Source: Phycisphaerales bacterium (GTDB lineage: Bacteria > Planctomycetota > Phycisphaerae > Phycisphaerales > UBA1924). From it: a DNA stretch of 64,000 bases. Position 1 is the stretch's first letter; each line of letters begins with the position of its first letter. Location: positions 1 through 64,000 of the forward strand of contig JARGPA010000012.1 in NCBI GenBank assembly GCA_029213305.1, in the 5' to 3' direction. Below are positions 1 through 64,000 of this stretch, piece after piece. Made by a program: the position numbers and the translations under genes. The notes under the pieces were generated by a model. The model did no database searches. It was not told the origin of the DNA and worked only from the letters and a program-made list of their open reading frames with translations.

Positions 1-118
1 GCTTGAGGAGGTAAGGATAGCACACTCAGCAGCGTCAGGGTACCCCATCTCGAGACCCTGTACGCACCCCAAACAACCGGGGTTGCTCAAATTGCGCTAT
101 TCGTGGAGGTTTGAACCT

Positions 119-1066
119 TTATCCAATAGAACGAGTGACGGACACGCCTGCATATAACCCTGCGACTTCTTCACGAGGCACAGTCATCGGCGGATATCGA
201 TTGTTGATGGGTTGAATTCGGATGAGTTCGTTGCCTGCGTCATCGGTTTGGAAGTAAATCCGTTTAAAAGTTGAATCATGATCGGGTTCGAGACGCACGA
301 AACAGTCCATGCCGTCTGATATTTCACGCGCAGGCGAGAACACAACGATGTCCCCTTCGCAATAGTTTGGTTCCATCGAATCACCTACGACCCTTGCTGC
401 AAACGCGTCAGGATCATTCAAATCTGGAGTCCGGATGTACTCGTCTGCGGTTCTTGCAGGATATCCCATATCCGAAAAATCCGCAGGGTATCCCGCGGTT
501 ACCTTGTTTATCACAGGGACCTCCATCGGTAACACAGACATCATCCTTTGCATGGACTTGTCTTTGTCAGATGATTCTTGATCAATGACACGCTCACACT
601 CTTCATCAGTCGCAGTATGAACGACCTGAGCGGACTCAGTGCTTGTATCAGAAGCAGGATCTATCTGATCAATGAGATTCCGAAGTTCTCCAGAAGCGTA
701 AAGCTCGTCGAGCGACGCCCCGCTTCTCGCGTTTGCAGACAAGAATCGAGCAAGTGAACGAGCAGAGTAATCCCTCTCTCTCAGCCTTTCAATATCTTGC
801 TTGATCAGAATGGGTGTCTGATCCCATCTTGCACAATCGAAGAGTTCACCTGATTGAAAAGAAAGTGCTTGTTCGAGATTTTCGATGAGACTGTCAGCTG
901 GGGGTCCCTTATGCCCATTCTCAATTGATGAGATGTAAGACTTTGCACAACCGACCCGTTCTGCAAGCTCAGCAAGTGAGAGCTTTAATCGGAGTCGTCG
1001 TTGACGCAGCTTTGTGGCGAAGGTAGTCGCCGAGAGTTCGATTGAGTTGTGTAGTTGAGTCGCCAT
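119..1066 (-). CDS. XRE/S24 LexA-CI-type self-cleaving repressor
   Basis: Predicted transcriptional repressor of the cI/LexA kind. Numbering from the ATG at 1066 (315 aa), an XRE helix-turn-helix lies at about residues 19-65 and a peptidase S24 domain fills the C-terminal third. The cleavage dipeptide Ala191-Gly192 sits in VINKVTAGYP, the catalytic serine in VVGDSMEP (Ser230) and the general-base lysine in STFKRIY (Lys268), so autocleavage after DNA damage is expected. A TTG at 1183 would add 39 unconvincing residues, so the ATG was preferred. It diverges from the phage-like operon starting at 1293, and a perfect palindrome in the shared promoter region is the obvious operator. The linker between the two domains (about 120 residues) is longer than in LexA. 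Family assignment is firm; its target genes are inferred from position. Confidence 0.88.
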   Translation of the reverse strand: MATQLHNSIELSATTFATKLRQRRLRLKLSLAELAERVGCAKSYISSIENGHKGPPADSLIENLEQALSFQSGELFDCARWDQTPILIKQDIERLRERDYSARSLARFLSANARSGASLDELYASGELRNLIDQIDPASDTSTESAQVVHTATDEECERVIDQESSDKDKSMQRMMSVLPMEVPVINKVTAGYPADFSDMGYPARTADEYIRTPDLNDPDAFAARVVGDSMEPNYCEGDIVVFSPAREISDGMDCFVRLEPDHDSTFKRIYFQTDDAGNELIRIQPINNRYPPMTVPREEVAGLYAGVSVTRSIG

Positions 1067-1217
1067 TTGAGCATCGTTTGTTTTGGGCTTGGGGATAAAG
1101 ATTGTGGATATTGGATTCTGATCGGTATGAAGTGACCGGGTCTGTGCGCTGATTTGTCGATATACCATACAGTACCCTTGCAAAGCGTTCGCAACTTGGT
1201 GTATACTTCAAAAAAGT

Positions 1218-1237
1218 TGTTCACTATATTGTGAACA
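1218..1237. promoter_or_regulatory. Palindromic operator between repressor and phage-like operon
   Basis: A perfect inverted repeat, TGTTCAC-6 nt-GTGAACA, lies in the intergenic region between the divergent repressor and HTH genes. On the minus strand a TTGACA hexamer (1256-1251) sits just upstream of it. The spacing to a TATAGT inside the palindrome is 22 nt, longer than ideal. The symmetry and place fit a binding site for the adjacent S24 repressor; that assignment is inference. Confidence 0.6.
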
Positions 1238-1292
1238 CATTAATGCGTCATGTCAAGTGCATTTCCAACATTTATGAGTCAAGGAGGCGAAA

Positions 1293-1763
1293 ATGGGGCG
1301 AGAAAAGACAAACAGCGACTGGCTAGACCAAGTCGATGAACGAGTGGATCTGAGAAGAAGACGAGAATCATCGCATGGAGATCGACTCGTTCGACGTGCT
1401 CATTGGCTTGAACCTGCGGATCGAGAGCTCGTTCTCGCGATGTTCCGCGATGGTAAAAGCGCTGTCACTATTTCCCAACTCATGAATGAATCCCCTAGAA
1501 ACATCCGTAGAAGAGTCCGCAAACTGATCGAACGGCTTAACGATCCACGCGTTGCATATGTTGTTGCACATCACAAGGGGTGGAGTAAATCGCGAAGAGC
1601 AATTGCCCACTCCTTATTCATCAAAGGCAAATCAATGCGAGAAACAACAGAAGAACTCGGGTTGAGTTTTTATTCTGTTCGTAAACATCGTGAAACAATC
1701 GAAGCAATGTGCGTTGCATCAAACAACTCATCTCACTCGCGCATTTGGCGCACATCCCACTAA
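1293..1763 (+). CDS. Helix-turn-helix protein, first gene of phage-like operon
   Basis: A basic 156-residue protein with two helix-turn-helix-like stretches: around residues 61-83 (ISQLMNESPRNIRRRVRKL) and around 112-134 (SMRETTEELGLSFYSVRKH). A good Shine-Dalgarno (AAGGAGG) precedes the ATG. Its position first in an operon that ends with a terminase large subunit makes a terminase small subunit-like or operon-regulator role plausible. No recognisable small-terminase motif is present, so the function is not assigned. The next gene begins about 20 nt downstream, which implies co-transcription. Arg-rich composition fits DNA binding. Confidence 0.75.
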   Translation: MGREKTNSDWLDQVDERVDLRRRRESSHGDRLVRRAHWLEPADRELVLAMFRDGKSAVTISQLMNESPRNIRRRVRKLIERLNDPRVAYVVAHHKGWSKSRRAIAHSLFIKGKSMRETTEELGLSFYSVRKHRETIEAMCVASNNSSHSRIWRTSH

Positions 1764-1783
1764 ACATTGGAGTTGGAATAGTA

Positions 1784-3178
1784 ATGGGATGGAGACAACG
1801 AGCATCAAATCGCAATCCAATACAGATATACACGCCGGCTGAGATCACACCCGAACTGCTTCGTGCATCTGCAGCTTTTGGATTAATACCAAAGACGATC
1901 AATCAAACTCAACCAAAGCAAGATCCACCTAGTGATGAAACATTCGAACAAATACTGAAACACAGAATTGTATTTATTCGAGGCGCATCTGGGAGTGGAA
2001 AAAGTTCCTTGATCCGAGGCCTACATTCAAAGCTACTCAAGAAGAATCACAAAGTACACACAACGGGGTCATACCCAATCAAATGTGATCGGCGAACAGC
2101 GATTATTGATAGACTCGATAATAATCTGCAATCTCGTGTTTCATCACTCTCGCGTGCGGGTCTCGCAGAACCATCACTCTGGGCGCTTCCATACTCTTGT
2201 CTCTCTGTAGGTCAACAAGCGCGCTTTGAGATGGTATTAGTGATGCAGCACGCATCCAAAGGGGATGTTGTGATCGCAGATGAGTTTGGGACGCCTCTAG
2301 ATCGAGTATGCGCATATTCATTTGCGAGAACAATCCGACGATGGGCAATAGAAAAAGGTGTGATACTCATCTGCGCCACTGCACACGAGGACATGGAACA
2401 GATGATCTCTCCTGAGTTCGTTATTGATCTCGATGATCAAAAACATCGATATCCAAAACCCAGTATTGATCAATTAATCCACATCGAAACAGGTACTTAC
2501 AAAGATTATAAGAGTCTTGCCCACCATCATTATTTGGGATCGGACCCAGCGACTCACACACTGATACTTCGAGCAACTCGACACCTCAATGGGTCTCAAC
2601 GAATTCTTGCTGGAATACTTGTAGTATCAATGCCCACTCTCAACGGGTCGTGGAGAAACAGAGCTTGGCCGGGATTTTTTAACTCTTCATCGAAATCTCA
2701 AAACGCCAAGACAATCAATACGCATTTACGCTGTATATCACGTGTCATCGTTGCTCCTAGTTCTCGTGGACTTGGAGTTGCGACGAAACTCGTCCGCGAG
2801 TATTTAGAAAAACCGCAAACATCATCCTCAGAAGCGATCGCCGCGATGGGGTCTGTGTGTCCATTCCTTGAACGCGCTGGTATGCAATCGTATGAGATGA
2901 TCCCATCAATTGATGATTTGCGATTACTCGATGTCCTTGAGCATCACAACATGACGATCACTGATTTAGTTAGATCCGAGATTGATCATCGTTCACACCT
3001 TGGTGTCGAGCTCATCCGTTGGGGCAAGCGCCGAAAACTGATATCCAAAGACCATCACCCATCCGAGATCCTTAGGAATATCACCCTGGGCGCCGCGTGT
3101 CGGCTGATCTCTAAACCTCGCGCTTACGCCCACACAAATATGCACCATGTGGAGAGTACGGGTGACCAATGCAAATAA
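1784..3178 (+). CDS. ABC-type ATPase fused to GNAT acetyltransferase (COG2401-like)
   Basis: A 464-residue two-domain protein. The N-terminal half is an ABC-type ATPase: Walker A GASGSGKS (about residues 67-74), a degenerate signature SVGQQARFE (141-149), Walker B VVIADEFG (162-169) and a switch histidine in ATAHED. The C-terminal half resembles a GNAT acyltransferase, with HHHYLG, then SRVIVAPSSRGLG as the acyl-CoA loop, and CPFLERAGM near the end. This order matches the family known as 'ABC-type ATPase fused to a predicted acetyltransferase'. There is no membrane segment, so it is not a transporter. An in-frame ATG at 1709 would overlap the preceding gene; the ATG at 1784 was chosen. Function is unknown; DNA-linked roles are likely given the neighbouring HTH and terminase genes, and phage Mu Mom, a DNA-modifying enzyme, also has a GNAT-like fold. 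Confidence 0.82.
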   Translation: MGWRQRASNRNPIQIYTPAEITPELLRASAAFGLIPKTINQTQPKQDPPSDETFEQILKHRIVFIRGASGSGKSSLIRGLHSKLLKKNHKVHTTGSYPIKCDRRTAIIDRLDNNLQSRVSSLSRAGLAEPSLWALPYSCLSVGQQARFEMVLVMQHASKGDVVIADEFGTPLDRVCAYSFARTIRRWAIEKGVILICATAHEDMEQMISPEFVIDLDDQKHRYPKPSIDQLIHIETGTYKDYKSLAHHHYLGSDPATHTLILRATRHLNGSQRILAGILVVSMPTLNGSWRNRAWPGFFNSSSKSQNAKTINTHLRCISRVIVAPSSRGLGVATKLVREYLEKPQTSSSEAIAAMGSVCPFLERAGMQSYEMIPSIDDLRLLDVLEHHNMTITDLVRSEIDHRSHLGVELIRWGKRRKLISKDHHPSEILRNITLGAACRLISKPRAYAHTNMHHVESTGDQCK

Positions 3179-3407
3179 ACCATTAGACAATATAACTCAC
3201 AAAGAGATTCCAAGACCCCCTGTCGCAAACAATCCTGAATCGTTACCAAGCGCGGTTACATTCTTTGTAAACCATGCGCAGCGCAAACAAATTTTATCCA
3301 TACTCAAATCGTATTCTCACGATCGATCGGTTGCGTTAGACATAGTTCTATCGCTCGCAGAGAGAGAAACTCGATCAATGCCTAATGGAGTCCAAATCCA
3401 TGACTGA
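3162..3407 (+). CDS. Small hypothetical protein between ABC-GNAT and terminase
   Basis: An 81-residue hypothetical protein starting at a GTG preceded by GGAGAG at ideal spacing. An ATG at 3147 in the same frame lacks such a site. It overlaps the 3' end of the ABC-GNAT gene by 17 nt and the 5' end of the terminase gene by 8 nt, so all three are probably translationally coupled. The C-terminal half looks helical and charged (AQRKQILSILKSYSHDRSV). No family recognised. The small size and place just before a terminase would suit a small accessory or terminase-small-like subunit, but nothing in the sequence proves that. Confidence 0.6.
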   Translation: MTNANKPLDNITHKEIPRPPVANNPESLPSAVTFFVNHAQRKQILSILKSYSHDRSVALDIVLSLAERETRSMPNGVQIHD

Positions 3408-4905
3408 AAACAATGGAGACGAGTTCAATTTAGAGACAGGTTATAGAGAATGCCCATCGAATGATGAAGAGCTCTATGAGTGGATGCTCGACCATCTCTC
3501 TATTCGAGTTGTTCGCGAACCCTTAATTGATGGACATTCGGCGCCATTTTCTTATCTGAGTCATGCTTTCTTTGAGCATAAAAAACCACGCGATTGCATC
3601 GTTTGGGCAAATCGCGGCGGAGGCAAAACATTTTATGCTGCGGTCGCAACAATGCTCGATCTGATTTTCAAACCTGGAATAGAAATCAGAATCCTGGGTG
3701 GTTCACTCGAACAATCGAAACGAATGCACGCGCATCTTCGCGATTTGTTTTCAACCAATCCATTCGACCAACTCATCGAAGGAAAAGTAACTGATCGTCG
3801 GATCCGACTTCGTAACGGATCATCAGTAGAACTCCTCGCGCAATCTCAAACTTCAGTTCGAGGAACTCGCGTGCAAAAACTTCGTTGTGACGAAGTTGAG
3901 TTGTTTGATCGTGATGTTTGGGAAGCTGCTCAACTTGTTACTCGCGAAAAACAATGCGGCGACCATCGAGTGCGTGGAGCAATCGAATGTTTATCAACAA
4001 TGCATGTCCCGTATGGAATAATGCACGACCTTGTTGCAGAGAGTATCGAAGATGAGCAAGAATCTCGCGTGCTCTATAGATGGGGAGTGGTTGATGTTCT
4101 GGGAGAGTGTGATGATCAAACACATCAATGCATTCATGAAGATGGACCTTGCCCGCTCGCTGCAGAATGCGCAGGAAGAGTTAAGGGTCGAGATCGCCGC
4201 GGCGAGACCCCAGGGCATATTACGATCGACGATGCAATATCACTAAAGAAACGAGTAGGACACAATACCTGGAACGCGGAGATGCTTTGCAATCGGCCTC
4301 AAAGATCAGATTGCGTTATCCCTGAGTTTGAACCTTCAATCCATGTTGTTGACCAGCTCCCACTGGATTCATTGACATGGAGATGGATCGGAGGCATGGA
4401 TTTTGGAATCCGTTCTCCAACAGTAGTGCTCTTTGCGTGTGTTGATCCAACAGGTTGTATTTGGGTTTGTCAGGAATATCTAAAAACCGATGCACCACTT
4501 ACTCAACATATTGCAGAGATCCAAAGCTTTGCGCACAAGCTCGATTGGATCGGAGTAGATCCCGCCGGCCGACAAAGAGGGTTTCAAACCGGGATATCAG
4601 ATGTTGCAGCAATGCGACGCAGCGGTTTGATTGTTCATGATCGCAAACTCGGACTCCACGAAGGACTCGGACTCCTTCGATCACGATTTAAAACTGCAGA
4701 AAATGGTACAAAACTGTACATACATCGATCGTGCGAAAAATTGATTGAGTCTCTTGAAAAATATCATTACCCGAAGGATCAACCTTTATCCCCTTCACCT
4801 GAAAAGGATGGATGGGATCATTGTGTAGATGCACTACGGTACATGATTCAAAACCATGACATGGGTTACAAAACTGTGCGTGAGACTTATATCCCCAACA
4901 GTTAG
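3400..4905 (+). CDS. Phage terminase large subunit (TerL)
   Basis: Two-domain DNA-packaging motor. Numbering from the ATG at 3400 (501 aa, GGAG 9 nt upstream): the ATPase domain has Walker A RGGGKT at 72-77 and Walker B LRCDEVE with Asp164-Glu165. A four-cysteine segment (Cys237-Cys257) forms a probable zinc knuckle between the domains. The RNase H-like nuclease has MDFG (Asp334), GVDPAG (Asp387) and the C-terminal HCVDALRYM (Asp477). All catalytic positions are intact and the length is normal, so the gene is not visibly decayed. It ends the operon: the next genes are opposite-strand membrane-protein genes, and no portal or capsid gene follows as it would in a working prophage. Identification is confident; present function is open. 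Confidence 0.9.
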   Translation: MTENNGDEFNLETGYRECPSNDEELYEWMLDHLSIRVVREPLIDGHSAPFSYLSHAFFEHKKPRDCIVWANRGGGKTFYAAVATMLDLIFKPGIEIRILGGSLEQSKRMHAHLRDLFSTNPFDQLIEGKVTDRRIRLRNGSSVELLAQSQTSVRGTRVQKLRCDEVELFDRDVWEAAQLVTREKQCGDHRVRGAIECLSTMHVPYGIMHDLVAESIEDEQESRVLYRWGVVDVLGECDDQTHQCIHEDGPCPLAAECAGRVKGRDRRGETPGHITIDDAISLKKRVGHNTWNAEMLCNRPQRSDCVIPEFEPSIHVVDQLPLDSLTWRWIGGMDFGIRSPTVVLFACVDPTGCIWVCQEYLKTDAPLTQHIAEIQSFAHKLDWIGVDPAGRQRGFQTGISDVAAMRRSGLIVHDRKLGLHEGLGLLRSRFKTAENGTKLYIHRSCEKLIESLEKYHYPKDQPLSPSPEKDGWDHCVDALRYMIQNHDMGYKTVRETYIPNS

Positions 4906-4933
4906 TGCGAAGTTATGTGTAATCAACAGTGTG

Positions 4934-5182
4934 CTATACCGGCATCGGGGCAAGCATCGGGAGAACATACCCAATAACGATTGTAAATGCGATCGCAAGG
5001 AGCAACATCAATCCAAGAATCTGGACGGTGAAACTCAGGACTGCTTGTGGATACTTCTTCATGTCTGGACATCGGACTGCTTTATAACCGACAGCAAGAA
5101 AAAAGGCCATCGGGACAATGAGTAGATACCAATAATCGTGAACACTCATCGCGTCAATAAAAGGGGTATATGCGAGTGTCAT
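4934..5182 (-). CDS. Small two-helix membrane protein
   Basis: An 82-residue protein with two hydrophobic helices, at about residues 18-35 (YWYLLIVPMAFFLAVGY) and 48-75. Its ATG overlaps the stop codon of the upstream DUF6677-like gene in an ATGA, so the two are translationally coupled and probably act together in the inner membrane. No enzymatic motif is visible and no family is recognised. It ends about 28 nt from the convergent terminase gene. Confidence 0.7.
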   Translation of the reverse strand: MTLAYTPFIDAMSVHDYWYLLIVPMAFFLAVGYKAVRCPDMKKYPQAVLSFTVQILGLMLLLAIAFTIVIGYVLPMLAPMPV

Positions 5183-5733
5183 GCTGCACCCCCTGGATTT
5201 GGTTTCGTAGTTGCTTTTTTCGACTTCGATGATTCATCAGGGCCGGGCATCAATGCGTCTAGGAAAACAATCAGATTGAGCATCCCTGCTAAGACAACTG
5301 AGAGCATTGCGATCTCATTGATTCGACCAAGCCCTGGGATGTTGGGTGGCCCCATCCCAGCGGCCATCTCTTCATCCGTGAGTGGTACCCAAATCGGACG
5401 AGTCCCATCGTGATCCCGTTTCTCCTCTGGGAATCCAGTTCGGAGTTTACCCGAACCCATATCGTATGCTTTGAATTGTTTTTGATGGATCTGATCAGCA
5501 ATGATTGTCGGCGGGCCGACGAGTGCTTGTGCGAAAAACCAGATCTTGTCTTCCTTGGAATCAATCGTATCGATCCCACCTATGAGGAGCCCGAAGAAAA
5601 ACAGACCAAGTACGCCGACAGATGCGAAGATCGCTCTCTTGTGTCGGCCTAGGACGAGGTGCCCCGCGCCTGGAAAAAGTACGGCTACGAGGCCTGCAAG
5701 AGGGTTGAAATCAATGTGTTGTGGATTAGACAT
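5179..5733 (-). CDS. DUF6677-type membrane protein
   Basis: A 184-residue membrane protein with an N-terminal hydrophobic pair containing the planctomycete-style FPGAGHLVLGRHKRAI motif, a central soluble loop, a third helix near the C-terminus (AMLSVVLAGMLNLIVFLDAL) and a Lys/Pro-rich tail. The layout matches proteins annotated DUF6677 as I recall them. The ATG at 5733 starts the conserved part; an upstream in-frame start at 5781 adds unrelated residues. Function unknown. It is coupled by a 4-nt overlap to the small membrane gene downstream. Confidence 0.72.
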   Translation of the reverse strand: MSNPQHIDFNPLAGLVAVLFPGAGHLVLGRHKRAIFASVGVLGLFFFGLLIGGIDTIDSKEDKIWFFAQALVGPPTIIADQIHQKQFKAYDMGSGKLRTGFPEEKRDHDGTRPIWVPLTDEEMAAGMGPPNIPGLGRINEIAMLSVVLAGMLNLIVFLDALMPGPDESSKSKKATTKPNPGGAA

Positions 5734-5809
5734 TGTGATGAGTGTATGGCCATGAAACCCGTAAGACATAAACATAGACAAAACCGTGCGGATCAGTGAC
5801 GCGAAAGGA

Positions 5810-5837
5810 TTGACACGGCGATTTTTTGGGGTACCGT
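5810..5837 (+). promoter_or_regulatory. Probable sigma-70-type promoter for the Asp-rich gene
   Basis: A perfect TTGACA at 5810-5815 is followed after 16 nt by TACCGT, a weak -10 element. It lies about 105 nt upstream of the ATG at 5942 and points towards it. The -35 match is exact and the -10 poor, so confidence is moderate. Confidence 0.4.
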
Positions 5838-5941
5838 ACGCGCAAAGGGTGATTGTATCTCTGAGCGATCATCTGTAGTGCAACATGAGACTATTTACCG
5901 ATAGGCGATAGACGCCGAACTTTGCCGGAGGATTATCAGCA

Positions 5942-6274
5942 ATGGCTCCACATTCGTATTCAGAATTTCATCAAGCCGCTGGATCAGCATACAACCCAGG
6001 ACAAGTTGACACGGGTTCAACTGCTTTGCTAACGCCCGATAGTGACACGCTCGAACGAGACCCATGGTCCGTATATCCTGCAGAAACCGAATCTTGGGGC
6101 GTCGTCGGTGCCAAAGGCGATGATCTTGATGACGACGAAGCATATTTCCTCGAAGATGAGGATGATGACGACATTGATGATGATGATCTCGATGACGATT
6201 ACGATGACGACGATGACGACGACGAAGAAGAAGATGCGGATACAGACATCGATTCAGACGATGAAGACCTCTGA
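5942..6274 (+). CDS. Asp-rich acidic protein
   Basis: A 110-residue protein whose last 50 residues are almost entirely Asp/Glu, with runs of up to seven consecutive Asp. The N-terminal 60 residues are of normal composition (SYSEFHQAAGSAYNPG, then DPWSVYPAETESWG). GGAGGA precedes the ATG at good spacing. No signal peptide, so the protein should be cytoplasmic. Such a tail is intrinsically disordered and could bind metal ions or a basic partner. The downstream gene begins with a very Arg/Lys-rich segment, so the two products may interact; that is inference. The acidic codons here make a long antisense open frame, which is a shadow. Confidence 0.75.
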   Translation: MAPHSYSEFHQAAGSAYNPGQVDTGSTALLTPDSDTLERDPWSVYPAETESWGVVGAKGDDLDDDEAYFLEDEDDDDIDDDDLDDDYDDDDDDDEEEDADTDIDSDDEDL

Positions 6275-6291
6275 GTTCGGCGGTTTTTTTG

Positions 6292-6314
6292 GCCTCCGAA
6301 CATCGGATGGAGGC
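6292..6314 (+). promoter_or_regulatory. Stem-loop hiding the Shine-Dalgarno of the next gene
   Basis: GCCTCC (6292-6297) can pair with GGAGGC (6309-6314), with inner CCG/CGG pairs possible. The GGAGG in the 3' arm is the ribosome binding site of the gene at 6322. Folding would block initiation unless ribosomes finishing the upstream gene open it. There is no T-run of terminator quality after the hairpin. Pairing is visible; the regulatory effect is inferred. Confidence 0.5.
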
Positions 6315-6321
6315 TTTAGCC

Positions 6322-7029
6322 ATGTCGTACAATGGACCAGATCGTCGAAGTAAATCCACAGAACGTCGAAAAACCGGACAGGGTAAACCCCCACCTGGAA
6401 CGGTAATTGATCGCCGACTTGGGCTCGATCCTCGAAAAGTTGAGGATCTGAGATCAACTAAAAATGCTGACACGCTTGCCTCAGAAGCAGAGCTCTCGCA
6501 ACAGGGTTCAGAAAGCTCTCGCAACTCTTCGCCTACAGAAGAAGGGTTCACAGGACTCGAACGCAAGCGTGGGCGTGGACGCCGTTTGAGTGATTTCACG
6601 AAATCAGCAGAAGAAGGCGAAATGACAACTGAACAGTTCTTGTTCTTGATGGCGATCGACGCTTTCAAGAAAGGGAACGATCGGATGTTCCCAACTTGGA
6701 CAGATGTTCTCGAAGTGATTCGTCTGCTTGGATATCGCAAGACAATGCCGACAGAGCTCAACTTACCATCTGCGGAAGACTGGCTCGAGCGATCTGACTC
6801 GCCGGCGAATGTCCGCCCAGATCGTTGGGCTGAACGATTTACAGAATCAGATTCAGGTTTGCAGAAAAAGAAAGCTGGCCCTAAGAGTGACGAAGAGCTC
6901 ACTGACGAGGCTCTTGAAGCCTTTGAAGCCGCATTCGGGAGCGATGATGAAGTTCTCGAAGCAGATGAGTTTATGGGTGAGGATTTCGATTCTGACATAG
7001 ACTCAGACGGTCTCAACGAAGCTGCCTGA
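6322..7029 (+). CDS. Hypothetical protein, basic N-terminus and acidic C-terminus
   Basis: A 235-residue cytoplasmic protein. The first 30 residues are rich in Arg/Lys (GPDRRSKSTERRKTGQ), a low-complexity linker follows, and a well-folded-looking core spans about residues 100-150 (MTTEQFLFLMAIDAFKKGN, then TWTDVLEVIRLLGYRK). The last 50 residues are acidic. The ATG at 6322 was chosen because GGAGG lies 8 nt upstream; an upstream TTG and ATG in frame lack one. No family recognised. It is probably co-transcribed with the Asp-rich gene 47 nt upstream, and its basic head could pair with that acidic tail. A clear terminator follows. Confidence 0.7.
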   Translation: MSYNGPDRRSKSTERRKTGQGKPPPGTVIDRRLGLDPRKVEDLRSTKNADTLASEAELSQQGSESSRNSSPTEEGFTGLERKRGRGRRLSDFTKSAEEGEMTTEQFLFLMAIDAFKKGNDRMFPTWTDVLEVIRLLGYRKTMPTELNLPSAEDWLERSDSPANVRPDRWAERFTESDSGLQKKKAGPKSDEELTDEALEAFEAAFGSDDEVLEADEFMGEDFDSDIDSDGLNEAA

Positions 7030-7058
7030 TCAAATCAAAATCTCATGACAGAATCAAC

Positions 7059-7083
7059 ACGAGCAGAAATGCTCGTTTTTTTA
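7059..7083 (+). terminator. Rho-independent terminator
   Basis: Seven-base-pair stem ACGAGCA/TGCTCGT with a GAAA loop, followed by a run of T. It lies 30 nt after the stop codon of the upstream gene. Confidence 0.85.
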
Positions 7084-7161
7084 CATCCCTAGCAAAGCTG
7101 CCTCTCGTGTGCACGAGACTTGCAGCGCAATCAGGGAGTTGTGTACAGCACAGATTATGTG

Positions 7162-7419
7162 TTAGCTGTAGTACTCGATATTGATCTGAACGAACTTACT
7201 CCATTCGTCAGGAAGATCTTCGTCTTGGAAGATTGCTTGAACAGGACACTCATCAACGCACAAACCACAGTCGATGCACGTGTCTGGATCGATGAAAAGC
7301 TGATCATTGGTTTCGAAGTCAGGTTCATCCTTCGTAGGATGGATGCAATCTACTGGGCAAGCATCGACGCAGGATGTGTCTTTGGTCTTGATGCATGGCT
7401 CGGCAATAATGTGTGGCAT
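7162..7419 (-). CDS. fdxA: 7Fe ferredoxin (3Fe-4S/4Fe-4S)
   Basis: A small 85-residue soluble electron carrier. The N-terminal cluster region CIKTKDTSCVDACPVDCI and the second motif CIDCGLCVDECPV match the FdxA-type 7Fe ferredoxins, in which the CxxxxxxxC spacing supports a 3Fe-4S cluster beside a 4Fe-4S cluster. Acidic residues dominate the C-terminus, as usual for electron donors. It stands alone and diverges from the peptidase gene at 7590. Redox partners are not evident nearby. Confidence 0.9.
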   Translation of the reverse strand: MPHIIAEPCIKTKDTSCVDACPVDCIHPTKDEPDFETNDQLFIDPDTCIDCGLCVDECPVQAIFQDEDLPDEWSKFVQINIEYYS

Positions 7420-7589
7420 AGTCGTATCCTTATCTGTTGAATCTCGCTGTACATTGGGCGAGAGTTATAGCATTCCTTCTATTTTAGTCGGCTGCAAGCG
7501 GATAGGCAGTTGAGACTATTTCTCATTGCAATTGATGGAGATCATGCCGATCAGGAGCAGATATCGATATTTTTAGCGTACGATCGAGT

Positions 7590-8894
7590 ATGACCCAATC
7601 GAAAAATGATTCTAAGACCAGTTCCAAACTAGACCAATCGTCTGATATCCATTTCATCTCGTCTGAACAACGACTGAAACATCAGCAATGGCTCATGGAA
7701 GTCACTCAACTCCCCACAGCGGCTGGGAAAGAGACGCGAGTGATCAACTGGATCGATCAATGGCTCAATCAACGCTCATATTTAAGCAAGCACAAGGATC
7801 AACACGGGAACTTTGAGATACGGATCAAGGATGCTCCGATATCTGATCACCCGATTTATTTTACTGCTCATCTCGATCATCCAGCGTTTGTTATCGAAGA
7901 AGTTGATACCGAGACAGAGCTGATCATGTCATTCCGCGGGGGGGTCATGGGTGACTACTTCCCGAATGCGAAAGTTAAAATTCATAACTCGAATGACTCG
8001 TATGTGATGGGGACTATCCACGAAGAACTCAAGACAACAAACAACGAAGGGGTAGAAGAATCCATAAAGCCCTTCAAGCGATACCGATGCTCGCTCGATT
8101 CTTCTGCAGAAGTTTCAAAAGGAACGATTGCAACTTGGGATTTACCAGATGCAAGAATTGAAAATGATGAGTTCGGCGGGATCATTCACACGAATGCATG
8201 CGACGATCTTGCAGCGGTGGCTGCAGCGCTCTCTGCGATTGACGAACTTGCGTTACTACGTCAATCTACACAAGAATCCGCAAAATCCATTGGGGATATT
8301 CGCGTGCTCTTCACACGAGCAGAAGAAGTTGGTTTCATCGGCGCAATCGGAGCGAGCAGAGATGGGTTTATGCCCAAGGGTGCTCGGATCATTGCGCTAG
8401 AAAACTCTCGAGCATTCACAGATTCACCAATACATGGTGGACCGATTGTTCGTGTTGGTGATCGAATTAGCATTTTCTCACCTGAACTTACTGGCGCCGT
8501 TGCGAAAGTCGCAGAGCGAATCGCGGGAGGGCCTGCGGCTCCTACTGCATCGCAGAAAATGAGTGATATGCCTAAGTGGAAATGGCAACGCAAACTCATG
8601 GCCGGCGGAGCGTGTGAAGCAAGTGTGTACTGTGCTTATGGATATTGCTCAACCTGTGTATGTCTTCCGTTAGGTAACTATCACAACATGGCAAAGCTTG
8701 CGGAAGCTCAAGCAGGCACCCATGAAAAAGACTTTGGTGGGCCACCCCGTGTTGGATGCGAATATGTTGGACTCGATGATTACGCAGGGATGATCGATCT
8801 ACTGATCGGATGTGGTATAGATCTCCCGAGCTCCCCCGGGTTTGTTGAGCGCATTGAAAAACTCTGGGACTCAACTCGGTTCGTGTTAGAGTAA
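7590..8894 (+). CDS. M42-type metalloaminopeptidase-like protein
   Basis: A 434-residue cytoplasmic protein with the co-catalytic zinc pattern of M42/M20-clan peptidases: AHLDHP (His and Asp ligands), NACDDLAA (bridging Asp), RAEEVGFIGA (catalytic Glu pair), a late ALENSRAF acid and GNYHN near the C-terminus (final His). The region between the first two metal motifs is the usual M42 beta-barrel insertion. It also contains a cysteine cluster (YCAYGYCSTCVCLP) just before the last histidine, which is unusual. It is followed after 6 nt by a PPK2 gene, suggesting an operon. Substrate is unknown. Confidence 0.8.
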   Translation: MTQSKNDSKTSSKLDQSSDIHFISSEQRLKHQQWLMEVTQLPTAAGKETRVINWIDQWLNQRSYLSKHKDQHGNFEIRIKDAPISDHPIYFTAHLDHPAFVIEEVDTETELIMSFRGGVMGDYFPNAKVKIHNSNDSYVMGTIHEELKTTNNEGVEESIKPFKRYRCSLDSSAEVSKGTIATWDLPDARIENDEFGGIIHTNACDDLAAVAAALSAIDELALLRQSTQESAKSIGDIRVLFTRAEEVGFIGAIGASRDGFMPKGARIIALENSRAFTDSPIHGGPIVRVGDRISIFSPELTGAVAKVAERIAGGPAAPTASQKMSDMPKWKWQRKLMAGGACEASVYCAYGYCSTCVCLPLGNYHNMAKLAEAQAGTHEKDFGGPPRVGCEYVGLDDYAGMIDLLIGCGIDLPSSPGFVERIEKLWDSTRFVLE

Positions 8895-8900
8895 AGAACT

Positions 8901-9722
8901 ATGAATATTGAATCCAAATATCGTGTTGAACCCGGATCAGAGGTCGATCTGTCAACCTGGAAGACTGACGATGCAGACGGTGTAGACCGAGATCAAATCG
9001 AAGCTCAAACAGAAGCAAACACACTCGCGATTTCGGAGTTGCAACACAAACTCTACGCGCAACAACAACGATCCGTTTTGATCGTCCTTCAAGCAATGGA
9101 CGCCGCGGGGAAAGACTCGACGATTCGTCGTGTATTTGGGCGCGTAAACCCGCAAGGGGTACAAGTCACATCGTTCAAGCGCCCTACAGAAGATGAACGA
9201 GCACACGACTTCCTCTGGCGCATTCATCAACACACCCCTCGCAGAGGGCATATCGCGATCTTTAATCGTTCTCACTACGAAGATGTGCTTGTTGCTCGTG
9301 TAGATGATCTCGTTAAGAAGGATCGATGGTCAAAACGATACGATATCATTAACGGTTTTGAGCAAGGTCTCGTAAACGGCGATACTGAAATCGTCAAGAT
9401 TTATCTTCATCTATCGAAAGATCGACAAAAACAAAAGCTTACTCAACGACTGACAGACCCCACCAAGAACTGGAAGTTTGAAGCAGGTGACATCTCGACA
9501 AGAAGCAAATGGGATCAATACATGACTGCGTATCAAGATGCGATCAGCATTTGTAATACAAATCATGCACCTTGGTACATCGTCCCAACAGATCGAAAAT
9601 GGTACAGAGTGTTTGTTATTTCCGAGATTGTTCGGGCAACTCTCGAATCTATCAATCCACAGTTTCCCGATCCCAAGCTTGATCCTGCGAGTGCGATGAA
9701 GTTGCTCGAGCAAATTACTTAA
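8901..9722 (+). CDS. Polyphosphate kinase 2 family protein
   Basis: A 273-residue PPK2-family kinase, which uses polyphosphate to phosphorylate nucleotides (or the reverse). Walker A is DAAGKDST at about residues 67-74, followed by the family motifs SFKRPTEDERAHDFLWRIH and FNRSHYEDVLVARV, and then the lid segment LTDPTKNWKF. Length and motif order are those of single-domain PPK2 proteins, with the spacing of the AMP/ADP-phosphorylating group; which nucleotide is used cannot be told from sequence alone. It starts 6 nt after the peptidase stop and its 3' end overlaps the convergent acyltransferase gene by 4 nt. Confidence 0.9.
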   Translation: MNIESKYRVEPGSEVDLSTWKTDDADGVDRDQIEAQTEANTLAISELQHKLYAQQQRSVLIVLQAMDAAGKDSTIRRVFGRVNPQGVQVTSFKRPTEDERAHDFLWRIHQHTPRRGHIAIFNRSHYEDVLVARVDDLVKKDRWSKRYDIINGFEQGLVNGDTEIVKIYLHLSKDRQKQKLTQRLTDPTKNWKFEAGDISTRSKWDQYMTAYQDAISICNTNHAPWYIVPTDRKWYRVFVISEIVRATLESINPQFPDPKLDPASAMKLLEQIT

Positions 9723-10990
9723 GCATTAGATTCTGCATTGTCAGATTCTACAGCCTTCGGTTTTTGACGCTTTCCATTGAGCATTGTCCCGATGGGGGTG
9801 TATCTCACACCAAAGTGATAGGTAATCAGTAGTATGAATCCTGATGCAACCATCGCAATCAACATTTTTATCTCAGCGGGCACATTGAGTTTGAGAAGTA
9901 AAATTGAACCAAGCACAACAAGAGGAAGATGCACAAGGTAAACCCAGTAGGCGCTGTCTGAACCATATCGAACAACCTTACTGAGCTTTGGACCTGGAGT
10001 GCTTAACATACGAGTAAACAACCCGATGAGTCCAAGCCCATATCCAGTTGTCATCAATACTCTCGACGCATTTGCAATTGCAATCAACATCGCTCCAGGT
10101 TGTTCTCCTGTGGCGTAACTCACTTCTCCAAGTTTTACAAGCGATATGACGTAAATCGGAGTTGCAATTAAAATCCCAAACGAGAGGGGTATCCACCAAT
10201 GACGAGCAAGTTGATCAATTGAATCGCGACGAGGGTAGAGCACCCAACCGGCAAAGAACGGTATCGCGTAATATCCGAAGGTTGTCCAATCCGGTTTCAA
10301 AGATGACATTGGTTCAGGACCCAACGGCGAGTGCATGTATATTGCTCCAAAGAGCGGGATCGCAAGCACAATCGCGCCGAACCATGAACGGAAGCTCCAA
10401 CTTACAACAGATCCGAGTTTCGATGAAACATTGAGTTTGAGCTTTGATCCGATGAACTCAAAAATGAGCCCCGCTGCGATCAACCAACACAGCACATAGA
10501 GGAACCAGAAGTGCCAGAGGCGACCAAACTCTGTTTGTCCACCCGGGACTTCGATTCCCCACGAAGTCTTGATCATGTTGATCGCAGCATCCTTGAGCGG
10601 GAACCCCCACTGTGTTGAGAAGCCATACCCCCATAACGCGGCGCAGATAGGTTGCAAGATGATCATCGCGAGCACGAACGGGATCACGATTCTTTTGAAT
10701 CGATGAACAGCTGTACTTTTGATCCCTTTTCGCAAAACCATCATCGCGGTGAAAAAACCAGAGAGCAAGAAGAAGACTTCCATTCGCCATGAATGGATGA
10801 TTGTCATTGAAATCCCGATCGCCGCGCTTTTGTCAGGATCGCTCGCCGCCCAAAAGAACGGCGGGACCCCATCTACATATGGGATCGCAGCGTGAAGCCA
10901 CACCCCGAGCATCATGGCGATCGCGCGGAGTGCATCAAGAGCGTGGAGCCGTTGATGCACAACGGGTACAGACGAGAGTGGTTGATTCAT
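9719..10990 (-). CDS. Acyltransferase 3 family membrane protein
   Basis: A 423-residue polytopic membrane protein with about ten hydrophobic helices. The N-terminus has the acyltransferase-3 signature LDALRAIAMMLGVWLHA with its conserved His, and FFLLSGFFTAM follows. These enzymes O-acylate glycans or other envelope polymers; the closest flavour is the OpgC/MdoC type. The C-terminal 20 residues are hydrophilic and basic. It is convergent with the PPK2 gene and lies downstream of a small XRE/membrane pair on the same strand. Substrate unknown. Confidence 0.82.
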   Translation of the reverse strand: MNQPLSSVPVVHQRLHALDALRAIAMMLGVWLHAAIPYVDGVPPFFWAASDPDKSAAIGISMTIIHSWRMEVFFLLSGFFTAMMVLRKGIKSTAVHRFKRIVIPFVLAMIILQPICAALWGYGFSTQWGFPLKDAAINMIKTSWGIEVPGGQTEFGRLWHFWFLYVLCWLIAAGLIFEFIGSKLKLNVSSKLGSVVSWSFRSWFGAIVLAIPLFGAIYMHSPLGPEPMSSLKPDWTTFGYYAIPFFAGWVLYPRRDSIDQLARHWWIPLSFGILIATPIYVISLVKLGEVSYATGEQPGAMLIAIANASRVLMTTGYGLGLIGLFTRMLSTPGPKLSKVVRYGSDSAYWVYLVHLPLVVLGSILLLKLNVPAEIKMLIAMVASGFILLITYHFGVRYTPIGTMLNGKRQKPKAVESDNAESNA

Positions 10991-11017
10991 GCTGGATTAC
11001 TCGTTTTCTACTTGTGA

Positions 11018-11248
11018 CTATTTCGCGATAAACTGCTCTTCTTCAAAAGAAAAAACAGTTTCTAAAGGGACTTCAAATACTCTTGCGATTTTGAATGCAA
11101 GCTCGAGCGATGGAGAATACTTTGCTTTCTCAATCGCGACGACTGTCTGTCGGCTCACGCCGATTCGCGTAGCGAGATCCTGCTGAGTCATCTCATCTGC
11201 ATGGAATCGTAGAGTACGGATCTGGTTGGATACCTTTGTCGCTTTCAT
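11018..11248 (-). CDS. Small XRE-family regulator
   Basis: A 76-residue Cro/C1-type helix-turn-helix protein: MTQQDLATRIGVSRQTVVAIEKAKYSPSLELAFKIA fits the YozG-like group that usually sits beside a small membrane protein. It starts 14 nt downstream of the stop of the four-helix membrane gene, so the two form one operon. A second copy of this arrangement is at 56.4-57.2 kb. It probably represses its own operon. Confidence 0.88.
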   Translation of the reverse strand: MKATKVSNQIRTLRFHADEMTQQDLATRIGVSRQTVVAIEKAKYSPSLELAFKIARVFEVPLETVFSFEEEQFIAK

Positions 11249-11262
11249 ACTTGTATTCTCGT

Positions 11263-11718
11263 TTAATCCACTCGATATCCGCGCGCGGTAATCGTGTATC
11301 TCACGAGTTCAGAGAGGATCAATGAACCGAAGATTCCGTAGAGAGGCCATAGATCAACATTGGTTTCGCCTCCACTTGAGACTGTCGCGATCATTGCTCG
11401 AACAAGCATAATCAATAGAACGATCACAACACTCGAAGTCATGACTGTTCCTGATACATGTGATGCCCTTCTTGCAAGATCATGATCGCGTTCGTCATCC
11501 GGTTCTTGTGTCGTTTTCAACGCAAGAAAAATGTGTATGACGATCATAATTGATATTTGTAATACCACTCCGACCGCGAGGATTGCAGCGAGCTCAAAGA
11601 TGTTTTTCTCACCAATCGCACTGAAGAGAAGCACGGCCGGATAGATCAGCGCGGTTGTAATCAACGCTGTGAGATTTGATTTAGCGCGGAAGTCTGCGCC
11701 AGTTCCTGATTCATTCAT
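11263..11718 (-). CDS. DUF2178-like four-helix membrane protein
   Basis: A 151-residue membrane protein with four predicted helices: LTALITTALIYPAVLLFSAIG, a second around residues 43-65, a third around 93-112 and a last one around 125-142. A loop in the middle carries the family's DDERDHDLARRA motif. It is operonic with the XRE gene downstream, an association typical of this family. Function unknown. Confidence 0.78.
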   Translation of the reverse strand: MNESGTGADFRAKSNLTALITTALIYPAVLLFSAIGEKNIFELAAILAVGVVLQISIMIVIHIFLALKTTQEPDDERDHDLARRASHVSGTVMTSSVVIVLLIMLVRAMIATVSSGGETNVDLWPLYGIFGSLILSELVRYTITARGYRVD

Positions 11719-11796
11719 ATCTGATCCTTTCGGTTCAAATGTATGCGTTGTTTATCACCATGTCCATAATATTTGACACCATATCAACAAAATCAT

Positions 11797-11820
11797 ACAA
11801 AACCCGCCTTTTGAGGCGGG
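11797..11820 (-). terminator. Rho-independent terminator after the TPR gene
   Basis: On the minus strand CCCGCC-6 nt-GGCGGG is followed by TTTTG. It lies about 40 nt past the stop of the gene at 11858. Confidence 0.85.
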
Positions 11821-11857
11821 AAAGAGGTTACGAATATGAAGTTAATATCAGCTGAGA

Positions 11858-13519
11858 TTACGGCTCACAGAAACAGGAAGATGTCACAACTGTATCTGCA
11901 CGGGAAAAAGCTTCAGCGATCTGAGAGTCGAGATCTAACGCATCTTCGGATCTTCCTTGTCCGATTAATGACTCGCGCAACCCTGTGAGCGCCCAACCAT
12001 TGTTTCTGTTCTTGATGAGGTCTTCTCGATAAAGGACTTCTGCTTCTTTAAACTTGTTATCCGCAATGAGCAAAGCGCCCAGGGCGTGACGCACGGGGAG
12101 CATCCAAGCTGGCGGTTCGTCATACACGAGTGAGTCCTCGTGTTCGATTCCTTTGCGCAAGATCGCGAATGCTTCTTCGCGTTTTCCTTCTCTGAATAAA
12201 AGCTCACCCATAATCATTGCTCGTGCAATCGGGAGAACTTGGTGGACTGAGTTGTTGAATACCATCCATTCATCTGGGACGAGTGTGACAGCTTCTTCGA
12301 ACGCGGCCATCTCATTGCGAGCTTGCTCTGTTCTTCCCAATGCAGAACAAGCGATTGAACGCGCATAGAACCGAGTCGCGCGAGACATCAATCTCCAATC
12401 TGCATAATCAGGTTCTTCGAGGATCTCTTCCCATTTTCCGAATCGAATCATGACATGCAAATTGGTAGGCATGATCCCTTCGACGAGTCCGGCAAGCTCG
12501 CGCAAGTTTGCTTCGGGGATTTCTGATTCGAGATCTCGCGCAGCTTGGATCGCGGTGGCGTAGTCGCCGCTCATCATCGAAGCAAACGCGAGGAAATGAA
12601 TATTATGAGCGTAATAAAGCGAGTAATACCCAGGCGCTGGCGCCTTTGCAAAGTATCTACGATCTGCATCAATTGCATTGATATTGCTTTGCGCTGCTTC
12701 TGAATATCGTCCAACGCGGATAAAAATATGCGAAGGCATGTGTACGAGATGTCCTGACCCAGGGACAAGCTTTGTTAATGATTCCGCAGCGGGGATTGCA
12801 CGATCTGGATTTCGCGAGGCCTCTACAGCATGAATATAAAAATGCTTTGCGCCGGGGTGCCTCGTGTATGTCTCCATTACTTTTTCGAGTATTGAAACAA
12901 CCTCTTCGATTCGTCCCTTGGGTGAGCCGTCTGTTTCCCAATAATCCCAAGGCTGAAGATTCATCAACGATTCTGCATATAGCGAAGCAACATCTGGGTC
13001 ATTGGAAAACTGTGAATATACCTCCCCCATTGCGTCTGCGTACGCTTGATCTAAATGATACCGATCCTCTGGCGCGGGATATTCGTATCGAGTAGAGACA
13101 GCAGCAACCATCGCTCGCTCTATTCCAGACTCTGTATCGAGTCGAGCAAGTGCTTTGTCTGCTGCAGATCTTGCGAGTTGTGAACGCTCGTCACTCATTG
13201 CGGGATCATTGATGTTGATACCGTGACAGTATGCAATCCCCCACCACGGCATTGCCGCGGAATCATCCATCGCGGCGGCTTGCTCGAATGATCGAATCGC
13301 TTCATCATGATTGAATCCATACATCTGCTGCATGCCTTGATTGAACCATTGTTGAGCGCTTCGAGAATCTGTCGTCATATCACGTGAATAGTTTCCAAAT
13401 CCTTCATAGAGACGCGCCCCATTACTTGGAGTCGTTGTTTGACACGCGCCAAGAGACATCAAAAATGCAGCTGTAAGCACAGCACTTATCTTGATCGATA
13501 ACTTCGATTTTGTATTCAT
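11858..13519 (-). CDS. TPR-repeat lipoprotein
   Basis: A 553-residue exported protein. The N-terminus has a signal sequence ending in the lipobox LGAC (Cys26), so it should be lipid-anchored. The rest is made of helical tetratricopeptide-like repeats, for example QQWFNQGMQQMYGFNHDEAI near residues 60-80 and others between 400 and 530. This architecture matches TPR proteins annotated in many bacteria without known role. It is monocistronic, with its own terminator, and long intergenic DNA with palindromes lies upstream. Confidence 0.8.
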   Translation of the reverse strand: MNTKSKLSIKISAVLTAAFLMSLGACQTTTPSNGARLYEGFGNYSRDMTTDSRSAQQWFNQGMQQMYGFNHDEAIRSFEQAAAMDDSAAMPWWGIAYCHGININDPAMSDERSQLARSAADKALARLDTESGIERAMVAAVSTRYEYPAPEDRYHLDQAYADAMGEVYSQFSNDPDVASLYAESLMNLQPWDYWETDGSPKGRIEEVVSILEKVMETYTRHPGAKHFYIHAVEASRNPDRAIPAAESLTKLVPGSGHLVHMPSHIFIRVGRYSEAAQSNINAIDADRRYFAKAPAPGYYSLYYAHNIHFLAFASMMSGDYATAIQAARDLESEIPEANLRELAGLVEGIMPTNLHVMIRFGKWEEILEEPDYADWRLMSRATRFYARSIACSALGRTEQARNEMAAFEEAVTLVPDEWMVFNNSVHQVLPIARAMIMGELLFREGKREEAFAILRKGIEHEDSLVYDEPPAWMLPVRHALGALLIADNKFKEAEVLYREDLIKNRNNGWALTGLRESLIGQGRSEDALDLDSQIAEAFSRADTVVTSSCFCEP

Positions 13520-13770
13520 CTATATCCCCTTTGTTGATCCTATCAGTGTACTTGATTTTGTGAATTGATGTTCACACTCCCTATCTATGCGAAAATGACT
13601 CGTTTTACATGACATGGAATCTTCAATATTCAAAATTCATTCTGCATTTGACACTGATAATCAGTGTGATCAAAAGGATGAACAATAAATTCTGATTGTC
13701 AAAAACATCGCTTTATACACGATGATTTTCAGAGTCGTGTAATCGATAAATGTCACACAAACATTGATAA
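13520..13770. other. AT-rich intergenic region with palindromes
   Basis: No gene is seen. The stretch upstream of the TPR lipoprotein gene holds a perfect palindrome ACACTGAT-A-ATCAGTGT (13651-13667) directly behind TTG, and a lone ATCAGTGT half-site at about 13543. The shared octamer suggests a regulator binding twice in the promoter region. This is inferred from the repeats only. Confidence 0.4.
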
Positions 13771-13798
13771 TAAAAAACCCCGCTATATTGCGGGGTTT
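13771..13798 (-). terminator. Rho-independent terminator after nusG
   Basis: On the minus strand AAACCCCG pairs with CGGGGTTT (with an inner CG extension) and the run TTTTTTA follows. It lies about 25 nt downstream of the nusG stop codon. Confidence 0.88.
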
Positions 13799-13823
13799 AG
13801 GAGTTCGATTCGACATGAACTGA

Positions 13824-14540
13824 TTAGCTGTCTTCAGCTTTTGAGATCATCCACTCTTCGAGATCAACTGGTGCTTGACGGCCGAAGATTGAAACGAGAA
13901 CACGAACGATGCCCTTCTCTGGGAAGAGTTCGTCGACGGTGCCTTCGTAGTTTTCGAAAGCACCTTCGTGAATCATCACTGCTTCTCCCTTTTCGAAGGA
14001 GAGCTTGATTGTTGGTTCATCTTCAGGTTTGCGTGAGTCGAGAAGCATCTTCTCTGCTTCATGCATTGCCATTGGAGTTGGTCGACCAGCAGTACCGATG
14101 AAATCTCCCACACCGGTAGTTTCCTTGATAAGGAAGAAGATGTCCTGAGGAATTCTTCCATCCTCTTCGAGACGCATTTCAACAAAGACATACCCCGCGT
14201 AGAGCTTCTCTTCTTTGATCTTTGCTTTGCCGCCTTTGATCGTTTTGATTTTCTCAGTTGGAACCAAGATTCGCCCAACGAGATGAGTCATGCCTTCAAT
14301 TTGAATCTTGCGCAACAAAGTGTTCTGAACGGAGTTCTCTTTGTTGGAAGCAACCCTGAGCACAAACCATTGCATTCCGTCTTGGACCAATGGCTCGTCG
14401 TGCCCGATCATGCCTTCGATTGTTGACTTGGGTTGCTCTTGGGCTTGTGCGATTGCTTCTTGTTCAGCGGCTTGTGCGTTTGGTTCGCTTGCTGCGATAT
14501 CGCTATCTGCTGATTGTGTTTGTTCTGTGTATTCGTCCAT
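13824..14540 (-). CDS. nusG: Transcription termination/antitermination factor NusG
   Basis: NusG binds the RNA polymerase clamp and links transcription to Rho or to ribosomes. The NGN domain begins near residue 55 (QWFVLRVASNKENSVQNTL), with YAGYVFVEM in its core, and the C-terminal KOW domain contains FEKGEAVMIHEGAFENYEGTV. At 238 residues it is longer than the usual 180 or so because of an acidic, Gln/Ala-rich N-terminal extension of about 50 residues. It follows secE, as in most bacteria, but the ribosomal genes rplK/rplA that normally come next are absent; a terminator ends the operon instead. Confidence 0.95.
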   Translation of the reverse strand: MDEYTEQTQSADSDIAASEPNAQAAEQEAIAQAQEQPKSTIEGMIGHDEPLVQDGMQWFVLRVASNKENSVQNTLLRKIQIEGMTHLVGRILVPTEKIKTIKGGKAKIKEEKLYAGYVFVEMRLEEDGRIPQDIFFLIKETTGVGDFIGTAGRPTPMAMHEAEKMLLDSRKPEDEPTIKLSFEKGEAVMIHEGAFENYEGTVDELFPEKGIVRVLVSIFGRQAPVDLEEWMISKAEDS

Positions 14541-14616
14541 TGATGCGCTCCTAGTGAGAGTGCGTTGGTCTGATTAACTGTTGTGTGTATCAGTTGCCGA
14601 CATTATGTTGATTCGA

Positions 14617-15318
14617 TCAGCTCTCGAGAACACCGATCATACGGAAGAAGTTCGAGAACCCAAGGTCGATGACAAACAAGAAACCGGCGATCAAGAATGT
14701 TGCAACAATCACAACGATTGTTGAACCCTTAACTTCGCGGTAGGTCGTCCAGTTGACCTTTTTCATCTCGCCATCGGTTGCGATGAGGAACTCGACAGTG
14801 CTCTTCTTTGAACCAATGAAGAGATAGAGTAACAACGCCCCCAGAAGCATGACCCCTCCAGCAACTCCAGACTGGAGATACTGAATCGGAAACACAGTCG
14901 TCGGGGTAGATCCTCGAACTGTTGCAGTCAGAGTTGGATTATCGATAGGTTCAGATCGAACTGTGGTTGAATCATTTGCTCTATCTCGAATGTCATCATT
15001 CGAAAAGTTACTGATGACCAAAGTTCCTGTTGAACCCCGCCCTGGCGAGTATTCATCGACAGTCGCAGCCCCGATGACAACTAGGCCTTCAGGATCTGTA
15101 GATTCTTCGTCGAAACCAAGAAGTTCAACGGTATCCCCGACATTGACATTGCCTTGAACATTGTTGATTGTGATTGTCCATGCACGCGCGGGGAGTCGGA
15201 CGGTGCCCGCTTGCCCCCAACCCCATGCAGCGGCTGAGATGATAAGAACACCCACAAACGCGGCGGTCATGACGCGAATCCAGTATCCTTGCCCTTGTTT
15301 ATAAATCCCGAATGACAT
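14617..15318 (-). CDS. secE: Preprotein translocase subunit SecE, enlarged
   Basis: SecE is the clamp subunit of the SecYEG translocon. The C-terminal 60 residues are typical: EMKKVNWTTYREVKGSTIVV followed by the membrane helix and a short tail. What is unusual is the front: about 170 extra residues with a helix near residues 15-37, an extracytoplasmic Thr/Asp-rich segment of some 110 residues and another helix at about 152-170. Ordinary SecE is 60-130 residues. The ATG at 15318 was preferred to a TTG three codons upstream. It lies between trnW and nusG, the standard place. Confidence 0.9.
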   Translation of the reverse strand: MSFGIYKQGQGYWIRVMTAAFVGVLIISAAAWGWGQAGTVRLPARAWTITINNVQGNVNVGDTVELLGFDEESTDPEGLVVIGAATVDEYSPGRGSTGTLVISNFSNDDIRDRANDSTTVRSEPIDNPTLTATVRGSTPTTVFPIQYLQSGVAGGVMLLGALLLYLFIGSKKSTVEFLIATDGEMKKVNWTTYREVKGSTIVVIVATFLIAGFLFVIDLGFSNFFRMIGVLES

Positions 15319-15487
15319 GGTTATCAAAAACCTCTCAGTTGGGGGTGGGATCTCGATTTTGTTCGAACCAGTTAACTCTTACAGAGCAGAAATGCAATCG
15401 CAAGATATTCAACAGGTTTAACACGATGATCCGCACGCGTGCGATTCGCTTAATGAATTAAATTGAAAACATCAAGCGAGGAATAAA

Positions 15488-15561
15488 CACGGCAGGAAGG
15501 ATTCGAACCTACGACCGGTGGATTTGGAATCCACTGCTCTACCGGACTGAGCTACTGCCGT
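15488..15561 (-). tRNA. trnW: tRNA-Trp (CCA)
   Basis: A cloverleaf of 74 nt is visible on the minus strand: acceptor stem ACGGCAG/CTGCCGT with discriminator G, anticodon stem GTGGA/TCCAC with loop TTCCAAA (anticodon CCA) and T-arm loop TTCGAAT. CCA is not encoded. It lies between rpmG and secE, a common position for tRNA-Trp. Confidence 0.96.
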
Positions 15562-15641
15562 TCGTGAGCGAAAAATCACTCTGAACAGGGAAAAGTGTTG
15601 AGAATCTTTTTTGAAACCCAACACAAATCCAGTCTTCGTGT

Positions 15642-15821
15642 TTACTTGCGTTTGATCTTGTGAAGCGTGTGCTTGCGAAGACGAGGGCAGTACTTCTTGA
15701 ACCCTTCCTTGATTCGATCCTCGATGCCACCCTTGACATTGATTGAAGTACGGTAGTTCAGGTCACCGGTTTCGGTGCACTGGAGCCAGACATATTCGCG
15801 TGCGACTGATTTCTTGGCCAT
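15642..15821 (-). CDS. rpmG: 50S ribosomal protein L33
   Basis: A 59-residue basic protein, found by reading the minus strand between tuf and trnW. It starts [20 protein letters not shown], includes [10 protein letters not shown], and ends [17 protein letters not shown]. This matches L33, with Cys15 and Cys45 each the only survivor of the two CxxC pairs found in zinc-binding L33, so this is probably a zinc-free form. Its place in a tuf-rpmG-trnW-secE-nusG row is standard. Confidence 0.95.
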
Positions 15822-15908
15822 GGTCGGCTTCCTATCTTCGTCTTAAGATCTTTTCCCGTTGAACCCACCAGTTCGATCGGGTGATTGATTCTGAAATACA
15901 TTTTTCCG

Positions 15909-15941
15909 AAAATCGGCCTGACGACTTTCATCGACAGGCCG
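15909..15941 (-). terminator. Possible terminator between tuf and rpmG
   Basis: On the minus strand CGGCCTG pairs with CAGGCCG (extended by CGA/TCG across a mismatch) and is followed by ATTTT. The T-run is short, so it may attenuate rather than stop transcription. Confidence 0.5.
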
Positions 15942-15999
15942 TATGTTTGTAATTCCGGGATCAACAAACCGATTCGATCTGCAAACGATCCCGAAAATA

Positions 16000-17220
16000 T
16001 TACTCGATAATCTCGATGACAGTACCCGATCCGATGGTGCGACCACCTTCACGAACCGCGAAGCGGAGACCTGTTTCCATCGCTACTGGTTTTTCACCCA
16101 GGTCAATTTCCATGGTCACGTTGTCACCAGGCATGCACATTTCTGCTTTCGCGCCGCCGTCGCCGAAGAGGTTAAGAACCTGTCCAGTTACGTCAGTTGT
16201 ACGGAAGTAGAACTGAGGCTTGTAGCCTGCGAAGAATGGAGTGTGACGGCCGCCTTCATCCTTGTTCAAGACGTAAACCTGTCCCTTGAACTTGGTGTGT
16301 GGCTTGATTGAACCTGGCTTACAGATAACTTGACCACGAGTGATCATGTCCTTGTCGATACCACGGAGGAGGACGCCACAGTTATCGCCTGCACGGCCTT
16401 CTTCGAGTGTCTTCTGGAACATTTCAACACCGGTAACGGTTGTTGCTTGGTTTTCCTTTTGGAGACCAACGATTTCAGCAGCGTCGCCGACGCGGACTAC
16501 GCCACGCTCAACACGGCCGGTTGCAACAGTACCACGACCCTTGATCGAGAAGACATCTTCTACTGAGATCAAGAATGGCTTGTCGTCTTCACGAGCAGGT
16601 TCTGGGATGTAGCTGTCGATTGTGTCGAACAGTTCATCAATAGGACCACATGCTGTGTCGTCTGCAGGGTTTTCAAGAGCAAGCTTGGACTGACCACGAA
16701 TGATCGGGGTGTCGTCGCCTGGGAACTCGTACTTATCGAGGAGCTCTCTAATTTCCATTTCAACGAGGTCAAGAAGCTCGTCGTCATCAACAAGATCAAC
16801 CTTGTTCATGAATACGACGATGTAAGGCACGCCTACCTGGCGAGCAAGAAGAACGTGCTCGCGAGTCTGAGGCATTGGACCTGAGTCCGCAGCAACAACA
16901 AGAATCGCGCCGTCCATTTGAGCAGCACCAGTAATCATGTTCTTTACGAAGTCCGCGTGACCCGGGCAGTCCACGTGAGCGTAGTGACGGCCTTCTGTTT
17001 CGTACTCAACGTGAGCTGAGTGAATAGTCACAGTCTTGTTGGAGTCACGAACAGTACCACCCTTGGTGATTTCTGCGTATGTCTTCGCACCCTGGACTAG
17101 GCCCTTCGCGTCAGCGCGTGCAACCATCGCTGCGGTCAGGGTTGATTTACCGTGGTCAATGTGACCGATGGTGCCGACATTGACGTGCGGTTTGTTCCGC
17201 TCAAAGTTTGCCTTAGCCAT
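16000..17220 (-). CDS. tuf: Elongation factor Tu
   Basis: EF-Tu delivers aminoacyl-tRNA to the ribosome. Its 406 residues contain the G1 loop [14 protein letters not shown] (G3), NKVD (G4) and the typical domain 2 and 3 motifs ([25 protein letters not shown]). The switch I segment reads [17 protein letters not shown] instead of the common RGITINT. The Mg-binding Thr is kept, and I recall the same type of sequence in other planctomycetes. It is flanked by trnT upstream and rpmG downstream. A single tuf is seen in this window. Confidence 0.97.
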
Positions 17221-17461
17221 TGTTCTTACCTCTTGGTTTACTCTGGGATTGAATCCTGGATACGAAACCCACTCATCTCACCCTGTTGTTCATCGCTTCT
17301 CGCAGCAGGTGCGATCCGCGTCGTGACTTCTTTAACGATAGAAGCCGCAATGCTTTGTTATGTCGATCCACCCAGGATCAACTCCGATTCAAATTTTCGA
17401 CATCCTTCCATAAACAAGAGATCTCCATCCTACTAAAAGGATGATCACTCTTTGGAAGGAA

Positions 17462-17533
17462 AGCCGCTGGAGAGATTTGAACTCTCGACCTCACCCTTAC
17501 CAAGGGTGCGCTCTACCACTGAGCTACAGTGGC
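17462..17533 (-). tRNA. trnT: tRNA-Thr (GGT)
   Basis: A 72-nt cloverleaf on the minus strand with anticodon stem CACCC/GGGTG and loop TTGGTAA (anticodon GGT), T-arm GAGAG/CTCTC with loop TTCAAAT, and a D-arm with GGTAGA. The acceptor stem GCCACTG/CAGCGGC has an A-C mismatch at position 4-69. Position upstream of tuf is the usual one for tRNA-Thr. Confidence 0.93.
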
Positions 17534-17587
17534 GACAATCCCCGTCGAGGCGTGATGTTACAAGATTGAAACCTCACACTCCGGCGT

Positions 17588-17836
17588 AAAAACCGCCCGG
17601 CTGATCACCGAGCGGGAAAGAATAATACCCACCCTTATGAGCCGGTCAACCAATTGTCCTTGCTGGGTTTGAGAACATTGCACATTCTCAGAGATCAGGA
17701 TGTTATGTGTACCCCAAATCCATCCCTTGAATCGATTTAGAATATCAATGAACGATAGCAAGTGGACAATCTTCTTGCCTGGATGTAGTCGATCAAGTAA
17801 GCTCGGTAAGAGGTTCAAAAGCATCCCAATTCCCAC
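17588..17836 (-). ncRNA. Candidate structured RNA with own terminator (6S-like rod?)
   Basis: The minus strand between the DUF1028 gene and trnT can fold into a long interrupted rod. CTCTTA and GAGC (17812-17801) pair with GCTC and TAAGGG (17642-17632). An internal loop follows, then GATTGTCC plus TTGCT (17771-17757) pair with AGCAA plus GGACAATT (17664-17652), closed by an apical region with a GAGAA/TTCTC hairpin. A terminator, CCGCTCGG/CCGGGCGG followed by TTTTT, ends it at 17588. Several pairs are G-U only in this orientation, which fixes the strand. A rod with a central bubble recalls 6S RNA, but no conserved sequence proves it. No clear promoter was found. An overlapping 92-codon frame runs through the terminator and is unlikely to be a gene. 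Confidence 0.42.
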
Positions 17837-17860
17837 CCTGACAGAGAGCAGAACTACTCA

Positions 17861-20227
17861 ATGAACAAGCTTGTTCGCAAAATATATGGTGTTTCTAGCA
17901 AGTTATCGGTCCTTGGGGCAGGCGTCCTTGCTTTCACGAGCAGCTCCGCGCACGCGACATGGTCGATTTTGATCGCAGACACCAGAACAGGGGAGATTGT
18001 CATAGCCTCTGCGACTTGTGTCGAGACTATTAATCTTCGCAACGAGACTCCAGTTCTAATTACAGGCGTGGGCGCTGTAACCGCTCAATCCGCGGTTGAT
18101 TCAACAGGACGAAACAGACTTTTGATTCGTGATCGATTGCTCCAAGGAGTGCCGCTCGAATCAATACTCGAAGAGCTCTCCATCACTGATACTGGACACA
18201 ACAATCGTCAATACGGTTTTATTACTGCTTTGGGAGAGACGCTCACCTATTCAGGGGTTCAAAATGCGAACTGGGCGGGGGGAACCACCGGATCGATTGA
18301 GCAAGGGCGGCCTGGCCCACTCGATGACATTGTGTATTCTGTTCAAGGCAACATCTTGTCAGGACCAAACGTTGTCGCGGATGCTGTAGACGCAATCATC
18401 AATACCGACTCTGATTTACCTGGACGTTTGATGGCTGCGATGGACGCGGCACAACTCGGAGGCGGGGACGGACGATGCTCATGCTCGAATGCAGATCCAA
18501 CAGGGTGCGGCTCTCCGCCTCCAGGACCTTTCAAGAGTGCTCATGTAGGATATATGCTTGGAACGCGCGCTGACAATATTGATGCAGTGCGAGCAGCATA
18601 TCCAATCACAAACAGTTCCGGCGGGATGACACTCATCGATATCAATCATGATGGGAAACAAGATGTTGTTGTAGCAGACTCAATCAATGACGAACTCTCA
18701 GTCTTTATCAATACCGCTAATGAGGGCGACCCACTCTCGCATGTATTACCTACACAAGTGGTTAATCTTGGAGCTTCTGGAGCAATCTCAGTCGTCTCGG
18801 GCTTGTTTGACAACGACGACTTAGAAGACATTGCGATTGTTTCGACGACTCCTCCGACGTTGACAATCATGACTGGGGGGGGAGACTTTGGTGTGCTCAA
18901 TCCTCCAATCTCTTTGCCGCTCCCTGCAGTCCCGAGCGGCGCCGCAAGCGGCGATATCAATGTTGAGCACGACATCATTGCAGTGTCTTTCGAATCGCTC
19001 GATCTTGTTCATCTCTACAGAATCGATCCCTTTGGAGCGATAGTTCAAGAGAGTTCGCTCTCAGTCGCAAAGCCTGGAGCTTTGCTAGTGGCAGAGCTAA
19101 ATGACGCGGCTCCCCAACTCGTTGTTGCTTCTCTTATTGATAATCAAGTTAAGATTTATAGAAACAACGGCCTCTTTAACTTCACACTCGAAGACACAAT
19201 CGATACATCAAATGAACCAGTCCAGCTCAAGAGCTTTGATCTCCAAAGTGACGGGGAGAAGGAAATCATTTGTATGACTCAATCCGGACGACGCGTAGAA
19301 ATCATATCGAATACGGGCGCCGGATGGGAAGTATCAAACTCGATCACGATTAACCGCGACGGACGAGGTCTCGCGATCGGGGATCTGACGAATGACGGAC
19401 TCCCCGACATCATCTCTACTTCGTCATCGCCCCAGCGGAACCTACAAGTCTTTGCTAATGACAGCAAGGGCGGTTTCGTGTTCGATGATGTTGTTAAAGT
19501 TGGATCAGGATCTCGCTTTGTTGAACTCGTTGACATGAATGCGAACGGCAATCTAGATCTCGTTGTTTCAAATGGGGGAACCACAGGTTTGATGCTGATC
19601 GACAATCCTCGCGGAGCGGAACTCCCAGCTCCTGGCCGATATGCAGACGGCGACTATTTCCTTGAACTCAACATCGCAAATCAACGACAAGCAGATCCGG
19701 ATCCTGTCGATCAACTCCGCGACCAATTCAATGAGTGGAGAAAAGGACTTGAAGGAAAAGTCGACGCAGTTCAATCATTATTAATATCTAGAAACCATTT
19801 CCAAACCAACTCTCAGAGTTCAGTTGTTATAGAACTTCGTGATTGGCAAGGCGAGCTTCTTTCAATCTCTGACCCTCAACAGATTTCACTATCTCAAGTT
19901 GATCCAAACCTCTTCACAGTTGGCCCCCCCGTGTTACTAAGCGCGGGTAAATTTTCAGTGACCATTACATCAAAAGACCAGCTCGGTTCTGACCAGATTG
20001 CAATTCGAGTCGGGAGTGGTTCCGAGACAGTTCGATTAATGCCTGATTATGAAATCTCGGTAGTTGATAACATTTCAGACATCAACGGAGATGGCAGAAT
20101 CAACTACTTTGATATAGTCGCCTTTTTATATGCTTTCCAGAACGGTGATTTGGACGCAGATTTCACGCTTGATGGATTTCTAGATTTTCATGATATTGCT
20201 ACATTTATCAGTGTTTTTAACAGATAA
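17861..20227 (+). CDS. Secreted DUF1028/FG-GAP protein with dockerin-like tail
   Basis: A 788-residue exported protein. A signal peptide ends near SSAHA (residue 31), and a DUF1028 domain follows directly (ATWSILIADTRTGEIVIASA). From about residue 250, FG-GAP/VCBS-like repeats with calcium loops are seen (DINHDGKQDVVVADS, DLTNDGLPDIISTSS, DMNANGNLDLVVSNG). The last 60 residues hold two dockerin-like units: DINGDGRINYFDIVAFLYAF and a degenerate second one (DFTLDGFLDFHDIATFISVF), ending in NR rather than GCP. DUF1028 proteins are of unknown activity. The tail suggests anchoring or sorting shared with the protease genes downstream. Confidence 0.82.
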   Translation: MNKLVRKIYGVSSKLSVLGAGVLAFTSSSAHATWSILIADTRTGEIVIASATCVETINLRNETPVLITGVGAVTAQSAVDSTGRNRLLIRDRLLQGVPLESILEELSITDTGHNNRQYGFITALGETLTYSGVQNANWAGGTTGSIEQGRPGPLDDIVYSVQGNILSGPNVVADAVDAIINTDSDLPGRLMAAMDAAQLGGGDGRCSCSNADPTGCGSPPPGPFKSAHVGYMLGTRADNIDAVRAAYPITNSSGGMTLIDINHDGKQDVVVADSINDELSVFINTANEGDPLSHVLPTQVVNLGASGAISVVSGLFDNDDLEDIAIVSTTPPTLTIMTGGGDFGVLNPPISLPLPAVPSGAASGDINVEHDIIAVSFESLDLVHLYRIDPFGAIVQESSLSVAKPGALLVAELNDAAPQLVVASLIDNQVKIYRNNGLFNFTLEDTIDTSNEPVQLKSFDLQSDGEKEIICMTQSGRRVEIISNTGAGWEVSNSITINRDGRGLAIGDLTNDGLPDIISTSSSPQRNLQVFANDSKGGFVFDDVVKVGSGSRFVELVDMNANGNLDLVVSNGGTTGLMLIDNPRGAELPAPGRYADGDYFLELNIANQRQADPDPVDQLRDQFNEWRKGLEGKVDAVQSLLISRNHFQTNSQSSVVIELRDWQGELLSISDPQQISLSQVDPNLFTVGPPVLLSAGKFSVTITSKDQLGSDQIAIRVGSGSETVRLMPDYEISVVDNISDINGDGRINYFDIVAFLYAFQNGDLDADFTLDGFLDFHDIATFISVFNR

Positions 20228-20343
20228 TCGCGCCTGAAAATGACCAAGCAGATATCGGAATACTCTTGTATCACATTCTGTTTAAAATCATTGCCTGAGA
20301 TGATCGGTGCTATGATCTGGAACGAACCTCAGGAGGATTCAAC

Positions 20344-21282
20344 ATGAAAAAGATACTTATCATCATCGCTGTTCTGATCATTTTGCTTGTGGGAGCTGTG
20401 GTCGGACTATTCGCATTCGGAATGTCACAGTTTGACAAGATTGCAAAGGGTGCAATCGAATACGGCGGCACATATGCAATGGGCGTTGAAACAACTGTTG
20501 ATACTGTTGAAGTTGCAGTCTTCAAGGGTACTGCAAACATAAACGGGCTCAACATTGCAAACCCAGATGGTTTTGAGACTGCTGGTTTCTTTAAACTCAA
20601 CTCAAGTGATGCGGTTGTTGCGATGGATTCCATTAGCAGCGACACCATCATCATTCCAAGCGTGAACCTTCGCGGGATTGATGTCACGCTTGACAAAGGG
20701 CAAGACCCATCAAACTACAACCAGATTCTCGAGAACCTTTCCCGATTCGAGTCCGACGAACCAACGAGTGATGCGGCGAAGAAAGAAGGCAAGAACATCG
20801 TGATCAAGTCTTTGGTCCTCGAAGACATTAATATCCATGTTGCAAACATGCCAGGCGTTTCATTACTCGCGGGTGATGTCGCGATCAATATTCCAGAGAT
20901 CACGCTTCAGAATGTTGGCGAAAAAGAAAGCATGAAGGCCGGCGATGTAATCAATCTCATCGTTAAAACAGTCCTCGCAGCCGCCGTCGAATCTGGTGGT
21001 GGAATCATCCCAAGTGATGTACTCGGTGAACTCGGTAACGGACTCGCAGGTCTCAGCTCATTGAGCGATCTTGGAATCGACGCAATCAGTGATCTGAATC
21101 TCGACGATGCACTCAACGGTGTTCTAGAAGATGTCGGCGGACAAGTCGAAGATATCACTAAGGACATCCAAGACGATATCCAAAGTACCGTTGATGACGC
21201 CGCGAAGGACATTGAGGACAAGCTTGATGACGCGACTGATGGACTCAAAGGCATCTTCGGGGGTAAAAAAGACAAGCCTTAA
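20344..21282 (+). CDS. AsmA-like membrane-anchored protein
   Basis: A 312-residue protein with one N-terminal membrane helix (residues 4-28), then a beta-rich segment with GTANINGLNIANPDGFE and GIDVTLDKGQDPSNYNQIL, features of AsmA/DUF748-type envelope proteins. The C-terminal 70 residues form a long amphipathic acidic helix (IQDDIQSTVDDAAKDIEDK), probably a coiled coil. AGGAGG precedes the ATG at perfect spacing. It is monocistronic with a strong terminator. A role in lipid or envelope transport is suggested by the family only. Confidence 0.7.
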   Translation: MKKILIIIAVLIILLVGAVVGLFAFGMSQFDKIAKGAIEYGGTYAMGVETTVDTVEVAVFKGTANINGLNIANPDGFETAGFFKLNSSDAVVAMDSISSDTIIIPSVNLRGIDVTLDKGQDPSNYNQILENLSRFESDEPTSDAAKKEGKNIVIKSLVLEDINIHVANMPGVSLLAGDVAINIPEITLQNVGEKESMKAGDVINLIVKTVLAAAVESGGGIIPSDVLGELGNGLAGLSSLSDLGIDAISDLNLDDALNGVLEDVGGQVEDITKDIQDDIQSTVDDAAKDIEDKLDDATDGLKGIFGGKKDKP

Positions 21283-21312
21283 TCAGTAGTTCTCTAGCTC
21301 GATTCGTAATCC

Positions 21313-21345
21313 CAACCCCCGAATGAAGCTTCATCGGGGGTTTTT
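21313..21345 (+). terminator. Rho-independent terminator
   Basis: ACCCCC(GA)ATGAAG...CTTCAT(C)GGGGGT followed by TTTTT, about 30 nt after the AsmA-like gene. Confidence 0.88.
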
Positions 21346-21346
21346 C

Positions 21347-21776
21347 TGTGGAATTGCACGGCGGATCTTTGTTTCCAATGCAACAGCTTTACAAGGTTTG
21401 CGTATGGTTGTCCGGATCAAATGATGTTCTGAACTGATCTGCCAGTGTTTTCTGCACTGGGAAAGCATGCGGGTGAAAATCTGAGGTGGTTCGCAACGAT
21501 CAGTGTTTTGCTGATTCGGCGATGATTGCTCAAGGGCGCTGCCTGAGAATCGTTTCCGGACCTTTTCGTTGAGTCTACAAGAATCGAATGCTTGCTGTGA
21601 TGGGATAGGAATGTTGGATAAATGAGATTGTTATGAATCTGTACATACTAATACAACTCCATGAAAATACAGGTCGATTTAAGAACCGGGTCTCGCTTGA
21701 GATCAACTTGAATCCGTAATTGCCCGGGTCCGATATACACCAATCCGTTTGAAGTTTGAGAGATAGGTAAATCAAC
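21347..21776. other. Intergenic region upstream of the first subtilase
   Basis: No coding region is convincing. Two small hairpins are visible, CCAGTG/CACTGG near 21452-21470 and ATCAG/CTGAT near 21500-21515, neither followed by T. The promoter of the protease gene should lie in the 3' part, but no clear -35/-10 pair stands out. Confidence 0.3.
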
Positions 21777-24377
21777 ATGCAGTTCAACGACACACGAATT
21801 CACTCGACTCATCCCCGCACTGGATCCTTATCGTTATTGATGACGCTGATTACATGTACAGGTATCGCGATCAGCAGCACTAACTCAAATGCGATCGAAA
21901 CGAATGACACGCCGTCACAAGTTTCAACTCCTGTTTCACTTTCGAACTCCCAGACTCGTTCGCTTGCTTCTGCGTACAACTGGCTGGATCGTGACAGTTC
22001 CATTTTCTCTGGTTCAATTACTCCTCAACAAATCTTTGTTGAGTACCAAGGGCTTAAAGAACGATCTGAATATCTCAATGTCAAAGTAAAAACGCGTGTT
22101 CAGATGATCGAGCAGTTTTCGAGAGAAGCCGCCAGACTTAATACCCCCTCCACTTCAGCTTCACAAACTCGGGGCGCGGCAATCAATCAAGTTGTTGCTT
22201 TTGAAACGCGTTTAGCAGATGCCGATCGGCGCATCATCGAAGCACGTTCTCGACTTGCTCCCTCACTTCGAGAGGCGTATAACGACATTGATATGCACTC
22301 GATCAAAATTCCTGAAGGTTTGAGTGCAGAGGTTGCTGCAGAAGCTTTGATGCAAACCGGAGACTACGAGTATGTCTCTATGGATTGGATTTGCTATCCA
22401 ACTGACACTTCGCCGAATGATTCGTTGTTTAATACTCAATGGCATCATGCTGCAGCTCGAATTGACTCTGTAGGTGCTTGGGATTACACACAGGGTGACC
22501 CAGGTACAATTATTGGAGTTTGTGATTCAGGGGTAGATCTTGATCATCCTGATCTCGCAGCGGCGCTCGTTCCTGGATACAACTCCGTGAACAACCTTGC
22601 CCAAGTTGATGGCGGGAATGTGAATGACGATCTCAATGGACACGGAACACTTGTTGCAGGTTCTGCAGCTGCGATAGGAAACAACGGAACCGGAGTTGCT
22701 GGTGTAGGCTGGAACTTTGGGATCATGCCAATCCGCGTCTCGAATCTCGCGAATGGTACTGCGCTGCTATCTGAAATCTTAGAAGGTGCTCGATGGGCAT
22801 CAGACAATGGAGCTTACACCGCGAACTGTTCATTCGGGGGAGCCGAAGACTCCGCGACACGATCCACTGGGGGGCACATCCGCGCGGAAGGGCACCTGCT
22901 TGTGTTTGCCGCTGGGAACGACGGGTTAGCAAACCAAACCAACGATTGGACAGGCGTCACGATTGTCGGCGCATCGAATCAATCTGACAACTGGGCTAGT
23001 TTCTCACATACAGGGATTGGAATAGATTGCATCGCTCCGGGAGTGAGTATTCGTTCGACCAATCGAACCGGCGGGTACAGCTTTACAACGGGTACAAGTT
23101 TCTCTGCTCCTATCACTGCGGGCGCGATGATGCTTATCCATGATGCGAACCCAGCTTTGACCGCGAATGAAGTTGAGTTCATGTTGCTCAACACTTGCGA
23201 CGACAAACAAGCGCTCGGCGAAGATAACCAAACCGGATGGGGTCGAATCAATGTTCAACGAGCGGTTGAAGATGCAATCTTTGGCCCATCAATTACTTCG
23301 CTTCCATTCGAAGACACATTCCCAGACGATACCCTACCCACACAATGGCGTAACCCGGTCGGCGATGTCGATGTAAGCATGGACGCAGTGGGAACACCTT
23401 CAGGCGCATACTCACTTAACCTTGATGACCAAGACTCAATTGAATCAATCGAAATTCGCGCATCAGCACTTCTCGGCGAAATCGGGGAAATCCACTTCTC
23501 CGTTGAACATCGAGGCGTCGAAGCAGGTGAGAATCTCGTTGTTGAATATTTCGACATCCTCAACAGTTGGTCTACTCTTACAACGATCACATCTGACGGA
23601 GTTGACGAAGACGAGTTCTCACAACACCGATTCTTGTTTCCTGCTTTTGGGTTGCATGAAAACTTCAAACTCCGGTTTGTTGCAAACGGATCGGACACTT
23701 CTGACGACTGGTACATCGACGATGTTGCGGTCATCCAGTTTGAAAACAACTCACTCCCATGGGAAGACAACTTTGAAGACGGAATCACTTTGATTCTCGA
23801 CTGGGAATCGAGCACCGCAACAGCATCGAGTGATGCGATGAACGCGCCTGACGGCCCAACAAGTGCACTGCTCAATAACCAAGACTCAATGACAAGTACT
23901 GATGTAGATGTATCAACATCCCTTGAGGTGCTTTACTATCGTTTCTATACGCAACACCAAGGTGTTGAATCAGATGAAACACTCACTGTCGAATACAAGA
24001 ATGTGTTGGGCAACTGGAATCCATTGATGACGATAACATCAGATGGAAATGATCAGTCAACATTCACTCTTCAACAAGTTGCTTTCCCGTTCGACGCATA
24101 TGGAGCAACTAGCGCTCTCCGTTTAACTGCGAATGGTGACGAGTCGGATGACTCATGGTTTGTTGATTCCGTTGCGATCACACCCGAGTTTGTTGTAGAG
24201 GTTCCTCCTTGTCCACAGGACATTAACGAAGACGGCACACTCAACTTCTTCGACATCTCTGCATTCCTCTCTGCGTTTAGTGCGCTCGACCCCGTTGCAG
24301 ACTTCAACAATGACGGCACATTTAACTTTTTCGACATCTCGACATTCCTGAGTGCGTTCTCCGCTGGGTGTCCATAA
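21777..24377 (+). CDS. Subtilisin-like serine protease with dockerin-like tail (copy 1)
   Basis: An 866-residue exported S8 peptidase. After an N-terminal signal segment and a propeptide-like region up to about residue 200, the catalytic triad is Asp in CDSGVDLDHPDL (near 244), His in LNGHGTLVAGSAAA (near 289) and Ser in GTSFSAPITAGAMM (near 441). Two related beta-sandwich repeats of about 150 residues follow, each ending in a DxWYIDDVAV or DSWFVDSVAI strand. The C-terminus has two dockerin-like units (DINEDGTLNFFDISAFLSAF and a second one) and ends in GCP. The next gene encodes a paralogue 41 nt downstream. The precursor is probably self-processed outside the cytoplasm. Confidence 0.92.
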   Translation: MQFNDTRIHSTHPRTGSLSLLMTLITCTGIAISSTNSNAIETNDTPSQVSTPVSLSNSQTRSLASAYNWLDRDSSIFSGSITPQQIFVEYQGLKERSEYLNVKVKTRVQMIEQFSREAARLNTPSTSASQTRGAAINQVVAFETRLADADRRIIEARSRLAPSLREAYNDIDMHSIKIPEGLSAEVAAEALMQTGDYEYVSMDWICYPTDTSPNDSLFNTQWHHAAARIDSVGAWDYTQGDPGTIIGVCDSGVDLDHPDLAAALVPGYNSVNNLAQVDGGNVNDDLNGHGTLVAGSAAAIGNNGTGVAGVGWNFGIMPIRVSNLANGTALLSEILEGARWASDNGAYTANCSFGGAEDSATRSTGGHIRAEGHLLVFAAGNDGLANQTNDWTGVTIVGASNQSDNWASFSHTGIGIDCIAPGVSIRSTNRTGGYSFTTGTSFSAPITAGAMMLIHDANPALTANEVEFMLLNTCDDKQALGEDNQTGWGRINVQRAVEDAIFGPSITSLPFEDTFPDDTLPTQWRNPVGDVDVSMDAVGTPSGAYSLNLDDQDSIESIEIRASALLGEIGEIHFSVEHRGVEAGENLVVEYFDILNSWSTLTTITSDGVDEDEFSQHRFLFPAFGLHENFKLRFVANGSDTSDDWYIDDVAVIQFENNSLPWEDNFEDGITLILDWESSTATASSDAMNAPDGPTSALLNNQDSMTSTDVDVSTSLEVLYYRFYTQHQGVESDETLTVEYKNVLGNWNPLMTITSDGNDQSTFTLQQVAFPFDAYGATSALRLTANGDESDDSWFVDSVAITPEFVVEVPPCPQDINEDGTLNFFDISAFLSAFSALDPVADFNNDGTFNFFDISTFLSAFSAGCP

Positions 24378-24418
24378 CTTCCACTATTACAAAAACCAAC
24401 GACAAGGAGTTTGGTTCA

Positions 24419-26806
24419 ATGAATCATCAACAACTAAAGATCAGTTTAGCAATGAGCACCGCACTGCTTTGCTCACTTGCAGGGAGTGCCCACGCTGCGG
24501 AACCAGATGCGCAAGCAAACTTGCGTAGTGTTCAAGTCGCGTCGATCGCTCAACGGACGCTCCAGCTTCAACCTGGCGATGATCAAGTTCTATCTGCAGC
24601 GTCTCAGCGCCCGATTGAGTTTGTCGAGATCCCGAACGATCGCACCTTTACTGGACAACTTCTTGTTCATTCGAAGAATGGAAAACACAAGCGAGCAACA
24701 GATCGGGTCTCTGCACTTATAGTTCAATCGAGCGAGTTCGTCAATGAGTATGTTGTTGATGTGCCCGCTGGAATGAGTGAAGGGGAACTTGCGGCGATTC
24801 TCATCGCGACAGATGATTACGAGTTCGTTGAACCAAACTGGCTTCGTTACCCTGCTGTGATTCCAAACGATTCACAGTACAACTCAAGTTGGCAACATAC
24901 TCGAATACAATCAGCATCAGCGTGGGATCTCAACACTGGGAGTTCAGACATCATCGTTGCGGTTTGTGATTCCGGTGTTGATCTAGATCATCCTGATTTG
25001 AGCCCATCTTTGATTACGGGTTACAACTCAGCATCTCGCCGAACTCAAGCAAACGGCGGCGATGTAAATGACATCAACGGACACGGGACCTTCGTCTCTG
25101 GTTGCGCCGCAGCGAAAGGGAACAACAATCGTGGAGTCGTTGGTGTTGGGTGGGATTTCTCACTAATGCCAATCCGAGTGACAAACAACACGAACGGCAC
25201 TGCGAGTTCATTCGACATTCTTGATGGCGCTCGATGGGCGGCCCTCAACGGTGCTCATGTCGTCAACGCGAGTTTCTCGGGGGGAACATCCGCGTCGAAT
25301 AACTCAACCGGCGCTTATCTCAAAACACTCGGCGCTCTTTTGTTCTGGGCATCAGGTAATGACGGATCGTTTATCTCTCCGAATCGTCCGGATGTGGTGA
25401 TTGTTGGTTCGACAACATCATCGGATAACCGATCAGGATTCAGCAACTTTGGTCCTGCGGTTGATATTTCCGCTCCAGGTTCAAGTGTTCGTTCTACACG
25501 CAACGGCGGAACCTATGGCAATGGTTCTGGGACGAGCTATGCATCCCCGATTGCGGCGGGTGTTGGAGCAATGATCTATGCGGTGAACCCTGATTTCTCA
25601 GCAAATGATGTCCAAGACATTCTATACAACAGCGCTGATGACCTTGGCGCACCAGGGCGCGATGATTCCTTCGGCCGAGGACGAGTAAACACACGAAACG
25701 CGATAGAGTTTGCCCAATCCTACATCCGTCCAACCGAAGCGCCGATCGCGGAATCATTCGAATCCGTCGATTGGCAAGACCTGTTTGTTGCAACATCTGG
25801 ATCAATCGAATCTGAAGGATCAGCGCAAGCTCCAGACGGATCGAGCGTTCTTAAACTCGACAACAGTGACGTGGCTTCAACAGTTGCGCTTGCCGGCCGC
25901 TCTTTGAGCGATAGTGCAGTGCTTAGTTTTATGCTTCTTTCACAGAGTATCGAGGATGGCGAAACGCTTGAAGTTCAATATCTAGAAAACCCTGAGTCAC
26001 AAGCAAACACTTGGACCACACTCGCGAGCATCACCGGGCAAGGATTAAGCTCAAACGAGTTTGTACCATTCGATATCCTGCTTCCCCCAACATATGAATG
26101 GCATGGCGTAAAAATCCGATTCGTTGCAAACGGATCAGATTCAAGCGATGTTTGGATGATCGATCAATTTTCAATCGACTTACTCGAAGATTCCATAGCG
26201 CCATTAGAAGACAATTTCGAGTCTGGAATCATTTCTGCAACACGTTGGGAATCCGTTGATGGCGCATCGGTATCATTTGTTGAAGACTCATTCCAGATGC
26301 AACTCGACGATTCAAATGAAGTAGAATCACGAGATATCCCACTCGACCAGTTTGGGATCGTTCCTGCTTACATTCGATTTGAAGCATCCTCAGATAACAA
26401 TGTCTCTGGATCTGATGTGTTACTTGTTGAGGTGTTCAACATTGCAAACAACTGGATCACTGCTGGGAGCGTAATCGCAAGCGACTTGTCATCAAGCCCT
26501 CAGCTCTTTGAGTTTGATGTGCCCATTACTGCGATTGCAATCCCAGATATGCAACTGCGTCTGAGCGCGAGCACATCTGGAAGTTTCTATGTTGATAATG
26601 TATATGTGGGAGTCGACCAGCTCACAGGCGGGTGCAGCGATGCAGACTTTGCAGAGCCCTATGGATCTCTCAACTTCTTTGATATTTCTGCGTACCTCAG
26701 CGCGTTTTCTGCACAAGACACCAGCGCAGATATCAACAATGATGGAAGCTTGAACTTCTTCGACATCTCTGACTATCTCCAAGTATTCAGTGAGGGTTGC
26801 CCGTAA
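24419..26806 (+). CDS. Subtilisin-like serine protease with dockerin-like tail (copy 2)
   Basis: A 795-residue paralogue of the preceding protease. The ATG at 24419 was chosen because AAGGAG lies 12 nt upstream and a clean signal peptide follows (MNHQQLKISLAMSTALLCSL, then AGSAHAA). Catalytic residues are Asp in CDSGVDLDHPDL, His in INGHGTFVSGCAAA and Ser in GTSYASPIAAGVGAM. Two sandwich repeats follow as in copy 1, then a dockerin-like pair of which the first has lost the DxNxDG loop (DADFAEPYGSLNFFDISAYL) and the second is intact. It ends in GCP and a strong terminator follows. The tandem arrangement points to local duplication followed by divergence. Confidence 0.92.
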   Translation: MNHQQLKISLAMSTALLCSLAGSAHAAEPDAQANLRSVQVASIAQRTLQLQPGDDQVLSAASQRPIEFVEIPNDRTFTGQLLVHSKNGKHKRATDRVSALIVQSSEFVNEYVVDVPAGMSEGELAAILIATDDYEFVEPNWLRYPAVIPNDSQYNSSWQHTRIQSASAWDLNTGSSDIIVAVCDSGVDLDHPDLSPSLITGYNSASRRTQANGGDVNDINGHGTFVSGCAAAKGNNNRGVVGVGWDFSLMPIRVTNNTNGTASSFDILDGARWAALNGAHVVNASFSGGTSASNNSTGAYLKTLGALLFWASGNDGSFISPNRPDVVIVGSTTSSDNRSGFSNFGPAVDISAPGSSVRSTRNGGTYGNGSGTSYASPIAAGVGAMIYAVNPDFSANDVQDILYNSADDLGAPGRDDSFGRGRVNTRNAIEFAQSYIRPTEAPIAESFESVDWQDLFVATSGSIESEGSAQAPDGSSVLKLDNSDVASTVALAGRSLSDSAVLSFMLLSQSIEDGETLEVQYLENPESQANTWTTLASITGQGLSSNEFVPFDILLPPTYEWHGVKIRFVANGSDSSDVWMIDQFSIDLLEDSIAPLEDNFESGIISATRWESVDGASVSFVEDSFQMQLDDSNEVESRDIPLDQFGIVPAYIRFEASSDNNVSGSDVLLVEVFNIANNWITAGSVIASDLSSSPQLFEFDVPITAIAIPDMQLRLSASTSGSFYVDNVYVGVDQLTGGCSDADFAEPYGSLNFFDISAYLSAFSAQDTSADINNDGSLNFFDISDYLQVFSEGCP

Positions 26807-26830
26807 ATCGAAGTGAATAAACAAAAGAAT

Positions 26831-26858
26831 AAACCGACCCGCATGGGTCGGTTTTTTT
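26831..26858 (+). terminator. Rho-independent terminator between convergent genes
   Basis: AACCGACCC-GCAT-GGGTCGGTT followed by a T-run; the minus strand also has an A/T-rich flank, so it may serve the convergent gene ending at 26879 too. Confidence 0.88.
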
Positions 26859-26878
26859 ATTGGGATATGAACATGTTG

Positions 26879-28420
26879 TTACGGACAGCCGTGTGCGAAC
26901 ACCGCGAGGAAGTCACTTACATCAAAGAAGTTGAACTCTCCATCTCCCGTCAAATCTGCGATTGACTCATGGTTTCCAAACGAATTCAAGAATGTAGAAA
27001 CATCAAAGAAGTTGAGTTGAAAATCAAAGTTCATATCAGCCCGATTACATGGAGGACCACCTAACCTACCGTTAGGATTCACTCGTTGAGCAACGACAAG
27101 ATCATTCAATCCTTCGCCGTCTGCTTGCCATGTTATGATGATTCCATCACCTGAGTTTTTTGCTTGAACAGCGCTTGTTGGCCCTTGAGTTGAAACGACC
27201 CATTGCTCGGGTTGGAGTTGGCCATCAGCAGAAACATTGTGCATGACGACTCCGGACTTGCCTCCGATGACTGTAGAGAGTTGGTTGTTATTCCACACAA
27301 CATCAAAGTCATCAAAGATCCGATCTATCAATCCTATCTCAACACCTTCATCACCCCAGAGCTTGTCACCATCGAGTGTCATTCGTTGTGCACGGAGTGT
27401 CATCTCATCCAAGAATCCATCGCGCCAAACTATGAATAAGTCACCTGATTGCGGATCAGTATTAACATTCACAAAGTACTGGCGCCGTGTGCCTTCAGAT
27501 ATTCTTACACCCTCGATCGGAAATGTGAGATTTCGATCCTGATCAATGCGCTGAATCAACGAAGGAACTGGGGTGCTTGCAGTTTCAGTCCCCTTGGTCC
27601 AAACGAGGATGGCGCCACCTTGTCCGTCAGGAACCGCAACAGGATCTGTATGACGAGAGCTTGGAACACCTGGAGGTGCCTCTACAAGATATAACGGTTC
27701 GTCCCAACTTGTCGTTCCGTCATCAGCGATGTGCATCACTGTGATGAGACGTGTATATGTCAAAGGGCGATCCCAAAATATAAATGCTCCACCAGTCAAA
27801 TCAGGGACAATACTAAATACTCGAAAGTTTGCACTGATGGCAGAGAAACTTGTAGTCGAATCCCAAACTGTCTCTCCGATTCCATTCACTCTATCAACAT
27901 TGATCATGTTAAACCCGCGCGAGACAACCATAACATCACCGTTGGATAATGTTGCAAGCCCCCCGAGTGCGAGTTCGACTTGAGAAGGAGAAGAGAATCC
28001 ATTTTCCCACTCCAACAAACCATCAGTTTGATATCGCTGAACAGGGAACTCTAAGATTCCCGATTGCGCTCTGCTAACTGCGACACTACTACCGATAGCA
28101 GTCATCATCGGGGGAAGTGTAAAACCGCAAGTTGGATCGTCTTGAACAAGGAGTCCTTCGTTGATCAGTAGGGTTCCATCAAACCCAACTCGTTGGAGTC
28201 GGACTTGTCCGCCGCAGAAGCTGTCTTGCCATGAAATCCAGGAGGCTTGATCGTCTGTTGTCACAATCGACAATCGAGGACCAAAGACTCCTTCTGCAAA
28301 CCCAACGACTAAGGGCGAGTCAGGGGATGTCGGCCAATCTGCGTTTGCTGTGCCTACTAACCCGGCGACAAGACCAAACCCCGCAATGAACAAACTTTGT
28401 TTTCGAATGATACGCGACAT
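26879..28420 (-). CDS. Secreted protein with dockerin-like tail
   Basis: A 513-residue exported protein with a signal peptide (residues 1-27, ending GTANA). The body reads like a beta-propeller of loosely repeated strands (LQRVGFDGTLLINEGLLVQD, VQRYQTDGLLEWENG, QRMTLDGDKLWGDEGVEI), each with a GTxLW-like turn. The C-terminus has two dockerin-like units (DMNFDFQLNFFDVSTFL, DLTGDGEFNFFDVSDFL) and ends GCP. It is convergent with the second subtilase. No catalytic motif; function unknown. Confidence 0.75.
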   Translation of the reverse strand: MSRIIRKQSLFIAGFGLVAGLVGTANADWPTSPDSPLVVGFAEGVFGPRLSIVTTDDQASWISWQDSFCGGQVRLQRVGFDGTLLINEGLLVQDDPTCGFTLPPMMTAIGSSVAVSRAQSGILEFPVQRYQTDGLLEWENGFSSPSQVELALGGLATLSNGDVMVVSRGFNMINVDRVNGIGETVWDSTTSFSAISANFRVFSIVPDLTGGAFIFWDRPLTYTRLITVMHIADDGTTSWDEPLYLVEAPPGVPSSRHTDPVAVPDGQGGAILVWTKGTETASTPVPSLIQRIDQDRNLTFPIEGVRISEGTRRQYFVNVNTDPQSGDLFIVWRDGFLDEMTLRAQRMTLDGDKLWGDEGVEIGLIDRIFDDFDVVWNNNQLSTVIGGKSGVVMHNVSADGQLQPEQWVVSTQGPTSAVQAKNSGDGIIITWQADGEGLNDLVVAQRVNPNGRLGGPPCNRADMNFDFQLNFFDVSTFLNSFGNHESIADLTGDGEFNFFDVSDFLAVFAHGCP

Positions 28421-28520
28421 CGTTACCCTTTCGTGTTCAGATTATTGAGAACCTTATCACTCCAAGATATCGAGTATCAGTGCAACATCTTTCCCACTCT
28501 TTGGTGGGGGCGCTAACAGA

Positions 28521-29570
28521 TCATGGACATCCGATCGCGTACTGTGCAAGGAACTCAGATACATCGAAGAAGTTGAACTCGCCGTCAGATGTGAAATCCG
28601 CAACTGGATCTTGATTCGAAAACGCGTTCAAGAATGCACTGACATCAAAGAAATTCAGTTCTCCATCATTGTTTAAATCTGCTACCAAACAGTTTTGAGC
28701 AGCCTCGTCAATCACCAATGTCACCGCGTCCCAGGTTGATTCGCCTTCAATGACTCCAAGATCAAATGCTGAACCATTCGAAGGATCAATTGTGTAGAGA
28801 TGACTTGAAATCTCTTCAAACACATCGGGAGAGACTTCGTCGTATCCTTGAATCACTGCATAGAGAGTTCCGTCACTTGCGAAATCTAATCCGGTTTCAA
28901 ACTGAGGATTAAACCCGATTCCAAAGACAGATGTCTCCGAAGCAATCGAGTTGTTATCGAGATCCAGTTCAACTAATCGAACAGATCCACCTGCAGTGAG
29001 TGACAACCCCATGATTGCTCCCGGGGTTAGTGTTGGATGATGTTCAGGAACTGTTGCGAGTGATGTGAGCACATTCGTTAAAATATTGTGAACTGAAATG
29101 ACTGCGCCCGATACCGCGTCTGCTTGAACAATGCGAACGAACGCGCCAACAGTTGCAGTGACATAGATTACCGAACCATCGTTCGAGTATGTCATTCCTG
29201 CAACACCTGAATCCATAAATCCGATTGAATCGATCAGTGCGTTCCCGCCGTTGATTGTGTCGATGATCCGAAGTGCATTTGTAGTGTTCTCAAACGCAAC
29301 GAGTTCAGAAGTGCCCGGCCGAATGTCGGCGCCGCCAAATCGGAGATTCATCCCAGCAAGGGGCAATGCGGTGACATTGCTTGGATCCGACAAATCGACT
29401 AGACCAACTGAGGTTAACTCAATCCCTGGTGCTCCAAAGAACCCTGAACCTTCAATGATATATGCATTCAACGGATCATTCGATGGCCCAGCAAAAGCGA
29501 ATCCCGTTGTCAATGCACATGCAGCCAATGAACATAAAAAATCTGTCTTCGTGTGAATCATATTTTTCAT
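28521..29570 (-). CDS. Secreted DUF4394-like protein with dockerin-like tail
   Basis: A 349-residue exported protein. Signal peptide to about residue 28 (TTGFAFA), then repeated strands describing a beta-propeller, with DIRPGTSELVAFENTTNALR and ETGLDFASDGTLYAVIQG resembling DUF4394/NHL-type blades. Two intact dockerin-like units close the protein (DLNNDGELNFFDVSAFLNAF, DFTSDGEFNFFDVSEFL), ending GCP. Its ATG overlaps the stop of the upstream propeller gene (ATGA), so the two are co-translated. No enzymatic role visible. Confidence 0.72.
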   Translation of the reverse strand: MKNMIHTKTDFLCSLAACALTTGFAFAGPSNDPLNAYIIEGSGFFGAPGIELTSVGLVDLSDPSNVTALPLAGMNLRFGGADIRPGTSELVAFENTTNALRIIDTINGGNALIDSIGFMDSGVAGMTYSNDGSVIYVTATVGAFVRIVQADAVSGAVISVHNILTNVLTSLATVPEHHPTLTPGAIMGLSLTAGGSVRLVELDLDNNSIASETSVFGIGFNPQFETGLDFASDGTLYAVIQGYDEVSPDVFEEISSHLYTIDPSNGSAFDLGVIEGESTWDAVTLVIDEAAQNCLVADLNNDGELNFFDVSAFLNAFSNQDPVADFTSDGEFNFFDVSEFLAQYAIGCP

Positions 29571-30640
29571 CGTGACACCCCACTCTTTGAATGATCACCC
29601 CTGTTGTTTACTCGATACAAACCCAACTCGTCTTCAACTGCTTGAGTACGAGTCCGAGGATCGGGATCAGGAAATGTGATGGGTTCACGATCTACTCGTA
29701 GCTCTGGATCATCGTGCAACAACCCCGGAGGCGGCGAAAACCGTGTGATGTATCTAAATCCTTCTCCAGATGCTTGAGTCTCCACAACCAAACCCGCTCT
29801 TGTTACTTCATAAACACCAGTGGTTGTCGTTACGAGTAGATTCCCGTTTCCAAGTTCAAATACACCTCGAAACAATGTCAACGAACCTGGTTGGTATTGC
29901 CCTACCAGTTGACCGTCCGGTGCGAACTCAAGAATGTAATCTGTTGAGAAAGCGGTTACGAGTAGATTGCCGTTGGTTGCGATTGCCATCTGTTGGGGAA
30001 AATCCAGGTTTGGAACTTCAAAGGAGCTTGTAAATCGTTCATTGAACTTTCCTTCGAGTGTGTAACGAACAATCTTGTCTTGCCCTTCGTCAGCGACAAG
30101 TATCTCACCGTTGTATTCGATGACATCGAAAGGCCCACGGATCCCACCGTACCGATTGAATGCGAAATCAGTTTCTTCTGACCCGTCAGTAGGGTTTAGT
30201 CTTTTTACATTCTTCTGAGAAACGACTAAGTCATTGAGTCGGCCGTTGTTTGTGACGAGTACATCTCCCGCGTCGGGTCCTTGAGTGAGCACATGCCCGC
30301 CTCGAATGTTGTCCATGATGTTGGTATCACGAGTACCGCCCAACGAGAAGATACCAACAAAGGTACCGTCTGCATTAAACTCTGACACAACATCTGCGAA
30401 CTGATCGCAGATAAGGATTGAACCACTCGATGAAATCAGCGCTTCGAGTGGTCGATCAAATACATCGATTCCATTGTCTGATCCTGGATCCGTGATGAAC
30501 GCGTTATCGATCATCGAACCGTCTTCAGCTGAGAATACCCAAACTGATTGATTCAATGAGTTTGGTATCAAGACAACATCTTGAGACAACGCGTGTGAAC
30601 AAGTGTTTAATGCTGCAAATGCAACTAAATATCGGACCAT
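29567..30640 (-). CDS. Secreted NHL-like beta-propeller protein
   Basis: A 357-residue protein with a short signal peptide (MVRYLVAFAALNTCSHALSQ) and several NHL-like blades, for example NGIDVFDRPLEALISSSGSI, GPFDVIEYNGEILVADEGQD and FPQQMAIATNGNLLVTAF. Such propellers bind ligands or proteins. Unlike its neighbours it has no dockerin-like tail and ends in a charged segment. It is translationally coupled to the dockerin-tailed gene downstream, which may supply the anchor. Confidence 0.75.
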   Translation of the reverse strand: MVRYLVAFAALNTCSHALSQDVVLIPNSLNQSVWVFSAEDGSMIDNAFITDPGSDNGIDVFDRPLEALISSSGSILICDQFADVVSEFNADGTFVGIFSLGGTRDTNIMDNIRGGHVLTQGPDAGDVLVTNNGRLNDLVVSQKNVKRLNPTDGSEETDFAFNRYGGIRGPFDVIEYNGEILVADEGQDKIVRYTLEGKFNERFTSSFEVPNLDFPQQMAIATNGNLLVTAFSTDYILEFAPDGQLVGQYQPGSLTLFRGVFELGNGNLLVTTTTGVYEVTRAGLVVETQASGEGFRYITRFSPPPGLLHDDPELRVDREPITFPDPDPRTRTQAVEDELGLYRVNNRGDHSKSGVSR

Positions 30641-30712
30641 AACAACTTCTCTCTGTAAGTAGACAACAAATTATTGTAACTGAGTGCATGGTATCACTCT
30701 TCTCTATTGGTG

Positions 30713-30746
30713 CAAGAAAAAACACGCCGAGCGCGAAGCTGGTGTG
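30713..30746 (-). terminator. Probable terminator after the metalloprotease gene
   Basis: On the minus strand AACACACC-AGC pairs imperfectly with GCT-C-GGCGTGTT and is followed by TTTTTTC. It lies 30 nt past the stop of the gene at 30778. Confidence 0.65.
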
Positions 30747-30777
30747 TTTGAATTTTGACTTTGACTTAATGTTGTGA

Positions 30778-33531
30778 TTAGTCGTTTCGTTGATACGCTG
30801 CTTCGAGCGCACGCTCGATTCGTTCACTTGCATCTCGCAGATGCGCCGCACTGTAATCATCAATCCCATTTGCTTTTGCATAAAGCATGATTCGGTTTTT
30901 AATAATAACGAGATCCTGTCTTGCAAGTGATTGAATTGTTCTCCCAGAAGCGCCTGGCCAACGCATTCCCGTTGCAAGATTGATCATACGGGATAGATGC
31001 TCCATTTGAAGATTTCGTTCGAGTTGTCCAATCAAAGGCGAACGATTACTGTACGATTTGTTTGGATCTGGTAAATCCCAGATTGAGTCTCGCATGGCTG
31101 CAAAGATTTCAGGAACTGTGATTGCATCTTCCCCCTCAGGAGTGCGCAACTCATTATCCATAATCATTGATAATCGATTTGGATTCATGAGCCCAGTCAT
31201 CGCAGACGCTTGAATCGCAAACACACTACGAGCGATTGGCCAAGCATGTGCCGTGCCGTACCCTTCGTCGTACCAGTTATCACTCTGAAGATGCGAGATC
31301 GTATTTGGATCGAGTCCGAAAGATGAACTTACAAATGCATGATCAATGATGAACTGTACTGCTCTTCGTTGTTGATCCGCGTCAACAGGTCGAACCGGCG
31401 CGGGCGCGTCTGGATCGCCCTTCATTGATCTCTGGATATGCGCTCCGCCTACCCAGTGCATTGCCATGTTGACTGCGCCTGATTGCATCCCGAGGAGCTG
31501 TTGGAAGGTTTGTCTTGCTTTTTGCCAACTCTCTCCTTCCTTCACTGCTTTTTCGAGCAGTTCAGCTCTTGCTTTGTTCACAAAACGAATTCGTTCTTCT
31601 GCGAAATCGATAGAGTCTCTACCGAGATCCCATGTCTTTGCTTGAGGATCAGGAGAGAACTGACCGTCTTCTGCCATGTATGCGTGTGCAGGTTCCGCGG
31701 CACGCTGCGCAACTTCCTTGGGATCTCCAAAGGTATAGTTCCATTCGATTGCCCACATGTCATATGGACCGATCGCAGTTGGAACCAACTCCCCTTGAAC
31801 AAGACCTCTCGATTCATCTTCGACGATGATATTTGACAACGCATAATCCATCACGGTTGATTGGATCGGTTCGTCAAATCCTTCGCTGTTCATCTCTGCG
31901 ATCGAATGTAATGCTGAACCCTTCCAGTTGTGCGTGAGCCCCATCGTGTGTCCAACTTCGTGCATCACAACATCACGAAGTAGTGGACCAACAAAATTCT
32001 CAGGCAACCCATCGAGCAATGTTACCTCAGCGCCAGTTTCATCACCCATCGGCGCGAACCCGCTCATACCAAGTTCCATCGCGAGTCTTGCGGATGCAAC
32101 ATTCGATGCTAACCCTGGTTGCATCAGACACATTGCTCTCCCTGTTGTCGTGTGAGGACGATGAGGTTCCCAAACCATTGGAGAGAGGGTATCGGGCGCA
32201 TCAACTAGGAGTTCTCCAACCTGCTCAGGGTTGGCGACCATCGCTTTAGTTAGCGCTGCAACGCGCTCTTGATCCCCTGGATCTGCGAGTAGAACACGAG
32301 GATCCCACTCTGGGTACTCCGCTAGCCATGCGTTGAGCTCTGGTGAAATCACACTCATCGCATTCGACGCGAGTTCTGTCTGCATGTATTGATTCGCGTA
32401 TGAACCAATAAACCCCTCGTCCATGACGATATCTGCTTCATAAATTTGTCCTGTTTCTGGATGAACATGGACAGGTCCAATCGCAAAGCCCATCCCTGCA
32501 TTAGTCCAACGAACAAATGAGTATCTACTGTCTTCTGGATCAATGTCCATGAATGCGCCACTCGCCGCGTCTTGTTGGCGCACTTCAATCGCGCCGATAA
32601 TCCCGACTTGCTCGAACGCTTTGTTCCATGCTAAAATTCCGTCCCGGACCCATCGACGATATCGCAATGGAGTCGTGTGCTCGATGTGATACACAATCGG
32701 TTCTTGCGGCGGACTCATTTTGAGTTTCGAATCCGCTTTCTGGATGTGCCAACGATTTGCGAGTCGAACAATCTGCGATGAACCGTCGTTCACTGCACGA
32801 TCTTCGTATGACTCGAAATAGATTCCAACACGACGATCCGCGTTGCGAGGTTTAAACCCCTTCGCTTTTTCAGGCATCCCAAGCGAGAAACGAACCTGAG
32901 ACATCTGGCCCCCAGCACGCGGGAGTTCGAAACCGAGTTCGATATTGTTTGGGAAGACTTTTGCTTTAGTGATCTTCGCGAGACCTGTATTTGCTCCTCT
33001 TAGGAATCGGCCGATGAACTCGCTTGAGCCTCCAAGTAGTGCACGATCGAGATCGATCACAGGCCCACCGCCTGGACCCATTGTGAGAATGGGTACAGAG
33101 AGAACAACACGATCAGTATTCACTCTTGCAACGCCTGCTTTGGATTGAGCATCGCCGCTGGTTCGGACAGAGAGATTGGGCTCGATCAACATTAGGTTGT
33201 CGCCGCGCCTTGACCAATAGACTGTTTTTGTAGGTACGCCTACCGAATCGTGCCAGATTGAATAGACACCCGATTGCGGATGACCCGCGGCGACTGTTGC
33301 GATCAGGTAGAATCGTTTACCTTCAAAGTTTTTGGGAAGTTCTGCGAGAACTTGAGCATCTTTATCGCGTGTGTAAATGGAGTAAAAAGACTTCTCGCCT
33401 GCAAGGACTGAGACTTTCTTATACCCATCAACGACCTTCTCCATTGGAGGGAACGCTGCTCCTGCGGATGAAATTAACGACGAGATCGTCAACGCACCCA
33501 GTAAATACCCCATCTTTACACGCGTATTCAT
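30778..33531 (-). CDS. Exported zinc-dependent metalloprotease (DUF5117-type)
   Basis: A 917-residue exported protein. After a signal peptide (residues 1-26) the N-terminal 280 residues match the DUF5118/DUF5117 region of planctomycete and Bacteroidetes metalloproteases (TRDKDAQVLAELPKNFEGKR, VGIYFESYEDRA). The metzincin-like zinc motif HEVGHTMGLTH has His524, Glu525, His528 and His534, and a helical C-terminal domain follows. It probably degrades proteins outside the inner membrane. It is monocistronic, with its own terminator, in a neighbourhood of other secreted proteins. Confidence 0.88.
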   Translation of the reverse strand: MNTRVKMGYLLGALTISSLISSAGAAFPPMEKVVDGYKKVSVLAGEKSFYSIYTRDKDAQVLAELPKNFEGKRFYLIATVAAGHPQSGVYSIWHDSVGVPTKTVYWSRRGDNLMLIEPNLSVRTSGDAQSKAGVARVNTDRVVLSVPILTMGPGGGPVIDLDRALLGGSSEFIGRFLRGANTGLAKITKAKVFPNNIELGFELPRAGGQMSQVRFSLGMPEKAKGFKPRNADRRVGIYFESYEDRAVNDGSSQIVRLANRWHIQKADSKLKMSPPQEPIVYHIEHTTPLRYRRWVRDGILAWNKAFEQVGIIGAIEVRQQDAASGAFMDIDPEDSRYSFVRWTNAGMGFAIGPVHVHPETGQIYEADIVMDEGFIGSYANQYMQTELASNAMSVISPELNAWLAEYPEWDPRVLLADPGDQERVAALTKAMVANPEQVGELLVDAPDTLSPMVWEPHRPHTTTGRAMCLMQPGLASNVASARLAMELGMSGFAPMGDETGAEVTLLDGLPENFVGPLLRDVVMHEVGHTMGLTHNWKGSALHSIAEMNSEGFDEPIQSTVMDYALSNIIVEDESRGLVQGELVPTAIGPYDMWAIEWNYTFGDPKEVAQRAAEPAHAYMAEDGQFSPDPQAKTWDLGRDSIDFAEERIRFVNKARAELLEKAVKEGESWQKARQTFQQLLGMQSGAVNMAMHWVGGAHIQRSMKGDPDAPAPVRPVDADQQRRAVQFIIDHAFVSSSFGLDPNTISHLQSDNWYDEGYGTAHAWPIARSVFAIQASAMTGLMNPNRLSMIMDNELRTPEGEDAITVPEIFAAMRDSIWDLPDPNKSYSNRSPLIGQLERNLQMEHLSRMINLATGMRWPGASGRTIQSLARQDLVIIKNRIMLYAKANGIDDYSAAHLRDASERIERALEAAYQRND

Positions 33532-33571
33532 TCCCTTACCTCTTTCGATGTCTGATCGTGATTCGATATTG

Positions 33572-33597
33572 AAAAACCCAGATTTGGTCTGGGTTTT
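33572..33597. terminator. Bidirectional terminator-like hairpin
   Basis: AAACCCAG-7 nt-CTGGGTTT is flanked by A-run and T-run, so it could work in either direction. It sits about 40 nt upstream of the metalloprotease start, so it should end a transcript from the 33.6-33.9 kb gap or one entering from the left. Confidence 0.6.
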
Positions 33598-33928
33598 ACC
33601 GACTACCTATCGGCATGGATGCATTGAAACTGAACAAGAACATGCGTTTGTTTCGCTCAGTTGCGAATCCAACACAATCAAAGTATCGCTGTCTACCCTG
33701 TGATCCGACCGTTATCTATCAAGTCGAGTCCATTTTGGCGCCATTGATACGCTGAACCTGGGTCAAAGGAGACAATCAGTCGTATGTCGTACACATATAC
33801 GGCTCTGAGAAATTCGACAACATATAACAATTGTTTTTTGCTAACTCTTTAATCTATCAAAGTAATACTCGTTTTATCACTTTCAAAGATCAAGTATTAC
33901 AATTGAAATAAATAACTATTGCAAAAGT
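33598..33928. other. Intergenic region bounded by two terminators
   Basis: No gene is supported; the best frame (33615-33755, plus, 46 codons) has no ribosome binding site. The stretch is AT-rich on its right side. Because terminators lie at both ends, a small RNA could be made here, but no distinct fold was found. Confidence 0.25.
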
Positions 33929-33952
33929 AAAAAACCGCCAGAACGGGCGGTT
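33929..33952 (-). terminator. Rho-independent terminator after lpdA
   Basis: On the minus strand AACCGCC-6 nt-GGCGGTT is followed by TTTTTAC, about 23 nt past the lpdA stop. Confidence 0.88.
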
Positions 33953-33975
33953 CATACATTTCGTAGATATGTCAG

Positions 33976-35529
33976 TTACGAGTTAATTACTCTACCTTCG
34001 CTCGCAAGCGCTGCTTCGTGCACGGCTTCATGCATTGTCGGATGAGCATGGACTGTCGCGATGATTTCTTCGGTTGTTGCTTCGAGCCTTCTCGCGAGCG
34101 TCATCTCTGCGATCAACTCTGTTGCGCAATCACCCATGATATGAGTACCGAGGATTTCTCCTCGTGGAAGTCCACGAATGATCTTGACAAAACCGTCTGT
34201 GTGTTGTGTCGCGATTGCTTTTCCGAGCGCCTGGTTTTGGAAGACACCGACATCGTAATCTTCGCCTTTCTTCAAACCTTGTGCTTTGAGTGCTTGCTCG
34301 GTATACCCAACCGATCCAACCTGCGGATGACAGTAAGTACAACCCGGGATCACGGTGTAATCCATCGGGATAGGATCGTGCTTTTCTTTCCCATCTTTGA
34401 ATGCGAATCGTTCAACACAAAGAACTGCTTCTTCGCCTGCGACATGCGCAAGCCAAGGCGGTCCGATGACATCCCCGATTGCGTACACACCTGGAAGATT
34501 TGTTTCGTAAGTCAATGCCTTTGGTTCGCTTGGGGTATCACTACTCAAGGGGACATAATCAGTCTTGATGTGTCCACGAACTGTTTCGAGTCCAAGTGAT
34601 TCATCAAACAAGCCATCAAATCGGCCTTGAACCCCAATCGCGAGCAATACTTTGTCACCTTCGATGACTTCCTTCTTGGATTCGTCTGGTTTTCCATCTT
34701 TCCCAATTGGTGCAACAGTGACTTTCACACCTTTGCCCTTGGAATCAATATCCATGACACCAGTCTTCACACGCACATCGAAACCGTGCTTTTTGTAGAC
34801 TTTTGTCATTTCTTTACCGACCTGTTCGTCCTCAACTGGGACTAAACGATCGAGCATTTCAATGATGGTAACCTTTGAACCAAAGTTCTTGTAGACATAC
34901 CCAAACTCCATCCCGATCGCGCCAGCGCCGACAACGATGAGATGATCAGGTTTATCACTGTTGTTCATTGCTTCGCGAGCGCCCCAGATCTTGTCTCCAT
35001 CGAACTTCGCGAATGGAAGATCTCGTGCAACCGCACCAGTTGCAACAATGGCACGATCACAGGTAATTGTTTCTGTTACTGCACCAACATTAACCGGAGA
35101 AGGCGTGAACTCTTCATTGAGATCACAATCACGAAGTTCGATCTCGACTTTCCCGCCAGCTGAATTCGCGGCTTTGGTGATCTTTGCGTGTGCGTTGAAG
35201 AACTGAATCTTGTTCTTCTTCATCAAGAACTCAACACCCTTATTGAGCTTGGATGCAACATCGCGTGAACGCCCGATGACTTTGTCCCAATCGAACTTCA
35301 CTTCCCCTGTGGAGATCCCCCAGGATTCTTGAGCTGCTAGCTTTTCCATCAACTCTGCATTTGCAATCAATGCCTTTGAAGGGATACAACCCCAGTTGAG
35401 ACAAACGCCACCGAGCTTGGCGCGTTCGATGATTGCGACTTTGTATCCGAGTTGTGCGGCACGAATCGCGCCGACATACCCGCCTGGACCGCCACCGATG
35501 ACTACGACATCAAAGTGCTTGTTTGCCAC
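33976..35529 (-). CDS. lpdA: Dihydrolipoyl dehydrogenase
   Basis: The E3 flavoenzyme of 2-oxoacid dehydrogenase complexes, which reoxidises dihydrolipoamide with NAD. FAD-binding GGGPGGYVGAIRAAQLG lies at the N-terminus, the redox disulfide in GGVCLNWGCIPSK, the NAD-binding site in VVGAGAIGMEFG, FAD contact in AIGDVIG, and the active-site HAHPTMHE near the C-terminus. The GTG at 35529 has TGAGGAA at good spacing; another GTG four codons upstream lacks one. It is alone here: no E1 or E2 gene is adjacent. At 517 residues it is somewhat longer than the usual 470, from inserts around residues 110-150. Confidence 0.95.
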   Translation of the reverse strand: MANKHFDVVVIGGGPGGYVGAIRAAQLGYKVAIIERAKLGGVCLNWGCIPSKALIANAELMEKLAAQESWGISTGEVKFDWDKVIGRSRDVASKLNKGVEFLMKKNKIQFFNAHAKITKAANSAGGKVEIELRDCDLNEEFTPSPVNVGAVTETITCDRAIVATGAVARDLPFAKFDGDKIWGAREAMNNSDKPDHLIVVGAGAIGMEFGYVYKNFGSKVTIIEMLDRLVPVEDEQVGKEMTKVYKKHGFDVRVKTGVMDIDSKGKGVKVTVAPIGKDGKPDESKKEVIEGDKVLLAIGVQGRFDGLFDESLGLETVRGHIKTDYVPLSSDTPSEPKALTYETNLPGVYAIGDVIGPPWLAHVAGEEAVLCVERFAFKDGKEKHDPIPMDYTVIPGCTYCHPQVGSVGYTEQALKAQGLKKGEDYDVGVFQNQALGKAIATQHTDGFVKIIRGLPRGEILGTHIMGDCATELIAEMTLARRLEATTEEIIATVHAHPTMHEAVHEAALASEGRVINS

Positions 35530-35979
35530 GCTATTCCTCACAAACCTATCCCAAACAGGGGCCCATCGGGCAGTTGCGTAATTAATCTAAACTCAGGTGA
35601 GGATTATAGCGCTTCGATCGCACGATCAATGTTGTGATTCCATTGCGAAACAACTCCGATCAATCAAAATCTCTGTAGTATCTGCCGGAATGACAGACAT
35701 TGCGCTCTTCCTGCCTGAATAAGTGATGAGGCGACAAACTTTACTCGTCACAAATCCTTATACACAGGCTATTTAGACAGATATTGATTCATTTTCATGT
35801 CTCATCCAACTGGCACGCCCCATGCAGCCGATAGAGAGGGTAGAAATGCACCAATTTGGGATTCAATGATCATCGTCAAGATCCCAATACACACCTGGTG
35901 CGAACACAATTGGGTCGAACGGCGTTGTACTAACGGATGATTCGACAAAATGGAAGACGCAAACGCGTCATATGCAGCG
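35530..35979. other. Divergent intergenic region lpdA/clpC
   Basis: No gene is seen. It should hold the two divergent promoters. Apart from the clpC leader stem-loop listed separately, no repeat resembling CIRCE or a CtsR tandem site was recognised. Confidence 0.3.
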
Positions 35980-36001
35980 GCTTGGTTCGCAGGAACCAAG
36001 C
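35980..36001 (+). promoter_or_regulatory. Stem-loop directly upstream of the clpC ribosome binding site
   Basis: GCTTGGTTC (35980-35988) and GAACCAAGC (35993-36001) form a perfect 9-bp stem with a GCAG loop, flanked on each side by AGCGG. The clpC Shine-Dalgarno GGGAGAAG begins only a few nt after the stem, and no T-run follows. It could control translation or message stability. Structure is visible; role is inferred. Confidence 0.5.
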
Positions 36002-36015
36002 AGCGGGAGAAGAAC

Positions 36016-38556
36016 ATGTTTGAACGATTTACAGATCGAGCCCGCAAAGTTATGGCCTTGGCCAACCAAGAAGCACAGCGCTTCAATCACGAATACATCG
36101 GGACTGAGCATATTCTGCTTGGACTCGTTAAAGAGGGTTCCGGCGTCGGCGCCAATGTCCTCAAGAATCTCGATGTTGATCTACGCAAGGTTCGCCTTGA
36201 AGTAGAGAAGCTCGTCCGCGCTGGCCCTGAGATGGTTACTATGGGAAAACTCCCACAGACCCCTCGTGCCAAGAAGGTCATCGAGTACGCAATCGAAGAA
36301 GCACGCAACTTGAACCACAACTATGTTGGTACAGAGCATATCTTGCTCGGACTGTTGCGTGAACACGACGGCGTCGCTGCACAGGTTCTTATGAACCTCG
36401 GACTCAAGCTCGAAGATGTACGCGAAGAAGTACTGAATCTTCTCGGCGCTGGCGCCGAAGCAGAATCAGACATCTCCGGCGGCCCATCAGAATCAGGTTC
36501 ATCGAAACCAAAGGGCAAGTCAAAGACCCCAGCACTCGATTCATTCGGGCGCGACCTGACTCAGCTCGCAATCGATGGGCAACTCGATCCTGTCATCGGT
36601 CGATCACACGAAATCGAACGACTTACCCAAGTCCTTTGTCGTCGTACGAAGAACAACCCTGTTCTCCTAGGCGAGGCTGGTGTTGGTAAGACCGCGATTA
36701 TTGAAGGGCTTGCTCAGCGTGTTGTCTCACAGGAAGTTCCAGACATCCTTCATGAGAAACGACTTGTTGTTCTTGATCTTGCAATGATGGTTGCAGGCAC
36801 AAAGTACCGCGGACAGTTCGAAGAGCGCATCAAAGCGGTCATGAATGAGGTTCGCCGTGCTGGAAATGTCATTCTCTTTATTGACGAACTCCACACCCTT
36901 GTTGGAGCAGGTGGCGCTGAGGGCGCGATCGATGCATCAAATGTGCTCAAGCCTGCGCTTGCTCGCGGCGAGATCCAATGTATTGGCGCGACCACTTTCG
37001 ATGAGTACCGTAAATACATCGAGAAGGACGCGGCTCTTGCTCGTCGATTCCAATCAATCCCTGTAGACCCGCCTAACTCTTCTCAATCCGTTGAGATTCT
37101 CAAAGGTATCCGCGATAAATACGAGCAGCATCACCGTGTAACAATCACCGATGATGCACTCGAAGCGGCCGTCGAACTCTCAGGTCGTTATATCACAGGA
37201 CGAGTCCAACCAGACAAATCTATTGATGTCCTCGACGAGGCAGGCGCACGCGTACGTATCAAGTCCATGCGTAAACCACCAAACCTTGCAGACATCGAAG
37301 CAGAAATCGAACAGCTTTCTGTCTCAAAGGATGAAGCAGTCAAAGGTGCGGATTACGAGAAGGCTGCCGAGCTGAGAGATCAAGCAGAGCAGATGCGTAA
37401 GAAGAAGGAAGAAATCCAAGCTGAATGGCGCGCAAAGCAGCAAGAGTCTGCCGGCGTTGTTGACGAGGAAATCATCCGCGAAGTCGTCTCGAAAATGACT
37501 GGAGTACCTCTACAGAAACTCGAGAAAGAAGAAGCACAACGCCTTCTCAAGCTCGAAGACGAGTTGCACAAAACTGTCATTTCACAACACGATGCGATCA
37601 AAGCGATTGCGAAAGCAATCCGCCGTGCTCGTGCGGGACTCAAAGATCCGAAACGTCCAATGGGTAGTTTCATCTTCGTCGGCCCATCCGGTGTTGGTAA
37701 GACATTGCTCTCAAAGGCCCTCGCAGAGTTCATGTTCGGGAACTCAGATTCGCTCATCCATCTCGACATGTCCGAGTACATGGAGAAGCACACTGTTTCT
37801 CGATTGGTCGGCGCGCCTCCAGGCTATGTCGGATATGAAGAAGGCGGTCAGCTCACAGAGCAGATCCGTCGTCGTCCATATTCCGTTGTTCTTCTCGACG
37901 AAGTTGAGAAAGCTCACCCGGATGTATTTAACATGCTCCTCCAGATCATGGAAGAAGGACGACTCACTGACTCGTTCGGACGCCATGTTGATTTCCGCAA
38001 CACGATCTTGATCATGACATCGAACATCGGTGCAGACCTGATCAAGGGTGGTGGTGGATTCGGATTCGGTAAGCACACCGCAGACGATAAGTTTGAGTCT
38101 GTCAAGGGTGTGTTGATGAAGGAAATCGAACGGTTCTTCCGTCCTGAGTTCATCAATCGCCTTGACGATGTGATTGTGTTTAAACCATTGACCAAGGAAG
38201 ACCTTGTTTCGATTGTCGAGTTCGAAGTTGGCAAAGTTTCAGAACGACTCAAAATGCAAGGGTTCAATCTCGAACTGGATCAAGCAGCAAAGGACTTCCT
38301 TATCGAGAAGGGGTACAACCCAGACTTTGGTGCTCGTCCATTGCGTCGTGCAATCGGATCATACATCGAAGACCCTGTCTCCGAGATGCTTTTGTCGGGC
38401 GAACTCCACGATAAGAATCTTCTCAAAGCAACTCATAAGGGAGAGGATGATTTCTTGATCTTCGATACTGAGTTTGTTGCTCCGCCTCAGACTGAGTCTG
38501 ATGATAACGGGAACAGCGAACCCGAAGTTGAAGAAGCAGGATCCCAATCAACTTAA
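36016..38556 (+). CDS. clpC: ATP-dependent Clp protease ATPase subunit ClpC
   Basis: An 846-residue Hsp100 unfoldase that feeds ClpP. Two N-terminal Clp repeats ([20 protein letters not shown] onward, [10 protein letters not shown] and [10 protein letters not shown]), first AAA module with GEAGVGKT and its [13 protein letters not shown] Walker B, a UVR-containing middle domain ([15 protein letters not shown]), and a second AAA module with GPSGVGKT and [12 protein letters not shown]. The C-terminal domain ends in an acidic tail. The UVR motif and short middle domain distinguish ClpC from ClpB. An upstream in-frame ATG at 35950 lies in front of the leader stem-loop; the ATG at 36016 follows a good ribosome binding site and matches the family start. 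Confidence 0.96.
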
Positions 38557-38599
38557 GCTCTGCTTAAAGCTTGTTTGAATCAAACATTGTTTATCGAAG

Positions 38600-38631
38600 C
38601 CGCACACTCAACCCCAGAGTGTGCGGTTTTT
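38600..38631 (+). terminator. Rho-independent terminator after clpC
   Basis: CCGCACACTC-7 nt-GAGTGTGCGG, a perfect 10-bp stem followed by TTTTT, about 45 nt past the clpC stop. Confidence 0.92.
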
Positions 38632-38711
38632 CAATTCTGATGAGAATGCAACCTCAAGCATCCAAATCCCATATATTAACTCGTACCATGATCTGATGCT
38701 AAACTAAACTC

Positions 38712-40583
38712 ATGCCCATATTTCTCAGATGGTTATTTCGGCTCGGACCTATGAACCCAATTGCGGTTCGGCTTGTTCAGAATGCCTCTCGAAGGACAAA
38801 GCATCTTTATGTGCGAAGCGCCTATCTCGCGGTACTCATCTTGGTTCTGCTTTGGGCAATGCTCGGGAACACACCCGGCGGAAATGTTTCTTATCGCGAA
38901 CTCGCATCAGCAGGCGCAACAAGCTTTGCGTGGATTGCATATCTCCAAGTTGGATTAATTTGTGTTCTCTCTCCGGTATTCATGGCCGGCGCAATTGCTC
39001 AAGAAGCAAACCCAAAGACATGGGATATTTTACTAACTACACCCATGTCCAAACTGGAGATTGTTTTAGGTAATCTCTTGGGTAGATTATTCTTTGTCCT
39101 CGCGCTGCTCTTTGCATCACTCCCCCTCTTCGCGCTCACGCAGTTCTTTGGGGGCGTCCCTGGACGTTCAATCATCGCATCATACATTGTGTCCGCAGGT
39201 GCGGCGATCCTTGTAGGCGCGATCGCGATCTCGCTTTCCGTTTCACGACTCGTCGGACAACGGGCAGTATTTACCTTCTATGTATCAGTTGTGACTTATA
39301 TCGCAACAACGATCGCAATCGACGCATGGCTGTCTTCGCGCGGGTTTGGCGCAGGATCTACCGGCGAAGGAGTCACTTGGCTCACCTCGCTCAACCCGTT
39401 CCTCGCGATTCGATCTTTGCTCTCTCCTACTTCATATCCATCTGCGGACCCAAGCGCGTATACCGGGCTCAAAGGGTTTATGCTCGCAACTCCTGCGATT
39501 GCATGGAGCACCTTCTCGATAGTCATCTCCGCATTCCTCGTTGGCGCATCGACTCTCACAGTTCGAACTGGGGGGTTGCGCCAAGTAGCAAACGGCAAAT
39601 CGGGTATTCCTTGGTATCGTAGAATGTTTAAACTGGGCGCAGTTGATGTTGAACATCGTCCGCCACGCAAGGTTTGGTCAAACCCAATCGCATGGCGTGA
39701 AGCCGCGTCTCGAAATGCAACCTTTGTTCGCATCCTTGCAAGATGGTCGTTCGTTGCCCTCGGTGCGATTACTGCCATCGCGGTTTTAGCGTTGTATCAC
39801 AGCGGCACAATCAATGTCGCAGATTTTCAGTTTATCATCAAATCGCTTGTCTTTACTGAAGTGTTCCTTATCTCGCTCATCGCCGTCAACATGGCTGCCA
39901 CTGCAGTAGCCGGCGAACGCGAGGACGGCACACTCGATCTGATCCTCACAACCCCAATCACTCCAAAGCTATATCTCGCAGGCAAGCTCCGCGGACTTGT
40001 TTCGTATCTACTCCCCTTGATTGCAGTACCAGTATTTACCATCGGTATCGCAGGTGTCTACAGCTTGTTCAACGGGTTTGGAAACAAATCTCTTGCTTAT
40101 ATTCCCCATCGACTCACAAATGGATCGGGAACTGTTGATGTTCCTGTTGTGTTACCAGAATCTGGTATCGTCGCGGCACTTGTGCTGATCCCATTCGTCG
40201 CATTTTGCGTGATGATCGGTTTGCATTGGTCCCTCAAATCAAAGGGCACACTCAGTTCCGTTGTCGGTACTGTCGCAGTGGTCTTTATCGTTTCGGGTAT
40301 CCTCGGACTTTGCGGCTGGGCATCCGGATCTGACATGGTCGCGATCGGCCCGGCACTCGCGACCATGTCTCCCGCGAGCTTGCTCGATGCATTGGTAACC
40401 CCGGTATCAAGACTCGACGAAACAGTGAACGCAAGCAAGAGCGGTCTCTCGCAAGCTCGAGTCGCAATGGGTATCGGCGCTCTCGTCAGTGCCGCGATTT
40501 ATGTCGCAATTGTGTACGGCGTGTTAACCGCGCTCGTTCGCAACTTTGATTTCACAGTGCGCAAACTCGCAGGATCAAGATAA
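38712..40583 (+). CDS. ABC-2 type permease, internally duplicated
   Basis: A 623-residue polytopic membrane protein with about twelve helices. The two halves each carry an ABC-2 permease signature: KTWDILLTTPMSKLEIVLGN near residue 110 and GTLDLILTTPITPKLYLAGK near 410. These are the cytoplasmic elements that contact the ATPase, so one chain seems to provide both permease halves. No ATPase gene is adjacent, so the partner is encoded elsewhere. Substrate unknown; the family includes exporters of antibiotics, sodium and copper-related factors. Confidence 0.8.
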   Translation: MPIFLRWLFRLGPMNPIAVRLVQNASRRTKHLYVRSAYLAVLILVLLWAMLGNTPGGNVSYRELASAGATSFAWIAYLQVGLICVLSPVFMAGAIAQEANPKTWDILLTTPMSKLEIVLGNLLGRLFFVLALLFASLPLFALTQFFGGVPGRSIIASYIVSAGAAILVGAIAISLSVSRLVGQRAVFTFYVSVVTYIATTIAIDAWLSSRGFGAGSTGEGVTWLTSLNPFLAIRSLLSPTSYPSADPSAYTGLKGFMLATPAIAWSTFSIVISAFLVGASTLTVRTGGLRQVANGKSGIPWYRRMFKLGAVDVEHRPPRKVWSNPIAWREAASRNATFVRILARWSFVALGAITAIAVLALYHSGTINVADFQFIIKSLVFTEVFLISLIAVNMAATAVAGEREDGTLDLILTTPITPKLYLAGKLRGLVSYLLPLIAVPVFTIGIAGVYSLFNGFGNKSLAYIPHRLTNGSGTVDVPVVLPESGIVAALVLIPFVAFCVMIGLHWSLKSKGTLSSVVGTVAVVFIVSGILGLCGWASGSDMVAIGPALATMSPASLLDALVTPVSRLDETVNASKSGLSQARVAMGIGALVSAAIYVAIVYGVLTALVRNFDFTVRKLAGSR

Positions 40584-40625
40584 ACCTATACTCTGTGTAA
40601 ACCCAATACATTTGCAAATGACAAA

Positions 40626-42182
40626 TTAGAACTGCTTTCGCATTCTTGCGGTAGGCAATCCTAACTGATCGCGATACTTTGCCACTGTTCTTCGGGCGAT
40701 TTCAATTCCTCGCTCTTTGAGTTGTTTTACGATCGCTTCGTCTGAGAACGGCTTGCTCTTGTCTTCGCCTTCGATCAGATCTGCGATGGAAGCTTTGACA
40801 GAGTTTGCGCTGACATCTTCGCCCGACTCTGTTGCGAGTCCGCCGGAGAAGAACCCTCTCAGTGGAACAACACCTCTTGGAGTCATGATGTATTTCTCAC
40901 TCACAGCTCTTGAGACAGTTGCGACATGAATCCCGAGTCGATCAGAAATTGTTTTCATGGGGAGGGGCTTGAGCGCCTCTGGGCCGTAATCAAAGTAGTC
41001 TCGTTGCTCGTCAACTACTGCATTGATTACACGCAGAAGTGTGTGTTGGCGCTGCCCTACCGCGTCGATCAACCATTGAGCGTTGGATAGATTTTTCTTG
41101 AGGAATGTCCGATCTTTTGTAGGAACACTTTTATCCGCAGACATCTTCGCATATTCCATATTGATCTGAACATCTGGCAATCGGCCGTCGCTTAAATACG
41201 CGAAGTAACGATCTTCTTCTTCGTCGTATTCAACAATCCCATCTGGAATCACTGTTGATGGAGCTTCTGAAACCAATCTTCTGGCCGGCGACAAACTCAA
41301 TCGACGAAGCACGTCGATCCCAATGTTGATCTTGCTCAAGTCGTAACCTGATTTCGCGGCAACCTTGGGAAGTTTGTTCTTCATGAGCTCCTCAAAGAAC
41401 TCAGCAACTAGTCTTCGTGCAACTTCTAGAGATTCTGTAGTGACTGTAATTTCGTCGTCGCGATCTTCACCCATCCGATCAGCAAGCATGTCGATTTGAA
41501 TAAGCAAACATTCACGAGCATCGCGAGCGCCAACCCCTGCAGGCTCAAGCAAAAGTTGAACCGCTTGGAGCGCCAACTCCCAATCTGCTTCGGTAGGTTC
41601 AAGCGCTTTTACAGATTGAGTTGCTCGATCTCCGAGCTCTTCATAACTTGTTCTCAGGTACCCATCATCATCAAGATTCTGGATGATGACTTCCCCGAGT
41701 ATTCGAAGACGATCTTCAACCTCACTCAGTGACCATTGATCTAAGAGCTGATCCGTTAATGACGCTGCTCGCGCTGGCGCTGAGGCCATCGCATCGATCT
41801 TTGCATCGCGCTCGCCGCTAGATGTTCGCGTGCGAGGAAGATCCTCGTAATCGCGAGTCATCTTTGAATCTGAGTAGGTGTTCTCTGCAGCGTCAGGGTT
41901 TGCGTTTGTGTAATCATCAAGACGAGCAAAGTCCGAAGCGCTTTCTGGATCTATCGATAGTTCCTGATCACTCGTTGGAACCCCGTCTACATCATCGTTT
42001 CGATCGCCCTGGATTGGTTCGATTTCGGTAAGTTCAATTGTTGGATTCGATTCGAGCTCCTGCTCAATGCGCTCTCGCAGTTCTGCCAAAGGCATCTGCA
42101 GAATTTCCATGGATTGAATCATCCGTGGCGCCAGCTTCATATGCTGGCCGAGCTTCATTTGTTGGGAGGTCTGGAAACGCAT
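40626..42182 (-). CDS. rpoN: RNA polymerase sigma-54 factor
   Basis: The alternative sigma factor that needs AAA enhancer-binding proteins. Region I is Gln-rich and starts MRFQTSQQMKLGQHMKLAPR. An acidic region II follows (residues 55-120), then the core-binding domain, the HTH (LGIHVATVSRAVSEKY) and the C-terminal RpoN box ARRTVAKYRDQLGLP. 518 residues is normal. recR lies 137 nt downstream of it on the map but transcribed separately. No activator gene is adjacent. Confidence 0.96.
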   Translation of the reverse strand: MRFQTSQQMKLGQHMKLAPRMIQSMEILQMPLAELRERIEQELESNPTIELTEIEPIQGDRNDDVDGVPTSDQELSIDPESASDFARLDDYTNANPDAAENTYSDSKMTRDYEDLPRTRTSSGERDAKIDAMASAPARAASLTDQLLDQWSLSEVEDRLRILGEVIIQNLDDDGYLRTSYEELGDRATQSVKALEPTEADWELALQAVQLLLEPAGVGARDARECLLIQIDMLADRMGEDRDDEITVTTESLEVARRLVAEFFEELMKNKLPKVAAKSGYDLSKINIGIDVLRRLSLSPARRLVSEAPSTVIPDGIVEYDEEEDRYFAYLSDGRLPDVQINMEYAKMSADKSVPTKDRTFLKKNLSNAQWLIDAVGQRQHTLLRVINAVVDEQRDYFDYGPEALKPLPMKTISDRLGIHVATVSRAVSEKYIMTPRGVVPLRGFFSGGLATESGEDVSANSVKASIADLIEGEDKSKPFSDEAIVKQLKERGIEIARRTVAKYRDQLGLPTARMRKQF

Positions 42183-42319
42183 GATCTCAACTCAAAGGAG
42201 GGATTTCAAAGATGGCACATTGCCCAAGTATTCATTCTGTACATATTCATCGGCCAGTAAACAAACTTTCCTGCCCTTTACAATATGGAATTTGCCCATT
42301 TCATGCAGGATAGATCGGA

Positions 42320-42952
42320 TTAATCCATCGATTGTCGGCCCAGAATCGCGTCTGCGAGTACTGCTTTGTTTGCATACTCAAGCGATGACCCACTTGGGAG
42401 TCCTCGAGCAAGCCTGCTTACATTCGTACCCATCTTACGAAGCTCAGACGCGAGATACAGTGCTGTCCCGTCGCCTTCAACTGTTGGATTCAACCCCAGA
42501 ACAATCTCTGTGATCTTCTGATCTTGTCCTTGATGATGGCTCGATTCGATTCGATCAAACAAGTGAGATATGGTGAGATCACCAGGACTGATCCCATCGA
42601 GAGGCGAGAGTCGGCCCATTAATACATGGTACAACCCACGATACATCCCTGTTTGTTCGAGTGCAATCAAATCTTTCGGCTGTTCGACTACCAACACCCT
42701 CGAATGGTCCCGTTCAGGATCTTGACAGATTGAACAAACATCCCCATCACATAAGTTGTAACAAAGACGGCAATGATGAACCGACTCTTTGACGGCTGAA
42801 ATTGCGGCCGACAGCGCCATTGCGGTCGAATTATCAGATTTGAGCACATGGAACGCGAGTCGTTCTGCAGAGCGTGTACCTATCCCAGGCAACTTAGCAA
42901 GTTGCTCAATCAACTCTCGAACCGGTAACGGATACGCACTGCTGGCTGACAT
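42320..42952 (-). CDS. recR: Recombination protein RecR
   Basis: RecR works with RecO/RecF to load RecA on gapped DNA. The N-terminal HhH (LAKLPGIGTRSAERLAFH), a zinc finger CRLCYNLCDGDVCSIC and the Toprim motif LVVEQPKDLIALEQTG and VLGLNPTVEGDGTA are all present. The ATG at 42952, preceded by AAGGAA, gives 210 residues, the normal length; earlier in-frame starts add a non-homologous leader. Confidence 0.95.
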   Translation of the reverse strand: MSASSAYPLPVRELIEQLAKLPGIGTRSAERLAFHVLKSDNSTAMALSAAISAVKESVHHCRLCYNLCDGDVCSICQDPERDHSRVLVVEQPKDLIALEQTGMYRGLYHVLMGRLSPLDGISPGDLTISHLFDRIESSHHQGQDQKITEIVLGLNPTVEGDGTALYLASELRKMGTNVSRLARGLPSGSSLEYANKAVLADAILGRQSMD

Positions 42953-43370
42953 CCCGTTCCTTTTCGGTTGCGGGTATCGGTCGTTTCGAGATGAGTTCGT
43001 TGATCGATCCATAGCACACATTGATAGATTCTATGTCTTTGTTCGTGATCAACACTCTATGAGTGTGTATATCTCTGCATAGATTTTCGTGAACGATCGT
43101 TGACTAAACAATGCTTGGATTCAACTCTAAAATGCCTATATTGACTGCAATCACTTTCGTGATCGTGTTTTCAGGCCATTATTAGCCAAGCCCATTACTG
43201 ATGTAAAATTCCAGTGAAATCCCTCAACTTCGTGCCTTGCGATCATTGCATCTGGATCGCGAATTCTGTACGCTGAACCCGCACAGTGATGGCAGCTTTG
43301 GGACTCTTTTGTGGAGAGAGGTAGGTCCCAGGGCTGCTGTCCGTTTTGGGATACTCCGAATTTCTATTGA
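42953..43370. other. Intergenic region upstream of recR with strong stem-loop
   Basis: No gene is supported. At 43292-43337 the plus strand can form a 13-bp stem, GCAGCTTTGGGAC/GTCCCAGGGCTGC, with two G-U pairs that would be A-C mismatches on the minus strand. So the structure favours a plus-strand RNA, although both flanking genes are on the minus strand. No T-run of terminator quality follows. An SRP RNA was considered and not supported. Confidence 0.35.
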
Positions 43371-44759
43371 TTATCGAGAAACGATTTCGATCGGGATTAT
43401 CGTTTCAGCGATCCGTTCACCGATCAGATCGCGTGTCACGATTTTCAGGTGATATCGCCCAACCCCTAGATTCGCAGGAAGTGTCACCATATTTGTCAGG
43501 TAGTAATCTCGTAATCGATTTCGCGTTTCGTCTGTTACTGTTTCAGCGCGTCGATTCCAAGCATTAAGATCGTCGGCCGCATGATATAACTCCAGCCGTT
43601 GCGAGAGCTTGGTTTGATACCTCGGTTGTCCATCTGGACCTGATGACTCAAGTTGTGCAAATCGTTCGAGCTCAACATAGACAATCACATCTTGTGCTTG
43701 GCCCGCGATGAATCGGTACGACGAAAATGTTTCATATCGACCATACCCTTCAACCCAGGTACACAGCGCTGCTTTTTTAATCGTGAGCCCGGCCCATGCG
43801 TTGAGCTGGGTTTGTATCTCTTCGAGACCAGATGCGAGCTCCCCAGGGCTCAAAATTGCCCCTTCTGCATTGATTGATTGCAAGAGTCTTCGCACTGCAT
43901 CAATTGAAGTTTTTTCGGCTTCTGAAAGAACCCCTTCGTCGAATGTTGTGTTTTCCCCATCAGGAAGAAGTGTCTCCAAACTTGTCAAGGCTAACGCTGC
44001 TGCTCCTGGGGTGTCGCTCGTTGAGGCCAACTGACTCAAGATCGAAGCAAGTTCATGCGCAAGCTCTTGTTTTCGCACATTTGGATCTACTTGCTCAGAT
44101 GTAGATTCATCTTGAGATCCTAAATCTGGTTCCGATTCAACTACATCACTCATTGTTTGTGATGACGAGTGCGCTGGATCATTTACCTCATCTAAAGCTG
44201 AATCGTCACTCGAACTACCTGAGTTCACGCCGCCGCCGTCAAGGAGTGATACTCGAACACCCGTGTCCTTTGTTTGTGACGAACCTGTGTCGTTCAACTT
44301 TGGGTTGGGTTGGTTCGAGTTCACGATTCTAGTTTGATCATTCTGTGAGATCGGGTCACTGATCTGTGTATCGAATTGATTATCAATATCAGTCGTTGCA
44401 TATGTGTTTGAGCTTTCTACGTTTGGAGTAGAACTTTGCTCAGGTACTGGATCAACTCCATCAATTTCCATGTTCGCGAAGTACACATTGAGCTGTCTTG
44501 CAGATTCTTCAAGTTGCTCTGTGACTGATCCGAACTCATCGTCTTTCGTGAGAAGTTCATCATCTGAAGGTAGCGCAAGTCCATCATCATTACTCATTGC
44601 ACGCAACCCGGTGTTAACAGGTTCTTGAGTAGAGCTTGATTCTCGCTTTGGTTGTCCCTTGCAACCGACAAGCGAGGTGGATGTGCCGACACATACAACG
44701 AGCATCCCTGTGATCGTTGGAATTGAAACCCGATTGAGTTGGAATCGTAACTTGTTCAT
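43371..44759 (-). CDS. Hypothetical lipoprotein with Ser/Asp-rich linker
   Basis: A 462-residue exported protein. The ATG at 44759 has AGGAGG 8 nt upstream. The signal sequence ends in the lipobox LVGC (about residue 33). Residues 50-220 are low-complexity Ser/Thr/Asp/Gln-rich and likely disordered. A folded C-terminal half includes KKAALCTWVEGYGRYETFSS and RYHLKIVTRDLIGERIAETI. The last 120 residues read like a beta-rich domain seen in planctomycete hypothetical proteins. No known activity. Confidence 0.65.
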   Translation of the reverse strand: MNKLRFQLNRVSIPTITGMLVVCVGTSTSLVGCKGQPKRESSSTQEPVNTGLRAMSNDDGLALPSDDELLTKDDEFGSVTEQLEESARQLNVYFANMEIDGVDPVPEQSSTPNVESSNTYATTDIDNQFDTQISDPISQNDQTRIVNSNQPNPKLNDTGSSQTKDTGVRVSLLDGGGVNSGSSSDDSALDEVNDPAHSSSQTMSDVVESEPDLGSQDESTSEQVDPNVRKQELAHELASILSQLASTSDTPGAAALALTSLETLLPDGENTTFDEGVLSEAEKTSIDAVRRLLQSINAEGAILSPGELASGLEEIQTQLNAWAGLTIKKAALCTWVEGYGRYETFSSYRFIAGQAQDVIVYVELERFAQLESSGPDGQPRYQTKLSQRLELYHAADDLNAWNRRAETVTDETRNRLRDYYLTNMVTLPANLGVGRYHLKIVTRDLIGERIAETIIPIEIVSR

Positions 44760-44897
44760 GCGCTGAGCCTCCTGCTCATCCCTACTCTGAGACATCCTGT
44801 CCTATCCGCAACAGAATTATATCGACTTGTACTCATGAATCAGTCCAAATTTAGACAAGACTCGATAAGCGTGCCTGCGACAGAATGCTCTACATCA

Positions 44898-45902
44898 TTA
44901 TCGAGAAACGCGAGAAAAGGAGATTGCCAGCATCTCAAGTGTTCGCAGGGGGAGTCCACTCGAACTTTTAAGCGCCATATCTGCTTTAATACACTCGTCA
45001 AACAACTTGCGTGCTCGTTTCACACCAATCTTGCGTGCGGTATGCATAATTGGGTCTCGGCTAGGCCCCCAGAGCTTCATGTCCTTCGCAAGTGTGTTCG
45101 CATTAACACCCTGCTCCATCCCTTCTGCGATCCCGAGTAGTTTTCTTGCGAGATCACTGCATGCAAACGAGACAGGAACATGAGTCCCTCGTGCAGAGTT
45201 ATTCATGATGATGTGTAGTTCGTGCAAGGTCTTTGAGGCGTCTCCACACAAGAGATAAGACTGAATTGTCCACACATCATCTTCGCGAGTCATCCCAACA
45301 AGTTGTGTAATGAGTTCAGGGGAGATCGGATTCCCTTTGCCGGCCGCTGTCGCAAGCTTTGAGAGCTCGGTATCAATACGACCCAAATCAGAACCTAATC
45401 TTTCGACGAGCATCCCGGCAGATCTCGGATCAATAGAAGTCTCATATGCTTTATTTGCTCTTGCTTGAGTCCAACGAATCGCTGTCCCTGCATCAACAGA
45501 ATCACATTTGAGAACAATCCCAACTTTTTGGATCGCGTCGTCTAACTTGCCCTTGTTCCACTTTGATCCACGAAAGACTAAGGTTGCTTGCTCGCTTGGA
45601 TTTTGTGCGTATCGCTCAATCATCGGACGCGTATCTTGACGAACAAGCTGATCAGCATCATCAACGATCACAAGTTTGTGAGTAGCCATGAGTCCGAATG
45701 ATCGACATTCGTCGAGGACTTCAGCGATTTCAGAAGACTCTCCTGCGAAACGGAAAGTTTCGATCTCGCCGTGGGTTTGTTCGAGTGACGCCCGAAGCAT
45801 GCTCGTGTATTGACTGCGCAGAAAAATCTCTTTCCCAGTGAGAACAACGATCCGATCGTCTGCAGTTGGGGCGCGAGTTTTGCTGCTTGCCTTCTTTGCC
45901 AT
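44898..45902 (-). CDS. holA: DNA polymerase III delta subunit
   Basis: The clamp-loader delta subunit, which opens the sliding clamp. The 334 residues show the family pattern: RIVVLTGKEIFLRSQYTSML at the start, FGLMATHKLVIVDDADQL in the RecA-like fold, SEQATLVFRGSKWNKGKLDD, and GSDLGRIDTELSKLA. No Walker A motif is present, as expected for delta. The ATG at 45902 was preferred to a GTG eight codons upstream; neither has a clear ribosome binding site. Confidence 0.88.
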   Translation of the reverse strand: MAKKASSKTRAPTADDRIVVLTGKEIFLRSQYTSMLRASLEQTHGEIETFRFAGESSEIAEVLDECRSFGLMATHKLVIVDDADQLVRQDTRPMIERYAQNPSEQATLVFRGSKWNKGKLDDAIQKVGIVLKCDSVDAGTAIRWTQARANKAYETSIDPRSAGMLVERLGSDLGRIDTELSKLATAAGKGNPISPELITQLVGMTREDDVWTIQSYLLCGDASKTLHELHIIMNNSARGTHVPVSFACSDLARKLLGIAEGMEQGVNANTLAKDMKLWGPSRDPIMHTARKIGVKRARKLFDECIKADMALKSSSGLPLRTLEMLAISFSRVSR

Positions 45903-45950
45903 ACCAAACAATAGCGATTCGATCACTCGGAAATGCTAGACACGAGCATG

Positions 45951-45982
45951 AAAAACACCCAATCAGTTAAACTGACCGGGTG
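45951..45982 (-). terminator. Rho-independent terminator after the cupredoxin gene
   Basis: On the minus strand CACCCGGTCAGT pairs with ACTGATTGGGTG (two G-U) around TTA and is followed by TTTTT. Confidence 0.85.
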
Positions 45983-46008
45983 CTCGCAGGGGCTATGTTC
46001 AACAAATA

Positions 46009-46443
46009 TCAGCGTCTACGGCGGCACATTGCCAAACCGAGCGGTGACATCGCGATCAGAGAGGCCGGTGCAGGGATGACAGTTACAGACGAAATCATCC
46101 CGATAGTCTCGTGCACTTCACAGTGGTAGCCGTAGGTTCCATTGTCTAAGAATGTGTATTCAAAGAAGGTCCCTGCATCACCTGTAGGCGAACCCGAGTT
46201 AAAAAGTGTGCCCTCGCCTGGCTCACCCGGAAATCCGCTCACTACATTATGGAATCCGCTTATCCACTCCCAACGCACGGTATCACCCGTTTCGATGGTG
46301 AGATCGATATCCATGTCTGTGAGTCCGCCGTAGACAAAAGACGGCCCATCGAGCTCTACGATGAATGTATCCGCACTCGCGTAGGCACATAACATCGCAA
46401 TTCCACCGATCGCTGCACACTTGCTTAGTTTCTTCCATTCCAT
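46009..46443 (-). CDS. Exported cupredoxin with PEP-CTERM-like tail
   Basis: A 144-residue blue-copper-like protein. Signal peptide to about residue 25, then a plastocyanin/azurin fold with copper ligands His in GFHNVVSG, Cys and His in YHCEVHETIGM, and the final Met. The C-terminus PAPASLIAMSPLGLAMCRRRR (helix plus Arg cluster) resembles a PEP-CTERM sorting tail. It should be handled by an exosortase and stay at the cell surface. It probably carries electrons; the partner is unknown. Confidence 0.82.
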   Translation of the reverse strand: MEWKKLSKCAAIGGIAMLCAYASADTFIVELDGPSFVYGGLTDMDIDLTIETGDTVRWEWISGFHNVVSGFPGEPGEGTLFNSGSPTGDAGTFFEYTFLDNGTYGYHCEVHETIGMISSVTVIPAPASLIAMSPLGLAMCRRRR

Positions 46444-46628
46444 TTAGTACCCTCCTATATTGGTAATCTATTGACTCATAATTGGGACTCCAAACACACG
46501 GTTCCCAACTCTCCACTAATAGGTATATACCAAGATCAAACAAACTTGCTCCCACTAAACAGAGGGTCTGTAGGCCCACTATCATGTAACTCATTCAATT
46601 AGTTCCAATTTATGCGAGCGGAGCAGAC

Positions 46629-48350
46629 ATGCCAACACTCACAGTAATCCAAGGTCCTGACGAAGGGAAGATGTATGAACTCCCTACTGATGAGCCTCAA
46701 CTCATCGGTCGATCAGGAGAAGCGCTCCCAATTACCGATAATACCGTCTCTCGCAGACACTCAGAGCTGACTCCTGATGGTGATGTTTGGTATCTTCGTG
46801 ATTTGAGTTCACAGAATGGAACGATCGTAAATGGTGTTGCAATTAAAGATCGGATCCGACTCGAGCAAGGTGATGAAATCCGAGTTGGCGCAACCCTGCT
46901 CCTCTTTGGAGATCCCAATACCGTCGATAGAAAACCCTCAGTATTGATCACAGATGACTTTGAGATCGAACCTGAAGTGGAAACGAGAATCACAACCCCG
47001 AGTGATTCATACATTGGCGCAGATGCAAGCGATGACCCGGATGCCGCCGAAGCAGCAGTCGATCACCTTCGTGTTATTTATACTTTGACTGCGCTCACTG
47101 CTCGGATTGTTAATAAACGAGAACTACTCGAAGCAGTTATGGATCTTGTTTTTAATGAGTTCAAACCCGAACGCGGCGTGATCATGATCCAAGGTGCGAC
47201 ACTCGACGAACCACTCGTCCCCGGTGTTATCCGATACGCGAACTCACCAAAGCCTGACGAAGATCAAACAATCCATGTCTCTCGAACCATTCTGGATGCA
47301 GCAATGGTCGGCGAAGGTATCCTCACCACAAACGCGATGACTGATCCTCGATTTGTCTCAGGAGATTCCGTACAGCAATACCAAATCCGAAGCGCGATCT
47401 GTTCTCCCATTTCGTTCGGGGATCACTACTTTGGAGCAATCTACATTGACTCATCAACCCAGAACCACGCATTTATCAAAGAGCAACTCGCGTTGCTTAA
47501 CGCAGTAGGGCAACACACCGGACTCGCGATGGCGAACGCAGACGAGCATCTCAAACGCGTTAACTCCGAACGCATGGCTGCAATCGGTGAAACCGTTGCG
47601 TCACTCTCTCATTCAATTAAAAATATCCTTCAAGGACTCCGAGGCGGCGCCGATGTTGTCGAGATCGGGCTCCATAAATCTGATCTTGCAATCACAAAGA
47701 ACGGATGGGGAATCCTTCGAAGAAATCTTGATCGCATCGCATCGCTCACGATGAACATGCTCGCATTTGGTCGCAAACTCCAACTGGAACTCGAACTCGC
47801 ACGATTGAGTAAGATCGCAGAAGACTGCGCACAACTACTCGAAAAACAATGTTATGAAAAAGGAATCGCGTTGATCGTTGATGCAGACCCGGAGATGCCT
47901 CCGATCATGGTTGATCCGAACCTGCTCCATCAAGCGCTCATGAACTTGTTAACCAATGCGATCGAAGCTGTTGAACCAAGTGTTGGGGTGATCACTGTTC
48001 GCGTTGCGTTTAATGAGTCTCGTCCTGACCCGAATGTACCTGGCGCTATGCTTCGACCCGCTGCGACAATCACAGTGATCGATAACGGCCCAGGAGTTCG
48101 AGAAGACAAGCTCGCTTGGATCTTTGAACCTTTCAACACAACAAAGGGATTGAAAGGTACCGGGCTGGGGCTCGCGGTTACGAAACGAATTGTCTACGAA
48201 CACAAAGGCCGAATCCGTTTGGAATCCACTCCAGGCAAAGGCGCAAGCTTCCGTATCATTCTCCCAGCTGATCTTGACACGATGCTCGATCCGTCAGCAA
48301 CGAGCAACCGTCAAGGTCCACAGATGACGGATTCGCTTGGGTTGCTTTGA
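46629..48350 (+). CDS. FHA-GAF sensor histidine kinase
   Basis: A 573-residue soluble kinase. An FHA domain (residues 20-95, with IGRSGEALPITDNTVSRRHSEL and SSQNGTIVNG) binds phosphothreonine, a GAF domain follows (about 150-300), then a HisKA domain with phospho-acceptor His328 in SLSHSIKN, and a HATPase with NLLTNAIEAV, DNGPGVRED and GLKGTGLGLA. There is no membrane helix and no receiver domain nearby, so it is an orphan cytoplasmic kinase. The FHA head suggests input from a Ser/Thr kinase, a class common in planctomycetes. dinB starts 15 nt downstream. Confidence 0.9.
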   Translation: MPTLTVIQGPDEGKMYELPTDEPQLIGRSGEALPITDNTVSRRHSELTPDGDVWYLRDLSSQNGTIVNGVAIKDRIRLEQGDEIRVGATLLLFGDPNTVDRKPSVLITDDFEIEPEVETRITTPSDSYIGADASDDPDAAEAAVDHLRVIYTLTALTARIVNKRELLEAVMDLVFNEFKPERGVIMIQGATLDEPLVPGVIRYANSPKPDEDQTIHVSRTILDAAMVGEGILTTNAMTDPRFVSGDSVQQYQIRSAICSPISFGDHYFGAIYIDSSTQNHAFIKEQLALLNAVGQHTGLAMANADEHLKRVNSERMAAIGETVASLSHSIKNILQGLRGGADVVEIGLHKSDLAITKNGWGILRRNLDRIASLTMNMLAFGRKLQLELELARLSKIAEDCAQLLEKQCYEKGIALIVDADPEMPPIMVDPNLLHQALMNLLTNAIEAVEPSVGVITVRVAFNESRPDPNVPGAMLRPAATITVIDNGPGVREDKLAWIFEPFNTTKGLKGTGLGLAVTKRIVYEHKGRIRLESTPGKGASFRIILPADLDTMLDPSATSNRQGPQMTDSLGLL

Positions 48351-48365
48351 ACCGTACAATACGAC

Positions 48366-49583
48366 GTGTCACATTCTCGCTTCATCTTGCATATTGACAT
48401 GGATGCATTCTTTGCATCTGTAGAGCAACGCGATCACCCTGAACTTCGGGGGAAACCAGTTTTGGTTGGAGGCGATGGACCACGCGGGGTTGTCGCCGCG
48501 GCGAGCTATGAAGCGCGTGAGTATGGGTGCCACTCTGCGATGCCCTCATCGATTGCGAAACGTCTCTGCCCGCACGCGATTTTTGTCAAAGGATCTCACA
48601 GCACATATTCCCAAGTTTCAAAGCAAGTCTTCGAAATACTCGAACGTTTCTCTCCTGTTATCCAGCCAATCTCTGTCGATGAAGCGTTCCTTGATGTCAC
48701 TGGTTCGACTCATCTCTTTGGTTCGCCGACACAGATTGCAATTGAAATCCGTAGGCTCGTCAAAGAAGAACTCAATCTGACTTGCTCTGTTGGTATCGCT
48801 CCGAACAAGTTTCTTGCGAAGCTCGCATCAGATATGAACAAGCCCGACGGGTACACCGTCATCACGCATGACACGATCAACGAAATTTTAGATCCATTAC
48901 CTGTCGAAGTGCTCATCGGAGTTGGTCCCGCTGCGAAGTCGAAACTTGATCGACTCGGAGTACGTACAGTTGCCCAGCTCAAAGCATTGCCTGTAAACAC
49001 ACTCCGTGCTCGATTGGGTGACTTTGGTGAAAAACTCCATCGTTTGAGTTGTGGGATTGATGATCGTCCGGTTCGCATTGATCGAGGCGCAAAGTCTATC
49101 TCTCACGAGCACACATTCGAAACTGACTTAGACAGTATTGATGAGCTTCACGCTCTGCTCGTGCGTCAATCACAGGATGTTGCATCGCGTCTACGAAAGC
49201 ACGGCCGATACGCAAAGACTGTTTCGATCAAAGTACGATTCGGAGACTTTGAAACAATAACTCGATCGATGACACTTGAACTCCAAACAAACGAAACAAA
49301 AATAATCCACGAGAGCGCTCGATCACTGTTTGATCATTGGGCAACACACTTTCGTCCAGTGCGCCTCCTAGGAGTTGCACTTTCACAACTCACTAAATCC
49401 CCTGCAGAGGCTGGGCTCTTTGATGCTCATAGCAACGAAAAAAATCGCGCTGTTGATCGTGCGACAGACACGATCATCAATAAGTTTGGGAAAGGCACCC
49501 TAACTCGAGCTTCGTCGATCCGTGCACCCAAAGAACACGGAATGCACGGCCCGGGATCTGACCCATCTGATAGACCAACATGA
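48366..49583 (+). CDS. dinB: DNA polymerase IV
   Basis: Y-family translesion polymerase. Catalytic residues are Asp11 in HIDMDAFFASVE and Asp105-Glu106 in ISVDEAFLDVTG. YSQVSKQVFEILERFSP and GIAPNKFLAKLASDMNKPDG are typical. The start is GTG. At 405 residues it is complete with the little-finger domain. It is followed by a 4-nt ATGA overlap with a RidA gene. No LexA box was recognised upstream, and it sits 15 nt after the kinase gene, so it may be co-transcribed with it. Confidence 0.95.
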   Translation: MSHSRFILHIDMDAFFASVEQRDHPELRGKPVLVGGDGPRGVVAAASYEAREYGCHSAMPSSIAKRLCPHAIFVKGSHSTYSQVSKQVFEILERFSPVIQPISVDEAFLDVTGSTHLFGSPTQIAIEIRRLVKEELNLTCSVGIAPNKFLAKLASDMNKPDGYTVITHDTINEILDPLPVEVLIGVGPAAKSKLDRLGVRTVAQLKALPVNTLRARLGDFGEKLHRLSCGIDDRPVRIDRGAKSISHEHTFETDLDSIDELHALLVRQSQDVASRLRKHGRYAKTVSIKVRFGDFETITRSMTLELQTNETKIIHESARSLFDHWATHFRPVRLLGVALSQLTKSPAEAGLFDAHSNEKNRAVDRATDTIINKFGKGTLTRASSIRAPKEHGMHGPGSDPSDRPT

Positions 49584-49990
49584 ATAATTATAATTTACAA
49601 ACGGTATCAACAAATAACCAATGGGAAACCAAATTCGGATACGCGCGGATCAATGCGTGTGGCCCGCATGTCTATATCGGAGGTACCGTCGCGATCAACC
49701 CAGACGGATCCCCCCACTACCCGGGGAACGCGGCTGCTCAAACAACTCGATGTTTTGAGATTATTGAACAGGCACTCAATAAAATTCATATGGATCGCTC
49801 TGCAATTATGCGATCCCGAATTTTTGTAACTGATATTTCGCACTCTCAGAGTGTTGGGCTCGCGCACAAAGCTTTCTTCAGTGCTAAGAATCCGAACCAC
49901 ACCCCATGTCTGACACAGGTTGAAGTGAGTGCACTAATTTCTCCAGACTTTGTCGTTGAAATCGAGTGTGACGCGTTCAACTACCTGTGA
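49580..49990 (+). CDS. RidA/YjgF family protein
   Basis: A 136-residue protein of the RidA family, whose best-known members deaminate reactive enamine/imine intermediates. GPHVYIGGTVAINPDG, SRIFVTDISHSQSVGLAHKAFF and PCLTQVEVSALISPDFVVEIECDAF fit the family, but the catalytic Arg of classical RidA is not at the expected place (TQVEVSAL), so it may be a non-deaminating subgroup. It is translationally coupled to dinB. Confidence 0.85.
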   Translation: MNNYNLQTVSTNNQWETKFGYARINACGPHVYIGGTVAINPDGSPHYPGNAAAQTTRCFEIIEQALNKIHMDRSAIMRSRIFVTDISHSQSVGLAHKAFFSAKNPNHTPCLTQVEVSALISPDFVVEIECDAFNYL

Positions 49991-50001
49991 AGTTAAAAAA
50001 A

Positions 50002-50035
50002 ACACTCAAACTTGCTCATTCGCAAGCTTGAGTGT
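50002..50035 (-). terminator. Terminator for the SnoaL-like gene
   Basis: ACACTCAA-A-CTTGC-6 nt-GCAAG-C-TTGAGTGT, followed on the minus strand by eight T. It could also serve ridA from the other side, though no T-run is present there. Confidence 0.88.
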
Positions 50036-50069
50036 GCTGAACCGAAACGAGTTGTTATCCACCATGACA

Positions 50070-50438
50070 TTATCCGTGATAGAAGCGCTCACTTACAATC
50101 TTGCCTTCTACCCAGCGCTGAACCGTTGCTTGCTCATAAATCACAGTTTGATCTTCTGTGTTCACGAATTCAAAGCTGTATTCTAAAATTGCAACGCCCT
50201 CTTGCTCGTTGATTGCAACTGCATTCCATTTCGTCCAGTTCCATTGTTTGACAACTGAAAGAAACTCCTGTTCGCGCTTAATATTCGCTTCTAAACCCTG
50301 TGTTGGGGTTTCACTATTCTCTTGCATCGTAACATTGTCACTATAAAACTCTGACATTGCTTCGAGGATTTTTCCGTTGTTGATGAAATCTTGTAGTTCT
50401 GATACTCGTTCTGCGAGGGAATTTGTTTGTACTGACAT
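50070..50438 (-). CDS. SnoaL-like/NTF2-like protein
   Basis: A 122-residue single-domain protein with the cone-shaped NTF2 fold pattern: MSEFYSDNVTMQENSETPTQ, then AILEYSFEFVN, and ATVQRWVEGKIVSERFYHG at the end. Such proteins bind small molecules and are often isomerases or hydrolases. It lies 48 nt downstream of the pirin gene on the same strand, in a redox-stress neighbourhood. Specific role unknown. Confidence 0.82.
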   Translation of the reverse strand: MSVQTNSLAERVSELQDFINNGKILEAMSEFYSDNVTMQENSETPTQGLEANIKREQEFLSVVKQWNWTKWNAVAINEQEGVAILEYSFEFVNTEDQTVIYEQATVQRWVEGKIVSERFYHG

Positions 50439-50485
50439 TTGTGTACTCCTGTTTCTTGTGTGTTATATGTTTACAACGATTTTGT

Positions 50486-51202
50486 TTACGAAAGCTCGAA
50501 AACCAATACTTCACTTGGTTCTATAAATGCGAGTTCAACGGTTTCACTATCACTGATACCTATTGCGTCTCCTGCTCTTAACGAGTTATTCTCGTTATCA
50601 ATCCCAGCATGTGACAACTTCACAGTTCCTTGAACCAATTGAACCCATAACTTGCGTGACTGGTTTGAATCCAGTCTCAATGAATCACCAGGGTTGAAAA
50701 CTCCTGCGTGCATTCGCGCATCTTGTTCGATTTTGAGAGACCCATCTTCACCACTCTCTGATGCAAGAAGATGGAGTCTTCCTGTTTCTTCAAGTATCGG
50801 AAACTGCTTTGATTCGTGCGATGGGTTAACGCTTTTTTCGCGAGGTTCGATCCAAATCTGGAGCAGGTGCGTTTCCTCGTTTAATGGATTAAACTCGCTA
50901 TGACGAATCCCAGAACCTGCACTCATGCGCTGAATCATTCCATGCACAATGTCTTGTTCGTTACCCAATGAATCCCGATGACGAATGGCTCCAGAGATTG
51001 GATACGTAATGATTTCCATGTCTCGATGGCCGTGCTCACCAAACCCCATTCGCGGCGAGATCACATCTTCATTGATCACACGCAAAGTTCCAAATCCCAT
51101 CCAATCCGGATCTTGGTAGTTCCCGAAACTAAATGAGTGCCTTGCATTCAACCAACCATGATCGACATGCCCTCTATCAATGCTCTTACGGATCACAACC
51201 AT
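50486..51202 (-). CDS. Pirin family protein (YhhW-like)
   Basis: A 238-residue bicupin protein. GHVDHGWLNARHSFSFGNYQ, MGFGTLRVINEDVISPRMGFGEHGHRDMEIITY (positions 30-66, with the metal-binding His/His/Glu set) and RMSAGSGIRHSE are diagnostic. YhhW-type pirins can oxidise quercetin-like compounds. The ATG at 51202 has AAGGAG at good spacing. The gene belongs to a group with MarR and flavodoxin-like genes, and a palindrome lies about 85 nt upstream. Confidence 0.9.
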   Translation of the reverse strand: MVVIRKSIDRGHVDHGWLNARHSFSFGNYQDPDWMGFGTLRVINEDVISPRMGFGEHGHRDMEIITYPISGAIRHRDSLGNEQDIVHGMIQRMSAGSGIRHSEFNPLNEETHLLQIWIEPREKSVNPSHESKQFPILEETGRLHLLASESGEDGSLKIEQDARMHAGVFNPGDSLRLDSNQSRKLWVQLVQGTVKLSHAGIDNENNSLRAGDAIGISDSETVELAFIEPSEVLVFELS

Positions 51203-51284
51203 CTTCAGCTCCTTTCGACGCAACACATATTTGTTACAACAAGTAAACTGGCCTGCAACTGATCATATTCCTCAAATTGATCTT

Positions 51285-51306
51285 TTTATTTGTTTTAACA
51301 AATAAA
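51285..51306. promoter_or_regulatory. Palindrome upstream of the pirin gene
   Basis: TTTATTTGTT-TT-AACAAATAAA has perfect 10-bp arms. It lies 83 nt upstream of the pirin start and 38 nt past the flavodoxin-gene stop. Its TTTGTT/AACAAA core is like the ACAAG/CTTGT core of the palindrome at 52456. MarR-type binding is inferred. Confidence 0.5.
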
Positions 51307-51344
51307 TTTATGAATTGCTGTTCTTTGTTGGATTTACCAAGGTT

Positions 51345-51917
51345 TTAAGTGTTTGACCAGCGTTTTGTCGCGATCGCGACTCTCTCACCGAATCGTTCAG
51401 CGGTCAAATGATCTTCTCTGGGTGGAGTCTGATCCGCGGGCGCATTCTCTGATTGAGCCATCATCCCAATCGATGAAGACAATCGATCAACCCCTTCTTC
51501 TCCAACACCGATACCCATTGAGACCCAGATCATTCCATGCTGACACGCCATAGTGTGCATTGCTTGCAATGTACTTTGCTTGTCACCTGACAAGCCTCCC
51601 CCGACTGTGAATCCGGCTGCGACTTTATCAATCCATCTGCGTTTGAACCAGAGTCCTCCAGTTTGATCCATGAATCCTTTAAATGCCGCGGACACCGATC
51701 CCATATATGTCGGCGAACCAAAGACAATCGCATTTGCATTGTTGAGTGATTGCCATTCTGCTTGATTGTTTCCATCATCTTCAAGCTTTGGAATGTCATC
51801 AACATTCAGAATTTCAACATCGACTCCATCGACGGCCCCCACTCCTTGCACAACTGACTCGGCAATTGCTTTAGTATGTCCGAAACCTGAGTGATACACA
51901 ACAACAACACGAATCAT
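51345..51917 (-). CDS. Flavodoxin-like NAD(P)H:quinone oxidoreductase (WrbA-like)
   Basis: A 190-residue flavodoxin-fold protein: VVYHSGFGHTKAIAESVVQG binds the FMN phosphate, and ANAIVFGSPTYMGSVSAAFK and AAGFTVGGGLSGDKQSTLQA complete the FMN site. WrbA-like enzymes reduce quinones by two electrons and avoid semiquinone formation. The gene overlaps marR by 4 nt (ATGA), so the pair is translated together. Confidence 0.9.
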   Translation of the reverse strand: MIRVVVVYHSGFGHTKAIAESVVQGVGAVDGVDVEILNVDDIPKLEDDGNNQAEWQSLNNANAIVFGSPTYMGSVSAAFKGFMDQTGGLWFKRRWIDKVAAGFTVGGGLSGDKQSTLQAMHTMACQHGMIWVSMGIGVGEEGVDRLSSSIGMMAQSENAPADQTPPREDHLTAERFGERVAIATKRWSNT

Positions 51918-52441
51918 GATGGGTTTCCTTTGTTTCCATGATCACATGAACTCTGAATCAGGTAATCTTCCCGGCGGATTTTCTCAAGCAATCGCGACAA
52001 AGATTCCATCTCGTCCGAACTCATGTGACCCAACTGATTCACTATGAGCTGATCAATCTCGGGATCAATCTTCGATAAAGTCTCGATCCCCTTTTTCGAG
52101 ATTTTGACATACTTCACTCTTTTATCGTCGGACGCTGATCTGCGTGACACCAACTTCATTGATTCCAGACGATCAACAAGACGGGTAACATCAGGCATCC
52201 GAACAACCATCTCACACCCAATGTTTGATGCACGAACTCCTTCGTGCTCGCCACTGAGATGATGCCCCCTCAAAATCCGAAGTAGGTTGTATGACGCAGG
52301 AGAGAGTTTATATTTTTTCAAGAGAGATTGCTCAGGCGCGCTCAGATGCGCCGCTGTTCGATACAGATTAAGCATTGCTTCTTCGTGTGACGATGAGAAC
52401 TTATTTGTTTTGTTGATCTGATCTTTGAGTGAACGCGCCAT
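51914..52441 (-). CDS. MarR family transcriptional regulator
   Basis: A 175-residue winged-helix regulator: EQSLLKKYKLSPASYNLLRILRG, DVTRLVDRLESMKLVSRRSASDDKRVKYVKISKKG (the wing, with the DxRxxxVxxT-like pattern). MarR proteins are released from DNA by phenolics or oxidants. The ATG at 52441 was chosen; an in-frame TTG at 52459 overlaps the operator palindrome. It is first in an operon with the flavodoxin-like gene and probably represses it and itself. Confidence 0.9.
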   Translation of the reverse strand: MARSLKDQINKTNKFSSSHEEAMLNLYRTAAHLSAPEQSLLKKYKLSPASYNLLRILRGHHLSGEHEGVRASNIGCEMVVRMPDVTRLVDRLESMKLVSRRSASDDKRVKYVKISKKGIETLSKIDPEIDQLIVNQLGHMSSDEMESLSRLLEKIRREDYLIQSSCDHGNKGNPS

Positions 52442-52455
52442 ACAACAATCATAGG

Positions 52456-52474
52456 ACAAGTTCTAAGAACTTGT
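52456..52474. promoter_or_regulatory. Perfect palindromic operator upstream of marR
   Basis: ACAAGTTCT-A-AGAACTTGT is a perfect 9+1+9 palindrome ending 15 nt before the marR ATG. Size and position are those of an autoregulatory MarR site. Confidence 0.65.
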
Positions 52475-52493
52475 TGTCACAAACATAATAGAT

Positions 52494-54812
52494 CTATGCG
52501 GCTGCCTTACCCGATCGACCGAGATCAAGCATATTGACAAGAACTGAATACAGTTCATCACGCTCAATCGGTTTGGTTGAGTACTCATCACATCCTGCAG
52601 CGAGACATTCTTCTCTTGCCCCACCCATTGCGTGGGCTGTGAGCGCGACAATCGGAACTGAAATTCCGAGCTCACGGAGTGTCTTGGTTGCACGATAACC
52701 ATCCACAATAGGCATTTGCATGTCCATCAGGACCAGGTCATATGAGTTTTGCTTTGTCAATACCGAGATTGCTTCTTGGCCGTTCTCGACAAAGTCAACT
52801 TCGAGCCCAAACTTGTTCAGAATACGAATAATCAATCTACGATTGTCAACACCATCTTCAGCAAGGAGCACTTTCCCGTTCAGTGTTGGGTAGCCGGCGC
52901 CTGAGTTGTTTGTCTTGATTTGGTTCGGATCTGCAAGAGACTCTACGAACTTTGTTCCCTCGACGCAGTTTGCAGGAATCACGAGAGAGAACACTGACCC
53001 GACCCCTTTGGTGGACTCAACTTCGATGTCTCCGCCGAGTAAGAATGCAAGCCTCTGCGAGATTGTTAAGCCTAATCCGGTTCCTTCGTATCGTCTTGAT
53101 ACTGAGTTATCGATCTGCTCGAATGGTTTAAAAATACCCTTGATTTCTTTTTTGGTAACACCTGATCCGGTATCTTCGATCGCAAACCAAATTTGATTAT
53201 CACGATAATCAAGCGCCAAACAAACAGCACCTTCTTCTGTATACTTGATTGCGTTCCCGACAAGATTAATCAAAATCTGTTTCACTCGATACGCATCTGT
53301 TTTGATCGAAGCAGGTATCGGATTTTCGAAACGGACTGACATATCGAGTCCCTTAGCGCGAGCACTGATCATCAATGAGTTGTAGACATCTCTCACAGTG
53401 TCAAGTATCTCACATTGATCAAGATGAACTTTGAGCTTACCCGATTCCACCTTTGATAAATCAAGCACATCGTTGATGATCATCATCAAATGCTTTCCAG
53501 ATCGTTGGATTGATGCGATTGCTTCGATATTGCTCTCGCTTGATTCGTTCGAAACATTGTCTTCGAGCAACTCGCCGTACCCGAGAATAGCCGTCATCGG
53601 CGTTCGAATTTCATGACTCATATTCGCGAGGAAGTCAGACTTTGCCCTGTTCGCACTTTCTGCTTGTAACGCAAGTAAGCGCTGACGATATTCGCTCTCG
53701 CGGATTGAAGTTGTCATTGATCCTGCGATTCGGATTGCCTTTGCTTTTGTTCTTGTGATCGACCAAGTAATCATGGTAAGCAAACCGGTAATCAGAAAAC
53801 CTGTGATCAGTACTTCGACCGAGCTCTTCGATGTAACCCAAGGCTGATGTTTTTGTTTGCTCATCACTTTGAGTACCAATGATTGATTCTCAATCTGTAG
53901 TGGAATATTTGTTGAACAACACTGATCTTGTTGATCCTCTGACGCCATCGACGAACGATAGAGAACTTGTGCTTTGATCTGATTCATCTGCGGGCGAGTT
54001 GCCAGTTGGATCTCAAAGTAGTCCCACTCTTTTTGCCACTCGCTTTTGAAAAACTGACTCATCCCAACTGAAGAAACAACCCATCCAAGGATTGCTTCTC
54101 TGCGTTGCTCAACTGTTTCAATTTCCATTGCCGTTTTATAGACAGGCAAAGCAAAGACAAGTCCCCATTCCCTCACTCCAGTTTGAAGGAGTTGGATCGG
54201 GTCAGAAACACATAGCACTCCTTTGTCTCTCGATTGATCATACACAATGCGATTTTCAGGGCGAGCAGCAACATTGAGACCCCATGCTATCCTGTTCCTG
54301 GATGCAGGTTCAAAATACTTGATTAAGTAGTTCGGGGTTGAATCTGATATTTCATATCCGGGATGGGCGTGCACCTGATAATCAGGTGCGTCATCGGCTC
54401 GGGTTTTTACAAGGTACTCTTCAAGATCGTCAGGTTCTACATACTGAACGATTCCAAAACCAAGCACGCCGGGAAAGTGCTCGTTTAGACTTTCCTCGTT
54501 GTAGTACATCCCCCACTCGCGGCGGGTAACTTCGTGACTGGATTCGAAGAATCGTCTTCCAAACTCAATTCCTACTTTGTAGTCGTTGATCCGCTCGACA
54601 ATATCATTGCGAATTGAAATCGCATTCTCTTCAAGCTTGTTTGATTGAGTTCGTTTGGATGATTGATACACCATCGTGTACGCTGCGATCCAAGTTGTCA
54701 TCGCAATAAGAAACACGAGAACCATTGCGAGATATCCATCAACAAAACGGCTCCACACTCCGATTGGCGGAGAGGATTTAAGCTCATCAACTTGGTTGAT
54801 TGGATCAGTCAT
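52494..54812 (-). CDS. CHASE-domain hybrid sensor histidine kinase
   Basis: A 772-residue membrane kinase. An N-terminal helix (about residues 20-45) and a second at about 335-352 flank an extracytoplasmic CHASE domain (RRFFESSHEVTRREWGMYYN, PGVLGFGIVQYVEP). Then come HisKA with His400 in ANMSHEIRTPMTAIL, HATPase (NLVGNAIKYTEEG, GTGLGLTISQRL) and a receiver domain (LVLMDMQMPIVDGY with the phospho-acceptor Asp). CHASE domains sense small ligands such as peptides or cytokinin-like compounds. No separate response regulator is next to it. An in-frame GTG at 54830 is an alternative start. Confidence 0.92.
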   Translation of the reverse strand: MTDPINQVDELKSSPPIGVWSRFVDGYLAMVLVFLIAMTTWIAAYTMVYQSSKRTQSNKLEENAISIRNDIVERINDYKVGIEFGRRFFESSHEVTRREWGMYYNEESLNEHFPGVLGFGIVQYVEPDDLEEYLVKTRADDAPDYQVHAHPGYEISDSTPNYLIKYFEPASRNRIAWGLNVAARPENRIVYDQSRDKGVLCVSDPIQLLQTGVREWGLVFALPVYKTAMEIETVEQRREAILGWVVSSVGMSQFFKSEWQKEWDYFEIQLATRPQMNQIKAQVLYRSSMASEDQQDQCCSTNIPLQIENQSLVLKVMSKQKHQPWVTSKSSVEVLITGFLITGLLTMITWSITRTKAKAIRIAGSMTTSIRESEYRQRLLALQAESANRAKSDFLANMSHEIRTPMTAILGYGELLEDNVSNESSESNIEAIASIQRSGKHLMMIINDVLDLSKVESGKLKVHLDQCEILDTVRDVYNSLMISARAKGLDMSVRFENPIPASIKTDAYRVKQILINLVGNAIKYTEEGAVCLALDYRDNQIWFAIEDTGSGVTKKEIKGIFKPFEQIDNSVSRRYEGTGLGLTISQRLAFLLGGDIEVESTKGVGSVFSLVIPANCVEGTKFVESLADPNQIKTNNSGAGYPTLNGKVLLAEDGVDNRRLIIRILNKFGLEVDFVENGQEAISVLTKQNSYDLVLMDMQMPIVDGYRATKTLRELGISVPIVALTAHAMGGAREECLAAGCDEYSTKPIERDELYSVLVNMLDLGRSGKAAA

Positions 54813-55095
54813 TCGAGACGATTTACCCACAGATCACATTCGACAGTCGAACGATTCGACACTTCAATTTCGGTGTCTTTCTGGTGATAATCGAGTCAAT
54901 TACCTAATTCAGGATTAATTACGAACAGTTTAGTAAGCACACTTACTCCTTGTTCAGAGTGTCCTGAGTATGTTTTTCTCGTAAACCACCATATACCGAG
55001 GAGCTGCGATCAAGAAATCAACAGGCAGGCAACATCTGCGCAATCCATGGGAGGCTCAAATGTGGTAACTTGCTAATCTTATTGAGGAGTTAAAC

Positions 55096-56412
55096 ATGAC
55101 CCGTTGTTTTCGTATTGCTTGCATAATCGTTATAACCGCTCTCTCGCGCTCTGCGATCGGAGAACAAACCACGATCATTCATTGTGGTCATCTGATCGCA
55201 ATTCCCGGCGAACCCACCCAATCGAATGTCTCCATAATCATTGAAGACGAAATCATCGTCGAAATTCGTGATGGGTTCGTCGTTGCAAGTGAGATAGAGG
55301 GCGAAGATAATATTCAAGTTATCGATCTATCCGAATCCTTCGTCCTTCCAGGACTTATCGATTGTCACACACATTTGACAGGAGAAATCCTGCCCGCGTT
55401 TGAGCGAATGCGCCGAGGCATGCAAGAAGGACCAGCGCACGCCGCAATCGATGGCGTTGCGAACGCACAGAAAACAATCCACGCAGGATTCACTTCAGTT
55501 CGCAATGTTGGGTCCCCTGGATCTGTTGCACTTGCGCTACGCGATCGTATTAACCAAGGTATTGTGCCTGGCCCACGTATGTATGTCTCAGGGCCTCCGG
55601 TTAGTGTCACCGGCGGCCACGGAGATCCTACAAACTCCTTGTCTCCAGCGCTTCGACCTCATCTAGATGATCATCTCGCGCCAGCTGATGGCCCTGCCGA
55701 AGCGAGGAAGGCGGTTCGTGCTCGAATACGCGAAGGTGTCGATCTCATTAAGATCACTGCGACTGGTGGCGTGCTCTCGCCGACCGCTGCAGGGGTTGAC
55801 CAACAGTTCTTCGAAGACGAACTTGAATCCATTGTTAAAGCTGCTCGGATGATGGGACGCAAAGTCGCAGCGCACGCCCACGGATCAGACGGGATCAACG
55901 CTGCACTCCGCGCTGGAGTAAGCTCGATCGAGCACGGGACATACATCAACGACGAATCGATCGGACTCTTCTTAGAAAGCGGCGCATACCTCGTTCCAAC
56001 AATTCACGCAGGAAAGTTTGTTGAAGACAAAGCAAAGATTGAAGGCTACTTCCCACCTGCGATTCAAAAGAAAGCGTCTGAAGTTGGTCCACTCATACAA
56101 GCAACGTTTGCTCGTGCTTATACAGCAGGAGTCAATATCGCATTTGGTACTGATGTCGGAGTCGGCGCTCACGGCACCAACGCTCTTGAGTTTGTCTACA
56201 TGCACGAAGCAGGGATGACACTCGAAGATTGCTTAATCAGCGCCACTATAAACGCATCGAAACTCATCGGAGTTGACGACCAAATCGGAACACTCGAACC
56301 AGGGAAGTTTGCAGATCTCATTGCACTACCAAAAGACCCGATGAAAGATGTTCATGCGTACCAAGATGTCGAGTTCGTGATGTTGGGTGGCGATGTGCAA
56401 AGAATCGAATAG
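55096..56412 (+). CDS. Exported amidohydrolase
   Basis: A 438-residue metal-dependent hydrolase with a signal peptide (to about residue 23). Metal-site residues: HxH in IDCHTHLTGE, the Lys in DLIKITATGG, His in KVAAHAHGSDG and SIEHGTYI, and Asp in FGTDVGVGAHG. This pattern matches imidazolonepropionase-like or Xaa-Pro dipeptidase amidohydrolases common in secreted form. TTGAGGAG precedes the ATG. Substrate is not predictable. Confidence 0.9.
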   Translation: MTRCFRIACIIVITALSRSAIGEQTTIIHCGHLIAIPGEPTQSNVSIIIEDEIIVEIRDGFVVASEIEGEDNIQVIDLSESFVLPGLIDCHTHLTGEILPAFERMRRGMQEGPAHAAIDGVANAQKTIHAGFTSVRNVGSPGSVALALRDRINQGIVPGPRMYVSGPPVSVTGGHGDPTNSLSPALRPHLDDHLAPADGPAEARKAVRARIREGVDLIKITATGGVLSPTAAGVDQQFFEDELESIVKAARMMGRKVAAHAHGSDGINAALRAGVSSIEHGTYINDESIGLFLESGAYLVPTIHAGKFVEDKAKIEGYFPPAIQKKASEVGPLIQATFARAYTAGVNIAFGTDVGVGAHGTNALEFVYMHEAGMTLEDCLISATINASKLIGVDDQIGTLEPGKFADLIALPKDPMKDVHAYQDVEFVMLGGDVQRIE

Positions 56413-56419
56413 GAGTTCA

Positions 56420-56671
56420 TCAAGAGTCGTTTAATCTCACCCTTGATTCTTCATTCTCTATTTCCCCCCACGCAAATACTTCATCTAATCGTTTTCCGAG
56501 AACTTCTGCGATACCGAATGCTGCTTCGAGAGATGGAGAATACTTCCCTGCTTCGATCGCGGCAATCGTTTGACGCGTTACACCTACACGTTTCCTTAGT
56601 TCGGATTGTGTCATCTCGCCGTTCAAAAATCGTAACATACGAATATTGTTTGTGATGATCTTCTCACGCAT
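56420..56671 (-). CDS. Small XRE-family regulator, second copy
   Basis: An 83-residue Cro/C1-type regulator closely like the one at 11018: MTQSELRKRVGVTRQTIAAIEAGKYSPSLEAAFGIAEVLG. The ATG at 56671 overlaps the end of the membrane-protein reading frame upstream by 8 nt. The intact overlap suggests the pair was once translated together. Likely regulates its own operon. Confidence 0.85.
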   Translation of the reverse strand: MREKIITNNIRMLRFLNGEMTQSELRKRVGVTRQTIAAIEAGKYSPSLEAAFGIAEVLGKRLDEVFAWGEIENEESRVRLNDS

Positions 56672-57213
56672 GCCAACCTCGACGATAACTCCAGATCGAC
56701 AACCCATCGTGAACGACCTGAGCAATCACGATCATGAAAATCGCTGTGTTCACGATCTTCCATCCACCTGAAGTAAAGGGCATTACACACCCAACCAAGA
56801 TCATCCCCACAAGAAGCACTTTGTAGGCTGCTCCAGTTGATCGCAGTTGTATTGCACGGTCTCGCTCATCTAAAGGCGCCTTCGCGTCATCTGGGCTCTG
56901 CTTTGGCAGCCATAAATGCCCGGCGCCCAGGATCAGCAATGGATCACACATGCGATCGCATATAACCACAATGGAGAAAGATCCGCTCCTGGCTGGCCCA
57001 GCGCCACACCCGGAGGCAGATCGCCATCCAAACTAGGTAAGGACCAAATGTCAATGACATAGCAAACAGGTACAGCCAAGACGTCTGTTCACGATAAGAC
57101 ACGTTCGATTCAATGTTTTCTTCGTTTAACATGTCGATCATTGTCAATGCATTAATCGCAAATTGTGTAAATGCCTCTTTTTGAACTAGTATCCCAATAA
57201 AAACACCCCACAT
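56664..57213 (-). pseudogene. DUF2178-like membrane gene, apparently frameshifted
   Basis: Two overlapping frames together resemble one membrane protein of the type seen intact at 11263. Frame one (57213-56944) gives REQTSWLYLFAMSLTFGPYL, helix one, then diverges. Frame two (56969-56664) gives the conserved loop APLDERDRAIQLRSTGAAY and helices three and four, ending WSYRRGWHA. Between them a third frame holds SPLWLYAIACVIHC, which looks like helix two. At least one and perhaps two frameshifts near 56940-56980 would be needed. A sequencing error or a real mutation could explain it; two separate small genes are less likely. Confidence 0.6.
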
Positions 57214-57230
57214 AAGTGTGGGGTGTTTTA
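57201..57230 (-). terminator. Rho-independent terminator for the PEP-CTERM gene
   Basis: AAACACCCCACA-TAAG-TGTGGGGTGTTT, a 12-bp stem with T-runs on both strands; it lies about 22 nt past the stop at 57253. Confidence 0.9.
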
Positions 57231-57252
57231 ATAAACTGGTCGCTTTGTCTTT

Positions 57253-57951
57253 TTACTTCTTGAATTTCCTGTGAGCACCCAAAGCTGCGAGGAGCCCGAG
57301 CCCTGCGAATGCCGCAGGCGGTAGTGGAACGACTGCAACAGTTCCAGAGAGTGTAATGTTGTCGATCGCGAGATCTTCGTCACCCGAGTTGAGTTGCCAT
57401 ACGAGACGAATCTCCATGGTCGAACCTGTAACGCCACTGAGATCTGCAGTGAAAGTTGAGAAGGTATCAGTGATCTGCACACCATTGACGAATGCAGCAG
57501 AGTTAAACTGATCGCCGTTGTTCACTGCGGAGAAGATTGAAACCCATCCGCCGCCGTCGACTTGGTACTCGAAAGCAACTGAGTCAGAAGAATCCCAATC
57601 GTTGTTGCCGTCGTTTGATCCGTCTTCAGCAAGATCAATCATGAACTGAAGATTCGTTGCATTCGAAATATCGAACGCACTTGTTGTGAGTGTCAATGGA
57701 AGTGATGCGCCTTCGCCATCAAGATCCATCCCGGCGAAATACGCGCCGTCTGCACCGTTGTAGTTGACTGATGAGTTCACTGAGTTTGCGTCTGACTGGG
57801 TGAAGAAATCGAACCCGCCGTCACTGAACTCGGAAACCGAAGTGCTGTATCCAGATCCTTGAGTAGAAAAATCTTGGAAGTACAACTCGCTCGCGGATGA
57901 CTGTGTAGCTAATGCTGCACAACCTGCGGAAATCGCTAAAAGTAAACGCAT
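57253..57951 (-). CDS. Exported PEP-CTERM (VPLPA-type) protein
   Basis: A 232-residue exported protein. The ATG at 57951 has GGAGAG upstream. Signal peptide to about residue 20 (ALATQSSASE), then a beta-sandwich-like body (YFAGMDLDGEG, DSVAFEYQVDGGGWVSIFSA, MEIRLVWQLNSGDEDLAIDNI) of the sort seen in carbohydrate- or calcium-binding secreted proteins. The tail VVPLPPAAFAGLGLLAALG plus HRKFKK is a PEP-CTERM/VPLPA sorting signal. Function unknown; probably exosortase-processed at the surface. Confidence 0.8.
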   Translation of the reverse strand: MRLLLAISAGCAALATQSSASELYFQDFSTQGSGYSTSVSEFSDGGFDFFTQSDANSVNSSVNYNGADGAYFAGMDLDGEGASLPLTLTTSAFDISNATNLQFMIDLAEDGSNDGNNDWDSSDSVAFEYQVDGGGWVSIFSAVNNGDQFNSAAFVNGVQITDTFSTFTADLSGVTGSTMEIRLVWQLNSGDEDLAIDNITLSGTVAVVPLPPAAFAGLGLLAALGAHRKFKK

Positions 57952-58101
57952 GTCTCTCTCCATACAACTCGTTTATCAAAATTCACAGACTTGGTGCTTC
58001 AGACTCCAACTGAAGCAGAATGACTGTATCAAGAATTACTGCTTCACCCCCCCTGTTTTTGCGATATTTGACATAATTTAACCCTTCCTTATTACTCAAA
58101 C

Positions 58102-58125
58102 AAAAAACACCCGCTTGTACGGGTG
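58102..58125 (-). terminator. Rho-independent terminator after sucD
   Basis: On the minus strand GCACCCG-6 nt-CGGGTGT is followed by TTTTTG, about 25 nt past the stop codon. Confidence 0.85.
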
Positions 58126-58149
58126 CTTTGGTACTTAAGTCTCAATTGG

Positions 58150-59178
58150 TTAAGCAGTTACTGGAGCAATCCCCATTGCTTTTGCCATTGCAACACCCAT
58201 TTCTGATGGGTTAAGTGCGACTTCTGCTCCTGCATCACGCAATGCGCTGATCTTTGTGTCTGCAGTACCAGTTGGTTTTCCGCCTGCGCCAGATGAGATA
58301 ATCGCACCTGCGTGTCCCATTCGTTTACCTGGAGGCGCTGTGCGTCCTGCGATGAACGCGGCGACTGGTTTCGTCACATGATTCTTGATGTATTCTGCGG
58401 CTGCTTCTTCGTCTTCGCCACCGATTTCGCCGATCATGAGGATCCCGTCAGTGTCTGGATCTTCTTGGAACAATCTCAAGCAATCGATGTGGTTCAGACC
58501 ACGGATTGGATCGCCTCCGATACCTACACAGGTTGATTGCGCCATCCCGAGTTGCGAGGTTTGCCAGACGGCTTCATATGTGAGTGTTCCTGATCGTGAA
58601 ACAATACCGACTGTTTTTCCGGTAGGAGCTTCAGACACATGCGTGTGGATGTAGCCTGGCATGATCCCGATCTTGCAGCCGCCGCCGCCATGCGCTTCGT
58701 CGGTGTATTTGCTTTCTGCAGTATCTTCTCCGGTCTTCGGACCAGGAGTAATGATCCCAGGACAGTTTGGACCAATGAGCGTGAAGAGCTCAGTTGAATG
58801 TCCTGAATCTGCTCCGCGAGCCGCCGCGTTGCGATCGTCCATCACACGACGGATCATGATCATGTCGTTGACTGGTACGCCTTCAGTGATGCAGCAAATC
58901 AAACGAATTCCCGCGTCCATTGCTTCGAGCATTGCGTCTGCACAGAACGCAGGTGGAACAAAGATCATGGTTGCGTCAGCGCCAGTTGCTTCGACTGCTT
59001 GTCGAACTGTATCAAAGATTGGGAGTCCGTTTGGGTCCGTTTGGCCTCCTTTTCCAGGAGTCACGCCGCCGACCATTTTGGTGCCATAGTTGAAGCAGCC
59101 CTTGGTGTGCAAAGCACCGAATGAGCCTGTAATGCCCTGACAGATGACCTTGGTGTCTTTATCAACGAGAATAGCCAT
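58150..59178 (-). CDS. sucD: Succinyl-CoA ligase alpha subunit
   Basis: TCA-cycle enzyme subunit that carries the phosphohistidine. CoA-binding [11 protein letters not shown] at the N-terminus, [10 protein letters not shown], and the active His in [13 protein letters not shown]. At 342 residues it is about 50 longer than usual: inserts occur around residues 112-130 ([18 protein letters not shown]) and 150-172 ([18 protein letters not shown]). The sucC partner is not adjacent; the gene is monocistronic with its own terminator. Assignment is firm. Confidence 0.92.
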
Positions 59179-59342
59179 TAAAATGCTCCCGACTGGTGGT
59201 TGTTTTGGTTATCGCCCCTGAGTATAGCATCATCGGGAAACTGAGTGTTTTATGATCGTCCTGATTCGAACACACATTCCCTAAAATACTCAACAAACAA
59301 TACTTCCATGCTACAATCACCCCCTTCATCAGGAGATTCAAC

Positions 59343-60479
59343 ATGCGCGCAATTGTAACTGGCCAAGTCGGAATGGACAAAAAATCCTACCTTAAGGAAG
59401 TCGAAGACTTCACGACTGCTCAAGCTGAAACTATCTCAATGTATCATGTCGGAAACATGATGTACGACGAAGCCCTCGACATCCGTCCGGGTCGCATCCT
59501 CGATTTGCCCATTTCCCGACTCAACTCATTGAGACGCGCTGCATTCAAAGACATCATTGCAGATGCTCCGAATCATGAACATTCCCTGATCAACACACAC
59601 GCGACATTCCGTTGGCGCCATGGTTTGTTCTCAGCCTTCGACTTTGATCAGATTACAAAGCTAGCGCCAGACATCTTCGTATGTCTCGTCGACAACATCG
59701 AAGTTGTTCATCAGCGCCTCAACGCGAACCACGATATCGATGCGACACTCAAGGACTGTATGGTTTGGCGTGAAGAAGAAATCCTCGCAACTGAGCTTAT
59801 GTCCCAGGCAATCCCTGGTTCAAAGTTCTACATTGTCGCGAGAGGTCGATTCTCACAAACAACAGACACCCTCTTCCAACTACTTTGTCGACCTGAAATG
59901 AAGAAGGTATATCCATCTTTCCCGATGTCACATGTTATCGACATGCCTGAGGTGATGGCCGAGATCGACGCGTTCCGCGCTCAACTCGCAGAACACTTCG
60001 TAACCTTCGACCCGGGTGATGTAGACGAAAAACTCCTTCTTGATCGTGCGCTCGACGCTGCAAAAGACGGACAAGATTTCTTCGATCATCAGCCGCACCA
60101 ACTCGGGGGTATCCAAAAAGACATGGAACCAATCCGCATGCGGACTCGTGAAGTGCTCGACATCGCAGGGGACATCGATGGCCAGATCTACATGCGCGAC
60201 TTCAAACTGATTGATCAAGCAGACATGATTGTGAGTTATGTCCCAGAGCTCAAGTCTGAATCAGGCAAGATCATCCCAGGACTATCGAGCGGCGTAGAGC
60301 GCGAACTTCAACACGCCTGGGAGCATGCAAAAGAGGTTTATGTGGTCTGGAAACCTTCAAAGAACCCTTCACCGTTCATTACGGAAACCGCGACAAAGGT
60401 CTTTAGCTCTACAGAAGAAGCACTTTCGTACTTCGAAGAAAAAGGCATGTTTGCAGAAAAGAACCTGTTCGGCAACTGA
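59343..60479 (+). CDS. P-loop/nucleoside deoxyribosyltransferase-like fusion protein
   Basis: A 378-residue soluble protein. The N-terminus MRAIVTGQVGMDKKSYLKEV is P-loop-like but degenerate (GQVGMDKKS instead of GxxGxGKS), followed by a kinase-like core with FVCLVDNIEVVHQRLNAN. The C-terminal 100 residues (MRDFKLIDQADMIVSYVPEL, LSSGVERELQHAWEHAKEVY) resemble nucleoside 2-deoxyribosyltransferases. A two-domain nucleotide-related protein is suggested. The start has AGGAGA at ideal spacing. I do not recognise a named family with this order, so no function is claimed. Confidence 0.62.
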   Translation: MRAIVTGQVGMDKKSYLKEVEDFTTAQAETISMYHVGNMMYDEALDIRPGRILDLPISRLNSLRRAAFKDIIADAPNHEHSLINTHATFRWRHGLFSAFDFDQITKLAPDIFVCLVDNIEVVHQRLNANHDIDATLKDCMVWREEEILATELMSQAIPGSKFYIVARGRFSQTTDTLFQLLCRPEMKKVYPSFPMSHVIDMPEVMAEIDAFRAQLAEHFVTFDPGDVDEKLLLDRALDAAKDGQDFFDHQPHQLGGIQKDMEPIRMRTREVLDIAGDIDGQIYMRDFKLIDQADMIVSYVPELKSESGKIIPGLSSGVERELQHAWEHAKEVYVVWKPSKNPSPFITETATKVFSSTEEALSYFEEKGMFAEKNLFGN

Positions 60480-60632
60480 TAACGATCGCACGATTTAAAC
60501 ACGAATACAGATTCTCTTACACAAGAGCACTATTGATTTTGGTTCACAATGTCTTGTGATTGCTGAAATTGAGTGTTATTAGTTCCCAATCATCCCTTGC
60601 GGGGATGGTCTCGCATGGGATAATGAGTCATC

Positions 60633-61055
60633 ATGAGCAACGAAAACCAATTCCAACACGAGCATCGTGACCCTCCGATTAATGCACGAGGACGCGCTTT
60701 TGATCCTGACGCGACCGACGACGAACGCACATTCGCGCTCATGTTGCATCTTTCATTGCTCGCTCATGTTGTTCTTACAGGGTTCGCTATTCTTGTTCCA
60801 ATCATCATGTGGAACATTAAAAAGGAAGAATCTCCCTTCCTTGACGATCACGGCCGAGAGGCAATCAACTTCCAGATATCTTTGATCATCTACTCCATCA
60901 TCTGGATTCCGATCGCAATCATTACCTGCGGAATCGGTGCGGTTTTAGTATTGCTTCCATATGTTTTGGGGATCGTTGGGATGATCCAAGCAGCGATGGC
61001 AGCGAATCGCGGCGAGTTCTATCGATACCCAATGACTTTTCGATTCTTGAAGTAA
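60633..61055 (+). CDS. DUF4870 membrane protein
   Basis: A 140-residue protein with three hydrophobic helices. DDERTFALMLHLSLLAHVV at the start of the first helix, IMWNIKKEESPFLDDHGREAINFQ between helices one and two, and a short C-terminus are the DUF4870 pattern. Function unknown; it lies 80 nt upstream of lptB on the same strand. Confidence 0.9.
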   Translation: MSNENQFQHEHRDPPINARGRAFDPDATDDERTFALMLHLSLLAHVVLTGFAILVPIIMWNIKKEESPFLDDHGREAINFQISLIIYSIIWIPIAIITCGIGAVLVLLPYVLGIVGMIQAAMAANRGEFYRYPMTFRFLK

Positions 61056-61134
61056 AAAACCTCGAATCGTTGCTTCAATTGACTTTGAAAGCACAACAGA
61101 TAAATCATGCCTTGCGTCACCCTACGGAATACAC

Positions 61135-61920
61135 TTGTCCGTGGCTCTCCTAGAAGCAATCGATCTCAGAAAGTCTTACAACGACCGAACTGTCGTTGAT
61201 GGTGTCTCTCTCGATGTAGAGCATGCAGAGATCGTCGGATTGCTCGGACGAAACGGCGCAGGTAAAACGACAACATTTCGAATGACGATCGGAATGATCG
61301 AACGAGACGCAGGCCGAGTTCTTTTTAACAACACCGAAGTTACTGGACTCCCGATGTATCGCCATGCTCAGTTGGGGATGGGATACCTATCGCAGGAACC
61401 ATCTGTGTTTCAAAGACTCACATGTGAGCAGAACCTGCTTGCAATCTTAGAAACACTCCCGCTCAATCGAAGAGCTCGAAAAGCGAAGGCGGCTTCACTT
61501 CTCGAGCAGTTCTCTCTTTCGCACAAGGCGCACGACGCGGCGAGAACCTGCTCAGGTGGAGAACGAAGAAAACTCGAAATCGCTCGTGCTCTTGTGACTG
61601 ATCCTAAGCTCATCCTTCTCGATGAACCATTCAGCGGCGTAGACCCAATCGCCGTCGAGGATCTACAAGCAGAAATCCGTGCACTCACACAACGTGGGAT
61701 TTCAATCTTGATTACCGATCACAATGTCCAACAAACATTGCGAGTCTGTGATCGTGCATACATCCTCAACTCTGGACGCGTCCTTGCAGAAGGAACTCCG
61801 AAAGAACTGATCAACTCAGAAACTGTTCGCAATGCATATCTGGGATCAATGTTCAAGGGCGATGAGTTTGACGAGCCTGCACATCAGACCCAAAACGATC
61901 GCGAGGCGCTCGATGCGTAA
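61135..61920 (+). CDS. lptB: LPS export ABC transporter ATPase LptB
   Basis: The cytoplasmic ATPase driving lipopolysaccharide transport with LptF/G/C. Walker A GRNGAGKTT, signature CSGGERRKLEIARAL, Walker B LILLDEPFSGVDP and switch His in ITDHNV are present, and the QEPSVFQRLTCEQNLLAILE segment is typical of LptB. The start is TTG at 61135 (GTG at 61141 is possible). It overlaps the following lipoprotein gene by 8 nt. Its presence implies an outer membrane with LPS. Confidence 0.9.
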   Translation: MSVALLEAIDLRKSYNDRTVVDGVSLDVEHAEIVGLLGRNGAGKTTTFRMTIGMIERDAGRVLFNNTEVTGLPMYRHAQLGMGYLSQEPSVFQRLTCEQNLLAILETLPLNRRARKAKAASLLEQFSLSHKAHDAARTCSGGERRKLEIARALVTDPKLILLDEPFSGVDPIAVEDLQAEIRALTQRGISILITDHNVQQTLRVCDRAYILNSGRVLAEGTPKELINSETVRNAYLGSMFKGDEFDEPAHQTQNDREALDA

Positions 61921-62341
61921 ATCTACCGCTGGATTGCTAGCTGCGGCTTGCGCACTTTGCGTAGTCATGTCAGGTTGCGTTGAACGACGTATCCGAGTGA
62001 CATCTGCACCTGTTGGTGCACGCGTCTGGATCAATGACCAAGATGTCGGCACAACCCCAGTTGAAACTCGGTTCACTTTTTACGGTGGGTACGATGTCCG
62101 CGTCGAGCTCGATGGATATGAATCGATTAATGAACTCCGCGAAGCAAAAGCACCATTCTACGAATATCCTGGTCCAGACTTGATCGCAACGGCACTACCC
62201 ACCAAGCTCAAACCTCTCATTGAATGGCACTTCGATCTCGAACAAGTTGAAGAAGCGACCGATCCAGATGGCGCAAGAGAAAACCTGCTTGATCGTGCTC
62301 AATCACTTAGAGAACAAGCAAACTCAACTTCAGACGAATAA
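61913..62341 (+). CDS. PEGA-domain lipoprotein
   Basis: A 142-residue lipoprotein with a signal sequence ending in the lipobox VMSGC (Cys21). A PEGA domain follows: RIRVTSAPVGARVWINDQDV and TRFTFYGGYDVRVELDGYES. The C-terminal third is helical and acidic. PEGA domains are surface-associated modules without known catalysis. Start at the ATG overlapping the lptB stop gives the lipobox in frame; an earlier start at 61832 does not fit. Coupling to lptB suggests an envelope role. Confidence 0.85.
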   Translation: MRKSTAGLLAAACALCVVMSGCVERRIRVTSAPVGARVWINDQDVGTTPVETRFTFYGGYDVRVELDGYESINELREAKAPFYEYPGPDLIATALPTKLKPLIEWHFDLEQVEEATDPDGARENLLDRAQSLREQANSTSDE

Positions 62342-62353
62342 CACACTTTAGGT

Positions 62354-63085
62354 TTATAAAACCCCAACGCGGATCGATCTAGCAGGAACTCCAACAACAG
62401 TTTCATTGTCGACGATTGATTGTGTTACCACTGAACCTGCACCTACTACACATTTAGTCCCGATGCAAACCCCAGGCAAGACTGTCGACCCGATTCCGAT
62501 GAGAGTGTGATTTCCGATTCTCACGCCGCCTCCGAGAACTACTCTTGGCGCAATGTGGGAGTTCATCCCAATCTGGCAATCATGTTCGATGATAGAACCG
62601 GTATTAATTATCGCATGCGCGGAGATCGTTGCATCTGTGTTTACTACTGCTCCGGGTCCTACAAACACGCCATCCGAAATCGTCGCATTCTTTGCAATAA
62701 TTGCTGATGGATGAATGATTGGAGTTGAAAACTCAACTTGACCTAACTGATCAATCAAATTTGATCGCAAACTTAGATCCCCAATCGCGAGCATGATGGT
62801 TGCGTTTGAGAATGACCCAAGCTGTTTGAACCCACCTAAATATTGAGGACAGCTCGGCATTCTTGAAATTGGCGCATCTGAGTCATCATCGAAGAACCCT
62901 AGGATTTCAACTCCGGCGCATTGTGCTGCATCGAGCACAACCTTCGCGTGGCCGCCGCCGCCTATGAGAATGGTTGGTGTGTCTGTCACGAATGGTTTAT
63001 CGGCGTCGCCGAGGGACAAACTTTGTAGTTCTGTCCAGAAACCAAATCTTTGCGATCCTGACTCTTCCCGACGGAATTCGTCCAT
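62354..63085 (-). CDS. NeuD/PglD-type sugar O-acyltransferase
   Basis: A 243-residue left-handed beta-helix acyltransferase. The N-terminal PglD domain has ILIGGGGHAKVVLDAAQ, and the C-terminus has hexapeptide repeats (IGMNSHIAPRVVLGGGVRIGNHTLIGIGSTV) with the catalytic His in IIEHDCQIG. Such enzymes acetylate amino sugars in surface glycans. The ATG at 63085 was chosen because the terminator at 63104-63146 would cut a longer version. No adjacent glycan genes. Confidence 0.88.
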   Translation of the reverse strand: MDEFRREESGSQRFGFWTELQSLSLGDADKPFVTDTPTILIGGGGHAKVVLDAAQCAGVEILGFFDDDSDAPISRMPSCPQYLGGFKQLGSFSNATIMLAIGDLSLRSNLIDQLGQVEFSTPIIHPSAIIAKNATISDGVFVGPGAVVNTDATISAHAIINTGSIIEHDCQIGMNSHIAPRVVLGGGVRIGNHTLIGIGSTVLPGVCIGTKCVVGAGSVVTQSIVDNETVVGVPARSIRVGVL

Positions 63086-63103
63086 CTGCTCAATATGGAG
63101 TGC

Positions 63104-63146
63104 AAAAATAAAAATCGACGCCGGGCTGTAGCGCAACCCGACGCCG
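63104..63146 (-). terminator. Strong terminator of the structured RNA
   Basis: On the minus strand a 13-bp stem CGGCGTCGGGTTG/CAGCCCGGCGTCG with a CGCTA loop is followed by ATTTTTATTTTT. G-U pairs appear only in this orientation. Confidence 0.9.
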
Positions 63147-63365
63147 GGTGGGTAGGTAATTCGTGAATACTCGCTGAACCCGTGCCGATCGCGTGTGAGC
63201 GCTTTTCAACGCCTTCGTCTCGCGATCGAGACGCGGGTCCATTATTTGTCCTATGGACCCACCATGTGTGACCTGTATGCGTGATCTTCGATCAAGCAAA
63301 CACACCGAGCAGATTTGAGACTGAAATCCAGCACTCAAATCGATGGAACACCTACCTAATTGTCG
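63104..63365 (-). ncRNA. Multi-stem structured RNA of unknown class
   Basis: The minus strand upstream of the neuD-like gene folds into a closed multibranch structure. The ends pair (ACCTACC at 63350-63356 with GGTAGGT at 63151-63157). Between them are at least five hairpins: GATTTGAG/CTCAAATC (63312-63341), TGATC/GATCA (63282-63294) inside a larger GTGTG/CACAC arm, GGGTCCAT/ATGGACCC (63235-63260), CGTCTCG/CGAGACG (63216-63233) and GGCGTT-GAAA-AGCGCT with a GNRA-type loop (63198-63213). A strong terminator follows. No coding frame fits. It does not match RNase P, tmRNA, SRP RNA or a riboswitch I can recall. It might be a stand-alone RNA or a leader acting on the downstream gene. Confidence 0.6.
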
Positions 63366-63613
63366 TCAACCCTTAAACCACTCTCTCTGACTTTGGGTGC
63401 TGATCCCTCGGAGGAATCGTGACGAAAGAGAGAAACACCACGAATTCGCAGATCTCACCCGTAAACAGAGAGGTCTTTCTTGGTTGACCTGCCTTCAATG
63501 TACGGTCAAAACGGACTCGTGCCACTGAATCTATCGGTTCAATCGGCGAATTATGTGATTCTTTATCAATCTCTCGTTTTCGAGCCCATTTGCCCATTCT
63601 GAGGTGTATCCAG
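63366..63613. other. Divergent promoter region between the RNA and mqnA
   Basis: No gene is supported. A TTGACG on the minus strand (around 63367) could be a -35 for the RNA, without a convincing -10. A TTGACC near 63484 on the plus strand may belong to mqnA. A 22-codon GTG frame with GGAGG at 63419-63487 is noted but not called. Confidence 0.3.
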
Positions 63614-64000
63614 ATGTCAACAAAGATCGCTGCTGTACAGTTTCTCAATACCATCTCACTCATCGAAGGCCTCGACACTTGGACAGGGTGCGAGCTCGTC
63701 AAAGCAGTCCCTTCCATAATTGGGCAAATGATCGTCGATGGAACCGTAGATATAGGACTCGCATCGATTGTCGATGCTGCGAACCCACAGAGCGATCTCA
63801 CCCTCATTCCATCAGGAATGATCGGGTGTGATGGCCCAACACTCACGGTTCGACTATTTAGCTCTGTCCCCCCTGAGCAAATCAAGACTGTTCACGCTGA
63901 TACAGATTCACACACTTCCGTTATGCTTGCGGATTTGATTCTTCGAGAACAATTCGGAGTCAATGCAGAAATTAAACCCTTCGACGCTCGCGAAAAGACG
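63614..64000 (+). CDS. mqnA: Chorismate dehydratase MqnA (5' part, runs off window)
   Basis: The first 129 residues of a protein that starts MSTKIAAVQFLNTISLIEGL and continues AVPSIIGQMIVDGTVDIGLA. This matches the start of MqnA, which converts chorismate to 3-enolpyruvyl-benzoate in the futalosine route to menaquinone. GAGGTG precedes the ATG. The frame is open to the window edge. The long opposite-strand frame covering this stretch is a shadow. The other mqn genes are not visible. Confidence 0.85.
   Translation, partial: MSTKIAAVQFLNTISLIEGLDTWTGCELVKAVPSIIGQMIVDGTVDIGLASIVDAANPQSDLTLIPSGMIGCDGPTLTVRLFSSVPPEQIKTVHADTDSHTSVMLADLILREQFGVNAEIKPFDAREKT

What the first reader, a model, noticed from the sequence alone, without database searches (positions are those of the whole stretch)
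119..4905. Domesticated-looking phage cassette: S24 repressor, HTH protein, ABC-GNAT fusion and intact terminase, without structural genes
Seen: a LexA/CI-type repressor with an intact Ala-Gly cleavage site and Ser/Lys dyad diverges from four tightly spaced or overlapping genes ending in a TerL with all ATPase and nuclease residues. The operon is followed at once by ordinary opposite-strand membrane-protein genes; none of the next 59 kb encodes portal, capsid, tail or lysis proteins. Known: TerL normally precedes a portal gene, and an isolated one usually decays. Inference: this may be a retained, damage-inducible DNA-handling module with an ABC-GNAT effector, perhaps a defence, DNA-modification or gene-transfer device, rather than a dying prophage.
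Basis: partly seen in the sequence, partly recalled or inferred. Interest (0 to 1): 0.8.

Follow-up and report, generated by a model that had tools for sequence, protein, structure and literature searches.

The report
Capsid-less domesticated phage packaging operon
A whole class of bacteria (Phycisphaerae) has kept, by vertical descent, the DNA-packaging start block of an ancient virus (motor-nuclease, an ATPase-acetyltransferase and a cleavable repressor) without the matching virus shell genes, which suggests that cells reuse a virus DNA motor for a job of their own.

Summary
The genes are real and at the stated coordinates; the window starts at a contig end, so nothing to the left can be read. 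The cassette is neither a prophage edge nor decaying. TerL is a conserved, mostly single-copy gene in 113/151 near relatives and 168/298 genomes sampled across the class. The operon sits at the same chromosomal site in 12 of 20 fetched relatives, with ordinary genes on both sides. The TerL tree follows taxonomy: 43 cassette TerLs form one clade, sister to portal-bearing Phycisphaerae prophages. TerL dN/dS is 0.04-0.09; ATPase and nuclease residues are invariant. The ancestral operon is [S24 repressor] HTH-ABC-GNAT-ParB-TerS-TerL, the block just before portal in those prophages. Cognate portal (8/198) and capsid (3/198) genes are almost confined to prophage-bearing genomes; none is in this genome. 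The window lineage has also lost TerS and the ParB N-terminus. The repressor keeps Ala-Gly, Ser and Lys in 76-78 of 79 homologues, beside a conserved operator found once in the genome. Most likely: a repressor-controlled cellular DNA-processing device, possibly with DNA-base acylation. Gene-transfer-agent packaging is disfavoured, not excluded. The biochemical function is untested.

The parts
119..1066 (-). S24 (LexA/CI-type) repressor with HTH_3 domain; ORF extends to a TTG at 1183
   Evidence: Peptidase_S24 2.2e-16, HTH_31 6.9e-11; phrog_4 transcriptional repressor 1.5e-28; Ala230-Gly231, Ser269, Lys307 conserved in 76-78 of 79; dN/dS 0.09-0.13 in the closest pairs
1218..1237 (.). Putative operator TGTTCAC-N6-GTGAACA between the repressor and the HTH gene
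   Evidence: Only exact copy in the genome; copies with up to 2 mismatches at control level, 21 vs 20. Conserved in 77 related loci: mean best mismatch 2.0 vs 4.5 in shuffles (some genomes counted twice). Also scored as a minus-strand terminator-like site, at chance level
1293..1763 (+). All-helical two-HTH DNA-binding protein (sigma region 4/KorA-like), first gene of the operon
   Evidence: Sigma70_r4_2 4.4e-4; sigma70-ECF 6.9e-8 below cut-off; model pLDDT 87, weak sigma/KorA fold matches, none at E<=0.001; present in 20 of 21 order-level loci
1784..3178 (+). ABC ATPase-GNAT fusion (ORF from GTG 1709)
   Evidence: phrog_11143 3.3e-23 and phrog_886; Walker, signature and GNAT R-G-x-G motifs conserved; model pLDDT 79.5; full-length fold match to Leptospira phage LE4 protein 1.2e-18, weak match to Mom 5.9e-4; dN/dS mostly 0.16-0.24, up to 0.37
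3147..3407 (+). Isolated C-terminal domain of a ParB-like protein (the ParB_N domain is lost in the window's family)
   Evidence: PARB profile 8e-12; alignment with full-length ParB-like genes of relatives; dN/dS mostly 0.22-0.36, up to 0.53
3385..4905 (+). Terminase large subunit (motor ATPase plus RNase H-fold nuclease)
   Evidence: phrog_2 2.3e-17; solved TerL 5oe8 5.1e-12; 31-sequence alignment; dN/dS 0.035-0.085
3607..3630 (+). TerL Walker A (residues 75-82, ANRGGGKT)
3889..3894 (+). TerL Walker B (Asp169-Glu170)
4108..4170 (+). Four-cysteine motif (C242, C249, C256, C262) between ATPase and nuclease, absent from 81 viral TerLs
   Evidence: metal binding is inferred
4399..4401 (+). TerL nuclease Asp339
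4558..4560 (+). TerL nuclease Asp392
4828..4830 (+). TerL nuclease Asp482 (DHxxDALRY)

Best explanation
In an ancestor of the class Phycisphaerae the packaging-initiation block of a resident tailed phage (repressor, HTH, ABC, GNAT, ParB, TerS, TerL) was captured once, separated from portal and capsid, and then inherited vertically as a chromosomal operon (shown by distribution, synteny and tree). An S24 repressor with an intact self-cleavage site sits on a dedicated operator, so the operon is probably switched on by DNA damage (inferred). In the window's lineage the operon works without TerS, the ParB N-domain, the cognate portal or capsid. So the conserved TerL motor-nuclease most likely acts inside the cell on DNA, as a translocating, cutting DNA-processing enzyme, together with the ABC-GNAT protein, which may acylate DNA bases to mark or license the DNA (inferred). 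Confidence is about 0.93 for the evolutionary part, 0.6 for SOS-type induction and 0.35-0.4 for the DNA-processing/modification mechanism.
For: TerL in 113/151 relatives and 168/298 class genomes, mostly one copy; outside the class only weak matches, mostly to the nuclease domain. Same gene order in relatives and same flanking genes in 12 of 20. Tree: 43 cassette TerLs one clade (SH-aLRT 98), sister to prophage TerLs (7 rows, 100); 19 family labels need 19 changes, minimum 18. Prophage relatives continue into portal, and in f10 also scaffold and major head protein. Cognate portal in 8/198 genomes (7 of them carry a prophage-type TerL or a full portal frame, 1 is a short fragment) and head protein in 3/198. 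No TerS match in the own genome. dN/dS TerL 0.035-0.085. Active sites invariant. Repressor residues and operator conserved. GNAT coupled to ABC ATPase published as predicted DNA-base acylation (PMC7824862); fold match to Mom.
Against: No expression or biochemical data. The portal and capsid searches cover only four families; a diverged or swapped capsid set elsewhere in a 92%-complete MAG cannot be excluded. Sequence profile comparison with Mu Mom gave no support. The tree is a quick one with long viral branches. The palindrome could be read as a terminator hairpin.
Confidence: 0.5

Rival explanations
1. Gene transfer agent: the operon is the DNA-loading part of a GTA whose head and tail genes lie elsewhere in the genome and are too diverged for the models used.
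For: Class-wide, single-copy vertical inheritance and repressor control resemble known GTAs; in several families TerL still has TerS and ParB next to it.
Against: Cognate portal and capsid families are missing from cassette genomes other than prophage carriers; HK97-type portal and capsid occur only sporadically (13/91 and 11/91) and not in this genome; TerS and the ParB N-domain are lost in the window's genome while TerL stays under strong selection.
Confidence: 0.2
2. Anti-phage device: an SOS-triggered terminase with ABC-GNAT that attacks or misdirects the packaging of incoming phage DNA, or marks self DNA against its own nuclease.
For: Phage-derived packaging genes are known to be turned against phages in satellites (general knowledge); the GNAT could modify self DNA; weak mad3 (MADS) ABC match 7.5e-9.
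Against: No PADLOC system matched and none of the TerL, ParB or TerS proteins hit the library; slow vertical evolution at a fixed site is unlike most defence genes.
Confidence: 0.2
3. Neutral or slowly decaying prophage remnant at the edge of an assembly contig.
For: The contig ends 118 bases past the repressor gene; some relatives lost parts (TerS, ParB_N), family f2 lost it almost entirely, and a few TerLs carry a stop.
Against: Intact frames in over 100 genomes, invariant catalytic residues, dN/dS 0.04-0.09, conserved operator, ordinary flanks in relatives.
Confidence: 0.03
4. The ABC-GNAT protein is the selected component (a DNA- or protein-acetylation factor) and TerL is a partner kept for another cellular role such as chromosome-end processing during repair.
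For: Lone fused ABC-GNAT genes without TerL occur in families f8, f19 and f21.
Against: TerL is the most constrained gene of the cassette and is kept where TerS and ParB_N are not.
Confidence: 0.1

Closest known systems
Packaging-initiation block of tailed phages, e.g. Gordonia phage Mariokart genes 1-4 and Rhizobium phage RHph_N1_10
   Same: ParB, ABC(-GNAT) and TerL next to each other ahead of portal
   Different: In the phages it runs on into portal and capsid genes; here it ends at TerL and is chromosomal and vertically inherited
Phycisphaerae prophages of families f10/f15 (L091, L095)
   Same: f10 has ABC-GNAT-ParB-TerS-TerL in the same order; sister TerL clade
   Different: Followed by phrog_145 portal, in f10 also scaffold and phrog_1357 major head protein; TerL only about 30% identical
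Gene transfer agents (RcGTA, BaGTA; from general knowledge)
   Same: Domesticated, vertically inherited, includes a terminase
   Different: No portal, capsid or tail genes found; TerS lost in the window's lineage
ABC-ATPase-coupled GNAT predicted to acylate DNA bases, and Mu Mom (PMC7824862)
   Same: Domain pair; weak structural match of the model to a Mom protein
   Different: No sequence-profile support against Mu Mom; coupled to TerL under an S24 repressor
LexA/CI-type S24 repressors
   Same: Ala-Gly cleavage site and Ser/Lys dyad
   Different: Single dedicated operator; no second exact site in the genome, so it looks like a local rather than global regulator

Membership tests
Terminase large subunit | Walker A/B, coupling motif and RNase H-fold nuclease acidic residues | tested here: met
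   Invariant in 31 homologues; phrog_2; PDB 5oe8
Terminase large subunit | Encoded with a small terminase and portal | tested here: not met
   No TerS match in the own genome; no phrog_145 or PF04860 portal. It is a TerL by sequence, not in a packaging context
Gene transfer agent | Portal, capsid and tail genes conserved in the lineage | tested here: not met
   PF04860 13/91, PF05065 11/91, phrog_145 8/198, phrog_1357 3/198, none in own genome; only four families tested
Gene transfer agent | Vertical inheritance and purifying selection | tested here: met
Gene transfer agent | Particles carrying host DNA | not testable with these tools
   needs culture
Prophage or cryptic prophage | Integrase, attachment sites or structural genes nearby, patchy in relatives | tested here: not met
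   Ordinary flanks and same site in relatives; class-wide retention
Self-cleaving S24 repressor | Cleavage site plus Ser/Lys dyad | tested here: met
   cleavage itself not tested
Known anti-phage defence system | Match to a defence-system model set | tested here: not met
   PADLOC gave only generic HTH and ATPase matches
Mom DNA-modification family | Sequence homology to Mom | tested here: inconclusive
   hhalign no support; Foldseek match to a Mom model 5.9e-4, TMt 0.51
DNA-modifying ABC-GNAT | Modified bases in host DNA | not testable with these tools
   needs nucleoside mass spectrometry or long-read signal
Small terminase (C20 gene of relatives) | Match to TerS families and position before TerL | tested here: met
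   phrog_2538 1.7e-4 for one of three members scanned; sits upstream of TerL in many loci and in prophages

The most novel reading that the evidence does not exclude
A viral DNA-packaging motor has been a cellular enzyme since the origin of a bacterial class: a capsid-independent, damage-controlled terminase that moves along and cuts the cell's own or invading DNA, coupled to DNA-base acylation by an ABC-GNAT.
Probability: 0.4. Interest if true: 0.92.

Novelty: new variant of a known kind. Interest (0 to 1): 0.77.

Why it matters
Domesticated phages are known as particle-making GTAs, tailocins and satellites (general knowledge). Here only the packaging-initiation block is fixed in a bacterial class, with the motor-nuclease under the strongest selection and partner genes dropping out stepwise. 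My literature searches of the open-access library found no such case. It makes a concrete question testable: what does a terminase do in a cell without a capsid? It may also give a cellular setting for the predicted but uncharacterised ABC-GNAT DNA modification.

Tried and rejected
Prophage edge: rejected by synteny and class-wide distribution. Global SOS regulator: no second exact operator and no excess of near matches. tRNA or attachment site at window 12-87: no tRNA and no Rfam match. GNAT as Mom homologue by sequence: no support. Defence-system membership: none. Close viral relatives of TerL or of ABC-GNAT in IMG/VR: TerLs at most 34% identical, none for ABC-GNAT by single-sequence patterns. 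Literature on COG2401 or a lone terminase: nothing. The paper cited for the ABC-GNAT prediction was not held.

Full report
What is there. The window is the first 64 kb of a 111-kb contig of a 2.93-Mb, 92%-complete genome. Because base 1 is the contig end, the sequence to the left is unavailable. The reported genes are present: an S24 repressor on the minus strand (Peptidase_S24 2.2e-16), then on the plus strand a small HTH protein, an ABC-GNAT fusion (phrog_11143 3.3e-23), an 86-aa ORF and TerL (phrog_2 2.3e-17). Minus-strand membrane-protein genes follow at once. HMMs for the portal, head protein and scaffold of the nearest prophage found nothing in the longer ORFs of the rest of the window; this does not exclude other families there.

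It is not a prophage edge. TerL was found in 113 of 151 genomes of the same genus, family and order, mostly one intact copy, and in 168 of 298 genomes sampled across the class (this count includes a few weak and prophage-type matches). Outside the class only weak matches remain, best E 3.5e-24 and mostly to the nuclease domain. A named-genome scan returned almost only Phycisphaerales, Phycisphaerae or planctomycete records (two carry cyanobacterial names). Fetching 20 relatives showed S24 | HTH - ABC-GNAT - (small ORF) - TerL in the same order. In 12 of these 20 the cassette lies at the same chromosomal place, beside the window's own neighbours (82-aa protein, DUF6677, 246-aa protein), with ordinary genes on the repressor side.

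Ancestral form. In other families ABC and GNAT are two adjacent genes and two more genes lie before TerL: a ParB-like protein (ParB_N) and a small protein of which one of three members scanned matches a terminase-small-subunit family (phrog_2538 1.7e-4). The full set is [S24] HTH-ABC-GNAT-ParB-TerS-TerL. The window's 86-aa ORF aligns with the ParB-like C-terminal domain only, and a TerS profile finds nothing in the window's genome. In L091 (family f10) the same ABC-GNAT-ParB-TerS-TerL block runs on into portal (phrog_145 1.4e-31), scaffold (phrog_206) and major head protein (phrog_1357 1.7e-47); L095 (f15) has TerS-TerL-portal. Gordonia and Rhizobium phages carry ParB, ABC-GNAT and TerL ahead of portal, and viral contig L134 has ParB-ABC-TerL with overlapping genes. 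The cassette is therefore the pre-portal block of such phages.

Descent. In a 59-row TerL tree the 43 cassette proteins form one clade (SH-aLRT 98), sister to the portal-bearing prophage proteins (7 rows, 100), with more distant viral TerLs outside. The 19 group labels need 19 changes where 18 is the minimum. One capture followed by vertical descent is the simplest reading; the tree is a quick one, viral branches are long and the root is uncertain. Families without it, such as f2 with one exception, are best read as losses.

Selection and active sites. Walker A and B, the coupling motif and the three nuclease aspartates of TerL are invariant in 31 sequences. Pairwise dN/dS in the closest pairs of the genus is 0.035-0.085 for TerL, 0.09-0.13 for S24, 0.07-0.19 for HTH, mostly 0.16-0.24 for ABC-GNAT and 0.22-0.36 for the ParB C-domain, against roughly 0.03-0.15 for flanking ferredoxin and DUF6677 genes (Nei-Gojobori, some pairs near saturation, a few pairs higher).

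Regulation. The repressor keeps Ala230-Gly231, Ser269 and Lys307 in 76-78 of 79 homologues. Between it and the HTH gene lies TGTTCAC-N6-GTGAACA. It is the only exact copy in the genome, and near matches are no commoner than for a reversed control. Related loci carry GTTCAC-N6-GTGAAC with 2.0 mean mismatches against 4.5 in shuffles over 77 loci, some genomes being counted twice. A minus-strand promoter-like site overlaps it, but promoter- and terminator-like hits in the region are at chance level. This fits local autoregulation with possible damage induction, which is inferred and not shown.

No cognate shell. Portal family phrog_145 occurs in 8 of 198 class genomes. Seven of these carry prophage-type TerLs or full portal frames and one is a short fragment; phrog_1357 occurs in 3 of 198. 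Pfam portal and capsid families occur in 13 and 11 of 91 relatives and not in this genome. Other portal or capsid families were not tested.

Mechanism. TerL stays under the strongest selection of the cassette genes although the window lineage has lost TerS and the ParB N-domain and has no detectable portal or capsid. I infer that TerL acts on DNA in the cell rather than filling capsids. The ABC-GNAT model (pLDDT 79.5) matches a Leptospira phage protein over nearly full length (1.2e-18) and, weakly, a Mom DNA-modification protein (5.9e-4). A GNAT coupled to an ABC ATPase has been predicted to acylate a DNA base (PMC7824862), while profile comparison with Mu Mom gave no support. The HTH model (pLDDT 87) has only weak sigma-factor/KorA-like matches. 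Rivals (GTA with hidden capsid genes, anti-phage device, ABC-GNAT as the main component) remain open. Lone ABC-GNAT genes without TerL exist in families f8, f19 and f21.

Shown: distribution, order, synteny, single clade, selection, residue and operator conservation, loss of TerS and ParB_N in the window lineage, absence of the tested portal and capsid families in this genome. Inferred: damage induction, capsid-free action, DNA modification.

Noticed in passing
window 4108-4170 (TerL residues 242-262): Four-cysteine motif, C-x4/6-C-x2-C-x5-C in most families (spacing recalls the endonuclease III iron-sulphur loop; the window's family has a longer middle spacing), in nearly all cassette TerLs and f10 prophage TerLs but in none of 81 viral TerLs.
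   Followed up: partly
window 12-87: About 76 bases at the contig end share 79% identity, with an exact GTACGCACCCCAAACAA, with G000:C34:177404-177478, 1.4 kb from that contig's end; no tRNA or Rfam match. Unknown repeat or small RNA.
   Followed up: partly
L266-L270 (families f8, f19, f21): Lone fused ABC-GNAT genes of 480-550 aa without TerL, in L266 beside another S24-type repressor.
   Followed up: partly
L091 and L256 (G154): A Phycisphaerae prophage with ABC-GNAT-ParB-TerS-TerL-portal-scaffold-head protein, likely a relative of the captured phage.
   Followed up: partly
G048, G075, G099 TerL: A minority of relatives show an in-frame stop in TerL; decay or MAG sequence error.
   Followed up: no
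L037:14385-14456 and 16399-16472: Two tRNA genes beside an elongation-factor-like gene on the repressor side in G013, so the left flank differs between relatives.
   Followed up: no
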